DNA from: Bernardetia sp. ABR2-2B | Lineage (GTDB): Bacteria > Bacteroidota > Bacteroidia > Cytophagales > Bernardetiaceae | Assembly: GCF_037126435.1 (NCBI RefSeq) | Contig: NZ_CP147020.1 | Coordinates: forward strand, 4,601,001-4,665,000 | Reading direction: 5' to 3' | Length of the DNA: 64,000 nt | In this document: piece by piece, positions 1 to 64,000 of the stretch | Numbering within the stretch: position 1 is the first letter of the stretch | How the letters are laid out: every line of letters starts with the position of its first letter | Program-made: the position numbers and the translations under genes | Notes under the pieces: model-generated | Database searches by the model: none | Told to the model about the DNA's origin: nothing | What the model saw: only the letters and a program-made list of their open reading frames with translations

Positions 1-44
1 TAAATTTATATTCAAAACATACACCAAACTTAATTCAAATTATT

Positions 45-815
45 ATGCGTCAGAAAATTGTAGCAGGAAATTGGAAAATGAACCTTACTAAAGAAGAAGC
101 ACAAAGTCTTACTTCCGAAATTGTAGGAATGAGTAATGATGAACTAGGAACGAGTCAAAAAGATGTAAAACTTATTCTTTGCCCTTCTTTTGTTCATATT
201 TCTACTATAAAATCACTTTTCAAAAACTCAAAAAATATTCATTTGGGAGCGCAAAATGTTGCTTCTCAAGAAAAAGGAGCTTATACAGGAGAAATTTCGG
301 CTGCTATGCTCTCTTCCTATCAAGTAGAATATGTAATTATCGGACACAGTGAAAGAAGACAATATTTTAAAGAAACAAATCAAGAAATCGCTCAAAAAAT
401 TGATTTAATTTTTTCTAATAAAATGCTTCCAATTTTTTGTTGTGGCGAAACATTAGAGCTTAGAGAAGCAGGAAATCATATTGATTTCATCAAAAAACAA
501 ATTTCAGAAAGTCTTTTTCATTTATCGTCTTCTGATTTTGAAAAAGTAGTAGTTGCTTACGAGCCTATTTGGGCAATCGGAACAGGAAAAACAGCTTCTA
601 GCAACCAAGCACAAGAAATTCATGCAGAAATAAGAAAACATATTTCTACAAAATATGGAAAAGAAATTGCTGACAAAACGCCAATTCTTTATGGTGGAAG
701 CTGCAAACCAAGTAATGCAAAAGAGCTTTTCGCTTGTCCTGATGTAGATGGTGGACTTATTGGAGGTGCTGCACTAGCATCAAGAGATTTTGTAGAGATT
801 GCTAAGTCTTTTTAA
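45..815 (+). CDS. tpiA: triosephosphate isomerase
   Basis: Interconverts dihydroxyacetone phosphate and glyceraldehyde 3-phosphate in cytosolic glycolysis and gluconeogenesis. The 256-residue protein has the usual family length. The N-terminal AGNWKMN motif carries Lys11, the catalytic His is H101 in IIGHSERRQYF, the catalytic Glu is E173 in AYEPIWAIGTGKTAS, and the phosphate grip is formed by GGSCKPSNA and DGGLIGGAAL. The ATG at 45 puts AGNWKMN at the normal distance from the N-terminus. It stands alone: the next gene starts about 200 bases downstream and encodes an unrelated lipoprotein. No terminator is obvious after the stop. Confidence 0.97.
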   Translation: MRQKIVAGNWKMNLTKEEAQSLTSEIVGMSNDELGTSQKDVKLILCPSFVHISTIKSLFKNSKNIHLGAQNVASQEKGAYTGEISAAMLSSYQVEYVIIGHSERRQYFKETNQEIAQKIDLIFSNKMLPIFCCGETLELREAGNHIDFIKKQISESLFHLSSSDFEKVVVAYEPIWAIGTGKTASSNQAQEIHAEIRKHISTKYGKEIADKTPILYGGSCKPSNAKELFACPDVDGGLIGGAALASRDFVEIAKSF

Positions 816-1018
816 GAATTTCTTATTTGATTTAGTAATTATGTAAATAGATTTTGAAGTTATTTGATACTGTTTTATTGAATAGCTTCATTATTTTTTT
901 ACAACCTTCTGAAACTTGACAGTTAGGTAAAACATGTACACTAACAAAATTTCAAATCAAAAGCATATTCATTTTTATAAAAGAAATACATTATTTTAAA
1001 TCAAAAATACTTAACTCT

Positions 1019-1783
1019 ATGAAATTTCTAAAAACTACCATCTTTTTTCTAATTGTATCATTTACTTTGTTTTCTTGTTTACAAGAGAGTAGAAGTCAAA
1101 CTCAAGTTCAAGATTCTGTAAAAACAGAAGTTTTACAAAAAATAGAAGTAGATACATTATTCAAAGAATATCCAAAAGATTTTTATGATAGGCTTAAAGC
1201 TCAAGGGCTGCTTCAATTACAAATTTATGATAAAAAATTAGATGCTAAGTACTCAAACAAAAATATAAAATTTAGTAAAAGTTCAGCTTATGGAATTCCT
1301 AAATCTTTACGTGATTCTCCACTAAGAATTTATATTTTAAGAGGAACTGATATAAAGGAAGAAATGATCAACAGAAATGTAAAACTCTATATATCTTACC
1401 TACATAGATTAATGCCAAATAGTGCTGAATTGAGATATGAAACTAATTTTGGAGAAGTAAAGGATAGACTTGATCTGGGAGGAGTATATTTAGTCATTCA
1501 TGAAAAAAGATTAGAAAAATCATCTTCACAAACAGAATATATTCTTGCAGCTACTTTATTTACTTTTGAAGGTAATGCAATAAAATATTTACCTATAAAA
1601 AATGAAATTACTGATGAGCAATCTGAGGGTTTGTCTGTATCAAGAACGTTTCCTAAAAATCAAGATAACCCAAATATTGAATTAGTTTATAACGATAAAA
1701 CTAAAATATTGACTTATGTAGATGAAGAAGGAAAACAAGAGAGGTATGAATGGAAGGAAAAGGCATTTGTGTTTTTAGATTAA
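1019..1783 (+). CDS. predicted lipoprotein of unknown function
   Basis: A 254-residue protein I do not recognise. It starts with a basic residue pair and a hydrophobic segment, then TLFSC with Cys20, a good lipobox; the mature protein is expected to be lipid-anchored. The rest is hydrophilic and mixed alpha/beta, ending in a stretch (TKILTYVDEEGKQERYEW) that looks like paired beta strands. There are no cysteines for disulfides and no recognisable catalytic motif. It is monocistronic by spacing, with about 200 bases before it and 150 after. Start chosen at 1019 because the signal peptide begins there. Confidence 0.7.
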   Translation: MKFLKTTIFFLIVSFTLFSCLQESRSQTQVQDSVKTEVLQKIEVDTLFKEYPKDFYDRLKAQGLLQLQIYDKKLDAKYSNKNIKFSKSSAYGIPKSLRDSPLRIYILRGTDIKEEMINRNVKLYISYLHRLMPNSAELRYETNFGEVKDRLDLGGVYLVIHEKRLEKSSSQTEYILAATLFTFEGNAIKYLPIKNEITDEQSEGLSVSRTFPKNQDNPNIELVYNDKTKILTYVDEEGKQERYEWKEKAFVFLD

Positions 1784-1854
1784 AAAAATATCATAATTAA
1801 AATTGGATGAAAAACACCTCTCTTTCATAATTATTTCCCTTGCTAATTTTTCTG

Positions 1855-1862
1855 TAACTTTG
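1855..1862 (+). promoter_or_regulatory. candidate -7 element upstream of the helicase gene
   Basis: TAACTTTG matches the Bacteroidota -7 consensus TAnnTTTG and lies 73 bases before the helicase ATG at 1935. The -33 element at the expected distance is weak (ATTT rather than TTTG), so this is only moderately supported. The resulting transcript would carry the 1887-1918 hairpin repeat in its leader. Confidence 0.4.
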
Positions 1863-1886
1863 CTTAGTAGAATAGAAAAAACGATA

Positions 1887-1918
1887 TCTCGTTAGACGGC
1901 AAAGCCTCAACGACGGTT
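1887..1918 (+). repeat. dispersed hairpin mini-repeat, family A, copy 1
   Basis: Contains CGTTAGACGGC and, after AAA, GCCTCAACG, which fold into an imperfect hairpin, followed by ACGGTTT. Related copies occur at 31403-31439, 46223-46252 and 54621-54651. This copy ends 17 bases before the helicase start codon. The ends of the unit are my estimate. Confidence 0.65.
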
Positions 1919-1934
1919 TATAAAAACATACAGC

Positions 1935-4220
1935 ATGATAGATTTCATAAAAGACTTAAACGAAAAGCAGCAGTTAGGCGTACTCAACACCGAAGGAGCT
2001 TGTTTATTGATAGCAGGAGCAGGTTCGGGCAAAACTCGTGTCCTTACGTATAGAATAGCAAATTTATTAGAAAAAGGAACTTCTCCTTGGCAAATCTTGG
2101 CTCTTACTTTTACCAATAAGGCAGCCAAAGAAATGCGTGAGCGTATTGAGAATTTAGCAGGAAGTACAGGTAGAGATTTATGGATGGGAACGTTTCACTC
2201 TATGTTTGCTCGTATTTTGCGTTTTGATGGAGATAGATTGGGCTACCGTCAAGGATTTAGTATTTATGATACAGATGATTCGAAGTCTTTGATAAAAAAC
2301 ATTGTCAAGGAAATGGGTGTTGATGACAAAATTTATGCAGCAGCAGCAATGTTTAATCGAATTAGTAGCCTCAAAAACTCCCTTATTTCTCCCCAAGAGT
2401 ACAATCAGAATGCAGAGTTTTTGTCGGAAGATGCGATGGCAAAACGTCCACATTTTGGAAAGATTTATCAGACCTATGCAGCTCGTTGTTTTCAAGCTAA
2501 TGCAATGGATTTTGATGATTTATTGTATCAAACTTTTGTACTTTTTCGTGACCATAAAGATATTCTACACAAATATCAGCATCGTTTTAAGTATATTTTG
2601 ATTGATGAGTTTCAAGATACAAATATCGCCCAATACAAAATCATTAAAAAACTGGCTGCCGTAAATCTCAATATTTGTGTGGTCGGAGATGATGCACAAA
2701 GTATTTATGCCTTTCGTGGTGCAGATATTCGTAATATTCTGAATTTTGAAAGAGATTATCCAGACTTAGAAATTATTAAGCTAGAGCAAAATTACCGTTC
2801 TACCAAAACGATTGTAGAAGCTGCCAACAAGATTATAAAAAATAATAAGAATCAAATTCCTAAAAGCGTTTGGACAGAAAATATAGCAGGAGAAAAAATA
2901 GAACTCATTAGAGCTACATCAGACCAAGAAGAAGGAAGAATAATAGCAGGAAATGTATTTGAAACTAGAGCGCAAAAAAACGCAAGGTTAAACGATTTTG
3001 CTATTTTATATCGTACCAATGCACAATCTAGGTCAATGGAGGAAGCTCTTCGAAGACTGAATATAAAGTATAGAATCATTGGTGGACTTTCATTTTATCA
3101 AAGAAAAGAAATCAAAGATATGTTGGCTTATTTTCGTTTGGCTGTCAATCCAGAAGACGAAGAGGCACTAAGAAGGTCAATTAATAACCCAAAAAGAGGC
3201 ATCGGACAAACAACCGTTTTGAAAGTATTTTTAGCTTCAAGAGAAAATAATGTTCCAATTTCGAAAGTAACTCGCCATGCATCAGCTTACTTAAAAGGAA
3301 GAGCAGGAACAAGCGTAGAGAAATTTGGAGAACTTGCCGAAGCATTCAGAATTATAGCCTCTGAAAATGATGCATTTACGGCAGCAAAATATATCGCTCA
3401 ACATTCAGGAATTGTAAAAGCACTTTTTGATGATGAAAGCTTAGAAGGAAGAGCAAGATATGAGAACATTCAAGAACTTCTGAATGCAACACAAGAATTT
3501 GTTCAGAATAAATTAAGCGAAGCTACCACAGAAGAACCTGATACTTCACTTTCATTATTTTTGCAAGAAGTTGCGCTATTGTCTTCTGTCGACCAAGCCA
3601 GTGAAGACGAAGATGCCGTTACGATGATGACTATTCACGCAGCTAAAGGACTAGAGTTTGATTATGTTTATTTGGTGGGAATGGAAGAAGAGCTTTTTCC
3701 TTCATCAAGAATGATTGCATCACAGCAAGATTTAGAAGAAGAACGCCGTTTATTTTATGTTGCTGTTACTCGTGCTAAGGAACGCCTAACACTTTCTTAT
3801 GCCTTGCAGCGTTACCGTTATGGGAGTTTTAATTCGTGCGAACCTTCTCGTTTTTTGTTTGAGATTGACCAAGAATTATTCAATGCTCGTTCTCGTTCCA
3901 TTCAAAGAAATAATCCGAATCACATGACCAATTTTATGCGTCATCGTGCAGCACAAGAAAAAGAAAGTGATAAAAAAACAACTCAAACAGGAAGTAAACT
4001 CAAACCTTTAAAGTCTGTAAATAAAAATTCTCCTTTTGTTTCTAGCAAATCAGAGGATATTGTAGAGGGAATCAGAGTAGAACACCCAAAATTCGGCTTC
4101 GGAACAGTCAAGAAAATCGATAGTTCTACAAGTGGAAAACGTGCTATCATTGGTTTTGATACAGAAGGCGATAAAACACTTATTTTGAGTTTTGCGAAGT
4201 TGAGAGTGGTAAATGATTAG
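1935..4220 (+). CDS. pcrA: PcrA/UvrD-family superfamily 1 DNA helicase
   Basis: A 761-residue 3'-5' ATP-dependent helicase of the kind used in nucleotide excision repair, clearing of recombinase filaments and plasmid replication. Visible motifs in order: Q motif LNEKQQLGV (8-16), Walker A AGAGSGKT (27-34), Walker B LIDEFQDTN (D224-E225), GDDAQSIYAFRGAD, QNYRST, the late motif TIHAAKGLEFDYV and motif VI VAVTRAKERL near 609. The C-terminal GIRVEHPKFGFGTV segment is the Tudor-like RNA-polymerase-binding domain typical of PcrA. Length is normal and there are no neighbours in an operon. The leader holds a family A hairpin repeat. Confidence 0.95.
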   Translation: MIDFIKDLNEKQQLGVLNTEGACLLIAGAGSGKTRVLTYRIANLLEKGTSPWQILALTFTNKAAKEMRERIENLAGSTGRDLWMGTFHSMFARILRFDGDRLGYRQGFSIYDTDDSKSLIKNIVKEMGVDDKIYAAAAMFNRISSLKNSLISPQEYNQNAEFLSEDAMAKRPHFGKIYQTYAARCFQANAMDFDDLLYQTFVLFRDHKDILHKYQHRFKYILIDEFQDTNIAQYKIIKKLAAVNLNICVVGDDAQSIYAFRGADIRNILNFERDYPDLEIIKLEQNYRSTKTIVEAANKIIKNNKNQIPKSVWTENIAGEKIELIRATSDQEEGRIIAGNVFETRAQKNARLNDFAILYRTNAQSRSMEEALRRLNIKYRIIGGLSFYQRKEIKDMLAYFRLAVNPEDEEALRRSINNPKRGIGQTTVLKVFLASRENNVPISKVTRHASAYLKGRAGTSVEKFGELAEAFRIIASENDAFTAAKYIAQHSGIVKALFDDESLEGRARYENIQELLNATQEFVQNKLSEATTEEPDTSLSLFLQEVALLSSVDQASEDEDAVTMMTIHAAKGLEFDYVYLVGMEEELFPSSRMIASQQDLEEERRLFYVAVTRAKERLTLSYALQRYRYGSFNSCEPSRFLFEIDQELFNARSRSIQRNNPNHMTNFMRHRAAQEKESDKKTTQTGSKLKPLKSVNKNSPFVSSKSEDIVEGIRVEHPKFGFGTVKKIDSSTSGKRAIIGFDTEGDKTLILSFAKLRVVND

Positions 4221-4281
4221 CGAGTGATTTTTTATGATTGATTTGATAAAAGACAAGATAATTTCTGAATGCCTTTTTTAA

Positions 4282-4552
4282 TTCAATTCTAAACTAAAGA
4301 ATAAAAAAACGTCTTTAGCTGAAAAAGAATCCAAACTAAGTCCTACTGCGAGGGAAATTTGGAAAGGAATAAAAGAGGGCTTAGAAGATGTAAAACATGG
4401 TAGAACTCATTCTGTTGAGGAATTTTTGAAAGAAATGAGAGAAGAAAAAGGAGAATAATAACTTCAATTCCATTTATGATAAAAGTGAAAAGGAAACTAT
4501 ATCAGATTCAGAACTAGATGATTTGTTAGATTTTAATTCAGAAGAAGATTAG
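4282..4552 (+). pseudogene. decayed antitoxin-like coding remnant
   Basis: Two adjoining open stretches lack start codons. 4282-4458 has an in-frame stop just before it and no ATG until near its end; it encodes LSPTAREIWKGIKEGLEDVK, then HGRTHSVEEFLKEMREEKGE and a stop. Immediately after, in another frame, 4439-4552 gives an acidic tail SDSELDDLLDFNSEED. The EGLEDVKHGRTHSVEEF pattern resembles C-terminal ends of small type II antitoxins. I infer a degraded antitoxin and a second remnant, but the family is not certain and no toxin is visible next to it. Confidence 0.35.
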
Positions 4553-4656
4553 ATTTAGTATTTACGTCAAAGAAATAATAACCCTTCAACTATTTTTTTT
4601 AATTTTGTAAATAATTTCAATCAAATTAGAACACAATTTTATAAATCAATATAGAA

Positions 4657-5391
4657 ATGGGAAGAGCATTTGAATATCGTAAGAAAGCCAAATTTGCACG
4701 TTGGGGCGCAATGGCTCGTAACTTTACAAAAGTAGGAAGAGAAATTGCCATTGCAGTAAAAGAGGGAGGAGCAGACCCAGACACAAATCCACGCCTAAGA
4801 ACGGCAATGCAAAATGCAAAAGGCTTCAATATGCCTAAAGACAGAGTAGAAGCTGCTATCAAAAGAGCTTCCTCAAAAGAAGATGGCGATTTTGAAGAAA
4901 TTGTATATGAAGGATATGCTATGCACGGAATTCCTGTGGTAGTAGAATGTGCTACCAACAACTCAAATAGAACTGTTGCTATGGTAAGAATGCACTTCAA
5001 TCGTTGTGGAGGAGCTTTAGGGAAAACAGGTTCATTAGAGTTTATGTTTGACAGAACAGGCGTTTTCGAGTTAGAAGCTGACAAAGTAGATATGGACGAG
5101 CTAGAACTTGACCTTATCGATGCAGGTGCAGAAGACATCACAACTGATACTATCGAAGTAGAAGAAGGTGTAGAACAAGAAATCTTTGTTATTCATACAA
5201 AGTTTGAAGATTTTGGACAGATGCAAAAATTCTTAGATGAAAAAGGCATTGAACCAAAAAAATCGAATATTCAAAGAATACCAAAAACTACTCAAAAGCT
5301 AGATGATGAGCAGGAAGAAGAAGTAATGAAACTCATCGACAGACTAGAAGAAGAAGATGATGTTCAAGAAGTATATCATAATTTGGAGTAA
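4657..5391 (+). CDS. yebC: YebC/PmpR-family protein
   Basis: A 244-residue cytosolic member of the TACO1/YebC/PmpR family, whose members act as DNA-binding regulators or, in more recent work on relatives, as ribosome-associated factors helping translate proline-rich stretches. The opening MGRAFEYRKKAKFARWGAMA and GADPDTNPRLRTAMQNAKGF with MPKDRVEAAIKRA are family signatures. The second domain has GTSL-like GKTGSLEFMF and an acidic C-terminus. Length and start are as expected. It is followed by a strong terminator at 5427, so it forms a single-gene unit. Confidence 0.93.
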   Translation: MGRAFEYRKKAKFARWGAMARNFTKVGREIAIAVKEGGADPDTNPRLRTAMQNAKGFNMPKDRVEAAIKRASSKEDGDFEEIVYEGYAMHGIPVVVECATNNSNRTVAMVRMHFNRCGGALGKTGSLEFMFDRTGVFELEADKVDMDELELDLIDAGAEDITTDTIEVEEGVEQEIFVIHTKFEDFGQMQKFLDEKGIEPKKSNIQRIPKTTQKLDDEQEEEVMKLIDRLEEEDDVQEVYHNLE

Positions 5392-5426
5392 AGTAAGAAT
5401 AATAACTTTTCTGTAATATCTATCAG

Positions 5427-5466
5427 ACCTCTCTAAAAATTATCTGTTTTTAGAGAGGTTTTTTTA
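5427..5466 (+). terminator. rho-independent terminator after yebC
   Basis: Perfect 13-bp stem ACCTCTCTAAAAA / TTTTTAGAGAGGT with a 7-base loop, running into a T tract. It begins 36 bases after the yebC stop. Confidence 0.9.
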
Positions 5467-5633
5467 TGAACTACAATGTAATTTATTTTTATTATTCTGT
5501 GTTTATATGATTTATCTTACACCTTATTATTATAAAATGGCTATAAAGGCTCAAAATAGCATTTTTATATCAAAATTTAATAATTATTCTCTTTATTTCA
5601 ATACGTACTATTTAAGATAATAAATACAAATAC

Positions 5634-5664
5634 TTTGCTTTATAAAAACAGAGCCTTATCTTTG
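5634..5664 (+). promoter_or_regulatory. Bacteroidota-type promoter for a broken surface-protein gene
   Basis: TTTG (5634-5637), exactly 19 bases, then TATCTTTG (5657-5664): a perfect match to the TTTG-N19-TAnnTTTG consensus. It lies about 90 bases before the ATG at 5757. The promoter is intact although the gene behind it is disrupted. Confidence 0.7.
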
Positions 5665-5756
5665 CACATCCATAAAAAGTTCGTTTTCAATCTACTACAG
5701 ACTTTTTATTATTTATAGAAGACATTTATTTTCTCTCATCATTCTCATCTATTTCA

Positions 5757-6172
5757 ATGAATAATTTACTCCTCTACTTTTTCTTACTTTCTTTTTTGTT
5801 GGCTTTGCTACAAACACAGCATATAGTCAAGCATTTCGTACTACTTGGATAACAACAGACGGAACAATCACTATTCCTACAAACGGAACAGGTTATAATT
5901 ATACAGTTACTTGGACAAACTTAACCAATGCAGGAGTAAATAAAGGCTCTGCAACAGCACAAACAGGAAACTATACCCTTACAGGATTAGAAAATAATAG
6001 CACGTATGAAATTGCTATTAGTGGCGACTTTCCTCGTATTTATATGTATTTTTATTTTCCTGAACGTACAAAAATTCAAACAATAGAAGAGTGGGGAGAT
6101 ATTATTTGGACAAGCATGAATTCTGCTTTTATTGGTTGTACAAATCTTAAATTTGATAAATCTCCAGCATGA
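5757..6172 (+). pseudogene. truncated, frameshifted DUF285-like surface protein
   Basis: The ATG at 5757 opens a signal peptide that runs out of frame at a run of six T (5792-5797) and stops at TAA after LLG. In the next frame the signal peptide continues as VGFATNTAYSQ and then FRTTWITTDGTITIPTNGTG, SGDFPRIYMYFYFPERTKI and IEEWGDIIWTSMNSAFIGCT. This is the start of a BspA-like DUF285 protein, in which this module is normally followed by many repeats. Here it ends at TGA 6170-6172, right at the junction with an opposing gene fragment. A one-base frameshift plus a 3' truncation make it a pseudogene. Confidence 0.75.
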
Positions 6173-7399
6173 ATAAGTATTCCTCTTCCATCACCACAAC
6201 TTACAGACCACGGAGCATCTACGTGATTGGGTGAAGTAATAGTCATTCCTTGTTCTATATAGGGAGTACCAAAGACATCAGATCCTGTAAATTCTAATAC
6301 AATATCTGAACCTACAACTTCACAATTATCAGTAGTACAAACTTTATAATTTACCACAGCACCACAAGAACCTGCATCAACATCGACTACAATGTTCGTA
6401 GGAACTGAAATTACAGGTGGAGTTGTATCAACTGTATAAGAAGCACTAACATCAAAAGTATAAGGGTTTTCGTCGCTATCATTACTAGCTAAGGATACAG
6501 TTGCTACCTGTAAACCCGTAATATTAGGTGTATAAGTTACCTCAAATGTAATGTCTGTTCCTGATGTTATTGTATTTGTAGAAGGCTGTGCAGAAATAGA
6601 AAAATCAGGTGAACCAGAAATAGTTACTAATGGTAAGCCTGTTAAGTCAAGTGTACTCACTCCTGTATTTTGAATAGTAAAAATATTTGTTTGAGTGTTA
6701 GAACTACATACGCTTCCAAAATCAGTTCCATCATTAAGATCTGGTGTAGTATCACCATTTGCTATGTCTATTCCGTTTCCTTGAATATTTATTTCAGTAG
6801 ATAAGTTACCTAAAAATAAACCATCAAGAGCCATGTCACTTGTAAAAGAAGTTGATATTGTACCTATAAAACGCAATTGTACGTTAGTATTAGCTGAATA
6901 ACTAATCAAATCAATGACTTCTTGATTCCATTGATTGCCTTGATTGCCACTCAAACTCCAGATATTACTCCAAGCTGTACCTCCATCGGTACTTATTTCA
7001 AGATTTAATGAACCCATAGCACATGTGGTAATAAAAAACAAACCCTGGTGTAGTAAGACCTGTTAAATCAAAACAGGGACTAGTAATAATCGCAGTTCTA
7101 GATGGATAATTAGGGCTAGAAGATTCTGTGTATAAGTAATGAGTTCCCTCAAATGGTTCATCTGGTCCTGCATTACTGGAAGTCGTTTGATTAGTATCAA
7201 ATGTCCAATTAAAATCATCAGTAGTTTCTTGTGTCCAAGCTCCTATGTTATTGTTGAATCCTTCTGTTTAAGAGGTTATTGAAGGGTCTGTACATTGCGC
7301 TTTACTTAAAGAAGTTACCAAAAAAATCAATACTATAGAAAACAGTAGTTTTTTAGTAGTATCAAAAGTAAAAGATAGAGAAGTAGAGAGTAGATTCAT
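6160..7399 (-). pseudogene. broken MAM / choice-of-anchor / HYR surface protein
   Basis: Reading leftward from an ATG at 7399: a signal peptide (FSIVLIFLVTSLSKAQC), then an in-frame TAA at codon 44 (7268-7270) where intact relatives have a residue before TEGFNNNIGAWTQE, then MAM-like sequence to GFVFYYHMCYG, where the frame shifts near 7023-7040 and continues as AMGSLNLEISTDGGTAWSN. Next come an Ig-like choice-of-anchor-D segment (SPDFSISAQP...EVTYTP), an HYR-like segment (DTTPPVISVPTNIVV) and the start of another module (EQGMTITSPNHVDAPWSV). It ends abruptly near 6160-6170 in the DUF285-like fragment. A nonsense codon, a frameshift and a truncation mark it as a pseudogene. Confidence 0.75.
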
Positions 7400-7830
7400 A
7401 ATGTTTAGTAAGAATTCAGTAATAGAGTTATTCTAAGATGGAAGATATATTATGTAACTTTTTAAAGAAAAAAAAGACTTTCCTTTCATTTTTTTATTTG
7501 AAAGCATAAAGATAGGTCTTTTTTATCATTTTTTTTATAAACACACTTTTTTTTCAAAAAACTTACTCACTCAATAAAAAAAATTTTTTTTAGTAAAAAG
7601 CACCTATTGATAATGAGGACTCAGGTTATTTTTTTACTCTGTTAAGAGTTCCCTATTGGATAGAATATCTAGGAGTTTTAGATAAAAATTTACTCTTTGT
7701 GTAGTAGTTCCTAATAGAATAGATATTCTTTTTTCAACTGCAAAACGGTCTGCTCTACGAGACTGACCTATTATAGAAGTAATTCTTAAACAGCTTCTAA
7801 GGTAGCTTCACTGTTTTGGCAGGTATAACT
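7400..7830. other. intergenic region without a gene
   Basis: About 430 bases of AT-rich DNA with long A and T runs. It contains two related stretches (GTTCCCTATTGGATAGAATAT near 7650 and GTTCCTAATAGAATAGATATT near 7708) and an 18-base palindrome AGGTATAAct TTATACCT at 7821-7838 that overlaps the stop codon of the next gene on the minus strand. No credible open reading frame or RNA gene was seen. Confidence 0.5.
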
Positions 7831-10800
7831 TTATACCTCTATTCCAATAAAGGTAATATCATCTCGTTGTTCAGCATTTTGTTGATGATTAATTAGCTCA
7901 TTTTCTAATGCTGTTATTTGTTCTTCAATTGGGAAATGCAGTGTTCTTTGAATAAAATCGGTTACTTGTATAGTTCCAAATTTATTTCCTTGTGGATTGT
8001 TTTGGTCGGGTAATCCGTCGGTACTTAGATAAATTCTTGATTTTTTATTGAGTGATAAAATATGCTGCTCAAACTTATTTTGTTTACGCTGTTTTCCTCC
8101 TACTGATTTGCGTGTTCCTTGCAAACGCTCTATTTTACTTGGTTCATTTTCATTATAACCCATATAAAATAACGGACGTTTTGCACCTGCAAAAACAACT
8201 TCTGTTTTTTCATTATCAAAATTTATCCTACACAAACATATATCCATTCCGTCGCTATTTGCATTTTCATCTTGACGCAAGGCTTCTATAAATTGTTCAT
8301 TTAGTTTATCCAAAATCTGTGAAGGCTCATAGATTTTTTGTAGCTCTACAATCTCTGTCAAAAGTGTATTTCCTATCATCGACATAAATGCCCCTGGAAC
8401 TCCATGCCCTGTACAATCAACGGCAGCAACAAAGAAATAATCCGTAGTCTGACTTGTCCAATAAAAATCTCCACTGACAATATCTTTTGGTCTGAAAATA
8501 ATTTGATAATCATCATTTGAAAGTCTAAATGGTTTTTCTATTTTTTTCTCACTTGGCAGAATGGCTTGTTGAATGGTTTGGGCATAACGAATAGAATCCG
8601 TAATTTTTTGATTTTTTTCATTGATAAGTTGGTACGCCGAAGAGTTGTCTAAAGCAATTGAAACGTAAGAAGCCAAAGAACGTAAAAAAGTTAGTTCACG
8701 TTCTGAATATGAATTTTTCTTGAATGATTGTACCGTAATTACGCCCAACGATTTGTTTTCTAATTGAAGAGGCAAATAAACTAATGCCAAAGGAATTTCG
8801 CCTTGTTGTTCTTCTGCAAGCTCAAAATCATATTTTTCTCCTTCCGTTTCTAAGTCATTAATGATGATTTCTTCTAAATTCTTGAAACACTTAACTGCCA
8901 ACGTCTTTTCTTGTAAAGAATCAAAATGATAAGGTAATGGTTCTCCTTTTTCTATAAACCCTTGGAAACCAATACGACACTGTACTTCATCGAAAATCCC
9001 AATACCAAAGCCGTCGGCTGGCATAAGTGCATTTACATTTTGATAAACAGATTTAATAAGGTCTTCAAAATTAAGAATAGCTGTTATTTCTTGTCCTATT
9101 TCAGATAACAATTGTACGTTTTTATAGGCTTTTTCTACTTCTTCTTTTTGGATACTTAAACTTATATTTAATTCCTTTTGATTTTCATTTTGAGCTTCTA
9201 TTTCTTCTTTTTGTTGGTTGAGTTGAAAGTTTTGTTGAACAATCTCTTCATTGCTTTCCATTAATTCTGCTGTACGTTCTTTTACAGTATCTTCTAATCT
9301 TTGATTTGCTTTTTTGAGTCGTTGAGTATTTATCCAAATTAATCCCCAAATAAATAAGCCTAGTAAAACGACATAAATTAAATATGCCCACCACGTTCTG
9401 TACCAAGGAGGAAGAATTTTGAAAGAATAAGTTGTTATTTCGCTTTCTGCTCCATAAATATTTTTTGTTTTTACTTTAAACGTATAATCTCCTTCATACA
9501 AATTGGTATAAGATTTTTTGGTTTCACTTGTCCAATTAGAAAAGTCTTTATCATAACCTTCTAATTTATAACTGTACTGAACATCTTCTTGAAAAATAGT
9601 AGCAGCAAAATTAAAAGTCAAAGAATTATTTTGATAAATAAAAGTAGGCTCTGCTTCTTTAGGTTGCTTGTCTAAAAATAGCCTTTTTTGATTTGTATAA
9701 TTACCACCAAAAAATAAAGAATCTTCTCCTAAAAACACTTTTCTAATAATAGGTTTAGAGACTTCTTTATAATCGTATTTTTCTGATTTTTGAGGATAAA
9801 AACGATACAAACCTTCACTTCCTCCTATCCAAACTGTATTTTGACTATCATAAATAATAGCTTGTGTGGACATTGGGGGGATTCTATCAAAAGGTATTGG
9901 ATTGAATATTCTTTTTCCGTTTTTATCAAATTCTATACGTGTCGCATTTCCTTCTGTATTTGCACTTACAACATACAAATCATCATCAGAAGAGCTAATA
10001 AGACGAAAAATAGAGTTACCTTCAGTTACATTTTTTCCTAGAGTAGGATGAAGCTCTAATACTCCAGTTTCTTGATTTAAAGTATATAAACCATTTGAAG
10101 TTCCTATTACAATTTCATTTTGATAATTAAAAACACTTGTTTCACTTCTTTTCGGTACATTTGGAATACTGTCTATATGAACTATTTTTTCTGTTTGTAA
10201 TGAATCTGAATCATAAGGAAGATGATAAACACCTTTTTGAATACTTCCTAACCAAACTTCATTTTTTACAATGGCAATCGTTCTGATTTGTGAGTTTTCT
10301 ATTACTTTATTCTGAACTATTTTTGTTTGCTTTGGAGTATCAAATTCTATTATTGTAAAACCTCCTGCTCCTGCTAGAATAGCTCTTTTATCATCTAACT
10401 GTGTAAGTATGTTGGCAGCATTAGAAGCTGCAACTGAAATCGCTTTGTCTCTATCAATATAAAATAACTCATTTTGTGTGATAGCATATAGATGTTTTTC
10501 TCCCTGTATTTCAAACTCTTTTACAGACCAACAAAAACCCTCTAAACCTTTTACCTTAGTAAATTTGTTTGAATAATTTGAGTAAAACAACCCTTTTGTA
10601 GTTCCGATATAGACAGCATTATCAAACTCTTCAATAGACAACACAACACCCTCAAAATTAGCAGTTTCTTCTTTGAAGATACGCAAAGGTGTTTTGAGTT
10701 CGAATTGTCCTATTCCATTATCAGTAGCTAACCAAATATTTTCAGATTGGTCTTCAAAAACATACGGAACTGTTTGGGTAGGAAGTCCATTAGATTTATC

Positions 10801-11688
10801 TATTCTCTTCAAAATTTTACCTTGTCTATCTATCAAAAAAGCTCCTTTAAAAATAGTGGAAATTAGAATATTTCCATTTTTGAGTGTAATGGCATGATAA
10901 ATAATTGTGGGAGGATTATTTTGTGTAATAAAATCTATCTCTGTTGAAAAGTAAGAAAGTTTTTGTGTTGATAAATCATACTTCCATATTTGAGCTTGTT
11001 GTTGTGCAAAAATAAGCAGTTCTGTTTCACTATAACTTATAATAGCTGCAACAGTCATCGATTTGAGTGTATCTGTATTAGGTAAAATATTTACCTCTTT
11101 ATTTTCTGAATCAAAAATACTAAAGCCTTTCCCTTTCTGATTGAAGTAATAATTGTTTTTATGTACAGTTCCTCTAAGAATAGTTCCCTCCACAGAAATA
11201 TCATCTATTGTTTTTGTTTTTAGATCGTAAATAAATAGGTGATTAGAGGTATGAAAATAAACAGCATCTTGAGTGGCATTAATTTCAAATACATCTCCAA
11301 ACTCTTTGGAAGAATCTGTAAAGTCTTTTGTAAGACTTACAAACTCCATCTCTGAAGTAGAGTCGGAGGGAGCAAGATAGCCAAAATCATTTCTACCTCC
11401 AGCATATACTCTTCCTGTATTATCTTTTCCCAAAGAACGCACAATTACTGCTTTTGGGACTGTTATCGTTTGCCAACTAACACCATCGTACATATAAATA
11501 CTTCTGCCTCCAAAATACATAACCCCATTATCACCTTGTATAATACTCCAAATTTGGGGGTGTCCTTTATAGACTTTTGGCGAATAAAAGTTTGAAAATG
11601 GCATTCCAATATCTTGGGTCTCTTCATTCTGAGCAAAAGAAGAAACACAAAAACCTAAAAATAAAATTATAAAGAAGAAGTATCTCAT
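7831..11688 (-). CDS. propeller-sensor SpoIIE-type serine phosphatase
   Basis: A 1285-residue membrane sensor. Order: signal peptide 1-19 ending SFAQ; many short beta-propeller repeats of the two-component-regulator type (for example GDNGVMYFGGRSIYMYDG, DQSENIWLATDNGIGQFE, DSQNTVWIGGSEGLYRF) to about 680; a Y_Y_Y domain (YSYKLEGYDKDFSNWT); one membrane helix near 770-790; a coiled coil (KANQRLEDTVKERTAELMES); a GAF-like domain; and a PPM/SpoIIE phosphatase with RPKDIVSGDFYW, AAVDCTGHGVPGAFMSM, LSTDGLPDQ and RDDITFIGIEV. Acidic metal ligands are present. I infer a periplasmic ligand sensor controlling a cytoplasmic phosphatase, possibly acting on an anti-anti-sigma factor; no partner gene is adjacent. 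Confidence 0.9.
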   Translation of the reverse strand: MRYFFFIILFLGFCVSSFAQNEETQDIGMPFSNFYSPKVYKGHPQIWSIIQGDNGVMYFGGRSIYMYDGVSWQTITVPKAVIVRSLGKDNTGRVYAGGRNDFGYLAPSDSTSEMEFVSLTKDFTDSSKEFGDVFEINATQDAVYFHTSNHLFIYDLKTKTIDDISVEGTILRGTVHKNNYYFNQKGKGFSIFDSENKEVNILPNTDTLKSMTVAAIISYSETELLIFAQQQAQIWKYDLSTQKLSYFSTEIDFITQNNPPTIIYHAITLKNGNILISTIFKGAFLIDRQGKILKRIDKSNGLPTQTVPYVFEDQSENIWLATDNGIGQFELKTPLRIFKEETANFEGVVLSIEEFDNAVYIGTTKGLFYSNYSNKFTKVKGLEGFCWSVKEFEIQGEKHLYAITQNELFYIDRDKAISVAASNAANILTQLDDKRAILAGAGGFTIIEFDTPKQTKIVQNKVIENSQIRTIAIVKNEVWLGSIQKGVYHLPYDSDSLQTEKIVHIDSIPNVPKRSETSVFNYQNEIVIGTSNGLYTLNQETGVLELHPTLGKNVTEGNSIFRLISSSDDDLYVVSANTEGNATRIEFDKNGKRIFNPIPFDRIPPMSTQAIIYDSQNTVWIGGSEGLYRFYPQKSEKYDYKEVSKPIIRKVFLGEDSLFFGGNYTNQKRLFLDKQPKEAEPTFIYQNNSLTFNFAATIFQEDVQYSYKLEGYDKDFSNWTSETKKSYTNLYEGDYTFKVKTKNIYGAESEITTYSFKILPPWYRTWWAYLIYVVLLGLFIWGLIWINTQRLKKANQRLEDTVKERTAELMESNEEIVQQNFQLNQQKEEIEAQNENQKELNISLSIQKEEVEKAYKNVQLLSEIGQEITAILNFEDLIKSVYQNVNALMPADGFGIGIFDEVQCRIGFQGFIEKGEPLPYHFDSLQEKTLAVKCFKNLEEIIINDLETEGEKYDFELAEEQQGEIPLALVYLPLQLENKSLGVITVQSFKKNSYSERELTFLRSLASYVSIALDNSSAYQLINEKNQKITDSIRYAQTIQQAILPSEKKIEKPFRLSNDDYQIIFRPKDIVSGDFYWTSQTTDYFFVAAVDCTGHGVPGAFMSMIGNTLLTEIVELQKIYEPSQILDKLNEQFIEALRQDENANSDGMDICLCRINFDNEKTEVVFAGAKRPLFYMGYNENEPSKIERLQGTRKSVGGKQRKQNKFEQHILSLNKKSRIYLSTDGLPDQNNPQGNKFGTIQVTDFIQRTLHFPIEEQITALENELINHQQNAEQRDDITFIGIEV

Positions 11689-11922
11689 TCTAAAAAATAG
11701 GGGAAAATGAGGAATTAATTAGAGAAAATTAAAATAAGAATAACTTTCCATTAGAATAATACGAAATTTCTTTTAATTAAAGAAGTCTTTAAAGTAATTG
11801 TCTCAATTAACTATTACTTTTTGCTTACTTCTTAATTTGAATCGAAATTTTTACTACTAAATAAGAATAAATCGTACTTTTACATCTTCAATTAAAAATA
11901 ACATCAAGCCCAATATTTTCTA

Positions 11923-13599
11923 GTGGAAAAAACTACTTCTTTTACGCCTCCAGCTTCTCACAATCCAAATAGCTCTGAAAAAGACAAAAAACGTTCTGCA
12001 CAAGTTCCGATTTTACTTTCTTCAATTTTTATAATTGCTGTTTGTGGAATTTTGTATGAACTTTTGATAAGCAGTATTTCGACCTATTTTTTGGGAAGTA
12101 GTATTCTTCACTTTTCAATTACGATTGGACTTTTTCTTTCTGCAATGGGCTTAGGCTCATTTTTGAGTAGATATGTCTATCGAAATTTATTAGATTGGTT
12201 TGTTGTTATCGAAACCATCCTTGGGCTTGTGGGAGGTTGTTCTACGCTAATTCTGTATTTTAGTTATACTGTCTTAGATAATTATTATGCTGTCGCTCTG
12301 ATTATTATTGTCTTTTTGGGAGCTTTTGTAGGTTTAGAGATTCCGATTGTTACACGTCTTTTGAAAGAACATGACAATTTGAAAGATACCATTTCAAATG
12401 TTTTGGCTTTTGATTATTTGGGTTCTTTGGTGGCTTCTGTTGCTTTTCCAATTTTACTTTTACCGTATTTGGGGCTGATGCGAACAGCTTTTTTTATTGG
12501 AATAATAAATCTTTTGATTGCTATTTTTAATGCATGGGTATTTAGAAAAGAATTAAAACAAGCTGCTGCCAAACTTGCTTTTTCTGCAATTTCAATGGCT
12601 GTTTTGTTAGTTGGTTTTATCTACTCCTTTCAAATAAGTGATTTTTTTGAGCAAATGATGTATCAAGATGAAATTATTTACTCTGACCAAACACCTTATC
12701 AACGCATTGTAGTAACAAAATATAAGAAAAATACGCAGCTTTTCATTAATGGAAATTTGCAATTCTCAACGCTTGATGAATACCGTTATCATGAAACTAT
12801 CGTACACGTTCCTGCGCTAATGACTGGTCATCTAGAAAATGTCTTGATTTTGGGAGGTGGTGATGGTTTGGCTGTTCGTGAACTTTTAAAATACGACGAA
12901 ATTGAAAGTATTGATTTAGTAGATTTGGATAAAGCTATCACTAACCTAGCAAAGCACAACCGAATTTTTAGAGAAGTAAATCAAAATTCACTCTCAAACC
13001 CAAAAGTAAAGATTCATAATGTAGATGCGTTTAAGTTTGTGGAAGAGTCTGAAAAACAATATTCACTCATCATTGTAGATTTGCCAGACCCTCATGAGGC
13101 TTCTTTAGGCAAACTTTACTCATTAGAATTTTATCGTTTGGCTAAGAAAATATTGTCAAGAGATGGTGTTCTGATTAGTCAATCTACTTCGCCTTATTTT
13201 GCTCCAAAACCGTTTTGGTGTATTCAGAAAACAATGCAAGAGGCTTTTCCGTCTGCCTTGCCAGTCAATGTTTATGTTCCTGCTTTCGGAATGTGGGGAT
13301 TTAGTATGGGAATAAATAATCCAAAATTCAATCAAAATGATTCTACAAGTATTGGTTTACCTTCTCAAAATCAGTTAGATAAAGTATATAAAGAACTGAC
13401 AAGAAAGATGAAAAAACGACAGTTAGATTTGAGATATTTAGCTCCAGAAGTTTTGCCAAAACTTTTTGTTTTTGATAAAGATATGTTTGAAGGAATAGAT
13501 ATTGATGGAACAGGAAAAGGCGATTCTGTAAAAGTAAATCGCCTAGATAACCAAATCTTGATTCAGTATTATGAAAATAGCTGGAAAAGGTGGGAGTAA
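11923..13599 (+). CDS. membrane-bound spermidine-synthase-like protein
   Basis: A 558-residue protein with a GTG start; no ATG lies upstream in frame and the N-terminus MEKTTSFTPPAS precedes the first membrane helix. Residues 28-240 hold about seven membrane segments. The C-terminal half is a class I methyltransferase-fold aminopropyltransferase domain with ILGGGDG (G311-G315, D314), SIDLVDLDKA and DLPDPHE starting at D386. Soluble SpeE makes spermidine from putrescine and decarboxylated S-adenosylmethionine; for the membrane-fused group the substrate is less clear. It is followed after 9 bases by the convergent S41-like gene, so it is likely monocistronic. Confidence 0.85.
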   Translation: MEKTTSFTPPASHNPNSSEKDKKRSAQVPILLSSIFIIAVCGILYELLISSISTYFLGSSILHFSITIGLFLSAMGLGSFLSRYVYRNLLDWFVVIETILGLVGGCSTLILYFSYTVLDNYYAVALIIIVFLGAFVGLEIPIVTRLLKEHDNLKDTISNVLAFDYLGSLVASVAFPILLLPYLGLMRTAFFIGIINLLIAIFNAWVFRKELKQAAAKLAFSAISMAVLLVGFIYSFQISDFFEQMMYQDEIIYSDQTPYQRIVVTKYKKNTQLFINGNLQFSTLDEYRYHETIVHVPALMTGHLENVLILGGGDGLAVRELLKYDEIESIDLVDLDKAITNLAKHNRIFREVNQNSLSNPKVKIHNVDAFKFVEESEKQYSLIIVDLPDPHEASLGKLYSLEFYRLAKKILSRDGVLISQSTSPYFAPKPFWCIQKTMQEAFPSALPVNVYVPAFGMWGFSMGINNPKFNQNDSTSIGLPSQNQLDKVYKELTRKMKKRQLDLRYLAPEVLPKLFVFDKDMFEGIDIDGTGKGDSVKVNRLDNQILIQYYENSWKRWE

Positions 13600-13608
13600 G
13601 TTTCATTT

Positions 13609-16044
13609 CTATTTCAAAATCTGATTAGAGAGAATATAATCCATTTTTTCAAATGTTTTTTCATTATCAATTCCATTTAATTCTTCTCCAAAAATAAATT
13701 TTCCTTCTTTGTTCAAAATCAAAATAAAGGGTTTGGTTTTCGTCGGAATGTACAAATCTTCAAAAATAGAATTACTAGTTGGAATAATATCAGCGTAAAA
13801 AGGTGTTCCTATCAAAAACTCTTCAACTTCTTTTTTCTTGCTTTCCGTAAAACCATAAAACATAATATTATTTTCTGAATAGGTTTCTATTTTTTGATTA
13901 AGCTTTGGAATTGCTTCAATAGATATTGTAGAAGAAGGCGACCAAAAAACAAAAACACTCAATTTATTTTCTAAATTCTCTTTCATAATTTCATTTTCTG
14001 AAATTAGTTTAAAGCTAAAATTTGGAAAGGCTTCAAAAAGATTTCTTTGCATCGTAAAACCATCAAAAAGAGCTTGTTTTTCATTTCTACTCATCTTCGA
14101 AAAAGGATAAACTGCGCTTGGTTTCATAATTTGAGTTGTATCAATGCTTTGCTTTTCTTTCTTGAATTTATCAAAACTATAGCTTTCAAGTTGCGTAAAT
14201 TTTGCACTCGTAAAATCGCCATAGCGAACAAACATATTCATAATCGAATCTTGTTTTATTTCTAATGTCGAATCAACAGAGACTTCATTTGCTTGAAAAT
14301 CTTCTTGACTTTTTCTAAAAAATAAATAAATAGGTTTGGCAACTGTTTCATAAGACGTTGTTCCAACTCTCTTTTGCAGTCCATTCTTTATCAAAAAAGT
14401 ATTGGGCGCAGTCTGATAAATAAGCGAAATATGTTGATAGTTTTTAAGCCATAATTTTCCTTCTTTAAATATAACTTCTTTTCCCAAACCATAATTTCCT
14501 AATAAATCTTTTGCATTTTGAGGTAAATTATATGGGTTTGGAATGGGTTTAGTAATTTCTTCAAACTGTTTAAAACGCTGTCCATATTTTTTGATGTAAC
14601 TAAAACGACTCTTCAAAACACTTTCTTCATACGCCATTTTATAGGCAATATCAAAAGCCTTATCTGTGCTTGTAGAATCATAAGCTGAAACAAAAATATT
14701 TGGTTTTACCTCACTTTTTTCTGTTGTTTTAATCTTCATATCTGGAATATTGAGCCAACTATATGCACTTGTTCCTATTTGTTTTGTAATTACTGGTTGT
14801 CCTTTGGTTGGCTCTCCTATCACGATTGCATTTCTATGTTTTTGCAAAACGTTCACAATCCATTCAGCAGCATCAGAAGTATTTTTATCTGTCAGAATAT
14901 AAATTGGACGCTCAAAATATCGAAGTGTATAGTATTTTTCATAATTTCTATCGACTTCAAGAGGATATCCCCAATGGTAATACCAATCATTTCTCTTTTT
15001 AAAATAGGGTTTTACTTCTTCTTTTTTGGTAGTTAATGAAACAGTAGGATTCTCATAACTTTTACGGCGTGGTTTTCCACTATCTTTTAAGTATTCTCTT
15101 GTATGAAAGACTTTTGCAGTTCCTAAATTATAAGTAGTATCTGGGCGTAAAAAACGCTCTACAAACCAAATAGGAACACTCATCTCATTTACTTCTTTGT
15201 CTTTTGTAAAAAACTTTCTTTCAGATTCTAATACAGAACTTCCTCTCAAGTCTAAAATCAAAGCATCTGTAAATAAAAACTCCTCTATTAAGTCTTTCAT
15301 AAAACGCTCATCTACATAATTAGCAGAAGGCAAAAATGAACACTTTAAATAGCCAATATTTCCTTCTAAAATTTCTTTTTTATCAAATCCATTTCCTAAA
15401 TAGTCTAAGTTGAATTGGTTAGAATTATTGTTCCAAACATTGCTTTTGTATTTCGCCCTTCGCCTTGACCTTTTTAAAACTCCTCTTCTAAATAGAGACT
15501 TTCCTTGTGCCATTCTACTGTAAAAGTTTTTTCTATTATAGCTCCGTAAGTTTCGCCAAAATGATTCATAGTAAACATAATGGGTCTCATCATTTGATTT
15601 TTGCTTATTTTTTTCTCCTTTCCACCACCCATGCCATTCGTGTTCTCGTCCACAATTACAAAAACTAGACTTTCTATAAAAACCAAACTTTTCATTATCA
15701 TCATCTATTCTATAACCCTCCTGTGGTGCAGTATTTTCGAAAGACAAGGGTGTGTTATTATCTAGCTTGTACCAATAATTATTCAAATAAGCCCCAAATT
15801 CTTGTAGGTTATATTCAATCAAAGAATCTAAAAAAGGATTATTTCCAATTTCTAAAATAGGTTTTCTGTAAAGAGAATCTGTCGTGTAAAGACAAAGAGC
15901 AGAATCTAATGTAATTTTGAATTTTTCTACTTCTTCTTTTTCTATAATTCGTTCGGGTTTGCGTTGTGCCAAAACAGATGTAGAGAAAAGAAATAAAAAT
16001 AAAATAGAGAAGAGGAAGTATAATTTTGATGGAAAAAAACTCAT
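13609..16044 (-). CDS. S41-peptidase-like / thioredoxin-like fusion, probably inactive
   Basis: An 811-residue secreted protein with a signal peptide at 1-26 (STSVLAQR). The middle resembles tail-specific S41 peptidases: NIGYLKCSFLPSANY, ALILDLRGSSV, RPIYILTDKNTSDAAEW and IVIGEPTKGQP. At the position of the usual TFSAAE nucleophile the sequence reads TSDAAE, placing Asp391 where Ser is expected, with Ser390 beside it. The C-terminal 160 residues look like a TlpA-type thioredoxin fold (LSVFVFWSPSSTISIEAIPK, FILILNKEGKFIFGEELNG), but WCxxC is WSPSS (W701-S705), so no redox cysteines. I infer a binding or structural role, though residual peptidase activity cannot be excluded. Confidence 0.75.
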   Translation of the reverse strand: MSFFPSKLYFLFSILFLFLFSTSVLAQRKPERIIEKEEVEKFKITLDSALCLYTTDSLYRKPILEIGNNPFLDSLIEYNLQEFGAYLNNYWYKLDNNTPLSFENTAPQEGYRIDDDNEKFGFYRKSSFCNCGREHEWHGWWKGEKNKQKSNDETHYVYYESFWRNLRSYNRKNFYSRMAQGKSLFRRGVLKRSRRRAKYKSNVWNNNSNQFNLDYLGNGFDKKEILEGNIGYLKCSFLPSANYVDERFMKDLIEEFLFTDALILDLRGSSVLESERKFFTKDKEVNEMSVPIWFVERFLRPDTTYNLGTAKVFHTREYLKDSGKPRRKSYENPTVSLTTKKEEVKPYFKKRNDWYYHWGYPLEVDRNYEKYYTLRYFERPIYILTDKNTSDAAEWIVNVLQKHRNAIVIGEPTKGQPVITKQIGTSAYSWLNIPDMKIKTTEKSEVKPNIFVSAYDSTSTDKAFDIAYKMAYEESVLKSRFSYIKKYGQRFKQFEEITKPIPNPYNLPQNAKDLLGNYGLGKEVIFKEGKLWLKNYQHISLIYQTAPNTFLIKNGLQKRVGTTSYETVAKPIYLFFRKSQEDFQANEVSVDSTLEIKQDSIMNMFVRYGDFTSAKFTQLESYSFDKFKKEKQSIDTTQIMKPSAVYPFSKMSRNEKQALFDGFTMQRNLFEAFPNFSFKLISENEIMKENLENKLSVFVFWSPSSTISIEAIPKLNQKIETYSENNIMFYGFTESKKKEVEEFLIGTPFYADIIPTSNSIFEDLYIPTKTKPFILILNKEGKFIFGEELNGIDNEKTFEKMDYILSNQILK

Positions 16045-16156
16045 AGTATAAATTAGATTGCTTTTGAATACGATTATTCAGCAAATTTAAGCAAAAATAT
16101 TTAACAACTAAAAATATAGTTAAAAGAATTATCTTTTTAGTTACTTTGGGCTTGAC

Positions 16157-16192
16157 AAAAAAAATCCTCAAAACGAATTATTCATTTTGAGG
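16157..16192 (-). terminator. terminator of the padR-pspC unit
   Basis: On the minus strand CCTCAAAA, an 11-base loop, TTTTGAGG and then eight T residues. It lies about 85 bases beyond the stop of the PspC-domain gene. Confidence 0.8.
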
Positions 16193-16210
16193 AATTATGT
16201 GTTGAAAGTC

Positions 16211-16228
16211 GTAGGTGGGGACACCTAC
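16211..16228. repeat. short palindrome
   Basis: GTAGGTG GGGA CACCTAC, a perfect 7-bp stem between the PspC-domain gene and its terminator. GC-rich compared with its surroundings, so it may belong to the dispersed mini-repeats of this genome. Confidence 0.5.
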
Positions 16229-16275
16229 AACGGCTAGTGAATGTATTTGAAATTAATTTATCATTAATCACTACT

Positions 16276-17217
16276 TTAAAAATGTTTTTTAAAGAATTTA
16301 GAATTTTTGACTTTAGAAGCCGTCGTACTTACCGTGTCTTCAAACTGATTTTCTGCTTTTGCCATTCTTGTTTTGAAATTTTCTTCTTCCAAAAATGATG
16401 GTTTTTCTTCTAAATCAATTTGTTCTTCTAGGCTAGTTACTTTTGGCATTGCCATCCAAAGAGCTAAATAAGCTAAAAGACCAAAACCTTTTAAGAAAAA
16501 TCCACCTATGAAAAGCAAACGCACAATAGTTTCGTCTATTCCAAAATATTTTGCAATTCCAGAGGCAACACCAGCGACTTTTTTGTCGACCATACTACGC
16601 ATAAAACGTTTTGTTTTGCCAACTAAAGAAGTTGATTTTTTCTCTTCCAACATTCCTTCTTTTGGGTCTTTTGGCATCGCAAGCCACGAAGCTGCATACA
16701 GAGGAACTCCAAAACCACCTACAAAAACACTAGCCACAAACCCTAAACGAACAAATACAGGGTCAATATCATAATAGGCTGCAATTCCAGAAGCGACTCC
16801 ACCTACTTTTTTATCTCTTTTTTGGAGTGTAAATTTCTTATCTAGGCTACGTAACTCTCGCTTAGGTTCAGCTTTTTTAAGTTTTTGCCATTGGTCTTTT
16901 CTTTCAAAATAACCCAAATCTAAATCAATTCCTTCTGCAAGAGCAATTTCTTTTGCCGTTCCTACCTGCAAGACCATCAATTCAACATCATTTTTATCTA
17001 TTGTTCCTTTGTCAATACTCAAACGCTCCAAAAGAACTTCTGCCATACGTGTTTCAATGTCTTCGATAGTCATCGAATCTTCTGGAAAACAACGCTTCAA
17101 ATCCATTAAGTAAGCTTTTAAAGCTGGATAAGCAGTTTGTTCGACATGAAAAGAAATTGAAGCAATCTGAACTTCTAAAGTATTGTTGATAGAGGAGTTG
17201 GTGTGTAGAGGAGGCAT
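16276..17217 (-). CDS. double PspC-domain membrane protein
   Basis: A 313-residue protein. The N-terminal 120 residues form a helical region (VQIASISFHVEQTAYPALKA, EDIETRMAEVLLERL) commonly found before PspC domains in Bacteroidota. Two PspC domains follow: KKVGGVASGIAAYYDIDPVF with a helix ending ASWLAMPK (about 133-185), and KKVAGVASGIAKYFGIDETI ending ALWMAMPK (about 210-260). A charged tail follows. PspC-type proteins sit in the inner membrane and respond to envelope stress; the tandem arrangement is frequent in this phylum. It lies 213 bases downstream of padR on the same strand and is probably co-transcribed. Confidence 0.9.
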   Translation of the reverse strand: MPPLHTNSSINNTLEVQIASISFHVEQTAYPALKAYLMDLKRCFPEDSMTIEDIETRMAEVLLERLSIDKGTIDKNDVELMVLQVGTAKEIALAEGIDLDLGYFERKDQWQKLKKAEPKRELRSLDKKFTLQKRDKKVGGVASGIAAYYDIDPVFVRLGFVASVFVGGFGVPLYAASWLAMPKDPKEGMLEEKKSTSLVGKTKRFMRSMVDKKVAGVASGIAKYFGIDETIVRLLFIGGFFLKGFGLLAYLALWMAMPKVTSLEEQIDLEEKPSFLEEENFKTRMAKAENQFEDTVSTTASKVKNSKFFKKHF

Positions 17218-17222
17218 AATAA

Positions 17223-17427
17223 ATTTAAAATTTAGATTTCAGAATTTAGAAGAATAAATAATTATTTTTTACTTCTAAAATTCTTTGAGGTGTTGATTTA
17301 TAATTAGTTAGTGATGAGTAAGGGCGAAAAATTACATTTTTGAGTAAATTTATATTTTAAAAATTAGTAGTTCAAAATTTTCGTAATTGTATTTACTTCT
17401 AATTTCATACTTCTAAAATCTAAATTG
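17223..17427. repeat. TTTAGA/TCTAAA-rich spacer repeats, family D
   Basis: The padR-pspC spacer holds AATTTAGATTTCAGAATTTAGA at its left end and, at 17395-17427, TTCTAATTTCATACTTCTAAAATCTAA. Similar stretches occur at 23241-23270 (AATTTAGATTTTAGAAGTTAGATTTTAGAA) and 44459-44487. They are always between genes. Confidence 0.5.
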
Positions 17428-17430
17428 GTT

Positions 17431-17796
17431 TTAACTTGCTTGTCTTTGTTCTTGTCTATTCTGATTTTTTGCTTCTAAAAGAGTAGTTGCTGAAAAAACA
17501 AGCTGATGCCAAGAGTTTGTGAGTTGATGTAAAAAATCTTGTCCATTATCGGTCAGTCTATAATATTTTCTTGGAGGTCCTCCTGTAGATTCTCGCCAAG
17601 CATAAGTAACCAAACCCGATTTATTGAGACGGTTTAGAAGTGGATAAAGCGTTCCTTCCACAACTAATAAATTCGCTTCTCTCAAGTGGTGAAGCAAGTC
17701 TGAAGCATATACTTCTCCACTTGCAATTACATTCAAGACACAGAGTTCTAAGATTCCTTTTCTCATCTGTACTTCAGCATTTTCTAATGTAATCAC
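17431..17796 (-). CDS. PadR-family transcriptional regulator
   Basis: A 121-residue winged-helix protein: MRKGILELCVLNVIASGEVY, SDLLHHLREANLLVVEGTLY, PLLNRLNKSGLVTYAWRES and GGPPRKYYRLTDNGQDFL are the classic PadR N-terminal domain, including the wing. The C-terminal helix that mediates dimerisation is short, as in the compact PadR-s2 group. It lies just upstream of a PspC-domain gene, a recurring pair in Bacteroidota, so it probably controls that gene and itself. A palindrome at 17901-17922 overlaps a promoter-like element and is a candidate operator. Confidence 0.92.
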   Translation of the reverse strand: MITLENAEVQMRKGILELCVLNVIASGEVYASDLLHHLREANLLVVEGTLYPLLNRLNKSGLVTYAWRESTGGPPRKYYRLTDNGQDFLHQLTNSWHQLVFSATTLLEAKNQNRQEQRQAS

Positions 17797-17900
17797 ATTT
17801 TTTTTGTTTAAGTTTTAGGTTCTTTTGGTTAGATATTGAAAGTAATTGAGATACTAACAACGTCCGTATGTCTTCTTATACGAGGTAGTTTGAAAAAGGT

Positions 17901-17922
17901 TACTATGTTATGCAAGGTAGTA
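17901..17922 (-). promoter_or_regulatory. candidate PadR operator over the padR promoter
   Basis: TACTA-N12-TAGTA inverted repeat about 105 bases before the padR ATG. On the minus strand it includes TACCTTGC, close to the -7 consensus TAnnTTTG. A second small inverted repeat CGTAT-N8-ATACG lies at 17865-17882. The binding is inferred from position only. Confidence 0.4.
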
Positions 17923-18115
17923 GGTAAAAGATTGTAATTTTTACAGTTCTATAATAATAGAAACCTATCAAATTAGTAGAACTAATATTTTTTGCTAAAA
18001 ATAAACTGCATTTGCAAAAAATAATGTATATTTAGCTAACTTTGAGCAAAATGAATAAGAGCCAATTATTTTATCTAGAAGTTTTGTATTTTTCTAAAAT
18101 TGAAGAAGTAGAGTT

Positions 18116-18973
18116 ATGTCAAAATCAAATACCCCTTTCGGATATATCAAAAGTTCAATCAATCAGCCTGTCAGCATTCTTAAATATGCTATTGGTGTGG
18201 TTGCGATTGCTGCTTTGGTGGCTTTTATATTCAATACCACTCAAGGTTCTGATAAAAAGAATGTCGAAAATACGTTTTTATTAGAAGATATTCGTAAGAC
18301 CAATGAAGAACATCTCAAAACGATTGCAGACCTACAAAGACAATTAGATAAGACAAACGAAGAAGCTGCAAAAGTAAAAGAAGAACTTATCCAAAAACAG
18401 TCTCAAATAGATGCAAAAGGTGTACAAATAGATGCAAAAGAAGGAAGTATCGGAACACTTCAAACACAACTTAGTGATTTGAAAAATGATAAGATGCGTC
18501 TGCACCAAATAATAGATGAACGAGGACGAGAACTGGCGCAAATGACAGAACGAAACAAAGAGCAAAATTCACTCTTAGAAACTACTCAAAATAACCTCCA
18601 AAAAACACAAGACCAAACTCGCCAAGACCAACAAGCTATCAAAAACCTTCAAGAAGAATTGCGTGGACTAAATGAAAAAGTAAATATTGCTTACAACCAC
18701 GAAAAGGATTTGCAAAGTCAAGTAAATAAATTACTTACTGATTTGAATCAAACACGTACAGAACTCAACCAGTCAAGAATGGATTTGAGTGATGCAAAAG
18801 CTGAATTACGTATTCTGAAAGAACTCCACCCAATGAATAATAATATGCCTGTTCAGCAAATTACGGTGTCTCAACCCCAAGAAGAAAGTAGCGCAAATGC
18901 CCTCAAAATGGTTGCCATTGTTTCCGTAATTGTCATGTTTATTGTTTTTGTAGTTTATATGCTTAGAGATTAA
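18116..18973 (+). CDS. coiled-coil protein with a membrane helix at each end
   Basis: A 285-residue protein I cannot assign. Residues about 22-43 (ILKYAIGVVAIAALVAFIF) and 263-282 (MVAIVSVIVMFIVFVVYML) are membrane helices. Between them lie roughly 200 residues of Gln/Glu/Lys-rich coiled coil. It could span the periplasm or lie along the membrane with both ends anchored; topology cannot be settled by reading. Upstream there are 319 bases without another gene, downstream a strong terminator at 19001. Confidence 0.8.
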   Translation: MSKSNTPFGYIKSSINQPVSILKYAIGVVAIAALVAFIFNTTQGSDKKNVENTFLLEDIRKTNEEHLKTIADLQRQLDKTNEEAAKVKEELIQKQSQIDAKGVQIDAKEGSIGTLQTQLSDLKNDKMRLHQIIDERGRELAQMTERNKEQNSLLETTQNNLQKTQDQTRQDQQAIKNLQEELRGLNEKVNIAYNHEKDLQSQVNKLLTDLNQTRTELNQSRMDLSDAKAELRILKELHPMNNNMPVQQITVSQPQEESSANALKMVAIVSVIVMFIVFVVYMLRD

Positions 18974-19000
18974 TGAAAGCTGATTTTATTGTTTAGCCAA

Positions 19001-19035
19001 AAGCAACTTCAATCAAAATGAAGTTGCTTTTTTTA
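19001..19035 (+). terminator. rho-independent terminator
   Basis: AAGCAACTTCA / TGAAGTTGCTT, an 11-bp perfect stem with a 7-base loop and a T tract, 28 bases after the stop of the coiled-coil gene. Confidence 0.9.
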
Positions 19036-19504
19036 TAATTATTGATTTACAGATAGAGCTTTTAAAAAAAACACGGTTTTGAGGCTCTTTTTTCATCTAA
19101 AAAAAATGAATCTTTACCGAGTAGAGTAATTTGTTCGTCGATTGCCCTTTCTTTATTATGTATGATTTTTTGCAAATATAGACTGCTTCTTTTTATCTTT
19201 ATAAAAATACAAAATAGGCTCTCAACATTCTTTTATGGCTTTATATGACTAAAATAGCTTGTTTTATCTATAAATAGGCTACTTTTGTTTTCTGTTTTAC
19301 CTAGCTATTTTATTAATCGCTTACTTTTTTTGCAATTTGGCTTAGTGTAAGCATTATAATCAAAAAGGTATAGTTCTTGAAAGTTTGAAAGTAGCTTATC
19401 TCTACTAAATTATGTATTGATTTTAGATTCCAAAGTAAAAATAAGCTATAATTTAATCTCACTATTCTTATTCTCTTATCATTTGTTATCAAGATTTTAC
19501 TCCT
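19036..19504. other. intergenic region, no gene seen
   Basis: About 470 AT-rich bases between a terminator and the next gene. I see no open reading frame with a credible start and no RNA-like fold. It must contain the promoter of the gene at 19505, but no clear -7/-33 pair stands out. Confidence 0.4.
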
Positions 19505-20311
19505 ATGAATTATACTACTCCAACTAACGAAGAAAAAGACTTAGAAAAAGAATCTCAGTCAGTTCTATCATCTGATTCGGTTGCCATAGATGATAATTTG
19601 GATACAAATGAAACGAGTATAGATGATTTGCCTATTAGCAGTCAAGCTGATTCTATTTCAGACTTGCCTAATCAAAGTCCGATTGCCTTTGACAAATCGG
19701 CTATTTTGCCTTTAGAAGAATTAGAAGTAAATTACGAGTGGATTAGCGCAACCGATGAATTTAATCAAACCAGTACACAATCAAATGCCTCAGAAGATTT
19801 GGATATAACATCTGATTATCTTGATGAGTCATCTACTTTATCAAAAAAATCTTCCCTATCAGATATGAAATCCAAATCTAATTTATTCTTAGGAATTATA
19901 CTCTCATTAGTCGGAGCATTAGGAGCAGCCTATATATGGGGCAAAACTACTATGCTAATAGACGAATATATAGAACAACATCATTATGCTTTTATGGCTA
20001 TTTTGGTTGGGCTTTTTGCAGCTTTAGGAATGAGAATTGGAGGTAGAGGACACCGTCCTGTTTTTGGAGTAGTAGCTGTCTTGATTACTGTTTTAGGTTT
20101 TTTTGTGGGAAATGTATTGGCTGCCGTCGAACCTATCGTACAAAGTTTTCAGCTTTCTTATATAGAAACATTTACTACTTTTGATATTTCTCATTTGTGG
20201 GGATTCTTGAAAGACCGTTTTGAATATGTTGATATTGCATTTTATGCCCTTGGATTCTTCTTTGCTTATTATTTTTCTTTCAGTAAGCCAAAAATGTTGT
20301 TTAAAAAATAA
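19505..20311 (+). CDS. membrane protein with acidic disordered N-terminus
   Basis: A 268-residue protein without a recognised family. Residues 1-125 are rich in Ser, Asp and Glu and probably disordered (for example SSDSVAIDDNLDTNETSIDD). The rest holds about four membrane helices: LFLGIILSLVGALGAAYIW, FMAILVGLFAALGMRIGG, PVFGVVAVLITVLGFFVGNV and FYALGFFFAYYF. It is followed after 120 bases by mraY on the same strand, but a -7-like element lies between them, so co-transcription is uncertain. Confidence 0.75.
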   Translation: MNYTTPTNEEKDLEKESQSVLSSDSVAIDDNLDTNETSIDDLPISSQADSISDLPNQSPIAFDKSAILPLEELEVNYEWISATDEFNQTSTQSNASEDLDITSDYLDESSTLSKKSSLSDMKSKSNLFLGIILSLVGALGAAYIWGKTTMLIDEYIEQHHYAFMAILVGLFAALGMRIGGRGHRPVFGVVAVLITVLGFFVGNVLAAVEPIVQSFQLSYIETFTTFDISHLWGFLKDRFEYVDIAFYALGFFFAYYFSFSKPKMLFKK

Positions 20312-20375
20312 AAATATATCCGCTCAAAAATAACAATAAGCATTTTACTTTATAGAGGTAGAATGCTTTTTTTTG

Positions 20376-20383
20376 TAGCTTTG
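20376..20383 (+). promoter_or_regulatory. candidate -7 element of mraY
   Basis: TAGCTTTG matches TAnnTTTG, 49 bases before the mraY ATG. The -33 position is not a clear TTTG. Confidence 0.4.
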
Positions 20384-20431
20384 CTTTTTACAATACCACC
20401 CAAATTTAATCCATAACTATTTAATTGTTCC

Positions 20432-21652
20432 ATGTTATATTATCTATTTCGCTTTTTACGTGAACAGTTCGAACTCTCTGGTGCAGGTCTTTTCCAGTAT
20501 ATTAGTTTTCGTGCTATGTTGGCAGCTTTTTTATCTCTCCTAATTAGTGTCGTTTTTGGCAAGAAAATAATTCTTTTTCTTCAAAAACAACAAATTGGAG
20601 AAACGGTTAGAGATTTGGGACTTAAAGGAGAAAACCTAAAGGCAGGAACACCTACGATGGGAGGAATAATTATTTTGGCTGCAACGCTTATTCCTACTCT
20701 TCTTTTGGCTCAACTTCATAATATTTATATTTTGCTTTTGATTATCTCTACTGTTTGGCTTGGAGCTATTGGTTTTTTAGATGATTATATAAAAGTCGTT
20801 CGTAAGGATAAGGCAGGACTTTCAGGAAAATTCAAAATTCTAGGGCAAGTAGGCATCGGAATTTTGATTGGTATTGCTATGTATTATCATCCAGATGTTT
20901 TGATGAGAGAATTTAGCACAGGTATAAATGCTGCTGATGACTATACTAGCTACGTAAACTCTAGCTTTGAAGACATAAAATCCTTAAAAACGACGATTCC
21001 ATTTATAAAAAATAATGAACTAGATTACCGAACACTTGTTCCTGACTTTTTGGGAGAATACGGCGTAATTATTTTTTATATTCTTGTTGTTACTTTTATT
21101 ATTACAGCCGTTTCGAATGGTGCAAATCTAACAGATGGTTTGGATGGCTTGGCAGCAGGAACGACAGCAATTATTGCAACTGCTTTGAGCGTTTTGGCGT
21201 ATGTTTCGGGTAATCTTATTTTTGCTGATTATCTCAATATTATGTATTTGCCCAACACAGGCGAAGTAGTGATTTTTTGCGCTGCTTTTATGGGGGCTTG
21301 TATTGGGTTTTTGTGGTATAATTCTTTTCCTGCACAGGTCTTTATGGGAGATACAGGAAGTTTGTCTTTAGGTGGAATTATTGCTGTTTTGGCTATTACA
21401 CTTCGAAAAGAACTTATGATTCCGATTCTTTGTGGCGTATTTTTGATAGAAAACTTATCTGTAATGATGCAAGTAGCTTATTTTAAATATACCAAAAAGA
21501 AGTTCGGAGAAGGCAGACGTATTTTCTTAATGTCGCCTCTTCATCATCATTATCAAAAAAAGGGTTTGCATGAAGTCAAAATTGTTACTCGCTTTTGGAT
21601 TGTAGGAATTTTGCTTGTCATTATTGCATTAGCGACTCTCAAAATTAGATAA
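20432..21652 (+). CDS. mraY: phospho-N-acetylmuramoyl-pentapeptide transferase
   Basis: Transfers phospho-MurNAc-pentapeptide from UDP to undecaprenyl phosphate, giving lipid I in peptidoglycan synthesis at the inner membrane. The 406-residue, roughly ten-helix protein has the three family motifs: GFLDDYIKV with D117-D118, [12 protein letters not shown] with D235 and D238, and [12 protein letters not shown] with D307, plus the HHHYQKKG cluster on the cytoplasmic face. A long insert before the NLTDG helix (residues about 150-210) is usual in Bacteroidota. It lies outside any division-cell-wall cluster: its neighbours are an unknown membrane protein and a convergent HNH gene. Confidence 0.96.
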
Positions 21653-21718
21653 AAAACATAGGTTCTCTGAAAGTTTTTGTGGAAGTCGTCTGTAAAATAC
21701 CGAAAATGGTAAAAAATT

Positions 21719-21746
21719 GTAGGGAAAAGACACGTCTTTTCTACCC
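21719..21746. repeat. hairpin repeat downstream of mraY
   Basis: GTAGGGAAAAGACACGTCTTTTCTACCC folds into a hairpin with an AAAAGAC/GTCTTTT core. It lies between mraY and the terminator and is not needed for termination. Confidence 0.5.
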
Positions 21747-21820
21747 AGTAGGTAATTTGATAGTTCACAACAAAAAAAACATTATATTAGTATTTCAGTA
21801 AAGCAACGCCAATAACGATA

Positions 21821-21856
21821 AAACCTTCTCAAAATGAATTTGAGAAGGTTTTTTTA
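21821..21856 (+). terminator. rho-independent terminator after mraY
   Basis: AACCTTCTCAAA / TTTGAGAAGGTT, a 12-bp stem with a 5-base loop, followed by a T tract. Confidence 0.9.
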
Positions 21857-21909
21857 TAATTATGGAGCAATCAAAATCTTTGTTTTGTCGCTATTTTTCT
21901 AGAATTATT

Positions 21910-22413
21910 TTAGGCATGTTGCAAAAACTGTTTCCAGTTTTCGTCTCCCATTCTTGAAAATTCACGTAAAAACATCACAAAAGTAGGTTTGAATGGTTTG
22001 TAAGGCAATTTCATTCCTACATCTTCAAGACTAAAATCACTTTTCTTTGAATTACAACGCTGACAAGCACTTACTAAGTTTGTCCAAGATGTTTTTCCAC
22101 CTTGTGAACGTGGAATAACGTGGTCTAAAGTAAGGTTTTTTGTGCTATTGCAATACACACACTGATTTGCATCTCGCTTGAAAATATTTTGACGTGTAAG
22201 CATCACTCCTCTGTATGGAATATTGACGTAAGAATTTAGACGAATAACAGAAGGAGCAGCAAAAGATTTGTTTACTGTTTGGATAAAACCATCAGGGACA
22301 GAATTTACCATTTCAGCTTTTTGTAGATAAACAAGCAAAAATGCTTTGGCTACACTACAAACAGAAATTGCACGATAATCTGCATTCAATACTAATACTT
22401 TCCGACCAATCAT
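21910..22413 (-). CDS. HNH endonuclease family protein
   Basis: A 167-residue protein of the compact HNH group common in Bacteroidota and Cyanobacteria. Residues 1-80 form an N-terminal domain (KVLVLNADYRAISVCSVAKA). The zinc-stabilised HNH module follows: CVYC (C85, C88), LDHVIPRSQGG (D97-H98), TNLVSACQRCNSKKSD (N112, C117, C120). These are the residues needed for a beta-beta-alpha metal nuclease, so the fold looks intact. The role is unknown; restriction, repair and mobile DNA have all been suggested for relatives. The gene is alone, convergent with mraY. Confidence 0.9.
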   Translation of the reverse strand: MIGRKVLVLNADYRAISVCSVAKAFLLVYLQKAEMVNSVPDGFIQTVNKSFAAPSVIRLNSYVNIPYRGVMLTRQNIFKRDANQCVYCNSTKNLTLDHVIPRSQGGKTSWTNLVSACQRCNSKKSDFSLEDVGMKLPYKPFKPTFVMFLREFSRMGDENWKQFLQHA

Positions 22414-22714
22414 GATTTTAGAATTTTGGATTAATGGACAATCAAATAAAAATAAAACTAATTATATAACATAAAAATAGGATTATTAAATTCTGCATAT
22501 GCCAAAATTATGCAAATTAAATTTGTTAAAATGTTAATTAAGTATTAATTTATCATTAAAATAATAATATAAGCCTAATTTTTATCATATACTTATCCAA
22601 AACCAAAAAATAAATAAGAAAGTTCATTAATCAATTACGAATTACGAATTTAATGAAACACAAAAATTAAATTGTATTTTTTAGTTCGATATTTTATTTT
22701 CCGTAATCCGTAAT
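22414..22714. repeat. intergenic region with CGTAAT-type repeats, family B
   Basis: Holds two stretches of the dispersed family B repeat: AATTACGAATTACGAATTTAA at 22633-22653 and, in opposite orientation, CCGTAATCCGTAATTTATTCC at 22701-22721, which reaches the stop codon of the DUF1573 gene. The two copies could pair to make a long hairpin. The rest is AT-rich and shows no gene. Confidence 0.55.
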
Positions 22715-23095
22715 TTATTCCACCACTTCGCCATTAAAACGAAGAACAACAGGCTCGTTTTCGCCAGTTATCATCACAGTAACAGTCTTACTAAACGCTC
22801 CAATTTTGGCAGCATTAAAAGTCGCTTTTATGTTGCTTGATTGCCCTGCTGGGATAGCTTCTTTTGAAAACTCTACACCTGTACAGCCACAAGAACCTTT
22901 TGCAGATTGAATAACAATTGGATTCTTGCCTGTATTGACAAACTCATAACTTGCTGTTACAGACTTTCCTTTCTGTATTTTTCCAAATTCAATACTGGTT
23001 TGTTTCCAATTAATGGAGTTATAAGCAGGAGAAAAAGCGAACAAAAAAGAAAGTGTAACGAGTGTGAAAAGAAAACCAAAAAATTGCTTTTGCAT
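22715..23095 (-). CDS. secreted DUF1573-domain protein
   Basis: A 126-residue protein: signal peptide 1-23 (FLFTLVTLSFLFAFSPAY), then one DUF1573 Ig-like domain with FGKIQKGKSVTASYEFVNTG, SAKGSCGCTGVEFSKEAIPA and KTVTVMITGENEPVVLRF. The CGCT motif and pattern are typical. Such small periplasmic domains are abundant in Bacteroidota but have no established function. The spacer to the divergent histidine kinase gene holds family D repeats. Confidence 0.88.
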   Translation of the reverse strand: MQKQFFGFLFTLVTLSFLFAFSPAYNSINWKQTSIEFGKIQKGKSVTASYEFVNTGKNPIVIQSAKGSCGCTGVEFSKEAIPAGQSSNIKATFNAAKIGAFSKTVTVMITGENEPVVLRFNGEVVE

Positions 23096-23240
23096 AATTT
23101 TGAAAATTTAAAGTGTAAATAACGATTTGATAAAACTAAGTCGTCGTTGCAACAAGAACTTATACAAATGTACGGCAAAACCTCTTTGAACGCTGTTAAT
23201 GACTTTCAAAGGTTTGTTAAGGAGATGTTAATGGAAAATA

Positions 23241-23270
23241 AATTTAGATTTTAGAAGTTAGATTTTAGAA
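23241..23270. repeat. family D spacer repeat
   Basis: Two near-identical half units, AATTTAGATTTTAGAA and GTTAGATTTTAGAA, in direct order, upstream of the histidine kinase gene. Related sequences at 17223-17427 and 44459-44487. Confidence 0.5.
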
Positions 23271-23346
23271 CGGATGAAATAAAATTCTGATAATTTGTAG
23301 TTAATTAAATTTGTCTCCTTTCAATTCTGACTTCTAAATTTGTATT

Positions 23347-24669
23347 ATGAACAAACGAACAATTACTCTTCTTTTAATCTTTGCTCTGCTTTCTATTTTC
23401 GGAATTATTTCTATTCAGATTTATTGGGTACAACGAGCCTTTGATGCAAATAGAAAACAAAACGAACAAAAAATACAGGTTGCTTTACAAAATATTGCCG
23501 AAAAAATAGCCGATTATAGCAAAACTACTTTGCCTTCTCAAAGTCCGATTAATCAACTTTCTAGTGATTATTATACCGTAAGCGTAAATTGTGAAATTGA
23601 TGCTGCTGTATTGGAATATTTTTTAAAAAATGAGTTTTCGAAGCGAAATATCAAGACTGATTTTGAATATGGAATTTATGATTGTGATAGCGAAAAAATG
23701 GTGTATGGAAATTATATTTCTTTAAATCAGGACACTAAAAAAGCAAAGCAACTTAAAAAAGAGCTTCCCAAATGGGAGGGGCAAAACTATTATTTTGGTA
23801 TTCGTTTTCCTTCAGTTTCTTCTAGGCTTGTTTCAGAAATGGATATTTGGATATTTTTATCTGTAATCTTGCTTTTAGTTATTTTCTTTTTGGTCTATGG
23901 AATGTTTTTTATAATTACACAAAGGCAATTTTCACAAGCCCAAAAACAGTTTATCAATAATATCACGCACGAACTAAAAACACCCATTTCTATTTTAGGT
24001 ATTGCTGCAAAGGTGTTGATAAATAATAATGAAAACACAGAAATTACAGAGGAACAAACCCAAAAAAATAAAGAAAGAAAAAATCAATATGCCATTATTG
24101 TAAAAGAACAAACTGAAAGATTAGACTCTCAAGTAGAAAAACTTGTCGAACTTTTGATGTTAGAACGAAGTAGTTATGTTCCTCTTTCCTTAGAAAAAAT
24201 TGACCTTAAAAAAACAATTGAAGAAACCATAAATAGTTTTGAATTGGAGGTTTTGGCAAAACAGGATTTTCAGAATCAAGATTTCAAAATTCGATTCATA
24301 GGCATAGAAAGCGAGATTTTCATAAAAGCTGATAAAGTTCATTTTCAAAATATGTTACATAACCTGTTAGAAAACGCATTTAAGTACAATAAAAATATTC
24401 CTTTTGTAGAAATTGCTATATTAATTCAATCAAAAAATAAGCTTACTCTGTCTATAAAAGATAATGGAATAGGAATTGATAAAAAATTTCAAAAGCGAAT
24501 ATTTGATAAGTTTTTTAGAGTTCAAAACAAGGATATTCATACAACAAAAGGATTCGGATTAGGACTTAGTTACATCAGACAAGTAATAAAAGCTCACAAA
24601 TGGAAAATAAATTTGAAAAGCAAAGTTAATGAAGGCTCAATTTTTTTCATAGAACTACTCTACTTTTAA
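23347..24669 (+). CDS. orphan sensor histidine kinase
   Basis: A 440-residue membrane kinase. Helices near 7-28 and 170-195 enclose a periplasmic domain of about 140 residues with two cysteines (VNCEIDA, YDCDSEK) that could bridge. The cytoplasmic part has a HisKA box NNITHELKTPISIL with H208, an N box NMLHNLLENAFKYN, G1 LSIKDNGIGID and G2 GFGLGLSYIRQV. All catalytic boxes look intact. In Bacteroidota such kinases usually sit beside a response regulator; none is found here, so its partner lies elsewhere. The gene ends at a terminator shared with the convergent subtilase gene. Confidence 0.92.
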   Translation: MNKRTITLLLIFALLSIFGIISIQIYWVQRAFDANRKQNEQKIQVALQNIAEKIADYSKTTLPSQSPINQLSSDYYTVSVNCEIDAAVLEYFLKNEFSKRNIKTDFEYGIYDCDSEKMVYGNYISLNQDTKKAKQLKKELPKWEGQNYYFGIRFPSVSSRLVSEMDIWIFLSVILLLVIFFLVYGMFFIITQRQFSQAQKQFINNITHELKTPISILGIAAKVLINNNENTEITEEQTQKNKERKNQYAIIVKEQTERLDSQVEKLVELLMLERSSYVPLSLEKIDLKKTIEETINSFELEVLAKQDFQNQDFKIRFIGIESEIFIKADKVHFQNMLHNLLENAFKYNKNIPFVEIAILIQSKNKLTLSIKDNGIGIDKKFQKRIFDKFFRVQNKDIHTTKGFGLGLSYIRQVIKAHKWKINLKSKVNEGSIFFIELLYF

Positions 24670-24738
24670 CGTGAACTTGGTATTAAAACAATCTGAAACA
24701 TCTCTCTATCTACTAGAAAAACTATTCAAAATAGCTGC

Positions 24739-24776
24739 AAAAAAAGAGACTGTCCGAAAAGGTCAGCCTCTTTTTT
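24739..24776. terminator. bidirectional terminator between kinase and subtilase genes
   Basis: AAAAAAGAGACTGTCC, GAAAA loop, GGTCAGCCTCTTTTTT: a stem with a few mismatches, flanked by A and T tracts so that it can work on both strands. Confidence 0.8.
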
Positions 24777-24816
24777 GACTAAATTTATTTAAGATATTGT
24801 GGTAGAGTTATTTTGT

Positions 24817-24848
24817 TGTTGGTATCGCTTCGAAAACACCAATAATGG
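24817..24848. repeat. TGTTGGT...ACACCAA hairpin repeat, family C, copy 1
   Basis: TGTTGGTATCGCTTCG followed by AAAACACCAATAATGGC. The ends pair (TTGGT/ACCAA). A second copy with the same core, TGTTGGTGTCGCTTCGCT and AAAACACCAACAATGGC, lies at 35799-35832, 11 kb away. Confidence 0.65.
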
Positions 24849-24866
24849 CTTTGAAATGTTTTTGAA

Positions 24867-26576
24867 TTAATCCTTGATAATCTTGATTGTTCCTTGATAA
24901 TTTTGTCCTTCTATTCTTAAAATATACATTCCTTTAGGTACAACAGGAAATTCAATTTCTTTTTTATTTGTACTCAGAATATCAGTCAAAATTAGTTTTC
25001 CTTGTAAGTTATAAACTTGTAGATTCAGAATTTCATTAGCAATAAATAGCTTTTCATCTACTTCTATATGCAAACTATTTGCTACTGGATTAGGAAAAAC
25101 ACGAACTTGAGAATTTTTACTTGTCAAATCTTCATTTTCTTCTCCTAAAATAATTTCAATTTGGTTTAACCTATTAAAGTTAGGAATGCCATAGCCGTAC
25201 TGCTCGTTCGGACTAAAATAATTATCTCCAGCTCTACGCATTGCAAACATCACTTCTTTTTGAGTAAGGTCAGGGTTTTTTTGCATAAAACCAGCTACTA
25301 AGCCTGATATCAGTGGTGCAGCAAAAGAAGTTCCATTTGCAGAGCTAACTCCACCTTCCCGACTCAAAAGTGTTGTTCCTCCTCCCATTGCCATTACATC
25401 AGGCTTTATTCTTCCATCAGCACTATTTCCTAGAGAGGAAAAATTTGTTATTTGTTCGTTTCTATCTACTGCTCCAACAGCTAACACAGAAGGCGCATCA
25501 GCAGGAAAAGATATTTTTTGCCAAACATCATTCCCACTATTTCCTGCACTTGTTACTACTACAATTCCTTTTTCAGTTGCTATTTCGGCAGCTCTAGAGA
25601 TAAGAGTCGTTTTTCCATCTAAATCTTCGTGGCTATAGTTATAAATTGCATTATCAAAATCATAATAGCCTAAAGAAGATTGAATAATATCTACTCCCAA
25701 ACTATCTGCTTTTTCTGCGCCAACAGCCCAAAATGCTTCCTCAATAGGTCTTTCAGGACCATCTTCTTCTGTTAGAAGTAGATAATAAGTAGCCTCTGGA
25801 GCAGTTCCTATAATTTGTCCCTCTTGCTTTGATAGCATTGTAGAAAGAACTCTTGTTCCGTGATTAGAAGTACGATATATATTTTTTCCATTCCTAACTA
25901 CATCATAGACAAAAGGAATATCAGCATGTGCGAAAGCAGATATAGAGTTAGTATTGAGAAAACCACCATCTAAAACAGCAATATGAATTCCTTGCCCTAA
26001 ATATCCTTGTTCGTGCATCTTATCTACACCCAACATCTGAATTTGAGCTAAAGAATTTCCATAATCAAAATTTTCTTCTGTGTCTTTTATATCTGCTATT
26101 TTATTTACGTTAAACTCTTGACAAGTTTCTTCATCATTCAAAGATGCCACCTCACAAGTTGCCGAAACTCTATCTCTTTGGTTTGGGTTATTATGAATAA
26201 CTATCTTATTTATTTTTTCTACAAAAGAAAGGTTTTGAATTTCTGTAAAAGTAGCTTCATCTGCTGTTACGATAGCTGCATTAAACCATTTTATGCCATG
26301 ACTTACAGTTGCACCCAAATCTTTTATCTGATTAATGTAATCAATGTTTACAGGTAAATCTTGCTCTGTAATAGAAATTCCTTGTTTATTTCTTCTATCA
26401 ACTGCTTTTTGGGTAAGAAACTCTAAAGGACGGCTAATTGAAAAAGATGTTCCATTTTTATCTGTAAAATAAACCAATCTTTCTTCGCTAATCTGAGAAA
26501 AAACAGAATGAGAAAACCCTGCACTAAAAAAGATAATAATAATTAATTGTACAAATAGTAATTGTTTTAGTTTCAT
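24867..26576 (-). CDS. secreted subtilase (S8) with type IX sorting domain
   Basis: A 569-residue serine protease expected to cross the outer membrane by the type IX system. Order: signal peptide 1-27 (SAGFSHSVFSQ); an inhibitor-like propeptide; the S8 catalytic domain with IAVLDGGFL (D203), NHGTRVLS (H239), VVTSAGNSGND (oxyanion Asn) and NGTSFAAPLISG (S417); and a C-terminal Por-type sorting domain beginning VRVFPNPVANSLHIEV and ending YILRIEGQNYQGTIKIIKD. The triad is complete, so it is likely active on extracellular protein. It is monocistronic and shares a terminator with the convergent kinase gene. Confidence 0.93.
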   Translation of the reverse strand: MKLKQLLFVQLIIIIFFSAGFSHSVFSQISEERLVYFTDKNGTSFSISRPLEFLTQKAVDRRNKQGISITEQDLPVNIDYINQIKDLGATVSHGIKWFNAAIVTADEATFTEIQNLSFVEKINKIVIHNNPNQRDRVSATCEVASLNDEETCQEFNVNKIADIKDTEENFDYGNSLAQIQMLGVDKMHEQGYLGQGIHIAVLDGGFLNTNSISAFAHADIPFVYDVVRNGKNIYRTSNHGTRVLSTMLSKQEGQIIGTAPEATYYLLLTEEDGPERPIEEAFWAVGAEKADSLGVDIIQSSLGYYDFDNAIYNYSHEDLDGKTTLISRAAEIATEKGIVVVTSAGNSGNDVWQKISFPADAPSVLAVGAVDRNEQITNFSSLGNSADGRIKPDVMAMGGGTTLLSREGGVSSANGTSFAAPLISGLVAGFMQKNPDLTQKEVMFAMRRAGDNYFSPNEQYGYGIPNFNRLNQIEIILGEENEDLTSKNSQVRVFPNPVANSLHIEVDEKLFIANEILNLQVYNLQGKLILTDILSTNKKEIEFPVVPKGMYILRIEGQNYQGTIKIIKD

Positions 26577-26793
26577 ATATAATATATCGTTAGTTTGTTG
26601 AACAATTTTCAGAAAAATAATATTCTGATAAAAGTAGTATTTACCAAAGGCTAAATTGCATAATTACAAATATAGCATTTATTTATTTTTAAATCTCTCA
26701 AAGATTCTCTAGCATCTTCTTTATTACCTTTTTATACTAACTTATTTTAGGCTATTTAACTTTTATTTTAAAGAATTAAAATAGGAAACAAAT

Positions 26794-27951
26794 CTAAATT
26801 TGCTCATAAAGCTCCAGAACTTTCTTTGCTAAATTTTCCCACGAGTATTTTTCCTTAAAAACACGCAGATTTTTACCATAATCTGTAGTTTCCTTTTTCT
26901 CAAAAAGTTCTTCTATGGCATTCTGAATGGCTTTTGGTGTTGTATTTTCAGCTATCGTTCCTGCATTATAAGGCTCAATCAAATCACGAAGCCCACCCAC
27001 ATCAGTAACGACAGAAGGCACTTCAAAGTGAAAAGCGATTGCCGAAACTCCACTTTGAGTAGCGTGTCTATACGGTAAAACATTGGCATCGGCAGCCGAA
27101 AAAAGCAAATTTACTTCGCTATCTGAAACATAGCGCAGACGAGTATCAATATTTTGCTTTTTGGGATGATTGTCTAAACTACTTTGAAGTTCTTTATTTT
27201 CACTATCTGACAAATAAGATTCTCCAGCAATAATTAAAAAATAATCGTCATCTAAATATTTAAAGGCTTCTAAAAGCAAGTCCAAACCTTTATATTTTCT
27301 AACAAAACCGAAATAAAGTAATATTTTTTTATTTTCAACTTTATCAATTCCTGTATCTTCTAAAAGTCCTAGTTTTTGTAATGCTTCTTCTCTTTTTATT
27401 TTTTCCCCAAAATGCTCATAAATTGGGTGTGGATGGAAAATATATTTTGCATTTGGCTTTCTCTCCAAAAGGTCTTTCTCAACTGATTTGCTCATCACGA
27501 TATAAGCATCTGTATTTTTCAAGAAATACTTTGTGAATATCTCATCAAAAAAACGCTTTTCGTGTGGAATCATATTATCTACAATGACAATAGACTTTGT
27601 TCCTTTTTTCTTTAATTTTTTTGCAACTGTTCCCAAAGCTGGTGCAAAAAAAGGCAGCCAATAACGCATCAAAATTAAATTAGGTTCTTCTTTTGAGATT
27701 TTAGAGGCTGTCTGTAAATAGGAAATTGGATTTATACTACTGATTGTTCGTTGTGTCGGTATTTGGTCTGCATTATCTTCAGAAGTGGAATATTGTGTCT
27801 GCCCTGGGAAGAGAAACTCAGGATATTGTGTTGTGAAGTTATAAGCAGAAACAGAAATATTTATTTTTTCAAAATTACGATATAGAAGTGCATTAAACTG
27901 TGCAATTCCTCCACGAAACGGGTAAAAAGTAGATAGATAAGCTATTTTCAT
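26794..27951 (-). CDS. GT4-type glycosyltransferase
   Basis: A 385-residue GT-B fold protein. N-terminal IAYLSTFYPFRGGIAQFNAL is the usual acceptor-side opening with a GG loop. The C-terminal Rossmann half has KKILLYFGFVRKYKGLDLLL, FLIIAGESYLSD and the donor-site region SAADANVLPYRHATQSGVS followed by EVPSVVTDVGGLRDLIEP. Gln stands at the first Glu of the usual EX7E pair (QSGVSAIAFHFE), as in some members of this group. Donor and acceptor cannot be deduced. No glycan gene cluster surrounds it. Confidence 0.85.
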   Translation of the reverse strand: MKIAYLSTFYPFRGGIAQFNALLYRNFEKINISVSAYNFTTQYPEFLFPGQTQYSTSEDNADQIPTQRTISSINPISYLQTASKISKEEPNLILMRYWLPFFAPALGTVAKKLKKKGTKSIVIVDNMIPHEKRFFDEIFTKYFLKNTDAYIVMSKSVEKDLLERKPNAKYIFHPHPIYEHFGEKIKREEALQKLGLLEDTGIDKVENKKILLYFGFVRKYKGLDLLLEAFKYLDDDYFLIIAGESYLSDSENKELQSSLDNHPKKQNIDTRLRYVSDSEVNLLFSAADANVLPYRHATQSGVSAIAFHFEVPSVVTDVGGLRDLIEPYNAGTIAENTTPKAIQNAIEELFEKKETTDYGKNLRVFKEKYSWENLAKKVLELYEQI

Positions 27952-28005
27952 AGGATTAGGTTTGATGTTACCATAGTTTTCAACGGCATCTGTTTATAGT
28001 ATAAA

Positions 28006-28043
28006 AAATAAAAACCATCAATTAGTATTCTGATTGATGGTTT
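28006..28043 (-). terminator. terminator on the minus strand
   Basis: AAACCATCAAT / ATTGATGGTTT, 11-bp perfect stem with a 10-base loop, and a T-rich tail on the minus strand. It follows the small gene at 28127. Confidence 0.8.
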
Positions 28044-28126
28044 AAAGGACGCTATTTTTTGTTTTAAAATAAAGTTTTATTCGCATTATTTATTTTCCTT
28101 GATTATTATTATTTGGGCATTATACA

Positions 28127-28330
28127 TTACAATGCAGGTAAAAAATGAGGTGTTTCAGTCTGATTAGGTGGAGTTACTTTTGTCTTACTTGTCGTAGCAT
28201 TTGGGTATTCAGAATCTTTTTTATCTTTGTTATACTGCAAACGCATCATCACAAAAGCCATAACTATTAGAAACAATAAAGCTCCAATCGTTACATTCTC
28301 TTTGTGTTGTAAAAAAATATACTTTTTCAT
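28127..28330 (-). CDS. small single-helix membrane protein
   Basis: A 67-residue protein with one membrane helix (IGALLFLIVMAFVMMRL, about 16-32) and a polar, Thr/Pro-rich C-terminal tail. I recognise no family. A dedicated terminator follows it, which supports it being a real gene. The ATG at 28330 is followed by a Lys-rich start typical of an inside-in orientation. Confidence 0.5.
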   Translation of the reverse strand: MKKYIFLQHKENVTIGALLFLIVMAFVMMRLQYNKDKKDSEYPNATTSKTKVTPPNQTETPHFLPAL

Positions 28331-28539
28331 CAGTCATAAATTATTTAAAATAAAGTAGTTATTATTTTTATTCTTATTAAAAGTGTGATTTGTGAGTAAA
28401 TCAATAATAGTTTTACTATTACATAATCTTATACGGAAATAAAAGATAGTTGTTGCTACAATTACTTATTTTTCTGAAAATAATTCTTCAAAAAATGACA
28501 AAATAGGTTTTTACATATTTGTTTGTTGTGTATATTTTT

Positions 28540-30234
28540 TTAACTCAACCCTTCAATAGATCCATTTTTTATATCAATCTTTAATGCTTGTGGTTCTTTT
28601 GGAAGCCCTGGCATTCTCATAATCGTACCAGAAACAGCCACAATAAATTCAGCACCACTATTAATAACTAAATCTTCAATATGCAGAGTGAAATTTTTAG
28701 CTACTCCTAATTTTTTTGCATCATCAGAAAAAGAATATTGCGTTTTGGCAATGCAGACAGGAAAATGAGAAAAACCTAGGTTACTTGTTTTTGAAAGCAT
28801 TTTTTGAGCTTTATCTGAAAGAGAAATATCATTTGCTCCATAGATTTTTTGGGCTACTTTTCTAATTTTGGTTTCGATAGTATCTTCATCTTTGTAAGTA
28901 AACTCTAAAGCTTTTGAAGGGTTATTCTGACAGACCTCTACCACCGTTTTGGCTAATTCTTCTGCTCCCTTTCCACCTTCCAAAAAGCCGTTATTAATAG
29001 CAAAATTTACATTTTTAGATTGACAAAACTCTTTCAAAAACTCAATTTCTTCATCAGTATCAAAGTCATATTTATTGAAAGCCACAACAACTGACTGACC
29101 AAAGGACTGCATATTTTCGATGTGCTTTTCTAGGTTTTTTGTTCCTTCTTTGATTCCTTCCAAATTTGGTTTCTTGATTTCTGATTCTGCTACTTTTCCG
29201 TGAAGTTTTAAAGCTTGAGAAGTCGCTACAATTACCGTTACTTTTGGCGAAAGTCCAGATTTACGACACTTTATATTCATAAATTTTTCAGCCCCCAAAT
29301 CTGCCCCAAAACCAGCTTCTGTAACTACATAATCTGCAAAATTCAATGCCATTTTGGTAGCCAAAACGGAATTACAACCGTGTGCAATATTTGCAAAAGG
29401 ACCTCCGTGAATAATTGAAGCTGTGTTTTCGGTTGTCTGAACTAAATTAGGTTGAATAGCATCTTTCAAAAGTACGGTAATTGCACCTTCAAAGCCCAAA
29501 TCTTTAATGAAAACAGGTCCTTGACCTGTAGTCGATGATTTTCTGTAACCTAAAAGAATGTTTCCTATTCGTTGTTTTAAGTCTTCCAAATCAGTTGCCA
29601 AGCACAGGATAGCCATAATTTCGGAAGCAGGTGTAATATCAAAGCCTGTTTCAGTAGGAACTCCATTACTAATACTTCCTAAGCCTGTAACAACATTTCG
29701 AAGCGAACGGTCATTAACATCTAAAACTCGTTTCCAAAGAATCTGACGAAGCTGATTTTCAGAACCTCTATTTTGAAATTGATAATTGTCCAATAAAGCA
29801 GCAATCATATTATTTGCCGAAGTAATGGCGTGGAAATCGCCTGTGAAATGCAAGTTGATATTTTCCATGGGCAAAACTTGTGCATATCCTCCACCTGCAG
29901 CTCCTCCTTTCATTCCAAAACAAGGACCTAAAGAGGGTTCACGAAGTGCCACAATAGCTTTTTTTCCAATTTTTGCAAGTCCTAAGCCTAAGCCTACCGA
30001 AGTTGTGGTTTTGCCTACTCCTGCTTTTGTGGGCGTTATGGCCGTTACTAAAATTAGATTTGACTCTTTTTCTTTTTTATTAGAATCATTCTGAGAACTT
30101 ATTAATTCCAAAGGTAGTTTTGCAATATATTTTCCATAAGGAATTAACTCTTCCGTCGGAATGGTTACTTTTTGAGCAATTTCTGTAATGGGTAACAGCT
30201 CTGTTTGGCGAGAAATTTCAATATCTGATTTCAT
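28540..30234 (-). CDS. fhs: formate-tetrahydrofolate ligase
   Basis: Makes 10-formyl-tetrahydrofolate from formate, THF and ATP in cytosolic one-carbon metabolism. The 564-residue protein covers the full family length, with [53 protein letters not shown] and the C-terminal [15 protein letters not shown]. The phosphate loop reads [11 protein letters not shown] (67-77) where the usual family sequence is TPTPAGEGKTT, so Pro and Glu are replaced by Lys and Val. The lysine and threonines are kept, so activity is likely. It stands alone. Confidence 0.95.
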
Positions 30235-30352
30235 AGAGGTTAGGTTCTTTTTTGTAATGCTAGTAAGATTCTTAAAGGAATAAAAAATTGTCCGTAATTT
30301 GAAACTTCTTTACCCATTTTTGAGTAATTTTGAAACAAAAATATTAAAAAAA

Positions 30353-30763
30353 ATGTCAAACTCTCCTTTTTCTACTCAAAACGAAGAATTAAAAAGCAGT
30401 ATTCAAACACTACTTCTTTTACATGTTTCTGAAAGCAAGATTTCAGATTTGATAGCAGAAGCCTATACAAATACGCCAAACAGATGGCAAGAAGAAATAT
30501 TTTATTTGCTCAATAGCAAACTACAAGATACAAGCAAAAGAACGGAATATTTAGTGGAAGAATTAAGTTCTGATGTTGCGAAAAATATATATGATAGCAA
30601 GGTTTGGCAAAGAATAAATGCTCTTTCTTTTGAAGATAAACTGCCTTATTTATTGCATCATACTTTAGGTTGGGATAATGAGAAGATAGCAAAGCTTTTG
30701 AATATTTCTATTTCAGGAGTAGAAATTTTATTGGTTAGTATCTTGAAAAAATTGAGTAAATAA
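30353..30763 (+). CDS. sigma region-4-like helix-turn-helix protein
   Basis: A 136-residue protein from the ATG at 30353; the longer frame from 30299 adds 18 residues with no support. The C-terminus, INALSFEDKLPYLLHHTLGW, NEKIAKLLNISISGVEILL and VSILKKLSK, has the spacing of the sigma-70 region 4 helix-turn-helix. The N-terminal 80 residues are helical with no region 2 signature. Its stop codon abuts the stop of the convergent ECF sigma gene (30764), so the two transcripts must overlap. It may be a divergent sigma-like or regulator protein. Confidence 0.55.
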   Translation: MSNSPFSTQNEELKSSIQTLLLLHVSESKISDLIAEAYTNTPNRWQEEIFYLLNSKLQDTSKRTEYLVEELSSDVAKNIYDSKVWQRINALSFEDKLPYLLHHTLGWDNEKIAKLLNISISGVEILLVSILKKLSK

Positions 30764-31396
30764 TTATTTTTTTATCTCTGCTAATGCTTTTACTTTTTTG
30801 AGTTGCTTTACGCATTTGTGTTTTTGGTTGTGAAGATTATGGCGAGTAGTATAACCAAATTCTTTTTGAATTTCTTCAGTTGTTTTTTCTTCTTCTACGA
30901 TTGTGGATAGTAAGTTCTGACAATGCGAAGTAAGGCGAGAAAAGTAATCATCAAATTTTTCTAACAATGGTTTTTCATTTTCTAGCTCCGTTTCAAAATC
31001 TTGTGATAAAATAAAAGAATATTTTTCTAAAGAGTTTTGATTAAAATTACTTTCATTATCTTCATCAGAATTGGTAAGAGAATATACAGTCGCTTTTTTC
31101 TTCTTTCTCAATGAATTGAGCCACATATTTTTACTGATTGCAATAATATAGGTTTTAAGAGAGGCTGTGAGATAAAAATCTTCTTTTTTGAGTTTTTCTA
31201 AAAATACAATTAATGTTTCTTGAAAAATATCTTGAGCATCTTCTTTTGTTCCCTTATTTTTGCAAATATAATTTTCTACAAAGCCATAATAATACTGATA
31301 GAGTTTTGAAAAAGCTTTTTCGTTTCCTTCGCAAAACTCTGTCAATAATTGTTTTTGTTCTTCGTAATAAATGAGCTGTTTTTCTGTTCTTTTCAT
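30764..31396 (-). CDS. ECF-type RNA polymerase sigma factor
   Basis: A 210-residue sigma-70 family protein. Region 2 is clear: FSKLYQYYYGFVENYI, EDAQDIFQETLIVFLEKL and SLKTYIIAISKNMWLNSLRK. Region 4 is LTSHCQNLLSTIVEEEKTTE followed by EIQKEFGYTTRHNLHNQKHK. I chose the ATG at 31396, nine residues inside the longest frame, because the upstream part lies in a family A hairpin repeat. No anti-sigma gene is adjacent. The convergent neighbour is the region-4-like protein. Confidence 0.85.
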   Translation of the reverse strand: MKRTEKQLIYYEEQKQLLTEFCEGNEKAFSKLYQYYYGFVENYICKNKGTKEDAQDIFQETLIVFLEKLKKEDFYLTASLKTYIIAISKNMWLNSLRKKKKATVYSLTNSDEDNESNFNQNSLEKYSFILSQDFETELENEKPLLEKFDDYFSRLTSHCQNLLSTIVEEEKTTEEIQKEFGYTTRHNLHNQKHKCVKQLKKVKALAEIKK

Positions 31397-31402
31397 AGTT
31401 TT

Positions 31403-31439
31403 GACAACCGTCAACGAGGTCAAGACCGTCGTTGAGGTT
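31403..31439 (-). repeat. family A hairpin repeat, copy 2, next to the sigma start codon
   Basis: On the minus strand: AACCTCAACGACGGTCTTGA then CCTCGTTGACGGTTGTC. CAACGAcGGTC / GACCTCGTTG pair with one bulge. The unit ends within about ten bases of the sigma ATG at 31396, where a ribosome binding site would be expected; it lies between the hemB stop (31450) and the sigma start. Confidence 0.65.
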
Positions 31440-31449
31440 TTATAAAAAA

Positions 31450-32445
31450 TTAAATTTTAGATAAAATTTGAGCGACTTCTTTTGCAAAATACGATAAAAT
31501 AACTTTTGCTCCTGCTCTTTTTATACTTAAAAGAACTTCTAACATTACTTTTTCGCCATCTATCCAGCCTTTTTCTGCTCCTGCTTTTATCATTGCATAT
31601 TCGCCACTCACATTATAGGCTACAATCGGAACGTGTGAGTTTTGATTTACTCTACTAATTACATCCAAATAAGAAAGCGCAGGTTTGACCATAATCATAT
31701 CAGCACCTTCTTCAATATCTAGTTTGGCTTCCAAAAGTGCCTCACGAACATTGGCAGGATTCATTTGATAGGTTTTTTTATCTCCAAAACGAGGCGCAGA
31801 ATCAAGAGCATCTCTAAAAGGACCATAAAAAGCACTTGCATATTTAGCAGTATAAGCAATAATTCCTACGTCTTGAAAACCTGCTTCGTCTAAAGCATTT
31901 CTCAAATAACCTACTCGTCCGTCCATCATATCTGAAGGCGCAACATAATCAGCACCTGCACGAGCTTGTGCAACTGCCATTTTTCCCAAAATTTCTAGCG
32001 TTTCATCATTGATTATTTTTCCATTTTTATAAATACCATCGTGTCCGTCGCTACTGTACGGGTCCATTGCTACATCTGTCATCACAAAAACATCTGGAAA
32101 CTTTTCTTTTATGGCTGTTATTGTTTTCAAATAAAGGTTTTCAGGGTCATAACTTGAAGTTGCCATCGAATCTTTATGCTCATCTGTCAGGCTTGGAAAC
32201 GGAGCAAAAGCACGAATCCCTAAAGCATAACACTCTTCAATTTCTTCTAAAAGTTTATCTAAAGAATAACGAAAAATATTAGGCATTGAAGTGATAGGTT
32301 CTTTTTTATTTGTTCCCTCAATGACAAAAATAGGAAATATAAAGTCAGCAACAGAAAGAGACGTTTCTTCCACCATAGCACGTAGAGCAGCAGATTGACG
32401 GTTACGACGAGGGCGAGAACGCATAGATTGAAAATCGAAAGGCAT
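31450..32445 (-). CDS. hemB: delta-aminolevulinic acid dehydratase (porphobilinogen synthase)
   Basis: Condenses two 5-aminolevulinate molecules to porphobilinogen in haem synthesis. The 331-residue TIM-barrel protein carries both Schiff-base lysines: K201 in AYTAKYASAFYGPF and K254 in MIMVKPALSYLDVI. The metal region reads DVAMDPYSSDGHDGI, without the cysteine triad, so this is the magnesium-type enzyme rather than the zinc-type. The sigma gene begins 54 bases downstream on the same strand, so the two may share a message. Upstream there are no other haem genes. Confidence 0.96.
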   Translation of the reverse strand: MPFDFQSMRSRPRRNRQSAALRAMVEETSLSVADFIFPIFVIEGTNKKEPITSMPNIFRYSLDKLLEEIEECYALGIRAFAPFPSLTDEHKDSMATSSYDPENLYLKTITAIKEKFPDVFVMTDVAMDPYSSDGHDGIYKNGKIINDETLEILGKMAVAQARAGADYVAPSDMMDGRVGYLRNALDEAGFQDVGIIAYTAKYASAFYGPFRDALDSAPRFGDKKTYQMNPANVREALLEAKLDIEEGADMIMVKPALSYLDVISRVNQNSHVPIVAYNVSGEYAMIKAGAEKGWIDGEKVMLEVLLSIKRAGAKVILSYFAKEVAQILSKI

Positions 32446-32717
32446 ATTTTTAATTATAGGTTATTGATGGCTAAATTGATGTTTCCTAAACTTAATTTTT
32501 GTCTTCTTGTTTTTAAAGAAAGCAAACTAATTTACTTTCTGTCGTATTTAGCGAATGTTTTAAAACTACATACGTAGGGTGTTTAGAGTTTTAAAATTTA
32601 CAGAAATTGTCTGAAAAGGTTATCCTCTATGTGCCTTCAAAATTTTTCCGTAGGAACTACACATAAATCTTTGATGTGGAGAAAGAATATATAAACCTTG
32701 AAAATAAACTTTTTTAC

Positions 32718-32755
32718 AAAAAAAAGGCTATCCGTATTTTTCGGACAGCCTTTTT
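32718..32755 (-). terminator. terminator of rplU-rpmA
   Basis: AAAAAGGCTaTCCG / CGGAcAGCCTTTTT stem with a 7-base loop, and on the minus strand a run of eight T. It lies about 70 bases after the rpmA stop. Confidence 0.85.
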
Positions 32756-32824
32756 CTTAGTTTTCTTTTTCTGAGAATTGAAATAAAAATTATTTGTAAC
32801 TCAATCAAAAAAAGAAAAAATGAT

Positions 32825-33097
32825 TTATGCTTGGGCAGTTTCTGATTTAGGAACTACTGAAACAAAAGAACGTCTTTTATATCCTTTGTTAAATTGCACT
32901 TCGCCATCAATAAGAGAAAATATAGTATGGTCTTTACCAATTCCTACATTTTCGCCTACGTGAAATTTTGTTCCACGCTGACGTACGATGATGCTACCTG
33001 GTTTGGCTACTTGCCCTCCCCAAATTTTTACACCTAGACGTTTACTTTCCGAATCTCGTCCATTTCGTGAACTACCGACACCTTTCTTGTGAGCCAT
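32825..33097 (-). CDS. rpmA: large-subunit ribosomal protein bL27
   Basis: The 90-residue protein begins [20 protein letters not shown], the bL27 signature with the flexible N-terminus that reaches the peptidyl transferase centre. [20 protein letters not shown] and [14 protein letters not shown] complete the domain. No N-terminal extension of the cleavable type seen in Firmicutes. It follows rplU by about 200 bases on the same strand and both share promoter and terminator; the spacer holds a family B repeat. Confidence 0.98.
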
Positions 33098-33202
33098 ATC
33101 TGTATTGTTTTAAAGTTTGGATTTTATTTTTTCTTTTAATTAGAAACAATTTTTTATTAAAAAAAACAGGTTCAAAATATACTTTTCTTTTAGTTTGTAT
33201 AG

Positions 33203-33238
33203 TTCGTAATCCGTAATCTTTAATTCGTAATTGTTCCA
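33203..33238. repeat. family B CGTAAT repeat in the rplU-rpmA spacer
   Basis: TTCGTAATCCGTAATC, then TTTAATTCGTAATTGTTCC on the plus strand. Other copies: 22633-22721, 41551-41580, 53540-53572 and 58819-58851. Confidence 0.6.
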
Positions 33239-33300
33239 TTCGTTTATTCTAAAAAAACGAAGTAGATAAAATAAAAAAATTGTAAATAAATAAATTAAAA

Positions 33301-33612
33301 CTAAATTAGAATGTCTTTAATCAAGACTTTAGTGAATTGCTGACGGTGTCCGTTTTTTGTTTTGTAGCCTTTACGACGTTTTTTCTTAAAAACGATTACT
33401 TTGTCGCCTTTTACTTGAGCAAGAACTTCTCCACTCACTGAAGCCCCAGATAATTGAGGCTCGCCAATACTAACAGTGCCGTTATCTTCTACCAAAAGAA
33501 CTTTGTCAAAAGTTACTTCGTCGCCTTCATTTCCTTGAAGACGGTGCGTATAGATAAAACGATCTTTTTCAACCTTGAACTGTTGTCCGGCTATTTCTAC
33601 GATTGCGTACAT
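33301..33612 (-). CDS. rplU: large-subunit ribosomal protein bL21
   Basis: A 103-residue protein from the ATG at 33612: MYAIVEIAGQQFKVEKDRFI is the normal bL21 N-terminus. The frame continues upstream to 33648, but those 12 residues do not fit the family and overlap the promoter. VTFDKVLLVEDNGTVSIGEP and KKRRKGYKTKNGHRQQFTKV are conserved. bL21 and bL27 are standard operon partners. Confidence 0.97.
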   Translation of the reverse strand: MYAIVEIAGQQFKVEKDRFIYTHRLQGNEGDEVTFDKVLLVEDNGTVSIGEPQLSGASVSGEVLAQVKGDKVIVFKKKRRKGYKTKNGHRQQFTKVLIKDILI

Positions 33613-33645
33613 GAGATAAACTTTGTTTAAATTACAAATAGAGTG

Positions 33646-33677
33646 CAAACTTAGTGCTTTTTATTTAGAACTACAAA
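33646..33677 (-). promoter_or_regulatory. promoter of rplU-rpmA
   Basis: On the minus strand TTTG (33677-33674), 20 bases, then TAAGTTTG (33653-33646), matching TTTG-N19/20-TAnnTTTG, 34 bases before the rplU ATG. Confidence 0.65.
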
Positions 33678-33786
33678 TCAAAATGATAATAAATTTAAGC
33701 AATTCAAAATTTAGTTTTTTATCTTTGATAAGAGGAAATTAGAAGGTTCTTATTATTATACTCAATCAAAAATGGTTTTTGAAAAA

Positions 33787-33890
33787 TAAAACTGTCAGAC
33801 ACTTTAACTTCGTTGAGGGCTAAAGCCGTTCATAAGTATCAGTACAGTTCAAAAAACAAATTATCTGATACCTTTGAGGTGTACTGATAA
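33787..33890. repeat. composite inverted-repeat block between rplU and gltA
   Basis: Contains GAGGGCTAAAGCCGTTC, a small hairpin, followed by ATCAGTACA (33838-33846) and its exact inverted copy TGTACTGAT (33880-33888). The stretches CTGTCAGACACTTTAA and TTATCTGATACCTTTGA inside it resemble each other, and CTGTCTGACATTTTAAAGTA near 44973, upstream of atpF, is related. No gene lies in the 607-base spacer 33649-34255; the remainder is AT-rich. Confidence 0.5.
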
Positions 33891-34255
33891 ATTTGATTTT
33901 CGAAAACTAAAAATGTGTGAGTATATCTAGTTTGAAGTAAACAAAGAAAATAATAGGCAGATAGGTACAGTATAAAAGAAAACATTTTCATTAATCAAAA
34001 CGTTTTAAAACCCTATCTTCTACTACATTTTATTTTTATCATCTATTGGTTTATTATTTTTTAGCTACAACTACAAATCAAACTTGTTTTTGTGCTTTTT
34101 TTTTGGTTAAATTGTAAACTTATTCATAGAACTGTAAAAACAATTTATTTCATCTTGCTTTAAGGACATTTTTTTATTAAATAAATTTATAAGTAAGAAT
34201 AGTTATACTATTATTTTATTAGAACACAACTTTTAGAACAAACCCTATATTACGT

Positions 34256-35587
34256 ATGTCACAGAACGGAAAGACAATTAAACTTAACTACGAAGGCAAA
34301 GAATTTGAATTACCTCTTGTAGAGGGAACAGAAGGAGAAGTAGGTATAGATATCGGAACTTTAAGGTCTGCAACAGGACTTGTTACCCTTGACCCTGGGT
34401 ATAAAAATACAGGCTCAACCAAAAGTGCAATTACATTTTTAGATGGTGAAAAAGGAATTTTGCGCTACCGTGGTTATAATATTGAAGAACTAGCAGAGAA
34501 AGCAAGTTTTTTAGAAGTAGCTTATCTTATCATTTTTGGAGAGCTTCCAGACCAAGCTTCACTTACAAAATTTCAGAACGATGTAACTAACCACACGCTT
34601 ATCCATGAAGATATGCGTAAAATATTTGATGGCTTCCCAACTACTTCTCACCCAATGGTTGTTTTGTCTTCACTTATTTCGGTGTTGAGTACGTTCTATC
34701 CTGAGTCGATGAAGTCTAACCGTCCTCCAGAAGAAGTATATATGTCTATTGTTCGTCTGATTGCTAAAGTTCCAACTATTGCAGCTTGGTCTTACAAAAA
34801 CGAAATGGGACACCCTGTAAATTATCCAGATAATAGCCTTAACTATGGCGCACGTTTCTTGAAGATGATGTTTGCTTTACCTACACAGGAATACGAAATT
34901 GACCCTGTAATGGTAAGTGCATTGAACAAGATTTTGATTCTTCATGCAGACCATGAGCAAAACTGTTCTACTTCAACGATTCGTATTGTAGGTTCTTCAT
35001 TAGCTAATATTTATGCTTCTGTTGCTTCTGCTACAAATGCTTTGAGTGGACCTTTACATGGTGGAGCAAATCAGCAAGTAATCGAAATGTTGGAAGCTAT
35101 TCATAGTAGTGGTGCAACGATTGAGGACTTTATGGAAAAAGTAAAAAATCGTGAAATGCGTTTGATGGGATTCGGACACCGTGTTTACAAAAACTTTGAC
35201 CCACGAGCAAAAATCTTGAAAAAAGCGTGTGATGATATTTTATCTAAAATGGGTATTGAAGATCCGTTGTTAGAGATTGCTAAGAAATTAGAAAAAATTG
35301 CATTGGAAGATGAGTTCTTCATTGAAAGAAAATTATATCCAAATGTAGATTTTTATTCTGGAATTATCTATCGTGCCATGAACTTACCGACAGATATGTT
35401 TACGGTAATGTTTGCAATGGGACGTTTGCCAGGTTGGATTGCTCAATGGAAAGAAATGTTAGAAATGAAACACCCTATTGGTCGTCCTCGTCAGATTTAT
35501 GTTGGAGAAAACGAAAGAAGTTTTGTTCCAATGGCAGATCGTAAGAAAGTAGATCATGCTGACATTATTCAAGAAGATTTTGCTTAA
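34256..35587 (+). CDS. gltA: citrate synthase
   Basis: Condenses acetyl-CoA and oxaloacetate to citrate in the TCA cycle. The 443-residue protein has the type II layout with an N-terminal beta domain (EGKEFELPLVEGTEGEVGID). Active-site residues are in place: HADHEQNCST with H230, GPLHGGANQQ with H268, GFGHRVYKNFDPRA with H308 and NVDFYSGIIY with D365. These correspond to His264, His305 and Asp362 of the E. coli enzyme. It is followed by a terminator and forms a single-gene unit. Confidence 0.97.
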   Translation: MSQNGKTIKLNYEGKEFELPLVEGTEGEVGIDIGTLRSATGLVTLDPGYKNTGSTKSAITFLDGEKGILRYRGYNIEELAEKASFLEVAYLIIFGELPDQASLTKFQNDVTNHTLIHEDMRKIFDGFPTTSHPMVVLSSLISVLSTFYPESMKSNRPPEEVYMSIVRLIAKVPTIAAWSYKNEMGHPVNYPDNSLNYGARFLKMMFALPTQEYEIDPVMVSALNKILILHADHEQNCSTSTIRIVGSSLANIYASVASATNALSGPLHGGANQQVIEMLEAIHSSGATIEDFMEKVKNREMRLMGFGHRVYKNFDPRAKILKKACDDILSKMGIEDPLLEIAKKLEKIALEDEFFIERKLYPNVDFYSGIIYRAMNLPTDMFTVMFAMGRLPGWIAQWKEMLEMKHPIGRPRQIYVGENERSFVPMADRKKVDHADIIQEDFA

Positions 35588-35612
35588 ATAGAACTGAATT
35601 TAGTTAAATAAA

Positions 35613-35657
35613 GAAGTCTAAGTAAGAATTGAACTACTCAATTTTTGCTTAGACTTT
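35613..35657 (+). terminator. rho-independent terminator after gltA
   Basis: AAGTCTAAGTAAGAATTG and CAATTTTTGCTTAGACTT pair with small mismatches around a short loop, followed by T residues. Confidence 0.8.
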
Positions 35658-35744
35658 TTTGTTTCATAGTAGTTTAGGTATCTTGCTTGAATACAAAAAA
35701 AACAGCTTTTATTCATACTGGTCAGTCTGGAAAACTGACATACA

Positions 35745-35853
35745 AAAGTAACCGTGATAACATTGAAGTTGTTTAAGAATAGGTTTGTGCGTGTATTTGT
35801 TGGTGTCGCTTCGCTAAAACACCAACAATGGCAGGGAAAGTAACCGTGATAAC
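35745..35853. repeat. 17-base direct repeats flanking a family C hairpin
   Basis: AAAGTAACCGTGATAAC occurs identically at 35745-35761 and 35837-35853. Between them lies family C copy 2 (35799-35832), whose ends TGTTGGTGT and ACACCAACA pair perfectly. Another hairpin (GTCAGT/ACTGAC) sits just upstream at about 35731-35749. The spacer 35588-36005 has no protein gene. Confidence 0.65.
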
Positions 35854-35902
35854 GTTATATTGTAGATATAGAAAACAACTTCGAAAAAAAAATGATTTTC
35901 TA

Positions 35903-35933
35903 TTTGGTTTATAAAATAAAAGTGTTACCTTTG
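35903..35933 (+). promoter_or_regulatory. promoter of the first tRNA-Gln gene
   Basis: TTTG (35903-35906), 19 bases, TACCTTTG (35926-35933): perfect consensus, 72 bases before the tRNA. Confidence 0.75.
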
Positions 35934-36005
35934 TAACCGATTTGAGACAAAAAGGAGCTTAAAAGATTTAGCTCACTTATCTTAATAAAGTTTTAGTTTT
36001 TAGTT

Positions 36006-36077
36006 TGCCCTGTAGTTTAATTGGCAGAACACCGGTTTTTGGTACCGATAGTTGAGGTTCGAGTCCTTGCGGGGCAA
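36006..36077 (+). tRNA. tRNA-Gln (anticodon TTG), copy 1
   Basis: Folds as a cloverleaf: acceptor TGCCCTG / CGGGGCA (U1-A72 as usual for tRNA-Gln), D arm GTTTAATTGGCAGAAC, anticodon arm CCGGT-TTTTGGT-ACCGA with anticodon TTG after T33, T arm containing GGTTCGAGTCC. CCA is not encoded. Identical to copy 2. Confidence 0.95.
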
Positions 36078-36132
36078 CATTTATTTTTTTACTATTTTTT
36101 CAAAAATAGTTGTTTTAGAATTTAGTTTGTGA

Positions 36133-36140
36133 TACTTTTG
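36133..36140 (+). promoter_or_regulatory. -7 element of the second tRNA-Gln gene
   Basis: TACTTTTG lies 35 bases before the second tRNA, with TTG about 20 bases upstream of it. Each tRNA therefore appears to have its own promoter. Confidence 0.6.
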
Positions 36141-36174
36141 TGTCAAAGTTAATTTGTGCTATCGCTTTTTAGTT

Positions 36175-36246
36175 TGCCCTGTAGTTTAATTGGCAGAACA
36201 CCGGTTTTTGGTACCGATAGTTGAGGTTCGAGTCCTTGCGGGGCAA
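36175..36246 (+). tRNA. tRNA-Gln (anticodon TTG), copy 2
   Basis: Sequence identical to 36006-36077. Identity extends a few bases outside the gene on both sides (TTTTAGTT before, ACATTTATTT after), which suggests a recent duplication or gene conversion. A terminator follows at 36261. Confidence 0.95.
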
Positions 36247-36260
36247 CATTTATTTAGAAT

Positions 36261-36297
36261 AACCTTTATTTCAATTCATTGAAGTGAAGGTTTTTTT
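36261..36297 (+). terminator. terminator after the tRNA genes
   Basis: AACCTTTATTTCAAT / ATTGAAGTGAAGGTT with two mismatches and a 2-base loop, then seven T. No gene was seen between here and 36545. Confidence 0.85.
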
Positions 36298-36544
36298 ATG
36301 TAAAAGAGTATTTAATGATGAGAATTTACTAACTTTTGAATGGCTAGAAGCTAAAGAGCTAAAAAAGATTTTTTTTTTGACAAGAAAAGGAATTATTTTT
36401 GAAAAAGATAAGTTGAGTAATTGAATTTGAAAGAGTTATCATCAATAGATTTATCAAACAAATACTTCAAAATTTACTTTTTGAATGCTATCATTTAAAC
36501 AAAACCTTCATAAATTGATTTATAATATATAGATTACTGCCAAT

Positions 36545-36856
36545 ATGATTGATTATAAAATATATAAATTGAGTTTTAAATTAAAAAATGAATTAGATTA
36601 TAGGTTAAATACTATACAATCTACTTTGCTTGATTTGACTCTTATATCTACGTTCAATAATCTATTTTCATTATCAATTACATCTTTAAAAACGACTCTT
36701 CAAAACAAACTTTCTGCATTTTATAGTTTTCAAGGAACAGAACAAACAGATGAACAAAATAATCCAAAAGATGAAGTAGAACTTATACCTTCTACCCAGC
36801 TTTTAGATAGTTCTGACGATTCTCTATTTCTAAGAAGTTATAAAATTTATATATGA
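36545..36856 (+). CDS. hypothetical protein, doubtful
   Basis: A 103-residue frame with no recognised domain. Its stop overlaps the first ATG of the next frame (ATGA at 36853), which could point to translational coupling, but that ATG is probably not the true start of the next gene (36997 is better). Composition is Leu/Ser/Thr-rich in the first half and acidic in the second. It could be a chance open frame or the remnant of a sigma-like partner gene. Confidence 0.3.
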   Translation: MIDYKIYKLSFKLKNELDYRLNTIQSTLLDLTLISTFNNLFSLSITSLKTTLQNKLSAFYSFQGTEQTDEQNNPKDEVELIPSTQLLDSSDDSLFLRSYKIYI

Positions 36857-36996
36857 TATTTCGTAGCCTTGAGAGCAAACTTATAGAGTTAGCTGTTGAG
36901 GTTTTTTGTTTGCTAATTTTTAGAAGACGATTCTATCAAAAAACGGCAATCGTATCTATTGAAAAATATTTTAAAACCCATTTATCCCACATTATT

Positions 36997-37284
36997 ATGA
37001 GCAAATTAAATAAACTTCCAGTATTCAAAGAAACAGTATATTTAATATTAGACGGTGAAACTTCACATAAAGAAGAAGCAGAATTTATGAAATTCATAGC
37101 TACCTCAACATGGCACCGAGAATACTTTGAAAACGAAAAACAATTGCATATGCTCATCAAAAAAAGTATAGAAAGACAGCCAATGCCATTCAATCTACAA
37201 GAACTCATACAAGGCAAAGTACACGAAGAAATGGAAAAGAACGAAAGTATGGAAAGCGAAAAAGAAAAAGCTAGAAAAAACTAG
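36997..37284 (+). CDS. cysteine-less anti-sigma-factor-like protein
   Basis: A 95-residue protein from the ATG at 36997; the frame is open from 36853 but the additional part shows no domain. KLPVFKETVYLILDGETSHK and EEAEFMKFIATSTWHREYFE match the shape of zinc-binding anti-sigma domains (helix, LDGE turn, helix, H-x3-C-x2-C). Where those have the cysteine pair this protein reads STWHREYF, and it contains no cysteine at all. The tail is highly charged. Homology is by pattern only and the regulated sigma factor is unknown. Confidence 0.45.
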   Translation: MSKLNKLPVFKETVYLILDGETSHKEEAEFMKFIATSTWHREYFENEKQLHMLIKKSIERQPMPFNLQELIQGKVHEEMEKNESMESEKEKARKN

Positions 37285-37318
37285 AGAACAAGTTATAATA
37301 ATACAGACAATTTTAAAT

Positions 37319-37368
37319 CAAAAAACTCTTCATTCAGAATTATATAAAATTCGTATGAAGAGTTTTTT
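37319..37368. terminator. bidirectional terminator
   Basis: AAAACTCTTCAT / ATGAAGAGTTTT, a 12-bp perfect stem with a 21-base loop, flanked by A and T tracts, between convergent genes. Confidence 0.8.
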
Positions 37369-37393
37369 TATGTATTGAGATTTTTAGAATAAC

Positions 37394-38458
37394 CTACTTA
37401 AAACAAATATCATTTGGAATGACACCTACTTTATAACGATTTACTTCTCTTTTCGTCTGTAAGTCATATTCAAAAATATAACCTTCTTGTTGATAATCCA
37501 GAGCATCAGCAAAAAGTAAGCGTCCGTTTTTTGGAGAAATGATAGCATTATAAATGAGTGTATTTGTTGTTCCTAATCCTTCAATAAAAGGAGTTTGGGG
37601 AAGGCGAGAGTCTGTCTCAAAACTAGAGAGTTGATACAAGTCATTATCATAAATCCAATATAAATCATTATTATAAATACTCAAAAAATCAGGTCTTTCT
37701 TCTTCATCAAATACTCTGCTTTCACTACTTCGTACATCTGAAAGTGAAGAAGTAATAAGTCTGGCTCTTTCAGAATCTGAACCTGTTGCCAAAATCCAAA
37801 TTCGGTTTTGTGCTTCGTCTGCAACGATGCTCTTCGAACCTTTAGGCGTTGTGATAGTATGAATAATTTCATCATTGTTAGTATCAATTACCCAAACTTT
37901 GTCTGCATCATGAGAATTTATCCAAACATAATCTCCTAGTTTTACCATCTCTTCTGTCCATTCTGTTGTTCTTATTTCTCCTGTAATTTCATTACTTTCT
38001 AAATCAATTATATAAATCAAATCTCTATAAATAGTCGTTACATAAGCCTTTGAATCATTTATTCCTAAAAAATAACGAGGAGAATGAAGATTTTCAATAG
38101 TTGCTATTCTATCTAAAGTTGTGGGGTTTACGACTTCTACTTTCTGAGAATTATTAACTACAATATATCCTTTTCCATTATGAATAGTCATTGATTGCCC
38201 TACATTTCCTAAAGGCTCGTTATTTACTCTTTCAAAAATATTATTTTCTACTCTTCCTTTGTCTATTCCGTCTTGATGAATAAAAGTAAGTGTTGCTTTT
38301 CCCCAATCAAAATTTCCTTCATTGACTACAAAAAAGCCGTTTTGATAATCTTTTGAGGGTTCGCCTTCATCTATACCGATAGGCGATTGTCCATCTATTT
38401 CACACGATGAAAGTATAAAAAAACAAGAAAGACAGAATAAGTAAAATAAATTTTTCAT
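37394..38458 (-). CDS. DUF5074/YncE-like beta-propeller lipoprotein
   Basis: A 354-residue protein. The signal peptide ends in FFILSSCE, a lipobox with Cys19. The mature protein reads as a seven-bladed YncE-type propeller: NGFFVVNEGNFDWGKATLTF, SMTIHNGKGYIVVNNSQKVE, VTTIYRDLIYIIDLESNEIT, DYVWINSHDADKVWVIDTNN and PKNGRLLFADALDYQQEGYI. DUF5074 members often accompany TonB-dependent receptors for metal chelates; no receptor is here, so the ligand is unknown. It has its own terminator. Confidence 0.85.
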   Translation of the reverse strand: MKNLFYLFCLSCFFILSSCEIDGQSPIGIDEGEPSKDYQNGFFVVNEGNFDWGKATLTFIHQDGIDKGRVENNIFERVNNEPLGNVGQSMTIHNGKGYIVVNNSQKVEVVNPTTLDRIATIENLHSPRYFLGINDSKAYVTTIYRDLIYIIDLESNEITGEIRTTEWTEEMVKLGDYVWINSHDADKVWVIDTNNDEIIHTITTPKGSKSIVADEAQNRIWILATGSDSERARLITSSLSDVRSSESRVFDEEERPDFLSIYNNDLYWIYDNDLYQLSSFETDSRLPQTPFIEGLGTTNTLIYNAIISPKNGRLLFADALDYQQEGYIFEYDLQTKREVNRYKVGVIPNDICFK

Positions 38459-38571
38459 AAGAATAGAATTTGGATTTGTTTAAGTAAAATAAAACGCAAA
38501 TCTACAAAAACAAAAAACTTGCCTTAGACAAGAAAAGTGTTTTTTTTGAAAAAAGAATTAACATAAAATTC

Positions 38572-39456
38572 TTAAAATTCCAATTCTCTTTCCAAAACAA
38601 CAGAATCTTGTTCTAACTTATCATTTCTAAAATAGAATACACTTCGCCATTTTTCACCCTTTTCTATTTCGGAGAAGGGGATTTGGTATTCTTGTAGGAG
38701 AATTGATTCTGCTTGTATATCACAAAATCCACAACCATCATAAGATGTTTCTAATACATGAAATTTATCATAATTTGATTTTATGTTATAGGTTTGGTTT
38801 ATAAAAACATGACCTCTATAATAATTAATCCAGTCTACAGAAATTGTATCTCCCAAAAATGCGACTTTTTTCGATGGAATTCCCATAAACGAATAATTAG
38901 GATCAATACATTGACATTCTCCTATTCGTGACCTCAAAATTGATTTAATATTTATAGATACAGATATGACTTTTTTCTGTTCTTCAAATGAAATAACATT
39001 TTTTTTGAAAATACCTCCTAAGTTTTGTATCACTAAATACTGTTTTAGCGAATCATCTAATTGACCAACTTTTGCAAATACTTCTTGAATTTTTGATTTA
39101 CTCTCCTTCCAATTCTTTGATAAAAAAATGTTTTTGATAATAGAATCCAATGGCTTTAATGTTCTATATGTTTCTTTGTATTTTTCATAAAAAGCTATTT
39201 CTCTTTTAGAAGTAAATTTTTTACCTATTTCTGAAAAAGAATTTTTATTGGCTATTAAATAACCTGACCGAGCTATATAGGCATCAAAATACTTATTTTC
39301 TTTTTCTGCTAACTTAGATGAAGAATTCAAAATATAGCTTTTACTCTCTTCATTTATAACTCGTAATTCTTCTAAGTTAAAATAATTTTTCGCTGTCAGA
39401 AGCGAAGCAGCAATGATGGCAGCAATCAATACAGTATTTATAATTTTAGTAAGCAT
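38572..39456 (-). CDS. membrane-anchored protein of unknown function (second of a pair)
   Basis: A 294-residue protein: a membrane helix at 5-22 (IINTVLIAAIIAASLLTAKN), then about 130 residues of helices, then a beta-rich C-terminal domain with four cysteines in two pairs (GECQCIDPNY and YDGCGFCDI) that may bind metal or form disulfides. I recognise no family. It starts 6 bases after the stop of the gene at 39463 and shares its architecture of N-terminal anchor, helical region and beta-rich end, so the pair probably work together. Confidence 0.7.
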   Translation of the reverse strand: MLTKIINTVLIAAIIAASLLTAKNYFNLEELRVINEESKSYILNSSSKLAEKENKYFDAYIARSGYLIANKNSFSEIGKKFTSKREIAFYEKYKETYRTLKPLDSIIKNIFLSKNWKESKSKIQEVFAKVGQLDDSLKQYLVIQNLGGIFKKNVISFEEQKKVISVSINIKSILRSRIGECQCIDPNYSFMGIPSKKVAFLGDTISVDWINYYRGHVFINQTYNIKSNYDKFHVLETSYDGCGFCDIQAESILLQEYQIPFSEIEKGEKWRSVFYFRNDKLEQDSVVLERELEF

Positions 39457-39462
39457 AAAAAA

Positions 39463-40368
39463 TTACTTTTTAGGTATAATTTTGAAATCAATATCATATT
39501 CAGAAGTTTTAGAGTAATGAAATTGTCCGTCATCAAATAAGAATTTAGGTCGCAAAGTTGTATCTCCTAGAGAAGAAAGAACGTGATAGGTTTTTGATTT
39601 TTCTAATGTAAAATATACAGAATCTTCAAAAGTAAAAGATTGATTGTAAGGATTATTTTCATCTATTCGTTCTTTTTGATATTCAGTTCGATACTGTGTA
39701 TCAGATTGAAAATAGAATACCTTTATTGTCATTTTTTGATTTTCATAATTTGGAATAAGCGTAGAATAGCCTTCAAAATGGTTAGATGAATAAGAGGTTG
39801 GAAACTGCTTTTTGTTTGCTGTGAAAATAGAATCAGCTATTTGAATTATTTCTTTACGCTGTTTGTATAAATCTAGCCAAATTTTGAAGTTATCTTTTTC
39901 TTCCCAGTTTACTTTAGGAATAGTAGCAAAAGGTGCAGATTGATTTTGTAAACCTTCTAAATGAGATTTTATTGTATTTATGTAGTCTTGTTTTGTGTGT
40001 TTATTGAATAAATACTTTGAATTTTTTATATGATGTAGGGAGGCTTCTCTTTCAAAATCATTTACAGCTTCTAAATAAAGTTGATAATTTTTAGGAATAG
40101 AATAATACAGTTTCTCCTTTGGGTCAAAATTACTATGTTTTACAGAATGTCTTGCTGAATCTATAAAACTACGTTTGACTTCTTCTAAAAAAGAAAGGTT
40201 ATCATAATAAATGACACCACTTTTTATATCACTTGCTTCAATAGCAAGGTTTTGAGTTTCCTCAATAAACTTTTCATTTTCATTTTCTTGCCAAAAATAA
40301 AAACACCAAAAAGCCACAGCCAAGAAAGCCAAAAGAAGTGTAGATTTATTTATAGTTCGTTTTTTCAT
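39463..40368 (-). CDS. membrane-anchored protein of unknown function (first of a pair)
   Basis: A 301-residue protein with an N-terminal helix (STLLLAFLAVAFWCFYFW, about 9-26), a helical middle rich in charged residues, and a beta-rich C-terminus (MTIKVFYFQSDTQY, FTFEDSVYFTLEKSKTYHV). No recognised domain. It lies 6 bases upstream of a protein with the same layout, and a perfect 34-bp palindrome (40395-40428) stands just before it. The layout recalls small gliding or envelope components but that is only an impression. Confidence 0.7.
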   Translation of the reverse strand: MKKRTINKSTLLLAFLAVAFWCFYFWQENENEKFIEETQNLAIEASDIKSGVIYYDNLSFLEEVKRSFIDSARHSVKHSNFDPKEKLYYSIPKNYQLYLEAVNDFEREASLHHIKNSKYLFNKHTKQDYINTIKSHLEGLQNQSAPFATIPKVNWEEKDNFKIWLDLYKQRKEIIQIADSIFTANKKQFPTSYSSNHFEGYSTLIPNYENQKMTIKVFYFQSDTQYRTEYQKERIDENNPYNQSFTFEDSVYFTLEKSKTYHVLSSLGDTTLRPKFLFDDGQFHYSKTSEYDIDFKIIPKK

Positions 40369-40394
40369 GGGCTAAAAATCGTTTAATCATAAGA

Positions 40395-40428
40395 AAACCC
40401 TAAGGGTCTTCGAAGACCCTTAGGGTTT
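40395..40428. repeat. perfect 34-bp palindrome
   Basis: AAACCCTAAGGGTCTTC followed by its exact reverse complement, with no loop. It lies between two minus-strand genes. A degenerate relative, CCCTAAGA...TCTTAGGG, is at 63949-63975. T tracts are short, so it is not a typical terminator. Confidence 0.85.
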
Positions 40429-40433
40429 AAACT

Positions 40434-41345
40434 CTACTTATAAAAATCATCAACAGCCTTTTGAGCATCTACAAAATCAAATTCAAAACCTGCTTTTACT
40501 ATTTTATCTTCACTTGCTTTTATACTTCTCAAAACCGATTCTGCTTGCTGCCCTAAAAGCAAATACATAGCAGGTTCGGGGACGTTTGGCAAAAACAATG
40601 GTTTATCTAAAGAATTTGCAATAATACGTGTCAGTTCTGCATTAGTTACAGGATTTGGAGCAACAGCATTGAAAGTTCCTTGCATTTTCTCATCTTCAAT
40701 AGCTTTTATAAAAATTCTACAAAGGTCGTCGATATGAATCCACGAAACGACTTGATTTCCATCTCCCAAAGCAGCACCAGCCCACGCTTTTACAGGTTTT
40801 GCCATCTCTACAAGTGCGCCACCTTTATCGCTCAAAACAATTCCGATACGAATAATAGAAGAACGAAGGTTTGAAGGAATTTTTGCGTGTTCTTTTTCCC
40901 ATTCTACACAAACTTGCGCCAAAAAATCACTTCCTGCTGCATCTTCTTCGTGTTTTAAAGTTGTTTTATCACTCTCTTCAATTCCATAATAACCAATCGC
41001 AGACGCACCAATATAGGTTTTGACGTGATGGTCTAAAACAGTCAGTTTTTCTACCAAAAGAGCCGTTGAAAGGGTTCGGCTTTCCATTATTTTTTCTTTT
41101 TGAGAATCAATCCACGCCTTTTCCATAATACCAGTTCCTGCCAAATGAATGACACAATCAGCTTTTTGGATAGCTTCTTCTTCCATTTCTCCTGCTTCTA
41201 CGTCCCATTCATAGACCGTAACCCCTGGAATATGACCTCCAGAACGGCTAAGATGCATGACTTCATAATTTCCACTTGCTAATAAAAGTTCGGTAAGGCG
41301 ACTTCCGACAAGTCCAGAACCTCCTGTAATCAATATTTTTTTCAT
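40434..41345 (-). CDS. TIGR01777-family NAD-dependent epimerase/dehydratase
   Basis: A 303-residue extended short-chain dehydrogenase. MKKILITGGSGLVGSRLTEL is the Rossmann start; CVIHLAGTGIMEKAWID, TYIGASAIGYYGIEE, SSIIRIGIVLSDKGGALVEM and VSWIHIDDLCRIFIKAIEDE follow in family order, ending in the DUF1731 tail (PNPVTNAELTRIIANSLDKP). The GASAIGYYG segment has the tyrosine and lacks the canonical YxxxK lysine, as usual for this family. The related E. coli protein is YfcH; the substrate is unknown. Confidence 0.9.
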   Translation of the reverse strand: MKKILITGGSGLVGSRLTELLLASGNYEVMHLSRSGGHIPGVTVYEWDVEAGEMEEEAIQKADCVIHLAGTGIMEKAWIDSQKEKIMESRTLSTALLVEKLTVLDHHVKTYIGASAIGYYGIEESDKTTLKHEEDAAGSDFLAQVCVEWEKEHAKIPSNLRSSIIRIGIVLSDKGGALVEMAKPVKAWAGAALGDGNQVVSWIHIDDLCRIFIKAIEDEKMQGTFNAVAPNPVTNAELTRIIANSLDKPLFLPNVPEPAMYLLLGQQAESVLRSIKASEDKIVKAGFEFDFVDAQKAVDDFYK

Positions 41346-41550
41346 AAAATAAATAGAATCAAAAAATGTAGTTGTAAAAATGATTTAATAAAATACTTAA
41401 CTCTAATTTTTGAAAAACGTTTTGAGTTTTTCTAAACAAGTTATCCTTTTAATTTGTAAATTTACAAGTAGTTATTTTCTACTAAAAATTATCAAAGGAA
41501 TAAAAATTAGATAAACTACTACCTTCATACTGATAATTTAATCAAATTAG

Positions 41551-41580
41551 GTCGTAATTTTTAATCCGTAATCCGTAATT
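41551..41580. repeat. family B CGTAAT repeat upstream of the Rpn-type gene
   Basis: GTCGTAATTTTTAATCCGTA then ATCCGTAATTG, ending 11 bases before the ATG at 41592. Nearly the same as the copies upstream of pyrD and mcrC. Confidence 0.6.
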
Positions 41581-41591
41581 GTCTTAAAATT

Positions 41592-42509
41592 ATGTCCACA
41601 AAAGAAAAATATCTAAATCCATTTACTGATTTTGGTTTCAAAAAACTGTTTGGTTCAGAAGTGAATGCTGATATTTTGATTAACTTTTTGAATGCAATTT
41701 TACCAAAAGAAGTACAAATAACTCACCTTACATATCTCAAAACCGAACACATAGGACATTCAGAAATTGATAGAAAGGTGGTTTATGATGTTTATTGTGA
41801 AAATGAAAAGGGCGAAAAGTTTATAGTAGAATTACAGAAGGCAAGACAAAAATATTTTAAGGAAAGGACTATTTTTTACTCTACTTTTCCAATTCAAGAA
41901 CAAGCTATAAGAGGAGATTGGAATTTTGATTTGAAGGCTGTCTATACGGTTTCTATTTTAGACTTTTTGATTGGTAATAATTCTTACGCTACTAAAAAAC
42001 AGGAAATAAAGGAGAATAAATCGGTTAAGAAAACAGCTAAATTAATGGATATCGAAACGAATGAAATTTTTTATGATAAACTAACATATGTTCAAATTCA
42101 TATTCCTCTTTTTGTAAAAGAAGAAGGCGAGTTAGAAACGATAGAAGATAAATGGTTTTACATCATTCGCAACTTACAACGCTTTCAAAACCGACCTGCT
42201 GCTTTAGAAGAGCATATTTTTGATAAAGTTTTCGAAACTGCTGAAATTGCAATGTTTGATAAACAAGAAAGAATGGCATATGAAGATAGTTTGAAAAATT
42301 ATAGAGATATAAAAAATGTGATTGACACAGCAAAAGAGGAAGCCGAAAAAAAAGGCAAAAAGGAAGGCAAAAAGGAAGGAAAGCAAGAAAAAGCAATAGA
42401 AATTACTAAAAACCTCCTTCGAAGTGGGTTGTCTGAAAAAATGATAGCAGAAAATACAGGACTTTCTATTGAAGAAGTACAAAGAATAGCCAAATCATTA
42501 AATACATAA
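41592..42509 (+). CDS. Rpn-family PD-(D/E)XK nuclease
   Basis: A 305-residue protein of the Rpn/YhgA group, related to putative transposases. NPFTDFGFKKLFGSEVNADI is the family N-terminus; the nuclease core has D66 (VVYDVYCEN), then E80-x-Q82 (FIVELQKARQ) in PD-(D/E)XK spacing. Near the C-terminus a KKG-KKEG-KKEG repeat forms a basic hinge before a helix-turn-helix-like end (LSEKMIAENTGLSIEEVQRI). Rpn proteins promote RecA-independent recombination in E. coli and have been linked to phage defence. It is isolated, with no transposon ends visible. Confidence 0.9.
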   Translation: MSTKEKYLNPFTDFGFKKLFGSEVNADILINFLNAILPKEVQITHLTYLKTEHIGHSEIDRKVVYDVYCENEKGEKFIVELQKARQKYFKERTIFYSTFPIQEQAIRGDWNFDLKAVYTVSILDFLIGNNSYATKKQEIKENKSVKKTAKLMDIETNEIFYDKLTYVQIHIPLFVKEEGELETIEDKWFYIIRNLQRFQNRPAALEEHIFDKVFETAEIAMFDKQERMAYEDSLKNYRDIKNVIDTAKEEAEKKGKKEGKKEGKQEKAIEITKNLLRSGLSEKMIAENTGLSIEEVQRIAKSLNT

Positions 42510-42572
42510 GAAGAATGGAATCAATATAAGGCTATCTAAATAAACTTTGAGCAAAATACTTTAAAAAAATCC

Positions 42573-42603
42573 TTGCTTTTAAAGATTATAGTCTGTACTT
42601 TTG
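42573..42603 (+). promoter_or_regulatory. promoter of the ATP synthase cluster
   Basis: TTG (42573-42575), 20 bases, TACTTTTG (42596-42603), 69 bases before the first gene. Confidence 0.65.
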
Positions 42604-42671
42604 CACCCAAATTAAGGGTAAGCCTTGAAAAATCAATGTCTTTAAAAAGTACCTAAAAAGCTTCTAGAAAA

Positions 42672-43094
42672 GTGTCTGAAAATAACCTATCAGAATCTAC
42701 TAAGAAAAAAATTACTCGTTCGTACCATCTTCAGTTTGGAGGTTTTGCGCTTGTAATGCTTCTTTGTATGCTTGTTTTTCAGTTCTTTGTAACTCAATAT
42801 TATATCTCTCAAACGTGGGGCGTTTATATTGGAATTACACTTTTGTACTGGGTTACAGGAATGATAACCTTACGTTTTTTGGGAAGTGCTAATTTTGGTT
42901 ATGCTATGATGGTTTCCAAAATGGTAAGAATGCTTTTTTGTGCTTCTGCTCTACTTGCCTATGTGATGATAAGTAGCGAAGGAGTGGTAAGTATGGCTTT
43001 TGTGATGCTTTTTTTATATTTTGGTTATTTATTGTTTGAAATTCGTGCATTGTTACCTAACTTGCAGCGCAATTCAGAACAAGACTCAGAATAA
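42672..43094 (+). CDS. AtpI-like membrane protein heading the ATP synthase cluster
   Basis: A 140-residue protein with a GTG start and about four membrane helices (FGGFALVMLLCMLVFQFF, WGVYIGITLLYWVTGMITL, MLFCASALLAYVMIS, VVSMAFVMLFLYFGYLLFE). Its position just before atpB and its topology match AtpI-type proteins, which help c-ring assembly or magnesium supply. Sequence similarity to AtpI is weak by eye, so the name is by context. It is 107 bases upstream of atpB. Confidence 0.65.
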   Translation: MSENNLSESTKKKITRSYHLQFGGFALVMLLCMLVFQFFVTQYYISQTWGVYIGITLLYWVTGMITLRFLGSANFGYAMMVSKMVRMLFCASALLAYVMISSEGVVSMAFVMLFLYFGYLLFEIRALLPNLQRNSEQDSE

Positions 43095-43201
43095 GCCATA
43101 AATGTTATTAACGTTTTTATACGTTTCTAGTTCAATTTAGGTTTAGATAAAAAGAAATTAATTTTCAGCGTAAATTATAAATTACACTAATACGGAATCA
43201 A

Positions 43202-44362
43202 GTGAAGAATAACATTTTACCTTTCATCAATCTCAACAACTGCTTAAAAATTACCTTTTTGAGTGTTTTGTTTTCAATTTTTACTTTTTCTGCGTTTGCA
43301 CAAGAAGGGAATGAAGAACAAACCAATACAGAGATTCAAAATGTAATTGAGGATGATAAGTTCAATATTACAGAAATGATTAATCATCACATTCTTGATG
43401 CTCACGAATGGCATTTTTATACGAACATAGGAGAAGATGGTAAAGAACACCACGTTTCGCTTCCTCTTCCCATCATTGTTTATACAAATGGACAACTTGA
43501 TGTATTCTCTTCTGGAGAGTTTCATCATGCTCCAATGAAAAATATAATTACAACAGAGGATTCTAGTGATGATAACTTACGTCCAGTAGTAACAAAAGGA
43601 GATTATAACTATATACTAGACCACGAACACGTAAAAGTAGTAGATAATAATGGTAAAATCTTAGAAGATATTCACCCTCTTGATTTATCAATTACAAAAA
43701 ATGTAGCTTCAATGATGATAGCAGCAATTTTACTTCTTATTGTTGGTTTCAGTATTGCAGGTGCATATAAAAAACGTGAAGGACAAGCACCAAAAGGAAT
43801 GCAATCATTCTTTGAGCCTATCATTGTTTATCTTCGTGATGATTTGGCTATTCCAAACATTGGAGAGCATAAATACAAAAAATATTTTCCGTATCTATTG
43901 ACATTGTTTTTCTTTATTTGGTTCAATAACCTTTTAGGATTACTTCCAACAGGTGCAAATACTTCTGGGAATATTGCTTTTACCCTTACTTTGGCTGCTC
44001 TTACGCTTCTTATCACAAACTTTTCAGGAAATAAGCATTATTGGAAACACATCTTTGCAATGCCAGGTGTGCCAATTCCACTTCTTTTAATAATGATTCC
44101 AGTAGAGATTATTGGGATTTTTACTAAGCCAATCGCTCTTATGATTCGTCTTTTTGCTAATATCACAGCAGGACACACAATTATTTTAGCACTTATCGGT
44201 ATTATATTCATCTTCAAAAATTATATTTTGGGTGTTCCTATTGTTCCTTTTGTTTTTGCTATGATGTGTTTAGAGTTATTTGTTGCGCTCTTACAAGCGT
44301 ATATCTTTACGCTTCTTACGGCTCTTTTTATTGGTCAAGCTATTGCAGATGACCATCATTAG
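43202..44362 (+). CDS. atpB: ATP synthase F0 subunit a
   Basis: Forms the proton half-channels beside the c ring. The 386-residue protein starts at GTG and has a signal peptide (FSIFTFSAFAQ) and an extra N-terminal periplasmic region of about 150 residues, which is normal in Bacteroidota. The membrane domain begins near 158. The essential arginine is R316 in MIRLFANITAGH, with PVEIIGIFTKPIAL before it and QAYIFTLLTALFIG after it. The gene is followed by a 248-base spacer to atpE carrying a family D repeat. Confidence 0.95.
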   Translation: MKNNILPFINLNNCLKITFLSVLFSIFTFSAFAQEGNEEQTNTEIQNVIEDDKFNITEMINHHILDAHEWHFYTNIGEDGKEHHVSLPLPIIVYTNGQLDVFSSGEFHHAPMKNIITTEDSSDDNLRPVVTKGDYNYILDHEHVKVVDNNGKILEDIHPLDLSITKNVASMMIAAILLLIVGFSIAGAYKKREGQAPKGMQSFFEPIIVYLRDDLAIPNIGEHKYKKYFPYLLTLFFFIWFNNLLGLLPTGANTSGNIAFTLTLAALTLLITNFSGNKHYWKHIFAMPGVPIPLLLIMIPVEIIGIFTKPIALMIRLFANITAGHTIILALIGIIFIFKNYILGVPIVPFVFAMMCLELFVALLQAYIFTLLTALFIGQAIADDHH

Positions 44363-44458
44363 TCAGTTATCAGTTAAATACAATTACTGTAAATTATAAA
44401 GCTGACTATTTCAAAAGAAGAAAGATAGTAGATTTGAACTGTAATTAATTATTGTATT

Positions 44459-44487
44459 ACTTCTAAAATCTAATTTCTAACTTCTAC
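44459..44487. repeat. family D repeat in the atpB-atpE spacer
   Basis: ACTTCTAAAATCTAATTTCT then AACTTCTAC; related to 17223-17427 and 23241-23270. The 248-base spacer contains no gene. Confidence 0.45.
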
Positions 44488-44577
44488 CTTTATTTTCGGA
44501 TAAATTTCAGAATACAAGACAATTATTTTAAAACGGTAGGTTTTATTTAAGCATTTGTATTCATTTTATATAGTTAA

Positions 44578-44877
<300 letters not shown>

Positions 44878-44890
44878 GAAATATAAAAAT

Positions 44891-44921
44891 GAAGTAGTAA
44901 CAAATTAGTTGTTGCTACTTC
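44891..44921 (+). promoter_or_regulatory. intercistronic hairpin after atpE
   Basis: GAAGTAGtAACAA / TTGTTgCTACTTC with a 5-base loop, then GTTTT. It could act as a partial terminator or protect the 3' end of the upstream message. Confidence 0.5.
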
Positions 44922-45079
44922 GTTTTAATAATCTAATATTATAAAAAGAAATTTATCAGTATTTCAATTTAACTGTCTGACATTTTAAAGTATCAGATAA
45001 AAAAGATATTCTGTTATTTGTATTTTACAAATAACAATAAAACAAAGAATTTAATTTATACCTTATATATTTAATCATT

Positions 45080-45589
45080 ATGCTTCTCCAACTCAATCCA
45101 CTTATTACGCCTAATGTTGGTCTTATTTTTTGGACAGGACTAATCTTTATCTTGCTTGTTCTTATTTTGGGCAAGTTTGTTTGGCCTACTATTACAAAAG
45201 CTCTTTCAGACCGTGAGCGTTCTATTGAAGAGGCTCTCAAAGCTGCTGAAGCTGCTCGTATGGCAAAGGCAGACTTGGAAAATGAAATTGAAAAAATTCG
45301 TCAAGAAGGACGTGTTGAGCGTGAGCAAATGATGAAAGAAACTCGTCAAGTTGCTTCTAAAATGGAAGAAGATGCTCGTGAAAAAGCAACTGCTGAATAT
45401 AACCGTATTTTGGAAGATGCAAAACGTGAGATTGATTCACAAAAGCAAAATGCTATGGCTGATGTTAAAAATCAAGTTGCCAAACTTTCTTTAGAGATTG
45501 CTGAAAAATTAGTGAAAGAACAATTAGCTAATGACTCTGCTCAAAAACAACTTGTAGAAACTTATTTGAATGATATTAAAGTAAATTAA
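45080..45589 (+). CDS. atpF: ATP synthase F0 subunit b
   Basis: A 169-residue peripheral-stalk protein: one N-terminal membrane helix (VGLIFWTGLIFILLVLILGK) and a long charged helix (LSDRERSIEEALKAAEAARM, EEDAREKATAEYNRILEDAK). Normal family length. It lies about 200 bases downstream of atpE and 50 upstream of atpH. The upstream spacer carries a CTGTCTGACATTTTAAAGTA sequence resembling part of the block at 33787. Confidence 0.95.
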   Translation: MLLQLNPLITPNVGLIFWTGLIFILLVLILGKFVWPTITKALSDRERSIEEALKAAEAARMAKADLENEIEKIRQEGRVEREQMMKETRQVASKMEEDAREKATAEYNRILEDAKREIDSQKQNAMADVKNQVAKLSLEIAEKLVKEQLANDSAQKQLVETYLNDIKVN

Positions 45590-45639
45590 TCTTTTACAAT
45601 TCATTTTAATTTTCTATAAAGAATAAACTAAAAAAAAAT

Positions 45640-46176
45640 ATGTCAGATATTCGTGTTGCTTCTCGTTATGCCAAGTCAGTTTTTGATTTAGCCAATGAAC
45701 ACTCTATTTTAGAAGAGGTGCATAATGATATGGTAAGTATCAAAGAAACTGTTGAAGAAAGCAGAGAGTTAGAACTTGCACTCAAAAGTCCGATTATCAA
45801 CTCTTCAAAAAAGTTATCTATTCTCAATTCTCTTTTTGGAAGTAGCAATGACTTGACTAAGAAATTTTTTACACTAGTTGTTAAGAAAGGACGTGAAGCA
45901 GACTTATTTGAAACTGCAAAACAATTTCACTTACTTTATAATTCTAAAAAAGAAATTGGAATGGCAGAAGTAATTACTCCTTTTGAGCTTACAGAAGATT
46001 TACGTAATTCTTTTAAAGAGAAAGTACGCAAACTCTCAAGTAAAGAAAGTGTAGAATTAAAAGAAAAAGTAGATAAAAGCCTTATTGGAGGCTTTATCTT
46101 AAACTTTGAAGGAAAGCAAATTGATGATTCTGTCAAAACTCGTCTTCAAAAGTTAGAACAATCGTTAGTAAAATAA
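45640..46176 (+). CDS. atpH: ATP synthase F1 subunit delta
   Basis: A 178-residue protein linking the top of F1 to the b stalk. SDIRVASRYAKSVFDLANEH and the C-terminal LIGGFILNFEGKQIDDSVKT with RLQKLEQSLVK are typical. It is 50 bases after atpF and about 166 before atpA, a spacer holding two hairpins and a -7-like element. Confidence 0.95.
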   Translation: MSDIRVASRYAKSVFDLANEHSILEEVHNDMVSIKETVEESRELELALKSPIINSSKKLSILNSLFGSSNDLTKKFFTLVVKKGREADLFETAKQFHLLYNSKKEIGMAEVITPFELTEDLRNSFKEKVRKLSSKESVELKEKVDKSLIGGFILNFEGKQIDDSVKTRLQKLEQSLVK

Positions 46177-46191
46177 CAAAATATAAAATTC

Positions 46192-46252
46192 ATCAATGAT
46201 GATATAACTTCATTGATATTTACCTTGATAATGGTCTTGACCTTGTCAATGG
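46192..46252. repeat. two hairpins in the atpH-atpA spacer, one a family A copy
   Basis: First hairpin ATCAATGA / TCATTGAT with a 10-base loop (46192-46217). Then CCTTGATAATGGTCTTGACC and TTGTCAATGGTT (46223-46252), which has the layout of the family A repeat at 31403-31439 with several substitutions. Confidence 0.6.
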
Positions 46253-46271
46253 TTTGTTAGAAAATATTTTG

Positions 46272-46279
46272 TACCTTTG
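46272..46279 (+). promoter_or_regulatory. candidate internal promoter before atpA
   Basis: TACCTTTG matches the -7 consensus 64 bases before the atpA ATG. The -33 position reads ATGG, so it is weaker than the tRNA promoter. Confidence 0.45.
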
Positions 46280-46342
46280 CAATCTATTCTGAAAAGAACA
46301 AAAAAATAAAAATTCAATCGTAACTGTTAAACTCACAAATAA

Positions 46343-47938
46343 ATGGTCAGACCTGATGAAGTTTCAGCAATTCTAAGAGAACAACTCTCTAATGCAAAAA
46401 CAGACGCTCAACTCGAAGAAGTAGGAACTGTACTTCAAGTAGGTGATGGTGTTGCTCGTATCTACGGACTCTCAAATGCTCGTGCTGGAGAGCTTATCGA
46501 ATTCAATAATGGCTTGACTGGAATGGTCTTGAACCTTGAAGAAGATAATGTAGGAGCTGTACTCTTTGGAGATTATACTAATGTAGGCGAAGGCGATTCT
46601 GTCAAAACTACTGGACGTATTGCATCACTAAAAGTAGGTAATGGAATGGTAGGACGTGTAGTTGATACACTAGGAAACCCTATTGATGGTAAAGGTCCTA
46701 TTGAAGGAGATCTTTATGAAATGCCACTTGAGCGCAAAGCACCAGGTGTAATTTATCGTGAGCCAGTAACAGAGCCTCTTCAAACAGGTATCAAAGCGAT
46801 TGATGCGATGATTCCAATTGGTCGTGGTCAGCGTGAGCTTATCATTGGTGACCGTCAGACAGGTAAAACTGCTGTAGCGATTGATGCAATTATCAATCAA
46901 AAAGAATTTTATGACAAAGGAGAGCCAGTTTTCTGTATCTATGTAGCAATCGGTCAAAAAGCATCTACGGTTGCTGGTATTGTTGCTTCTTTAGAGCGTT
47001 ATGGAGCTATGGCTTATACAGTTATTGTTTCAGCTTCGGCTGCTGACCCTGCTCCAATGCAATTTTTTGCGCCATTTGCTGGTGCTGCAATCGGAGAATT
47101 TTTCCGTGATACTGGTCGTCCTGCTTTGGTAGTTTATGATGACTTATCAAAACAAGCTGTTGCTTACCGTGAAGTTTCTCTTTTACTTCGTCGTCCTCCA
47201 GGGCGTGAAGCATATCCAGGGGATGTATTTTATCTTCATTCTCGTCTTTTAGAACGTGCTGCAAAAGTTATCAATGATGATAAAATTGCTCAAGGAATGA
47301 ATGATATTCCAGCCTCTTTGAAAGAAGCAGGTATCGTAAAAGGTGGAGGTTCACTTACAGCACTTCCAATCATTGAAACACAAGCAGGTGACGTTTCGGC
47401 ATATATCCCGACTAACGTAATTTCGATTACAGATGGTCAGATATTCTTAGAAACTAACTTATTTAACTCTGGTATTCGTCCAGCAATTAACGTAGGTATT
47501 TCGGTATCTCGTGTAGGTGGTTCGGCACAGATTAAATCAATGAAGAAAGTTTCTGGTACATTGAAACTAGACCAAGCGCAATTTAGAGAGCTAGAAGCAT
47601 TTGCAAAATTTGGTTCTGACCTTGATGCAGCTACTAAACTTGTTATTGAGCGTGGACGTAGAAATACGGAAATGTTGAAACAAAAACAATTCTCTCCAGT
47701 AGAAGTAGAGAAACAAGTTGCTATCATTTATGCTACTACAAATGGTATTACTGATAATGTTCCTACTGAAAAAATGAAAGATTATGAGCAAAATTATCTT
47801 AGCATTTTGGAACAGAATCATAGAAAAACGTTAGATGAGCTTCGTGCAGGAAAATATACACCAGAACAAACTGATGTTCTTGCAAAAGTAGCGAAAGAAG
47901 TAGCTAAGACATATAACGTAGCAACTGCAAAAGCATAA
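46343..47938 (+). CDS. atpA: ATP synthase F1 subunit alpha
   Basis: A 531-residue regulatory nucleotide-binding subunit. The P loop is GDRQTGKT (169-176) with K175, followed by [36 protein letters not shown] and the arginine-finger region [20 protein letters not shown]. Length is slightly above the average. The beta subunit gene is not in this window, which fits the split ATP synthase arrangement common in Bacteroidota. Confidence 0.97.
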
Positions 47939-47952
47939 TTTAATTCTGTATA

Positions 47953-48074
47953 ACAGACTTTCTAGTCTGTTTGGAAATAGTAAAATGTTATTAATTGCTG
48001 TGTTCTGTATAAATTATATTCAGAACACAGCTTTCAAATAAAAAAATGGTTTTTGTACAGACTAGGAAGTCTGT
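47953..48074. repeat. nested palindromes in the atpA-atpG spacer
   Basis: ACAGACTTTCTAGTCTGT (47953-47970) and ACAGACTAGGAAGTCTGT (48057-48074) are each palindromic and are inverted copies of one another with one mismatch. Between them is a perfect hairpin CTGTGTTCTG / CAGAACACAG (47998-48030). The block fills most of the 167-base spacer. Confidence 0.75.
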
Positions 48075-48105
48075 ATTACTTTAAGAATAGCCTTCAAAAC
48101 ATATT

Positions 48106-49041
48106 ATGGCAAATTTAAAAGAAGTTCGTGGAAGGATTGTATCTGTAAAATCCACACAACAGATTACAAAAGCAATGAAAATGGTAGCTGCTGCAAAGTT
48201 GCGCCGAGCTCAAAATCGTATGATGCAGATGCGTCCTTACGCTCAAAAATTGAGTCAAATTTTGCAAAATGTAACAGCTTCTCTTGTTGGAGATGATTTT
48301 GAAAGCGAGTACAGCCAAGTTCGTGCAGAAGAAAAAATATTGGTTGTAACTATTACATCTGATAAAGGACTTTGTGGAGCATTTAACACTTATGTTCTTC
48401 GTGCGATGCAAGGTTTGATTAATAAAAACTATAGCCGTCAGAATTCTTTAGGAAACGTAACAGTTATGCCTATCGGAAAACGTGCTTTAGATTATGTTCG
48501 TCGTCGTAATATGAAGTCTGTAACTGATTATTCAGATATTTTTTCTCAAAAAGAACTTACTTTCGACTATGTTCGTTTGGCAGCAGAATATGCAATGGAC
48601 GAATTTGTGAAAGGAAATTATGATAAAGTAGAGATTGTTTATAACGAATTTAAAAATGTTGCTACACAGATTGTACGTGTAGAACAATTTTTACCGATTG
48701 CTCCTCCTACTGAAAAAGTAGAAGAGAAAACATCAGCAAAACCATCATTGATTAAAAAAGAAGAATTTTCTGCAAATGTAGATTATGTATTTGAGCCAGA
48801 TAAGAAAGAAATTTTGGCTGACCTTATTCCTCAATCTCTCAAAACGCAGTTTTATAGCAAAATCCTAGAATCAAACGCAGCCGAACAAGGCGCACGTATG
48901 ACAGCGATGGATAAAGCAACAGAAAATGCTGGAGAGCTATTGAAAGAATTGAAATTGAGCTATAACCGTGCAAGACAAGCCAACATTACAAAAGAGATTT
49001 TGGAAATTGTTGGTGGTGCAGAAGCATTAGAGCAAGGGTAA
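48106..49041 (+). CDS. atpG: ATP synthase F1 subunit gamma
   Basis: The central rotor shaft. The 311-residue protein starts ANLKEVRGRIVSVKSTQQIT and ends TDxAT-like MTAMDKATENAGELLKELKL with YNRARQANITKEILEIVGGA, the two long coiled-coil helices. SDKGLCGAFNT is the conserved core. It is about 20 residues longer than the E. coli protein owing to a charged insert (TEKVEEKTSAKPSLIKKEE). Last gene of the cluster, followed by a terminator; no epsilon subunit gene follows. Confidence 0.96.
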   Translation: MANLKEVRGRIVSVKSTQQITKAMKMVAAAKLRRAQNRMMQMRPYAQKLSQILQNVTASLVGDDFESEYSQVRAEEKILVVTITSDKGLCGAFNTYVLRAMQGLINKNYSRQNSLGNVTVMPIGKRALDYVRRRNMKSVTDYSDIFSQKELTFDYVRLAAEYAMDEFVKGNYDKVEIVYNEFKNVATQIVRVEQFLPIAPPTEKVEEKTSAKPSLIKKEEFSANVDYVFEPDKKEILADLIPQSLKTQFYSKILESNAAEQGARMTAMDKATENAGELLKELKLSYNRARQANITKEILEIVGGAEALEQG

Positions 49042-49089
49042 TAATTTTAATGATTAATTGTGAACGATTAATTATTAGTTAAATACAGA

Positions 49090-49129
49090 AAAACCGTTTG
49101 AAATTTATGATATTTCAGACGGTTTTTTT
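49090..49129 (+). terminator. terminator of the ATP synthase cluster
   Basis: AAAACCGTTTGAAAT / ATTTCAGACGGTTTT, a stem of about 14 pairs, then T residues, about 50 bases after atpG. Confidence 0.88.
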
Positions 49130-49160
49130 ATTTTATAAAATAAAACTTTACCTTTTAGAT

Positions 49161-49766
49161 ATGAATAAGATAGAGAATATTCGTGATATGATAATAGAAT
49201 TCTTTTTGCTACTTTCTTTAGGAGGCACTTTTAATGACTGTTTATCTGATACTCTTAATGAGATAAGTATTTTTGACTATTTTGGTTTAACCTTATTAGG
49301 TTTGGGTTTTCTCTTTATGGTAGGAGTGATTATTTATCAAGCTATCACAAAGAGAAATAGAGGAAAATTATACTATGTTTTCATTACATTTTTGATAACA
49401 GGTTTTTGTCTATATACTGTCATTAATTATTCAAAGATTAAAAAGGTGGATAGCTCACTTGTTGTTATGAAATTTTCTCATATCAGTGACTTAGCAAGTT
49501 CTCACTTAGAGTTACGACAAGACAGTACATATTTGTTTATACAAAATAATTTTATGGGTACAGAATTTTCTAGAGGAAAATACTCAAAAAATGACAGTAT
49601 CATAAAGCTAAATTACGTTGTGGCAGGAAGTATAATCAAATCTGAAACTTTATTAATTAGAAAAGGATTGGCAAAGGAAACTATACTTTATCAAGTTGAG
49701 AAGAACGATAATCAGTATAAAGTCATTGAAAAAACTCTCCCATTTATGCTTACAACATTAGAATAG
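49161..49766 (+). CDS. membrane protein upstream of the fluoride channel gene
   Basis: A 201-residue protein from the ATG at 49161; the longer frame begins inside the terminator at 49098 and is rejected. Three membrane segments are visible: IIEFFLLLSLGGTFNDCL (weak), YFGLTLLGLGFLFMVGVIIY and YYVFITFLITGFCLYTVI. The C-terminal 100 residues form a soluble beta-rich domain (SHLELRQDSTYLFIQNNFMG). No family recognised. It is 12 bases upstream of the fluoride channel gene and is probably co-transcribed. Confidence 0.65.
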   Translation: MNKIENIRDMIIEFFLLLSLGGTFNDCLSDTLNEISIFDYFGLTLLGLGFLFMVGVIIYQAITKRNRGKLYYVFITFLITGFCLYTVINYSKIKKVDSSLVVMKFSHISDLASSHLELRQDSTYLFIQNNFMGTEFSRGKYSKNDSIIKLNYVVAGSIIKSETLLIRKGLAKETILYQVEKNDNQYKVIEKTLPFMLTTLE

Positions 49767-49777
49767 AATTTACTCTT

Positions 49778-50167
49778 ATGAATATCTCTACATTATCATT
49801 ATTTCTAGTTTTTATTGGTGGTGGACTGGGTTCAATTGGTCGCTTTCTGTTTTCTAAATGGATTACTACTCCTTCTACTGACTTTCCAACGGCTACTTTT
49901 GTTACTAATTTTTTAGCTTGTATTATTTTAGGAGCTTTAGCAAATTACTTAGGTGAAGCTAGACAGGAAAGTGAAAAAATCTTTGCAGCTTTATTTATGA
50001 CAGGTTTTTGTGGTGGGTTCAGTACGTTCTCTACATTAAACTTAGAAACCTTCAAACTCATTCAAGCTCAAAACTATCAAATAGCATTTGTATATACTTT
50101 TTCTAACATAATTCTAGGTTTTATTGGAATTACTATTGGATTTTGGCTGATAAATTTTTTAAAATAG
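49778..50167 (+). CDS. crcB: Fluc-family fluoride ion channel
   Basis: A 129-residue, four-helix protein that exports fluoride as a dual-topology dimer. Family markers: FIGGGLGSIGRFLFSKWI, the pore Asn N44 in FPTATFVTNF, and GFCGGFSTFSTLNLE (77-90) with the fluoride-coordinating Phe and Ser/Thr residues. Full length. I saw no fluoride riboswitch in front of the two-gene unit. Confidence 0.95.
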   Translation: MNISTLSLFLVFIGGGLGSIGRFLFSKWITTPSTDFPTATFVTNFLACIILGALANYLGEARQESEKIFAALFMTGFCGGFSTFSTLNLETFKLIQAQNYQIAFVYTFSNIILGFIGITIGFWLINFLK

Positions 50168-50656
50168 AATTTATGTTTTTTTAATAAGTAAAAAAGTATA
50201 AAAATGACAACCTTGTATAAAAAGGTGTTTAAAGAATAAAATTTTGTTTAATGGTTTCTTACAGAATTTTATTTTGTTTTAGGGGTAGGGTTGCATACTA
50301 TTTTGTTCTTATGATTTATTACGATTTATGTTTTTAGCTGAGATAGGTTTTAACATAAAATGATTTAATATAAAAATTATATAAATGCTTTTTTATTTTA
50401 AACAAAATAATATTTTGTAAAAAATGATTTTTAGTGATTTATATTTGGGGTTGCATCTTTTTTAGTTAAAAGAAATATGTACTGAAGAGAAGTTGAAAGC
50501 TGTAACCTATGGTGGAAGAAGACGTTAGGATAACTATAAGCAACGAAAGAAACACAAATAAAAAAGCTTTTATTTTTAAATCTTTTAATATGCTTTTATT
50601 ACTTTTTATTTTATAAAGTATTTAGTTTATACCACTACTCCAAATCACAACCAACT
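50168..50656. other. intergenic region, no gene seen
   Basis: About 490 very AT-rich bases with repeated ATTTTGTTT / AAACAAAAT words but no gene-like frame. It may contain the promoter of the secreted protein gene at 50657. Confidence 0.4.
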
Positions 50657-51244
50657 ATGAAATTATCAAAATCAATCTTCGCTGTTATTTTTGCTCTTAC
50701 TTTTTCATTCAACTCTTTTGCAACAAGCAGTTTGCTAGGAGAAAACGATAGAGCAACTATCATTAAAGTAATTCCTAATACTACAAAGTTTGTACTAACA
50801 TTTGAAAATGTTAAGCAAGAAAACTTAGAAGTAAAGATTTATGATAAAAACTTAGGCTTGTTGTATTCAGAATCTCTTGGGAAAAAAGAAAGCATTGAGC
50901 GCACTTATGACCTCAAAGTAAATGGAACTTATACTGTAATTCTGAAAGGAAAAACGTATAATGAAAAAAGAGAAGTAACTGTAAAAAACAGTATAAAAAA
51001 TGAATTTATAGCTGACTTTGCACCGAAAACTAGCGATAAGAAAGCTATTGCAAATATTAAAAATAACATAGGCACAGTTACGGTAACTCTTACTGATGAA
51101 GAGGGAAATATTTTGAAGGAAAAAATAGTTACGTCAGAAAACGTAAAATGTACAGTTAGCCTTGATAATTTAGAAAAAGGAATATATTTTTTACAGGTTA
51201 TTGGACAAGATAAATCTTTTTATGAGACTTATGTTATCAACTAA
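50657..51244 (+). CDS. secreted two-domain beta-sandwich protein
   Basis: A 195-residue protein with a signal peptide (FAVIFALTFSFNSFA, about 7-21). The mature part contains two similar beta modules: KFVLTFENVKQENLEVKIYD to GTYTVILKG, and NNIGTVTVTLTDEEGNILKE to KGIYFLQVIG. The second looks like the core of a type IX sorting domain or a DUF3244-like fold, but lacks the PNP start, so I do not call it a sorting domain. Function unknown. Confidence 0.7.
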   Translation: MKLSKSIFAVIFALTFSFNSFATSSLLGENDRATIIKVIPNTTKFVLTFENVKQENLEVKIYDKNLGLLYSESLGKKESIERTYDLKVNGTYTVILKGKTYNEKREVTVKNSIKNEFIADFAPKTSDKKAIANIKNNIGTVTVTLTDEEGNILKEKIVTSENVKCTVSLDNLEKGIYFLQVIGQDKSFYETYVIN

Positions 51245-51270
51245 TCAAAGCCATAACTTATCGTTCATAA

Positions 51271-51308
51271 AAAAAAGCAACCTTTATATTTATACAGGTT
51301 GCTTTTTT
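51271..51308. terminator. bidirectional terminator
   Basis: AAAAAAGCAACCT / AGGTTGCTTTTTT, 13-bp stem with a 12-base loop, shared by the secreted protein gene and folE. Confidence 0.88.
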
Positions 51309-51332
51309 TATGCAAAAACGTAAATAAATAAA

Positions 51333-52118
51333 CTATTGAATATACTTCAAAAACTCACTACGAGTAGCTTCTTCATTAAATTTTCCACTATAAAAACTTG
51401 TAATTGTAGTGCTAGTTTGGTCTTTTATTCCTCGCATAGATACGCACATGTGAGCAGCATCCAACACAACAGCTATATCTTCTGTATCTAACATTTTCTT
51501 TAATTCTTCCCCAATCTGATTGGTCAGTCTCTCTTGTACTTGTGGACGACGAGCAAAATAATCTACAATTCTATGTAACTTTGAAAGCCCTACAACTCCA
51601 TTATTTGAAATATAAGCAATGTGTGCTTTTCCATGAATTGGAACAAAGTGATGCTCACAATGTGAATGAAAACTAATATCTTTTTCTACTAAAAGTTGAT
51701 TATAACCAAACTTATTATCAAACATTTTTGTAGCTGGTTTATTTTCAGGATTCAATCCCTTAAAAATTTCCTTTACATACATTTTGGCAACTCTTTTTGG
51801 TGTTCCTTGCAAACTGTCATCTGTTAGGTCAAGTCCCAAAATGTCCATTATTTCTTTAAAGTGTTCTGCTATTTTTTCTACTTTTGTATCATCATCAAGC
51901 TCAAAGGCATCTTTTCGTAAAGGTGTGGCGATTGAAGTAGCAATGTGGTTTTCACCAATGATTTGTAATTTTTCTTCGTGTTCTATTTTTGTCTTTTCAC
52001 TTATATTTTTCACGTTATTTTTCTTGTTAGTAATAGAGGTTTGACTCACTTGTTTGTCGTGGTTATGAATGCCATTTATCTTAGGCAGGGCATTCGACGA
52101 AGTTCCGTTCAGTTTCAT
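51333..52118 (-). CDS. folE: GTP cyclohydrolase I
   Basis: Converts GTP to 7,8-dihydroneopterin triphosphate for folate or biopterin. Zinc ligands are in place: HSHCEHHF (C154, H157) and HMCVSMRG (C225), plus the terminal SFYSGKF motif. The 261-residue protein has about 70 extra polar N-terminal residues, and its ATG lies 38 bases inside the upstream PTPS-type gene in another frame. The overlap argues for translational coupling unless the true start is further in; no other ATG lies before the catalytic domain except at M91. Confidence 0.93.
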   Translation of the reverse strand: MKLNGTSSNALPKINGIHNHDKQVSQTSITNKKNNVKNISEKTKIEHEEKLQIIGENHIATSIATPLRKDAFELDDDTKVEKIAEHFKEIMDILGLDLTDDSLQGTPKRVAKMYVKEIFKGLNPENKPATKMFDNKFGYNQLLVEKDISFHSHCEHHFVPIHGKAHIAYISNNGVVGLSKLHRIVDYFARRPQVQERLTNQIGEELKKMLDTEDIAVVLDAAHMCVSMRGIKDQTSTTITSFYSGKFNEEATRSEFLKYIQ

Positions 52119-52488
52119 AAAGTTTGATTTTTAAGTCTAAGTTTGAATTAAGTTTTGGGCGTAAAATATTGTAAATCACAACTGCAATGTTTTCAGCACT
52201 TGGATTTAATTCTTTGAACTCTGGAATCTCTAAATTAAGATTTTTATGGTCAAAACGGTCTGCAATATTTTCTTTTATCAAATCACTTAGCCATTTCATA
52301 TCTACAACATATCCTGTTTCTGGGTCAATTTCACCCGTTACTTGTACGATAAGGTTGTAATTATGACCGTGATAATATTGGTTATTACATTTACCAAATA
52401 TTTCTTGATTTTTTTCATCTGACCAGCTTGGGTTATTTAAACGGTGAGCTGCATTGAAATGTTCTTTTCTAAAAACGGAAACACGCAT
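52081..52488 (-). CDS. 6-pyruvoyl-tetrahydropterin synthase family protein
   Basis: A 135-residue T-fold enzyme. Zinc ligands H15 (NAAHRL), H40 and H42 (YHGHNY) and the cysteine C34 in FGKCNNQYYHGHNY, five residues before HGH. The C-x5-HGH spacing resembles biopterin-type PTPS; bacterial QueD usually has C-x3-HGH. The C-terminal KLYETERNFVEC fits the catalytic glutamate region. It overlaps folE by 38 bases, so both act on the same pterin: GTP to dihydroneopterin triphosphate to a tetrahydropterin. QueD remains an alternative. Confidence 0.88.
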   Translation of the reverse strand: MRVSVFRKEHFNAAHRLNNPSWSDEKNQEIFGKCNNQYYHGHNYNLIVQVTGEIDPETGYVVDMKWLSDLIKENIADRFDHKNLNLEIPEFKELNPSAENIAVVIYNILRPKLNSNLDLKIKLYETERNFVECPA

Positions 52489-52799
52489 AATTTTTATATA
52501 CTATTTTTGAAATAAGAAGGATAACAATAATTAAAATGTTGTATTTTTTAATTTAATTAATTGGCTATCAAATCAGATAAGGACTTTGTGAGAAGTTTTG
52601 TTTTGAAAAAAAACTACTTTTATGAAATATTTTATTAGAAAAATTGGAACAAATAGTAAATCAAATATCTTTAATAGTAAAGTTGTTTAAGGAATTACTG
52701 TATTTACTAATGTTTTGATTTAGTGATAACAACAAATACAAAATTCTTAAACAAGAAATGATTTTTAGATTTTATTTTTATTTAAAAGGTGTGTGAATT
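52489..52799. other. intergenic region, no gene seen
   Basis: About 310 AT-rich bases between divergent genes. It must hold promoters for both, but I see no convincing TAnnTTTG with a paired TTTG. Confidence 0.4.
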
Positions 52800-53414
52800 A
52801 TGGATTTTTTAGACGGTATATTCAAAAAACTATTTCCCAAACGAAATAAAACAATTCCTTTGATAAAAGAAAATCTAAAAAGGTCTGAAAAAGACAAGCT
52901 AGAATTTCAGATTTGGACTTCAAGTGGTGATGCAAGGTATTGGTTTGCAAGAATTCACGAATCTTATCACGCAAAAAAACAAGGATTGTCTTCTCAAGAT
53001 ATTGATGTTCATTTGTTTGCTTCTGCAGCTTCGAATGGAATCGCAATTACTTATACGAATGCGATGAGTAGTAAGCAGTTTCGTTTTTTATTTGATAAAT
53101 TGAAAGAATCTATTCTACAGCTTCCTTACCCTTACAAACTTTATACATCTGATAGAGCGCATTATGAGCGAGTAAATTATGTCGAAACGATAGAAAAGCA
53201 TTATTTAAAACCTGTTTATGGAACAAATAACGAAGTAGAAACAGAACTAAAAACAGATGGACAGCTTCCTCAATTTTATGGAAATATTTTGATAGAACAT
53301 ATCCAAATTGATGGAGAACCTAGTTTTATTCGTCTTTTAGCAAATATTTATTCAGACAGACTTTTTCTTGATGCTTTACCTTTCGAAGAACTCATAGAGA
53401 AGATTTTGAAATAA
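52800..53414 (+). CDS. hypothetical cytosolic protein
   Basis: A 204-residue protein with no signal peptide or membrane helix. It starts MDFLDGIFKKLFPKRNK and continues with mixed alpha/beta sequence (KLEFQIWTSSGDARYWFARI, DVHLFASAASNGIAITY). I do not recognise the family. The regular length and hydrophobic pattern suggest a folded enzyme-like or adaptor domain. It is followed after 160 bases by pyrD, with a promoter-like element and family B repeat between. Confidence 0.65.
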   Translation: MDFLDGIFKKLFPKRNKTIPLIKENLKRSEKDKLEFQIWTSSGDARYWFARIHESYHAKKQGLSSQDIDVHLFASAASNGIAITYTNAMSSKQFRFLFDKLKESILQLPYPYKLYTSDRAHYERVNYVETIEKHYLKPVYGTNNEVETELKTDGQLPQFYGNILIEHIQIDGEPSFIRLLANIYSDRLFLDALPFEELIEKILK

Positions 53415-53434
53415 GGATTTATAGTAAAAAATCG

Positions 53435-53442
53435 TATTTTTG
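53435..53442 (+). promoter_or_regulatory. candidate -7 element of pyrD
   Basis: TATTTTTG matches TAnnTTTG about 130 bases before pyrD. Only moderately supported. Confidence 0.35.
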
Positions 53443-53539
53443 TAAAACCAAAATTTCACAATAATTCTATTTATGGAGTAGAAATCAAATAAATTGATTG
53501 ATAGTTAGGTGTTTAAATTAGCTACGCTGAATATTTATT

Positions 53540-53572
53540 TCGTAATCCGTAATTTTTAATCCATAATTGTTC
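53540..53572 (+). repeat. family B repeat directly before the pyrD start
   Basis: CGTAATCCGTAATTTTTAAT then CCATAATTGTTCC, ending two bases before the pyrD ATG. It occupies the place of a ribosome binding site. Confidence 0.65.
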
Positions 53573-53574
53573 CT

Positions 53575-54618
53575 ATGTATTCACTTTTGCGCCCTCTTTT
53601 TTTCAAACTTGATGCTGAAAAAGCACATTACACAGCGATTACAGGATTACAAACGCTTCTAAAGATAGGAGGTAAATCTATTGTAACCAATCCCATAAAT
53701 TCAGATAAACGATTAGAAAGAGAAGTTTTTGGATTAAAATTCAAAAACCCTGTCGGTTTGGCAGCAGGTTTTGATAAAAATGCGAAATGGATTGAAGAAC
53801 TAGACCAGCTCGGTTTTGGGTTTATAGAAATAGGAACGCTGACACCAAAGCCACAAGATGGAAACGAAAAACCTCGTTTGTTTCGCTTAAAAGAAGACAA
53901 TGCACTTATTAATAGAATGGGATTCAATAACGAAGGCGTAGAAATTGCTATTGATAGACTAAAGGAGGTTAGAAAAAATAAAGCAAATAAGGCTAATATT
54001 ATTATTGGTGGAAATATTGGAAAAAATAAAATTACACCAAATGAAGAAGCTACAAACGATTATTTGATTTGTTTTGATGTGCTCTTTGATTACGTAGATT
54101 ATTTTGTTGTTAATGTAAGTTCGCCAAATACGCCAAATTTGAGAGAGTTACAAGAAAAAAAACCACTTACAGAACTCTTACAAACCCTTCAAAATCGTAA
54201 TCAAGAAAAACAAGAACCAAAACCGTTACTTCTCAAAATTGCACCAGACCTTACTAATTCTCAACTTGATGATATTATAGAAATAGCTAAAGAAACAAAG
54301 CTAGCAGGAATAATAGCCACAAATACAACCATCAGCCGAGAAAACTTAAAAACAGAATCTCAAAAAGTAGAGAGTTTGGGAAATGGAGGACTAAGTGGAA
54401 AACCATTAAAAAACAGGAGTACAGAAGTAATTGCTTATCTTCATCAAAAGTCAAATGCAGCTTTTCCAATTATTGGAGTGGGAGGAATCCATAGCCCAAA
54501 AGACGCACTAGAAAAATTAGAAGCAGGTGCATCTTTGATACAACTCTACACAGGATTTGTTTATGAAGGTTGGGAGCTTATAAGTAAAATAAATAAAGAA
54601 ATTTTATTAACTAAATAA
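53575..54618 (+). CDS. pyrD: class 2 (quinone-dependent) dihydroorotate dehydrogenase
   Basis: Oxidises dihydroorotate to orotate in pyrimidine synthesis, passing electrons to quinone. The 347-residue protein has the membrane-associating N-terminus of class 2 ([20 protein letters not shown]). FMN-site motifs [39 protein letters not shown] and the catalytic serine region [15 protein letters not shown] (S182-S183) are present, as is the C-terminal [20 protein letters not shown]. Class 1 enzymes use Cys here, so class 2 is clear. Confidence 0.96.
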
Positions 54619-54620
54619 AT

Positions 54621-54651
54621 CCTCAACGACGGCAACGCCTCATTGATGGTT
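54621..54651 (+). repeat. family A hairpin repeat before the start at 54659
   Basis: CCTCAACGACGGCAACGCCT then CATTGATGGTT. CAAcGA-GGC / GCC-TCaTTG pair. It ends about 8 bases before the ATG and lies right after pyrD, the same arrangement as copy 2 before the sigma gene. Confidence 0.65.
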
Positions 54652-54658
54652 GAAAATT

Positions 54659-55288
54659 ATGGATACACAAGAACAAGAATACGATTTTTTGCCTTATGTT
54701 TTTACTGAAAATCTATATTATATCGATGCAGTAAAACCAGAATGGGAAATTGAAACAAATTCACAAGAAAGTGAAACAAGCCAAACCAATCAAGCTTCAC
54801 AATATCAAGAACCTACAACAAGAACATTAAAAGAAGAGATAAAACAGATTAAATCAAATAATTCTGAAAAGCAAAGTGAAAAGGGGTTAGATACAGGTTT
54901 TTCTTTTTTTGGTAAAAATCGTAAAAACTTCTTGATTTTGATAAAAGAAACGGAGCAAGAAAACCTAAAAGAAGTTGATAGCAAACTTCTGACAGGAATT
55001 TTGGCAGCAGGACAACTTTCTTTAAATGATGTTGCTATCGTAAATATGTCAAAGACAAAGGCAACCTTTTTGGATATATACAAAAAACTAAAACCTAATT
55101 CGGTGGTCAGTTTTGGAGTTGATACAAAAAACTTGGGTGTTCCACATGAATTTGAACTCTACAAGCCAACCAAAATAAAAGCCATTACGTGGGTTATTTC
55201 ACATAATTTCGTAGCTCTTCATTCTGATAAAACCAAAAAATTAGGGCTTTGGACAGCCTTGAAGGAACTAGAATGTTATGTTTCTTAG
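54659..55288 (+). CDS. hypothetical protein downstream of pyrD
   Basis: A 209-residue protein from the ATG at 54659 (an upstream in-frame ATG at 54650 lies in the repeat). Residues 30-85 are Gln/Glu/Thr-rich and probably disordered. The C-terminal 110 residues look folded: FFGKNRKNFLILIKETEQEN, SKLLTGILAAGQLSLNDVAI and KTKKLGLWTALKELECYVS. The pattern resembles small replication-factor or psi-like subunits of Bacteroidota, but I cannot assign it. It is 40 bases after pyrD and may share its message. Confidence 0.65.
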   Translation: MDTQEQEYDFLPYVFTENLYYIDAVKPEWEIETNSQESETSQTNQASQYQEPTTRTLKEEIKQIKSNNSEKQSEKGLDTGFSFFGKNRKNFLILIKETEQENLKEVDSKLLTGILAAGQLSLNDVAIVNMSKTKATFLDIYKKLKPNSVVSFGVDTKNLGVPHEFELYKPTKIKAITWVISHNFVALHSDKTKKLGLWTALKELECYVS

Positions 55289-55291
55289 TTT

Positions 55292-55699
55292 TTACAACCC
55301 CAACCGTTCAGCTTCTTTTGGATTCTGTTTTTTGAGTAATGCAAAATCACTATATTGTGTAATAATATTGAATTTTAGAAGAAGGTTAGCTGTGTCTTCA
55401 CTTGTTTCATAAAGTTCTTCGTGTTTTTTTATGTAAATAGCATTATGCCTTTCTTGGTCTAATTTGAAATATTCTTGCATAATATCATTATCTACTTTTT
55501 CACGCTCTTCTTTAGATAAAGCTTCTTTTTGTTTTCCCATTTCTACAAATTGAGAAACATATTCATCAAACCATTTTTGTAATTGTGCATGTATTTCAAT
55601 TGTGCTACTTTCAGTTTTGTACAAAAGCTCATAAATTTTATTATTGAGCTGATTGGCAAGATTCATAATTCGTTTGCCTAAAGGAGTTTTATTTTCCAT
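55292..55699 (-). CDS. hypothetical helical protein
   Basis: A 135-residue protein from the ATG at 55699; the frame is open to 55786 but the extra 29 residues have no support. It is almost entirely helical and charged (NQLNNKIYELLYKTESSTIE, DNDIMQEYFKLDQERHNAIY), without known motifs. Convergent with the previous gene by 3 bases. Confidence 0.55.
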   Translation of the reverse strand: MENKTPLGKRIMNLANQLNNKIYELLYKTESSTIEIHAQLQKWFDEYVSQFVEMGKQKEALSKEEREKVDNDIMQEYFKLDQERHNAIYIKKHEELYETSEDTANLLLKFNIITQYSDFALLKKQNPKEAERLGL

Positions 55700-55823
55700 A
55701 CTTTTTTTTTTGAGGTTGAGTATCTTTTTTATAAAAAAGTGATTTCTTTTTACCAAATAAATTGAATTTATTAAATTTATTTTCACAAATTACACTTTTA
55801 AACTTCAGTTTGACTGTATTTTT

Positions 55824-56204
55824 ATGAAAAAACATATGAAATCTAGCATTTTTCAAAAAATTCTACAATTACTTTTTGTGTTTTATATTATTCTGTATTC
55901 TTCCTGTACTTCTCAAAAAGATGCACAAGAAACAAATGAAGACTATTCAACAGTAAAAGTATATGAAGAAAAAACTGAAAATCCACAAAAAAGAAATAAA
56001 AATAAACTGGAAGGTTTGCTTATTAAAAAAGCAGATAGTTTTTACTTTGTAAAAGACTTTAAACAAGCTCAAACGCTTTATGATATGGCTTTGAATAATG
56101 TTACTGATGCAGAAACGAAGAAATATTTACTGCAAAAAATTGCTGACATAAGAGAAAATATTGAAGAGAATACAACTAACGATTCGATAAAAAATAGAAA
56201 TTAA
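55824..56204 (+). CDS. small predicted lipoprotein with TPR-like end
   Basis: A 126-residue protein. A hydrophobic segment ends FYIILYSSCTS, a lipobox-like site with Cys28. After an acidic, Lys/Asn-rich linker the C-terminus reads KKADSFYFVKDFKQAQTLYD with MALNNVTDAETKKYLLQKIA, which has TPR-like helix spacing. It may bind partners at the envelope. It ends 4 bases before the convergent phosphatase gene. Confidence 0.6.
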   Translation: MKKHMKSSIFQKILQLLFVFYIILYSSCTSQKDAQETNEDYSTVKVYEEKTENPQKRNKNKLEGLLIKKADSFYFVKDFKQAQTLYDMALNNVTDAETKKYLLQKIADIRENIEENTTNDSIKNRN

Positions 56205-56207
56205 TAG

Positions 56208-56945
56208 TTATTTTTTGATACGAATAATAGCCAAATCATCTGTAACTACGTGATTGATTTTCTTTAAGTTTCTAATTTTTCTATCCAAAAAATTATCAAA
56301 CTTTGATTCTTGATTGTCTATTAAAAGATAATCAATTATTTCAGATTCACTTTTTTGATGATTTTTATTTTCTAAATTTTTGAATGTAAATATTCCATCC
56401 GTACAAATTGATAAGTCTGAAAAATTAAAAAGAGAGAGTTTTTGTTGTTGATTCTTATAAAACTCTTCAAAATTTTCTGTCAGATGGTAGCCTAAGTAAT
56501 CTGGTGTGTTATTCTGCTCATATTCTGTAAGCTTTCCATCTACACAAATGAGTCCGTCGCCTATTGTTATAATTTCAGCTTTATAATTTTTTGTATCAAT
56601 AATTCCCAAGATAAGCGTAGAAAGTAGTTCGTTTGTTTCTAAACCTAATTTGTTCTTTATTTCCTTTGTATCCTCTATAAGTTCTTGAAGTATAGTTTTA
56701 AGTTTTGATTGCAAATCTGATTCTTGATTTTCCTTTGAGACAAACTCTTCATAAAACTTATTTTTAGCTATTTTTCTAAGGGTTTTACCATATAAAATAG
56801 AAGCAAAAACAGACTCTGTTCCCATCGTACAACCATCTAAAACGGCAATCAAGATTTGATTAGAAGCGAGTTGTTCTTTTATCAAAAAATCTTCGCAGTA
56901 ATTGGTGTGAAACTCTCCGATTTGTAGTGTGGTGTATATTTTCAT
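56208..56945 (-). CDS. PPM/PP2C-type protein phosphatase
   Basis: A 245-residue cytosolic PP2C-like phosphatase. Metal motifs in order: HTNYCEDFLI (E18-D19), LIAVLDGCTMGTES (D37-G38), IITIGDGLICVDGK, LSICTDGIFTF and VTDDLAIIRI. Overall order and length fit a minimal PPM fold, though divergent. It is the last of four tightly spaced minus-strand genes: mcrB, mcrC, a lipoprotein gene and this one (12-base gap). The link suggests a role connected with the restriction system, but this is inference from position. Confidence 0.8.
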   Translation of the reverse strand: MKIYTTLQIGEFHTNYCEDFLIKEQLASNQILIAVLDGCTMGTESVFASILYGKTLRKIAKNKFYEEFVSKENQESDLQSKLKTILQELIEDTKEIKNKLGLETNELLSTLILGIIDTKNYKAEIITIGDGLICVDGKLTEYEQNNTPDYLGYHLTENFEEFYKNQQQKLSLFNFSDLSICTDGIFTFKNLENKNHQKSESEIIDYLLIDNQESKFDNFLDRKIRNLKKINHVVTDDLAIIRIKK

Positions 56946-56957
56946 TTCTAGTATTTC

Positions 56958-57740
56958 CTAACAACCCATTGGCAAGTTTATCAATATAAAATAATTCGTT
57001 TTACTTCCATTTTTATCTGTTACAACAATTTTAAAATTAAATTGATTAATCATAACAGAACAAGGATAATCATTTGCATCTTTACAATTTTTAGCTCGTT
57101 CTGTAAATTTATTTTTTTCGCTTCCATATTCAATCCTAACAGCTTCTAAAATTTGCTTTGTAGTTACTTTTGGAAATAATTCAGATTCCTTTCTAGAATA
57201 TTCTTTAGAAACAAACGAGTTTTTATTTATAATTAATTTCTGCCATTCTGAGTTAAAATGCTTCCAATTCAATAAATCAAGATGTGCTCCTTCATCAGAA
57301 ACACCCATACTAGTTTGGTAACTTTCAAATACCTCTACATTTGCAATAGAAGAATGTTTTTGAATAATCTCAAAAGTCTTATTTTTAAAATTTTCTCCAA
57401 GCCCTAAATTAATTTTAATAGAATCTGTGTAAATCTTTTCAAAATCTTCTCCTTTATTATCAATATCAGAAGAAATAAATTTGATATCTAGCTTCTCAAA
57501 CTTTACAATGAAAACAGAATCATTTTCAAGTATTTTGTTTACCTCTTTTTTCTGAGGTTCATTATATTTCTGTTCTCTATCACTTAGATTTTTTTTAGGT
57601 TCTTTGTCTTCATTCTCCATTTTTACAGCAAATAGAAAGTCATTTTCTTGACTTTCAGATTTTACAGAGTTCGTTGTTTTATTTTTTGGATTACAAGCCA
57701 TAAAAGCAAGAGATAAAAGGACAAATAATACAAACTTCAT
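56958..57740 (-). CDS. lipoprotein in the mcrBC array
   Basis: A 260-residue protein with a lipobox (LLSLAFMACN, Cys16). The N-terminal third after the anchor is highly charged; the rest is mixed alpha/beta (IQKHSSIANVEVFESYQTSM, NYFILINLPMGC) with cysteines at the C-terminus and in NCKDANDYPCSV. No recognised family. It starts 14 bases after mcrC stops and ends 12 bases before the phosphatase gene, so it should be on the same message. An envelope protein inside a restriction array is unusual. Confidence 0.65.
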   Translation of the reverse strand: MKFVLFVLLSLAFMACNPKNKTTNSVKSESQENDFLFAVKMENEDKEPKKNLSDREQKYNEPQKKEVNKILENDSVFIVKFEKLDIKFISSDIDNKGEDFEKIYTDSIKINLGLGENFKNKTFEIIQKHSSIANVEVFESYQTSMGVSDEGAHLDLLNWKHFNSEWQKLIINKNSFVSKEYSRKESELFPKVTTKQILEAVRIEYGSEKNKFTERAKNCKDANDYPCSVMINQFNFKIVVTDKNGSKTNYFILINLPMGC

Positions 57741-57754
57741 TTTGGGTTTTTATT

Positions 57755-58813
57755 TTAATTGGTTTCAATAATCTCTTTCAACCTCTTTTCAATTTCTCTC
57801 CAATCGGCATTCAAATTTAGTGTTTTTATCTGAATTTGATGCTTTTTGAATTGATAATCTAAATTATATTCTTTTTCTATGGTCGGATAAAGTAAAATTC
57901 CTTTTGCTGTTGTAGTCTTCTCGCTGTTGTCTTCTTGATTCAATAAATAACTGAATAATTGATATAAATTAGCTGAAAATATTTTCTCTTTTTTATAATT
58001 TATAGCCATTGTATTTTGATAATATTTGGCATCAATAATTATTTTTTCGGTTTCATTTTCTAATGAAATATCCGTTTTCATTTGTGGTAAAAAAGTAGTA
58101 TCAGATAAGTTGTTTTCAATCTTTTCAAAATTCCATTTTATAATTTCTGCTTTTACCGTTGTAAATTTTGTCTGTTCTATTTTATAGAAATTACGAATAA
58201 AAGCCTCAAAAAGTTGATTCATTTTTCGTTCATCTCTTGTAAAATCGGAAAAAGTATAGTTTCCTAGTTCGTTTTTATTTTCAGAGGGCAACGTATTTTC
58301 ATAAATAATCTGACAAACATTCATTACAAACCCATAAAACCGATTATTTCTATGAATTTTGATTTGAGAGAAGAGAGAACTTTTGAGTTCAATCTTTTCT
58401 ATCGTTTTAGGAAGTTTTCTTTGCAAAAAAATAAGTTCTGTTTTCAGTTTTCTATCTAAATTCTTTGTTTTGATAAGCCTTTGAACAGTAGAAAGCAGAA
58501 TTTGATTTTGAAGAATATTAAACGAAAAATCATCAAAACCACAAAGCGTTTTTTGCTTTACTAAAAGGTTTTGTTTTAGTGTCTGACTTACTTGTAATTT
58601 TCCTTTTACAGCATTTATTTCCTGCACATTTTCGATGTAATCTCTATCAATTCCACGTTTTAAAAGCACTTTTGTAGCGTTAATTAATACTTTTGCAAAC
58701 AAATCTAAAAGCTCTGTTTTCTCTTCAACATCAACTTTTATTTGTTTGCTTTCATCTAGCTTGTTCCACGCATAACACAGCAAATAGTAAATATTTTTTA
58801 TTGGGATTAGCAT
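57755..58813 (-). CDS. mcrC: McrC-type restriction endonuclease subunit
   Basis: A 352-residue partner of McrB in type IV restriction of modified DNA. IPIKNIYYLLCYAWNKL is the family start, GKLQVSQTLKQN and FDDFSFNILQNQILLSTVQR follow, and the C-terminal PD-(D/E)XK nuclease has FLPQMKTDISLE and IIIDAKYY with D261 and K263. These residues are consistent with an active nuclease. It is 53 bases downstream of mcrB; the gap carries a family B repeat just before the mcrC ATG. Confidence 0.93.
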   Translation of the reverse strand: MLIPIKNIYYLLCYAWNKLDESKQIKVDVEEKTELLDLFAKVLINATKVLLKRGIDRDYIENVQEINAVKGKLQVSQTLKQNLLVKQKTLCGFDDFSFNILQNQILLSTVQRLIKTKNLDRKLKTELIFLQRKLPKTIEKIELKSSLFSQIKIHRNNRFYGFVMNVCQIIYENTLPSENKNELGNYTFSDFTRDERKMNQLFEAFIRNFYKIEQTKFTTVKAEIIKWNFEKIENNLSDTTFLPQMKTDISLENETEKIIIDAKYYQNTMAINYKKEKIFSANLYQLFSYLLNQEDNSEKTTTAKGILLYPTIEKEYNLDYQFKKHQIQIKTLNLNADWREIEKRLKEIIETN

Positions 58814-58818
58814 AAAAA

Positions 58819-58851
58819 AATTACGAATTACGAATTAAAAATTACGAATTG
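58819..58851 (-). repeat. family B repeat between mcrB and mcrC
   Basis: On the minus strand CAATTCGTAATTTTTAATTC then GTAATTCGTAATTT, ending about 6 bases before the mcrC ATG. It takes the place of the ribosome binding site in the middle of an operon. Confidence 0.65.
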
Positions 58852-58865
58852 ATAAGACAGCAGAA

Positions 58866-60755
58866 TTAATTGTGCAATACCTTCATCATCTCCTCCACTT
58901 TCTCCAAATTATCAAACCAGATTTCTTCTAAAAGTGGTTGTATTTCAAACTGAATAACTTGGTTAAACCATTTATTTTCTTTTTGTGTTTCCTTTTCATA
59001 ATCACAAAAATAACTGTGTCCAATCTGAAAACCTTCTCCCAAATTCATATCTGATGCTATTTCATTATTTATTCTCTGAATAGCATTTGAAATATGATTG
59101 ATAAGTTCTTTAGAAATTCCTTTTTGAGCTAAAAATTCTTTAAACTTCTCTCCAAAATCTGGCTTTAGACTAATAAAAGCAAAACGCCTACGAAGCGCAT
59201 AATCTACCATAGCAAGTGAACGGTCAGCCGTATTCATCGTTCCGATAAGATACAGATTTTTAGGAACATAAAACGTTTCATTCTCGTCTTCTGAATAGGT
59301 CAGTTTTAGAGCAAACTTTTCTTCTCGCTTATCGGCTTCAATAAGCATCATTAGTTCGCCAAAAATTTTGCTCAAATTTCCTCTGTTTATCTCATCAATG
59401 ATAAAGAAGAAACTGCGTTCTGGGTGGGCTTGAGCTTTCTTACAAAAATCATAAAAAACACCATTCTGTACTTCAAAACCTCCTGTTTTATTGGGACGCA
59501 ATCCTTGTATGAAATCTTCATAACTATACGACTGATGAAACTGTACCATTTCTATATTGAGATTATTGGTCTGTCCCATAATTTGATAAGCAAGTTTACG
59601 AGCAATAAACGTTTTCCCTACACCTGCTGCACCTTGTAAGATGATATTTTTCTTTCTTTTCAAAATTTCTACCGTTTCAAAAAACTGCTCTTCACTAATA
59701 AATGGCTTTTCTTCATCTGTTTTGAAGTCATACTTTTTGATGACTTGCTTCTTTGCAATTTGCCTTTCCTCATCTTCTTTTTCTTCTATAATTGCCCTAA
59801 TAATCTGATAATCCTTCTTACTTACTTCAAACAAACTCCCTTGATTATTACGCAAAACAGCACAATCTTTCAAATCTTCATTATTTTTTAGCTCCTTCCA
59901 ACTTATCGGAACTTCTAGTTTTTCGATGAGCTTAAATTCAATTATTTTATCGTCTCCTATTTCGTGCAGAGGTTTTGTAATTTGATAAATTGCTTTTATT
60001 TGCTTGGTTGGCGTACTTTCATAGCCCAAAACGATGTCTTTCTTTCTTACATTTTCAAAGTTTTTGTAGGTATTTCGCTTGTGTCCTTTGTCTGTGAGAG
60101 CTGTGTAGGTTTGTGTTTCTCCTACTTTACTTTCACTAATACTCCAAATTTTAGGATTTGCATTGAGCCACCAATAATTTTCGTTTTCTATTTCCTGTTT
60201 TTGCTCTTCGTATTCGTTTTGTTCGTCTAAAGTTTGAACTATATCTATATCTACTGGTAAATTATATTTTTCAAAAGTTTCGGCAAGTTCTGGGTTTTTT
60301 AATAAATACTGTTCTAGTACAAGGTTATACTTTCTAGCACTTACAAACCTGTCATTAGAAAATAAATACTCCTTCTTACCATTAGCAGAAAATTTAGAAT
60401 GCTCAAAGGGTTTATCTGTAATCCATTCTATTTTTCTGGCTTTATACATAGGATGATTTTTGTAAGCTCCTATATCATAACTATCTAATACTTCACTTGT
60501 AATAATTCCTATTCCCAAACAAAAATTGAAGCCTTTTGCAGCAAAGATAACATCTCCTATTTTACACTTTGCAAATAGCGCAAACCTATGATTGTAATCT
60601 AACCCAGCTCCGTAAGAAGAAGGTAAATGACTAGCTTTTTTCACTGCATATTTCATTTCTATAAAACTATTTTCAAGATAATACTCCCAATTATTATCTA
60701 AAGAATCAATATCTACTTTGTAATAATTACGATTATTTTTTTTCTGTGATTGCAT
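58866..60755 (-). CDS. mcrB: McrB-type AAA+ GTPase with tandem EVE-like domains
   Basis: A 629-residue protein. Residues about 15-165 look like an EVE-like reader (ALFAKCKIGDVIFAAKGF, LGIGIITSEV). A second, more typical EVE domain starts NYWWLNANPKIWSISE (W195-W196) and includes RKKDIVLGYESTPTKQIKAI. The AAA+ motor has Walker A QGAAGVGKTFIA (K381), SFFFIIDEINRGNLSKIFGE as Walker B, and the McrB hallmark LIGTMNTADRSLAMVDYALR. EVE domains of PUA-like fold are known readers of modified bases, so the tandem pair may sense modified cytosine or other marks on foreign DNA. First gene of the array. Confidence 0.92.
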   Translation of the reverse strand: MQSQKKNNRNYYKVDIDSLDNNWEYYLENSFIEMKYAVKKASHLPSSYGAGLDYNHRFALFAKCKIGDVIFAAKGFNFCLGIGIITSEVLDSYDIGAYKNHPMYKARKIEWITDKPFEHSKFSANGKKEYLFSNDRFVSARKYNLVLEQYLLKNPELAETFEKYNLPVDIDIVQTLDEQNEYEEQKQEIENENYWWLNANPKIWSISESKVGETQTYTALTDKGHKRNTYKNFENVRKKDIVLGYESTPTKQIKAIYQITKPLHEIGDDKIIEFKLIEKLEVPISWKELKNNEDLKDCAVLRNNQGSLFEVSKKDYQIIRAIIEEKEDEERQIAKKQVIKKYDFKTDEEKPFISEEQFFETVEILKRKKNIILQGAAGVGKTFIARKLAYQIMGQTNNLNIEMVQFHQSYSYEDFIQGLRPNKTGGFEVQNGVFYDFCKKAQAHPERSFFFIIDEINRGNLSKIFGELMMLIEADKREEKFALKLTYSEDENETFYVPKNLYLIGTMNTADRSLAMVDYALRRRFAFISLKPDFGEKFKEFLAQKGISKELINHISNAIQRINNEIASDMNLGEGFQIGHSYFCDYEKETQKENKWFNQVIQFEIQPLLEEIWFDNLEKVEEMMKVLHN

Positions 60756-60849
60756 AAATATAGCTTATAGCGCATTCTAAAGAACACAAAATTTTTATCT
60801 AAATTTGAAATTATAAACTTACAAAAAATAGCCAAACGAAACCCAAAAA

Positions 60850-61719
60850 ATGATACTTTACGCAGATAGTGGCTCTACCAAAACTGATTGGGCATTAAAA
60901 ACTGAAGAAGGAAAAATTATACGCTGGAAATCTGGAGGTTGGAATCCCTATTTCTTGACGACTGAACAGATGATAGCCGAAGGAAAAGAATTTGTCAATC
61001 AATCTTACCAGCAAAATGAAATTACTGAATATTTAGAGGAATATTTATACAAAGTAAATGAAATTCAGTTTTATGGTGCAGGTTCTTCTACGGAAGCCAA
61101 CCGAAAAATTGTTTATTCTGCCTTAAAAACACTTTTTCCACAGGCTAAAAGAATAGAAGTTGCTCACGACCTCTTGGGTGCTGCTCGTTCGGTGTATGAC
61201 GATTCAGAAAATAGAAAAGGAATTATTTTGATTTTGGGAACAGGCTCAAATGCGTGTTTGTATGATGGAAGCGAAATAAAACAAGAACTGATAAACTTAG
61301 GTTTTTGGCTCGGTGATGAAGGAAGTGGAGGCTTTTTAGGAAAAAAATTAGTAACTGATTTTTTGTATAAACGTCTGCCAAAAGACATTCATAATTTGTT
61401 TTTCGAAGAGTATAAATTAGATAGAGAAATTGTTTTGAAAAAAGCCTATCAAGAGCCAAAACCGAATGAGTTTTTTGCCTCTTTTGTTCCTTTTCTACAT
61501 CGGAATAAAGATAATTCTTTCATTAGAAATTTAATAGAGAACTGCTTTGATGAGTTTTTAGGTAGAATAGAAGAAGAATTTAAGGATTTGAATCTTAATT
61601 TTTATGCTGTTGGTTCGGTAGCTTATTATTTTGAAGGTATTTTGAAAGAACGAATTGAAAATCGTAATGGTAACTTGGCTAGAGTTGTTAAAAGTCCGAT
61701 TGAGGGATTATTAGATTAA
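60850..61719 (+). CDS. BadF/BadG-type ATPase, GlcNAc-kinase-like
   Basis: A 289-residue ASKHA-fold protein: phosphate loop MILYADSGSTKTDWALK, SGGWNPYFLT, QFYGAGSSTEANRKIV, LILGTGSNACLYDGSE and LGFWLGDEGSGGFLGKKLV. These match bacterial N-acetylglucosamine-kinase-type BadF proteins. It probably phosphorylates an amino sugar in cell-wall recycling. It is divergent from mcrB with a 94-base gap. A relic of the C-terminus of a second such gene lies at 63883-63936. Confidence 0.88.
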   Translation: MILYADSGSTKTDWALKTEEGKIIRWKSGGWNPYFLTTEQMIAEGKEFVNQSYQQNEITEYLEEYLYKVNEIQFYGAGSSTEANRKIVYSALKTLFPQAKRIEVAHDLLGAARSVYDDSENRKGIILILGTGSNACLYDGSEIKQELINLGFWLGDEGSGGFLGKKLVTDFLYKRLPKDIHNLFFEEYKLDREIVLKKAYQEPKPNEFFASFVPFLHRNKDNSFIRNLIENCFDEFLGRIEEEFKDLNLNFYAVGSVAYYFEGILKERIENRNGNLARVVKSPIEGLLD

Positions 61720-61791
61720 AAGTGAATTTTGTTATACTATTTTAAATTAAATCCGTTAGCTTATTAGTAGCAAACATTAATATTCATTTCT

Positions 61792-63771
61792 ATGTACAAC
61801 TCAGTAAGATATACTATACTTTCTTTAGCTCTTTTCATCACAACTATATCAGTTAGCACAGCACAGTTACTTGATAATTCTCTTTTCAAAATTACCCAAA
61901 ATAATAAAATAGGTTTTATTGATATAGATGGAAATATAGTTATTCCTCCTAAATTCATACAAGCAGGAAATTTTTCAAATCAGTTGGCAGAAGCTCGTAT
62001 AAAAGGACTTTATGGGTATATTAATAAAAAAGGAGCATTTGAAATAAAACCACAATTTGAATTTGCCTTGCCTTTTAATGAAGAACGTGCAGTTGTATAT
62101 CAAGATGCTAGACCTCTTGTTATAGACAAAAAAGGAAAAATAATAATTGATAATCCAAACTTTGCTCATATATCCAATTTTGAAAATAATCTAGCATTGA
62201 TTACAACTTCTACAGGAAAGAAAGGGTTTGTAGATACAAAAGGAGATTTAGTTATTGATACTGTTTTTTCTAGTGTTAGAAATTTTGAAGATGGTTTAGC
62301 TATTGTTTATGGAATATCCCCTAAAAATGAAGAAACGACATCAAAAATAGGTGTAATTGATAAAAATGGAAAGTTTATAGTTCCTTATGGAAAATATACA
62401 GATATAAATTCATTCAATGAGGGATATGCTATTGCAGAAAAGGAGGAGGGAGAAAATAGTAAAAAAATCATTTTGAATAAGAAAGGAAAAGTTGTATTTG
62501 AGTATATAGAAAAGAATCATATTAGTATGGGAGATTATGTAAACTCTGGTGTCATTAAAATGTCTATGTATAAGCATATGAAAAAAGAAAATACTGGTGT
62601 TTCCTTTACTACTGAAAAAAAGTATATAGGTTATATGGACTTGAATGGTAATATTTTTATAGATGATATTCAACACAAATACGGAGAAGAGTATTCAGAA
62701 AACAGAACATTTGTAAGCAAAGGAAGCTCTTATCACAAATATTATATATTAAACGAAAAAGGTGAAAGAGTTACTGATGAAGTATTTGCAAAAGTTGCCA
62801 ATGAAGGTTTTAAGAATGGGTTTGCAGTAGTAGAAAAAAATGCTCGTTGGGGAATTATAGATAGGGAAGGTAAGTTTGTAGTCGAACCTATATTTAATGA
62901 AATAAATACAGAAGTTGAAGATGCTTTGTTTCTATTTACTGGAGGGAAAAAAGATGGAGAATTTGATTTTAGTTTTCTGAAAGAAACGTATGGAATAGCA
63001 AACACAAAAGGCGAAATAATCTTAAAACCTATCTTAAAAGAATTTGACAGAAGAGGCTTTGTAAACGGTCTTTTGTTAGGTAGTTTGGATAAAGAAGGTA
63101 AAGAAATGGTTTATATAAATAAACAAGGAAAGATAGTTTGGAAGTCTTCACAGACAGAAAAAATAGTAAACCTTAATTTGGAATATTTCAATATCGATTA
63201 TATGAATAGAGGTTATTTTTATGCTAATTCTAATGAAACAGAAGGCATTGGAGGCTGGGGAGGTTCAGATAATTACTCAGAAAAAGATGTTCTTATTGAT
63301 ATAAAATCAAAAAAGACTAATCCTACTGACAGTATTCTAGTTTTTATAGATACAGATAGAGTTATCCCTATTGCAGGAAAATACAAAGGAAGGTATGTCT
63401 TTATTAGTAATGTTAGCGATAAAGGAATTACATTTGATGCCCAAGATAGTCGTTTATATGCAAAGATGCAGGCAATAAATAAAAAGGGAGAGTGGCAAGA
63501 TATTGAATATTTGCCTAGTAGTTGGTGTGGAAATAGTTATCATACAATGACTTTAAAGTCCAATCATACTTGGAAATTCCTCACACCTATCTATGAAGGA
63601 AACTTCAAAACACAGTTGAGGGTAGCACTAATCATAAAGAATAATCACAGAGACGAAAGCAAATCCATTATTCAATACAGTAAACCTGTTTATGGTAGCA
63701 TAAACTTGTCCCAGTTTTGGCGCAAACCTAGCTATTCTCCTCAAGGATTGATGGATCCTTATTTTGATTAA
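61792..63771 (+). CDS. secreted WG-repeat protein
   Basis: A 659-residue protein with a signal peptide (ALFITTISVSTAQ, about 13-25). The body is an array of WG repeats: NKIGFIDIDGNIVIPPKFIQ, GLYGYINKKGAFEIKPQFEF, GKKGFVDTKGDLVIDTVFSS, SKIGVIDKNGKFIVPYGKYT and NARWGIIDREGKFVVEPIFN. The last 150 residues form a different beta-rich domain (YAKMQAINKKGEWQDIEYLP). WG repeats are typical of Bacteroidota surface proteins of unknown function. It follows the BadF-type gene by 72 bases. Confidence 0.88.
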   Translation: MYNSVRYTILSLALFITTISVSTAQLLDNSLFKITQNNKIGFIDIDGNIVIPPKFIQAGNFSNQLAEARIKGLYGYINKKGAFEIKPQFEFALPFNEERAVVYQDARPLVIDKKGKIIIDNPNFAHISNFENNLALITTSTGKKGFVDTKGDLVIDTVFSSVRNFEDGLAIVYGISPKNEETTSKIGVIDKNGKFIVPYGKYTDINSFNEGYAIAEKEEGENSKKIILNKKGKVVFEYIEKNHISMGDYVNSGVIKMSMYKHMKKENTGVSFTTEKKYIGYMDLNGNIFIDDIQHKYGEEYSENRTFVSKGSSYHKYYILNEKGERVTDEVFAKVANEGFKNGFAVVEKNARWGIIDREGKFVVEPIFNEINTEVEDALFLFTGGKKDGEFDFSFLKETYGIANTKGEIILKPILKEFDRRGFVNGLLLGSLDKEGKEMVYINKQGKIVWKSSQTEKIVNLNLEYFNIDYMNRGYFYANSNETEGIGGWGGSDNYSEKDVLIDIKSKKTNPTDSILVFIDTDRVIPIAGKYKGRYVFISNVSDKGITFDAQDSRLYAKMQAINKKGEWQDIEYLPSSWCGNSYHTMTLKSNHTWKFLTPIYEGNFKTQLRVALIIKNNHRDESKSIIQYSKPVYGSINLSQFWRKPSYSPQGLMDPYFD

Positions 63772-63882
63772 TAATAGAAAATATTTTTTTAATGAGCAAA
63801 AATGTACAATCTGCTTTGGCTACTTTTCGCTGAAGATAAAAAGGTTTTTCTTCTAGCTAAATAGATGTTATTATGCTTTCGA

Positions 63883-63936
63883 AAAGGAAATTTAACTAGG
63901 ATAGTAAAACGTCCGATTGATGGATTGATAAAATGA
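63883..63936 (+). pseudogene. C-terminal relic of a second BadF-type kinase gene
   Basis: Reads KGNLTRIVKRPIDGLIK and a stop, close to NGNLARVVKSPIEGLLD at the end of the intact BadF-type gene 2.2 kb upstream. No start or upstream kinase motif is present. It is a remnant of a duplicated copy. Confidence 0.75.
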
Positions 63937-63948
63937 AGTAAATAAAAA

Positions 63949-63975
63949 CCCTAAGAGTTTTAAAAATTCTTAGGG
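63949..63975. repeat. degenerate copy of the CCCTAAG palindrome
   Basis: CCCTAAGAGTTTTAAAAATT then CTTAGGG: an imperfect palindrome whose ends match the 34-bp palindrome at 40395 (CCCTAAG/CTTAGGG). No further gene is seen to the window end. Confidence 0.55.
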
Positions 63976-64000
63976 ACTTAATTGCTTTTTTATAAAATCT

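What the first reader, a model, noticed from the sequence alone, without database searches (positions are those of the whole stretch)
56208..60755. McrBC array with tandem EVE-like readers, a lipoprotein and a PPM phosphatase
Four minus-strand genes follow each other with gaps of 53, 14 and 12 bases. mcrB carries two EVE-like domains in series before an intact McrB motor; mcrC has an intact nuclease core. The two extra genes, a lipoprotein and a PP2C-like phosphatase, are not part of classical type IV restriction. Tandem readers could widen or sharpen recognition of modified bases, and the phosphatase could switch the system. That the four genes work together is inferred from spacing only.
Basis: partly seen in the sequence, partly recalled or inferred. 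Interest (0 to 1): 0.62.

Follow-up and report, generated by a model that had tools for sequence, protein, structure and literature searches.

The report
McrBC with swappable tandem readers
A Bernardetia-like bacterium carries a DNA-cutting defence system of a known kind whose DNA-reading half, two sensor domains in a row, has been reshuffled between close relatives, while the phosphatase and lipoprotein genes beside it look like mere neighbours.

Summary
The four minus-strand genes are real. mcrB and mcrC encode an intact-looking NxxD-type McrBC pair. The tandem-reader claim holds: McrB residues 193-320 are a Pfam EVE domain; residues ~8-165 match no Pfam family, but their predicted fold is closest to EVE/YTH domains (VcaM4I, Z 11.9). 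EVE plus this domain recurs in McrB of other Bacteroidota, in both orders. The phosphatase switch is not supported: homologs of the PP2C gene lie without mcrBC in 5 of the 9 family genomes that have one, and in 19 of 19 loci outside the genus (two genomes are in both counts). One relative keeps a broken copy between BadF-like and ruvB genes, with no mcrBC. The lipoprotein recurs beside mcrBC in one other genome only. Between two close relatives (motor dS 0.11, pyrD dS 0.09) the readers differ at dS 0.7-1.8; a ~230-residue N-terminal module is missing in two of four genomes; in a third genome the EVE domain is replaced by Mrr_N. So this is a known kind of restriction system with a recombining specificity block, not a new four-gene system. 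Target modification and effect of the exchange are unknown.

The parts
58866..60755 (-). mcrB: [EVE/YTH-like reader d1]-[EVE]-[AAA+ McrB GTPase motor], 629 aa
   Evidence: ORF; Pfam; NCBIfam NF008457 over 351-620, below its full-length cut-off
   Evidence: AlphaFold2 model pLDDT 73; Foldseek E 2.9e-5 and VIA Z 11.9 to VcaM4I 6yex
59796..60179 (-). second reader domain, canonical EVE, McrB residues 193-320
   Evidence: PF01878 E 2.4e-10
59181..59648 (-). McrB motor core (AAA_5), residues 370-525; NxxD signature NTAD at 508-511
57755..58813 (-). mcrC nuclease subunit, 352 aa
   Evidence: NF007277 343.2 bits vs cut-off 338; PF10117
56958..57740 (-). lipoprotein-like ORF in a variable slot between mcrC and the phosphatase; judged a neighbour, not a part
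   Evidence: hydrophobic start ending in Cys16, read from the sequence; no Pfam; absent from the G003 and G005 loci
56208..56945 (-). PP2C/PPM phosphatase ORF, conserved acids; judged an older resident gene, not a part
   Evidence: PF13672; invariant residues; without mcrBC in other genomes

Best explanation
This is a modification-dependent (type IV-like) McrBC restriction system. By analogy with EVE and YTH readers, the two PUA-superfamily reader domains at the McrB N-terminus would flip and hold modified bases in incoming DNA; the GTP-driven McrB ring then translocates and McrC cuts. So the locus keeps the cutter and changes what it recognises. The downstream phosphatase is an older resident of the same chromosomal spot and the lipoprotein is variable cargo. 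Shown here: domains, conservation, mosaic pattern, distribution of phosphatase and lipoprotein in the loci examined. Inferred: base flipping, the target modification, that specificity changes with the block, and that the exchange is adaptive.
For: Domains. d1 fold. Tandem recurs: 13 of 375 class genomes have a d1 match; in 6 of the 13 (own included) one McrB holds d1 and a Pfam EVE, three as d1-EVE and three as EVE-d1. Mosaic: for G003 vs G004, dS is 0.09 pyrD, 0.11 motor, 0.22 BadF, 0.25 phosphatase, 0.26 mcrC, but 0.67-0.93 in d1 and 1.78 in EVE; nucleotide differences are 226 of 939 in the readers vs 22 of 810 in the motor; the jump lies near residues 345-365. Window vs G004: EVE 12.6% different, motor 17.8%, d1 42.7%, so the modules have different histories. 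EVE replaced by Mrr_N (E 2.1e-19) in G005. A ~230-aa N-terminal module is present in G003, G005 and G289, absent in window and G004, with a clean ~689-base difference between G003 and G004. Phosphatase and lipoprotein as neighbours.
Against: d1's model is of moderate confidence (pLDDT 73; 5 aligned rows), its Foldseek TM-scores to the top matches are only 0.44-0.50, and by sequence it matches no PDB chain. The legend of Fig. [quoted passage not shown] Only four genomes of the genus carry the locus, so exchange events are few and their direction unknown; dS near or above 1 is saturated. No base pocket was mapped and the target is unknown. The phosphatase stays beside mcrBC in all four genomes that have the locus, so a functional link cannot be excluded.
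Confidence: 0.72

Rival explanations
1. The four genes are one regulated defence operon: the phosphatase (and perhaps the lipoprotein) switches McrBC on or off, as TerY-P modules with a PP2C-like enzyme are proposed to do with CoCoNuT systems.
For: Tight spacing 52/14/12 bases. The phosphatase follows mcrC, or mcrC plus one ORF, in 4 of 4 loci of the genus that have mcrBC. PP2C-like enzymes occur with type II and III-A CoCoNuTs (PMC11090510, passages).
Against: 0 of 19 phosphatase loci outside the genus show mcrBC in the DNA held; G001 has the phosphatase with ruvB and no mcrBC; G002 keeps a broken copy between BadF-like and ruvB genes. 0 of 16 inspected mcrC loci from other genera (of 38 other genomes with a match) show a homolog of this phosphatase or lipoprotein in 1.5 kb flanks. 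Of the 8 window proteins scanned (these four and four neighbours) none matches a vWA or kinase family; the small ORF 55824-56204 has a sub-threshold match to a vWA-MoxR associated region (19.3 bits, cut-off 27), which is not the vWA domain itself. The McrB motif is NxxD, not the CoCoNuT NxD. Terminator-like stems lie on the minus strand inside the lipoprotein gene (4 such sites in the region vs 1.5 +/- 1.5 expected), weak evidence at best.
Confidence: 0.1
2. It is not modification-dependent but a sequence-reading restriction enzyme of the LlaJI/PcaI sort, an McrBC-like cutter protected by a methyltransferase.
For: McrBC-like cutters with cognate methyltransferases exist (PMC12707154 and PMC8989522, passages). 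The relative in G289 is followed by a C5-methyltransferase and an R.HinP1I-family gene.
Against: The readers are EVE and EVE/YTH-like, not B3. No methyltransferase match among the 8 window proteins scanned. The two C5-methyltransferase loci of this genome lie about 2.7 Mb away on the contig; one is fused to an HpaII-family nuclease, the other stands beside a weakly SacI-like ORF (20.4 bits, cut-off 19.3). In G289 the methyltransferase has its own HinP1I-type partner. Adenine methyltransferases were not searched.
Confidence: 0.12
3. The reader divergence reflects fast point evolution (relaxed or diversifying selection) rather than exchange by recombination.
For: dN/dS is higher in d1 (0.17-0.84 over the pairs) than in the motor (0.08-0.15 where dS was finite).
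Against: Synonymous divergence also jumps, from 0.11 in the motor to 0.67-1.78 in the readers for G003-G004, which selection on protein does not readily produce; a whole domain is replaced in G005 and a module is missing in G004.
Confidence: 0.06

Closest known systems
EVE-McrB type IV systems (Bell et al. 2020, PMC7641849; section 9 and passages seen)
   Same: EVE specificity domain fused to McrB GTPase; common in Bacteroidetes; extra domains often present
VcaM4I EVE-HNH endonuclease (PMC7897488; passages and section 19 seen)
   Same: d1's predicted fold matches its EVE domain best
   Different: VcaM4I joins one EVE domain to an HNH nuclease; no GTPase motor
Thermococcus gammatolerans McrB, a YTH-McrB fusion binding 6mA (passages in PMC12707154 and PMC7641849; the original paper is not held)
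   Same: YTH-like reader on an McrB motor
   Different: One reader described in the passages seen; two here
CoCoNuT systems with TerY-P (PMC11090510; section 6 and passages seen)
   Same: McrBC core; a PP2C-like gene nearby
   Different: NxxD motif; no vWA or kinase match among the proteins scanned; phosphatase not tied to mcrBC in the other loci examined
LlaJI and PcaI McrBC-like restriction-modification systems (passages in PMC12707154, PMC8989522)
   Same: McrB/McrC-like cutter
   Different: No methyltransferase among the scanned neighbours; EVE-type readers

Membership tests
McrBC (type IV-like) restriction system | McrB AAA+ GTPase motor with NxxD signature | tested here: met
   AAA_5 E 3.1e-24; NF008457 310.7 bits over the motor, below its full-length cut-off of 637; NTAD at 508
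McrBC (type IV-like) restriction system | McrC-family nuclease subunit in the next gene | tested here: met
   NF007277 above cut-off, PF10117, D...DAK stretch; a separate DUF2357 match was not reported
McrBC (type IV-like) restriction system | cleavage depends on modified bases | not testable with these tools
   needs biochemistry
EVE family, second domain | EVE profile match above cut-off | tested here: met
   PF01878 41 bits vs cut-off 23
EVE family, first domain | Pfam EVE match by sequence | tested here: not met
   no Pfam match in residues 1-190 at E 1; hhalign with the EVE set aligns only 16 columns
EVE/YTH (PUA superfamily) fold, first domain | EVE/YTH fold | tested here: met
   predicted fold only: VIA Z 11.9, 135 aligned, 3.5 A to 6yex; YTH about 10-11; Foldseek TM 0.44-0.50
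CoCoNuT | NxD instead of NxxD motif in McrB | tested here: not met
   NTAD = NxxD; definition
TerY-P triad | vWA protein and Ser/Thr kinase beside the PP2C gene | tested here: not met
   none of 8 proteins scanned from window 54650-61719 matches a vWA or kinase family; a sub-threshold vWA-MoxR associated match in 55824-56204; genes further out not scanned
LlaJI/PcaI-like restriction-modification | cognate methyltransferase beside the genes | tested here: not met
   no methyltransferase among the same 8 proteins; C5 genes about 2.7 Mb away; adenine methyltransferases not searched
PPM/PP2C phosphatase (the neighbour gene) | conserved metal-binding acids | tested here: met
   D37, D183, D236 and others invariant in 14 of 14 aligned; that these are metal ligands is recalled

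The most novel reading that the evidence does not exclude
The mcrB reader region is an allelic cassette, analogous to HsdS in type I systems. Conserved sequence on either side (the start of mcrB with its BadF-like neighbour, and the motor) lets relatives swap, drop or replace reader modules in place. Two readers in series check two marks or two positions, so the population holds a shifting repertoire of modification specificities on one motor and nuclease.
Probability: 0.4. Interest if true: 0.58.

Novelty: new member of a known kind. Interest (0 to 1): 0.4.

Why it matters
It corrects a likely over-reading (a phosphatase-switched McrBC operon) and points to something testable: McrB specificity modules exchanged at one locus between near relatives. 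That gives natural chimeras for mapping which domain reads which DNA modification, and whether tandem readers act as an AND or an OR gate.

Tried and rejected
Phosphatase and lipoprotein as system parts: rejected on distribution. Limits of that count: 22 of the 38 other genomes with an mcrC match were not inspected for neighbours; there the flanks were only 1.5 kb; neighbours were compared by BLAST with the window's own proteins only, so an unrelated PP2C would be missed; one of the 16 mcrC loci (L071) is partial; several loci are cut by contig ends.

d1 as a recent duplicate of the EVE domain: not supported; hhalign aligns only 16 columns. Lipoprotein function from its fold: model pLDDT 67.7, no Foldseek match at E 0.001 or better, best VIA Z 8.1 over 96 residues at 3.0 A, not convincing. 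The lipoprotein's part 79-260 recurs in three proteins of other class members with a different N-terminus, none beside mcrBC in the stretch held; this gave no function. Sequence search of d1 against PDB: nothing at E 10; of the phosphatase: two chains above E 0.3, taken as chance; of the EVE domain: best E 0.011. Promoters: 33 sigma-70-type sites found, 26 +/- 5 expected; two overlapping ones lie just upstream of mcrB and some near the start of the lipoprotein gene, but none stands out. A Bacteroidota-type pattern has 16 matches in the window (7.7 expected) but only two in this region, inside genes and one of them on the other strand (that this is the phylum's consensus is recalled). Of the 12 d1 loci outside the own genome, frames L105 and L110 picked by my script were not the matching frame and are unresolved; L111 has a stop, and what looks to me like a cut-down EVE gets no Pfam match; L112-L115 lack a Pfam EVE match at E 1e-5.

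Papers: on tandem EVE matched unrelated words; the whole-word repeat with six terms found one unrelated paper. So that library, under those terms, holds nothing on tandem EVE readers; most subscription papers are not in it. Searches for mosaic or swapped McrB readers listed nothing on it by title or by the start of the abstract; most of the listed papers were not opened.
Full report
What is there. One search confirms four minus-strand ORFs, with gaps of 52, 14 and 12 bases. The window is bases 4601001-4665000 of contig 1 of a 5.4 Mb genome. The one named record with the same gene order is a Bernardetia metagenome-assembled genome (L013), so I call the host Bernardetia-like.

McrB and McrC. McrB (629 aa) has a Pfam EVE domain at 193-320 and an AAA_5 motor at 370-525, with Walker A at 375, IIDEIN at 452 and NTAD at 508. 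McrC passes the curated cut-off of NF007277. Both core parts look intact.

The first domain. Residues about 8-165 match no Pfam family at E 1 and no PDB chain by sequence at E 10. An AlphaFold2 model from five aligned relatives (pLDDT 73, pTM 0.71) has the order strand-helix-strand-helix-four strands, the order given for the EVE barrel in PMC7641849 (passage). Foldseek's first match is the EVE endonuclease VcaM4I (E 2.9e-5, TM 0.50). VIA-align gives Z 11.9 over 135 residues at 3.5 A; YTH domains follow at about 10-11 and two archaeal proteins, PH1033 and MJECL36, at 10.2-10.5 (that those two are EVE-fold proteins is recalled). So 'EVE-like' holds as a fold prediction; EVE and YTH cannot be told apart. 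It is not a recent copy of the second domain.

The tandem is recurrent. A profile of d1 matches 13 of 375 genomes of the class. In 6 of the 13 (own included) one McrB holds both d1 and a Pfam EVE: d1 first in the window, L104 and L106; EVE first in L107, L108 and L109. L111 is broken by a stop. In L114 the d1-like part lies inside the motor by my reading of the frame, in L115 it precedes an Mrr_cat nuclease, in L113 an alpha/beta hydrolase; L112 matches no family; L105 and L110 were not resolved. EVE-McrB fusions are already known from nearly 300 genera (PMC7641849, section 9); the legend of its Fig. 7 says EVE occurs in either drawn position 'but not both', which a tandem of EVE and an EVE-like domain does not strictly contradict.

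At the same locus G003 and G005, and at another place the distant G289, have a further ~230-residue N-terminal module that window and G004 lack. G003 and G004 are 93.6% identical up to the first codons of mcrB and resume about 689 bases later in G003. In G005 the EVE domain is replaced by Mrr_N (PF14338, E 2.1e-19). For G003-G004, dS is 0.09 (pyrD), 0.11 (motor), 0.21 (the small convergent ORF), 0.22 (BadF-like), 0.25 (phosphatase), 0.26 (mcrC), but 0.67-0.93 (d1), 1.78 (EVE) and 1.14 (linker). Nucleotide differences are 226 of 939 in the two readers vs 22 of 810 in the motor (Fisher p 1e-42; sites are not independent, so only a guide). The window's EVE is closer to that of G004 than its motor is (12.6% vs 17.8% different), while its d1 is far (42.7%). 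Breaks lie near residues 150-165 and 345-365, about the domain edges. Recombination explains this better than selection on point changes, because synonymous sites jump too.

The phosphatase. It is an intact-looking PP2C-type protein: 14 of 14 aligned relatives keep the acids at 18, 19, 37, 130, 183 and 236, and dN/dS among five genomes of the genus is 0.10-0.14. In the family, 9 of 11 genomes have a match; mcrBC lies beside it in 4 of those 9 (own, G003, G004, G005). G001 has it 44 bases before ruvB, without mcrBC; G002 has a broken remnant between the BadF-like gene and ruvB; G006, G009 and G010 have distant homologs (28-34%) without mcrBC. In G006 the BadF-like gene and ruvB are about 540 bases apart, while in the window genome, G003 and G004 ruvB is 80-104 kb from the phosphatase. 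The simplest history is an older BadF-phosphatase-ruvB neighbourhood into which mcrBC came; loss in G002 is not excluded. G220 and G322 have both a phosphatase and a distant mcrC, and G168 a phosphatase and a d1-bearing McrB, in each case at different places. On the other side, mcrC matches 39 of 395 genomes of the phylum sample; in the 16 of the 38 others that I inspected, none has this phosphatase or lipoprotein in the flanks.

The lipoprotein. It is present at the locus in the window and G004 (73%, dN/dS 0.42), absent in G005, and in G003 another 111-aa ORF, membrane-like by eye, sits in its place. In the family it matches in 3 of 11 genomes and in the phylum sample in 4 of 395, own included in both; outside the window and G004 no mcrBC lies in the stretch held. 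If it is an exported lipoprotein, a direct part in cytosolic restriction is unlikely. Its model gave no convincing fold.

Mechanism. The EVE domain of VcaM4I flips 5mC or 5hmC into a pocket (PMC7897488, section 19), and a YTH-McrB binds 6mA DNA (PMC12707154, passage). By analogy the two readers sense modified bases, the McrB ring translocates and McrC cuts. The host probably makes 5mC itself: it has a C5-methyltransferase fused to an HpaII-type nuclease and a second one beside a weakly SacI-like ORF. If so the system must spare those marks, which limits its specificity; this is an inference. It is not a CoCoNuT by the NxD test.

Verdict. Observation confirmed; tandem readers supported; the four-gene system is not. 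The new point is the exchangeable reader block. The evidence is good for a mosaic in a small sample and weak for what it does.

Noticed in passing
window 58826-58851: The mcrB-mcrC spacer holds an AATTCGTAATT-type repeat; a 26-base pattern of it has 106 matches in the own genome (50 forward, 56 reverse, up to 2 mismatches, some overlapping; control 0), an abundant interspersed repeat of unknown role.
   Followed up: partly
L090:2051-7515 (G289): The closest mcrBC relative found outside the genus is followed by a C5-methyltransferase and an R.HinP1I-family gene, a small defence cluster.
   Followed up: partly
L028:2126-4222 and L090:100-1983: A MutL-like ORF (my reading of the sequence, no profile run) lies just upstream of the mcrBC region in both G005 and the distant G289, perhaps a shared insertion spot.
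   Followed up: no
L100:7912-9897: One ORF fuses a C5-cytosine methyltransferase with an HpaII-family restriction nuclease in the window's own genome.
   Followed up: partly
L087, L088, L089: Relatives of the lipoprotein's part 79-260 carry a different N-terminus that reads like an SH3-type domain (not profiled); all six aligned proteins end in P-x-G-C.
   Followed up: no
L114:22-2640: A d1-like domain seems to be inserted inside the McrB GTPase itself.
   Followed up: no
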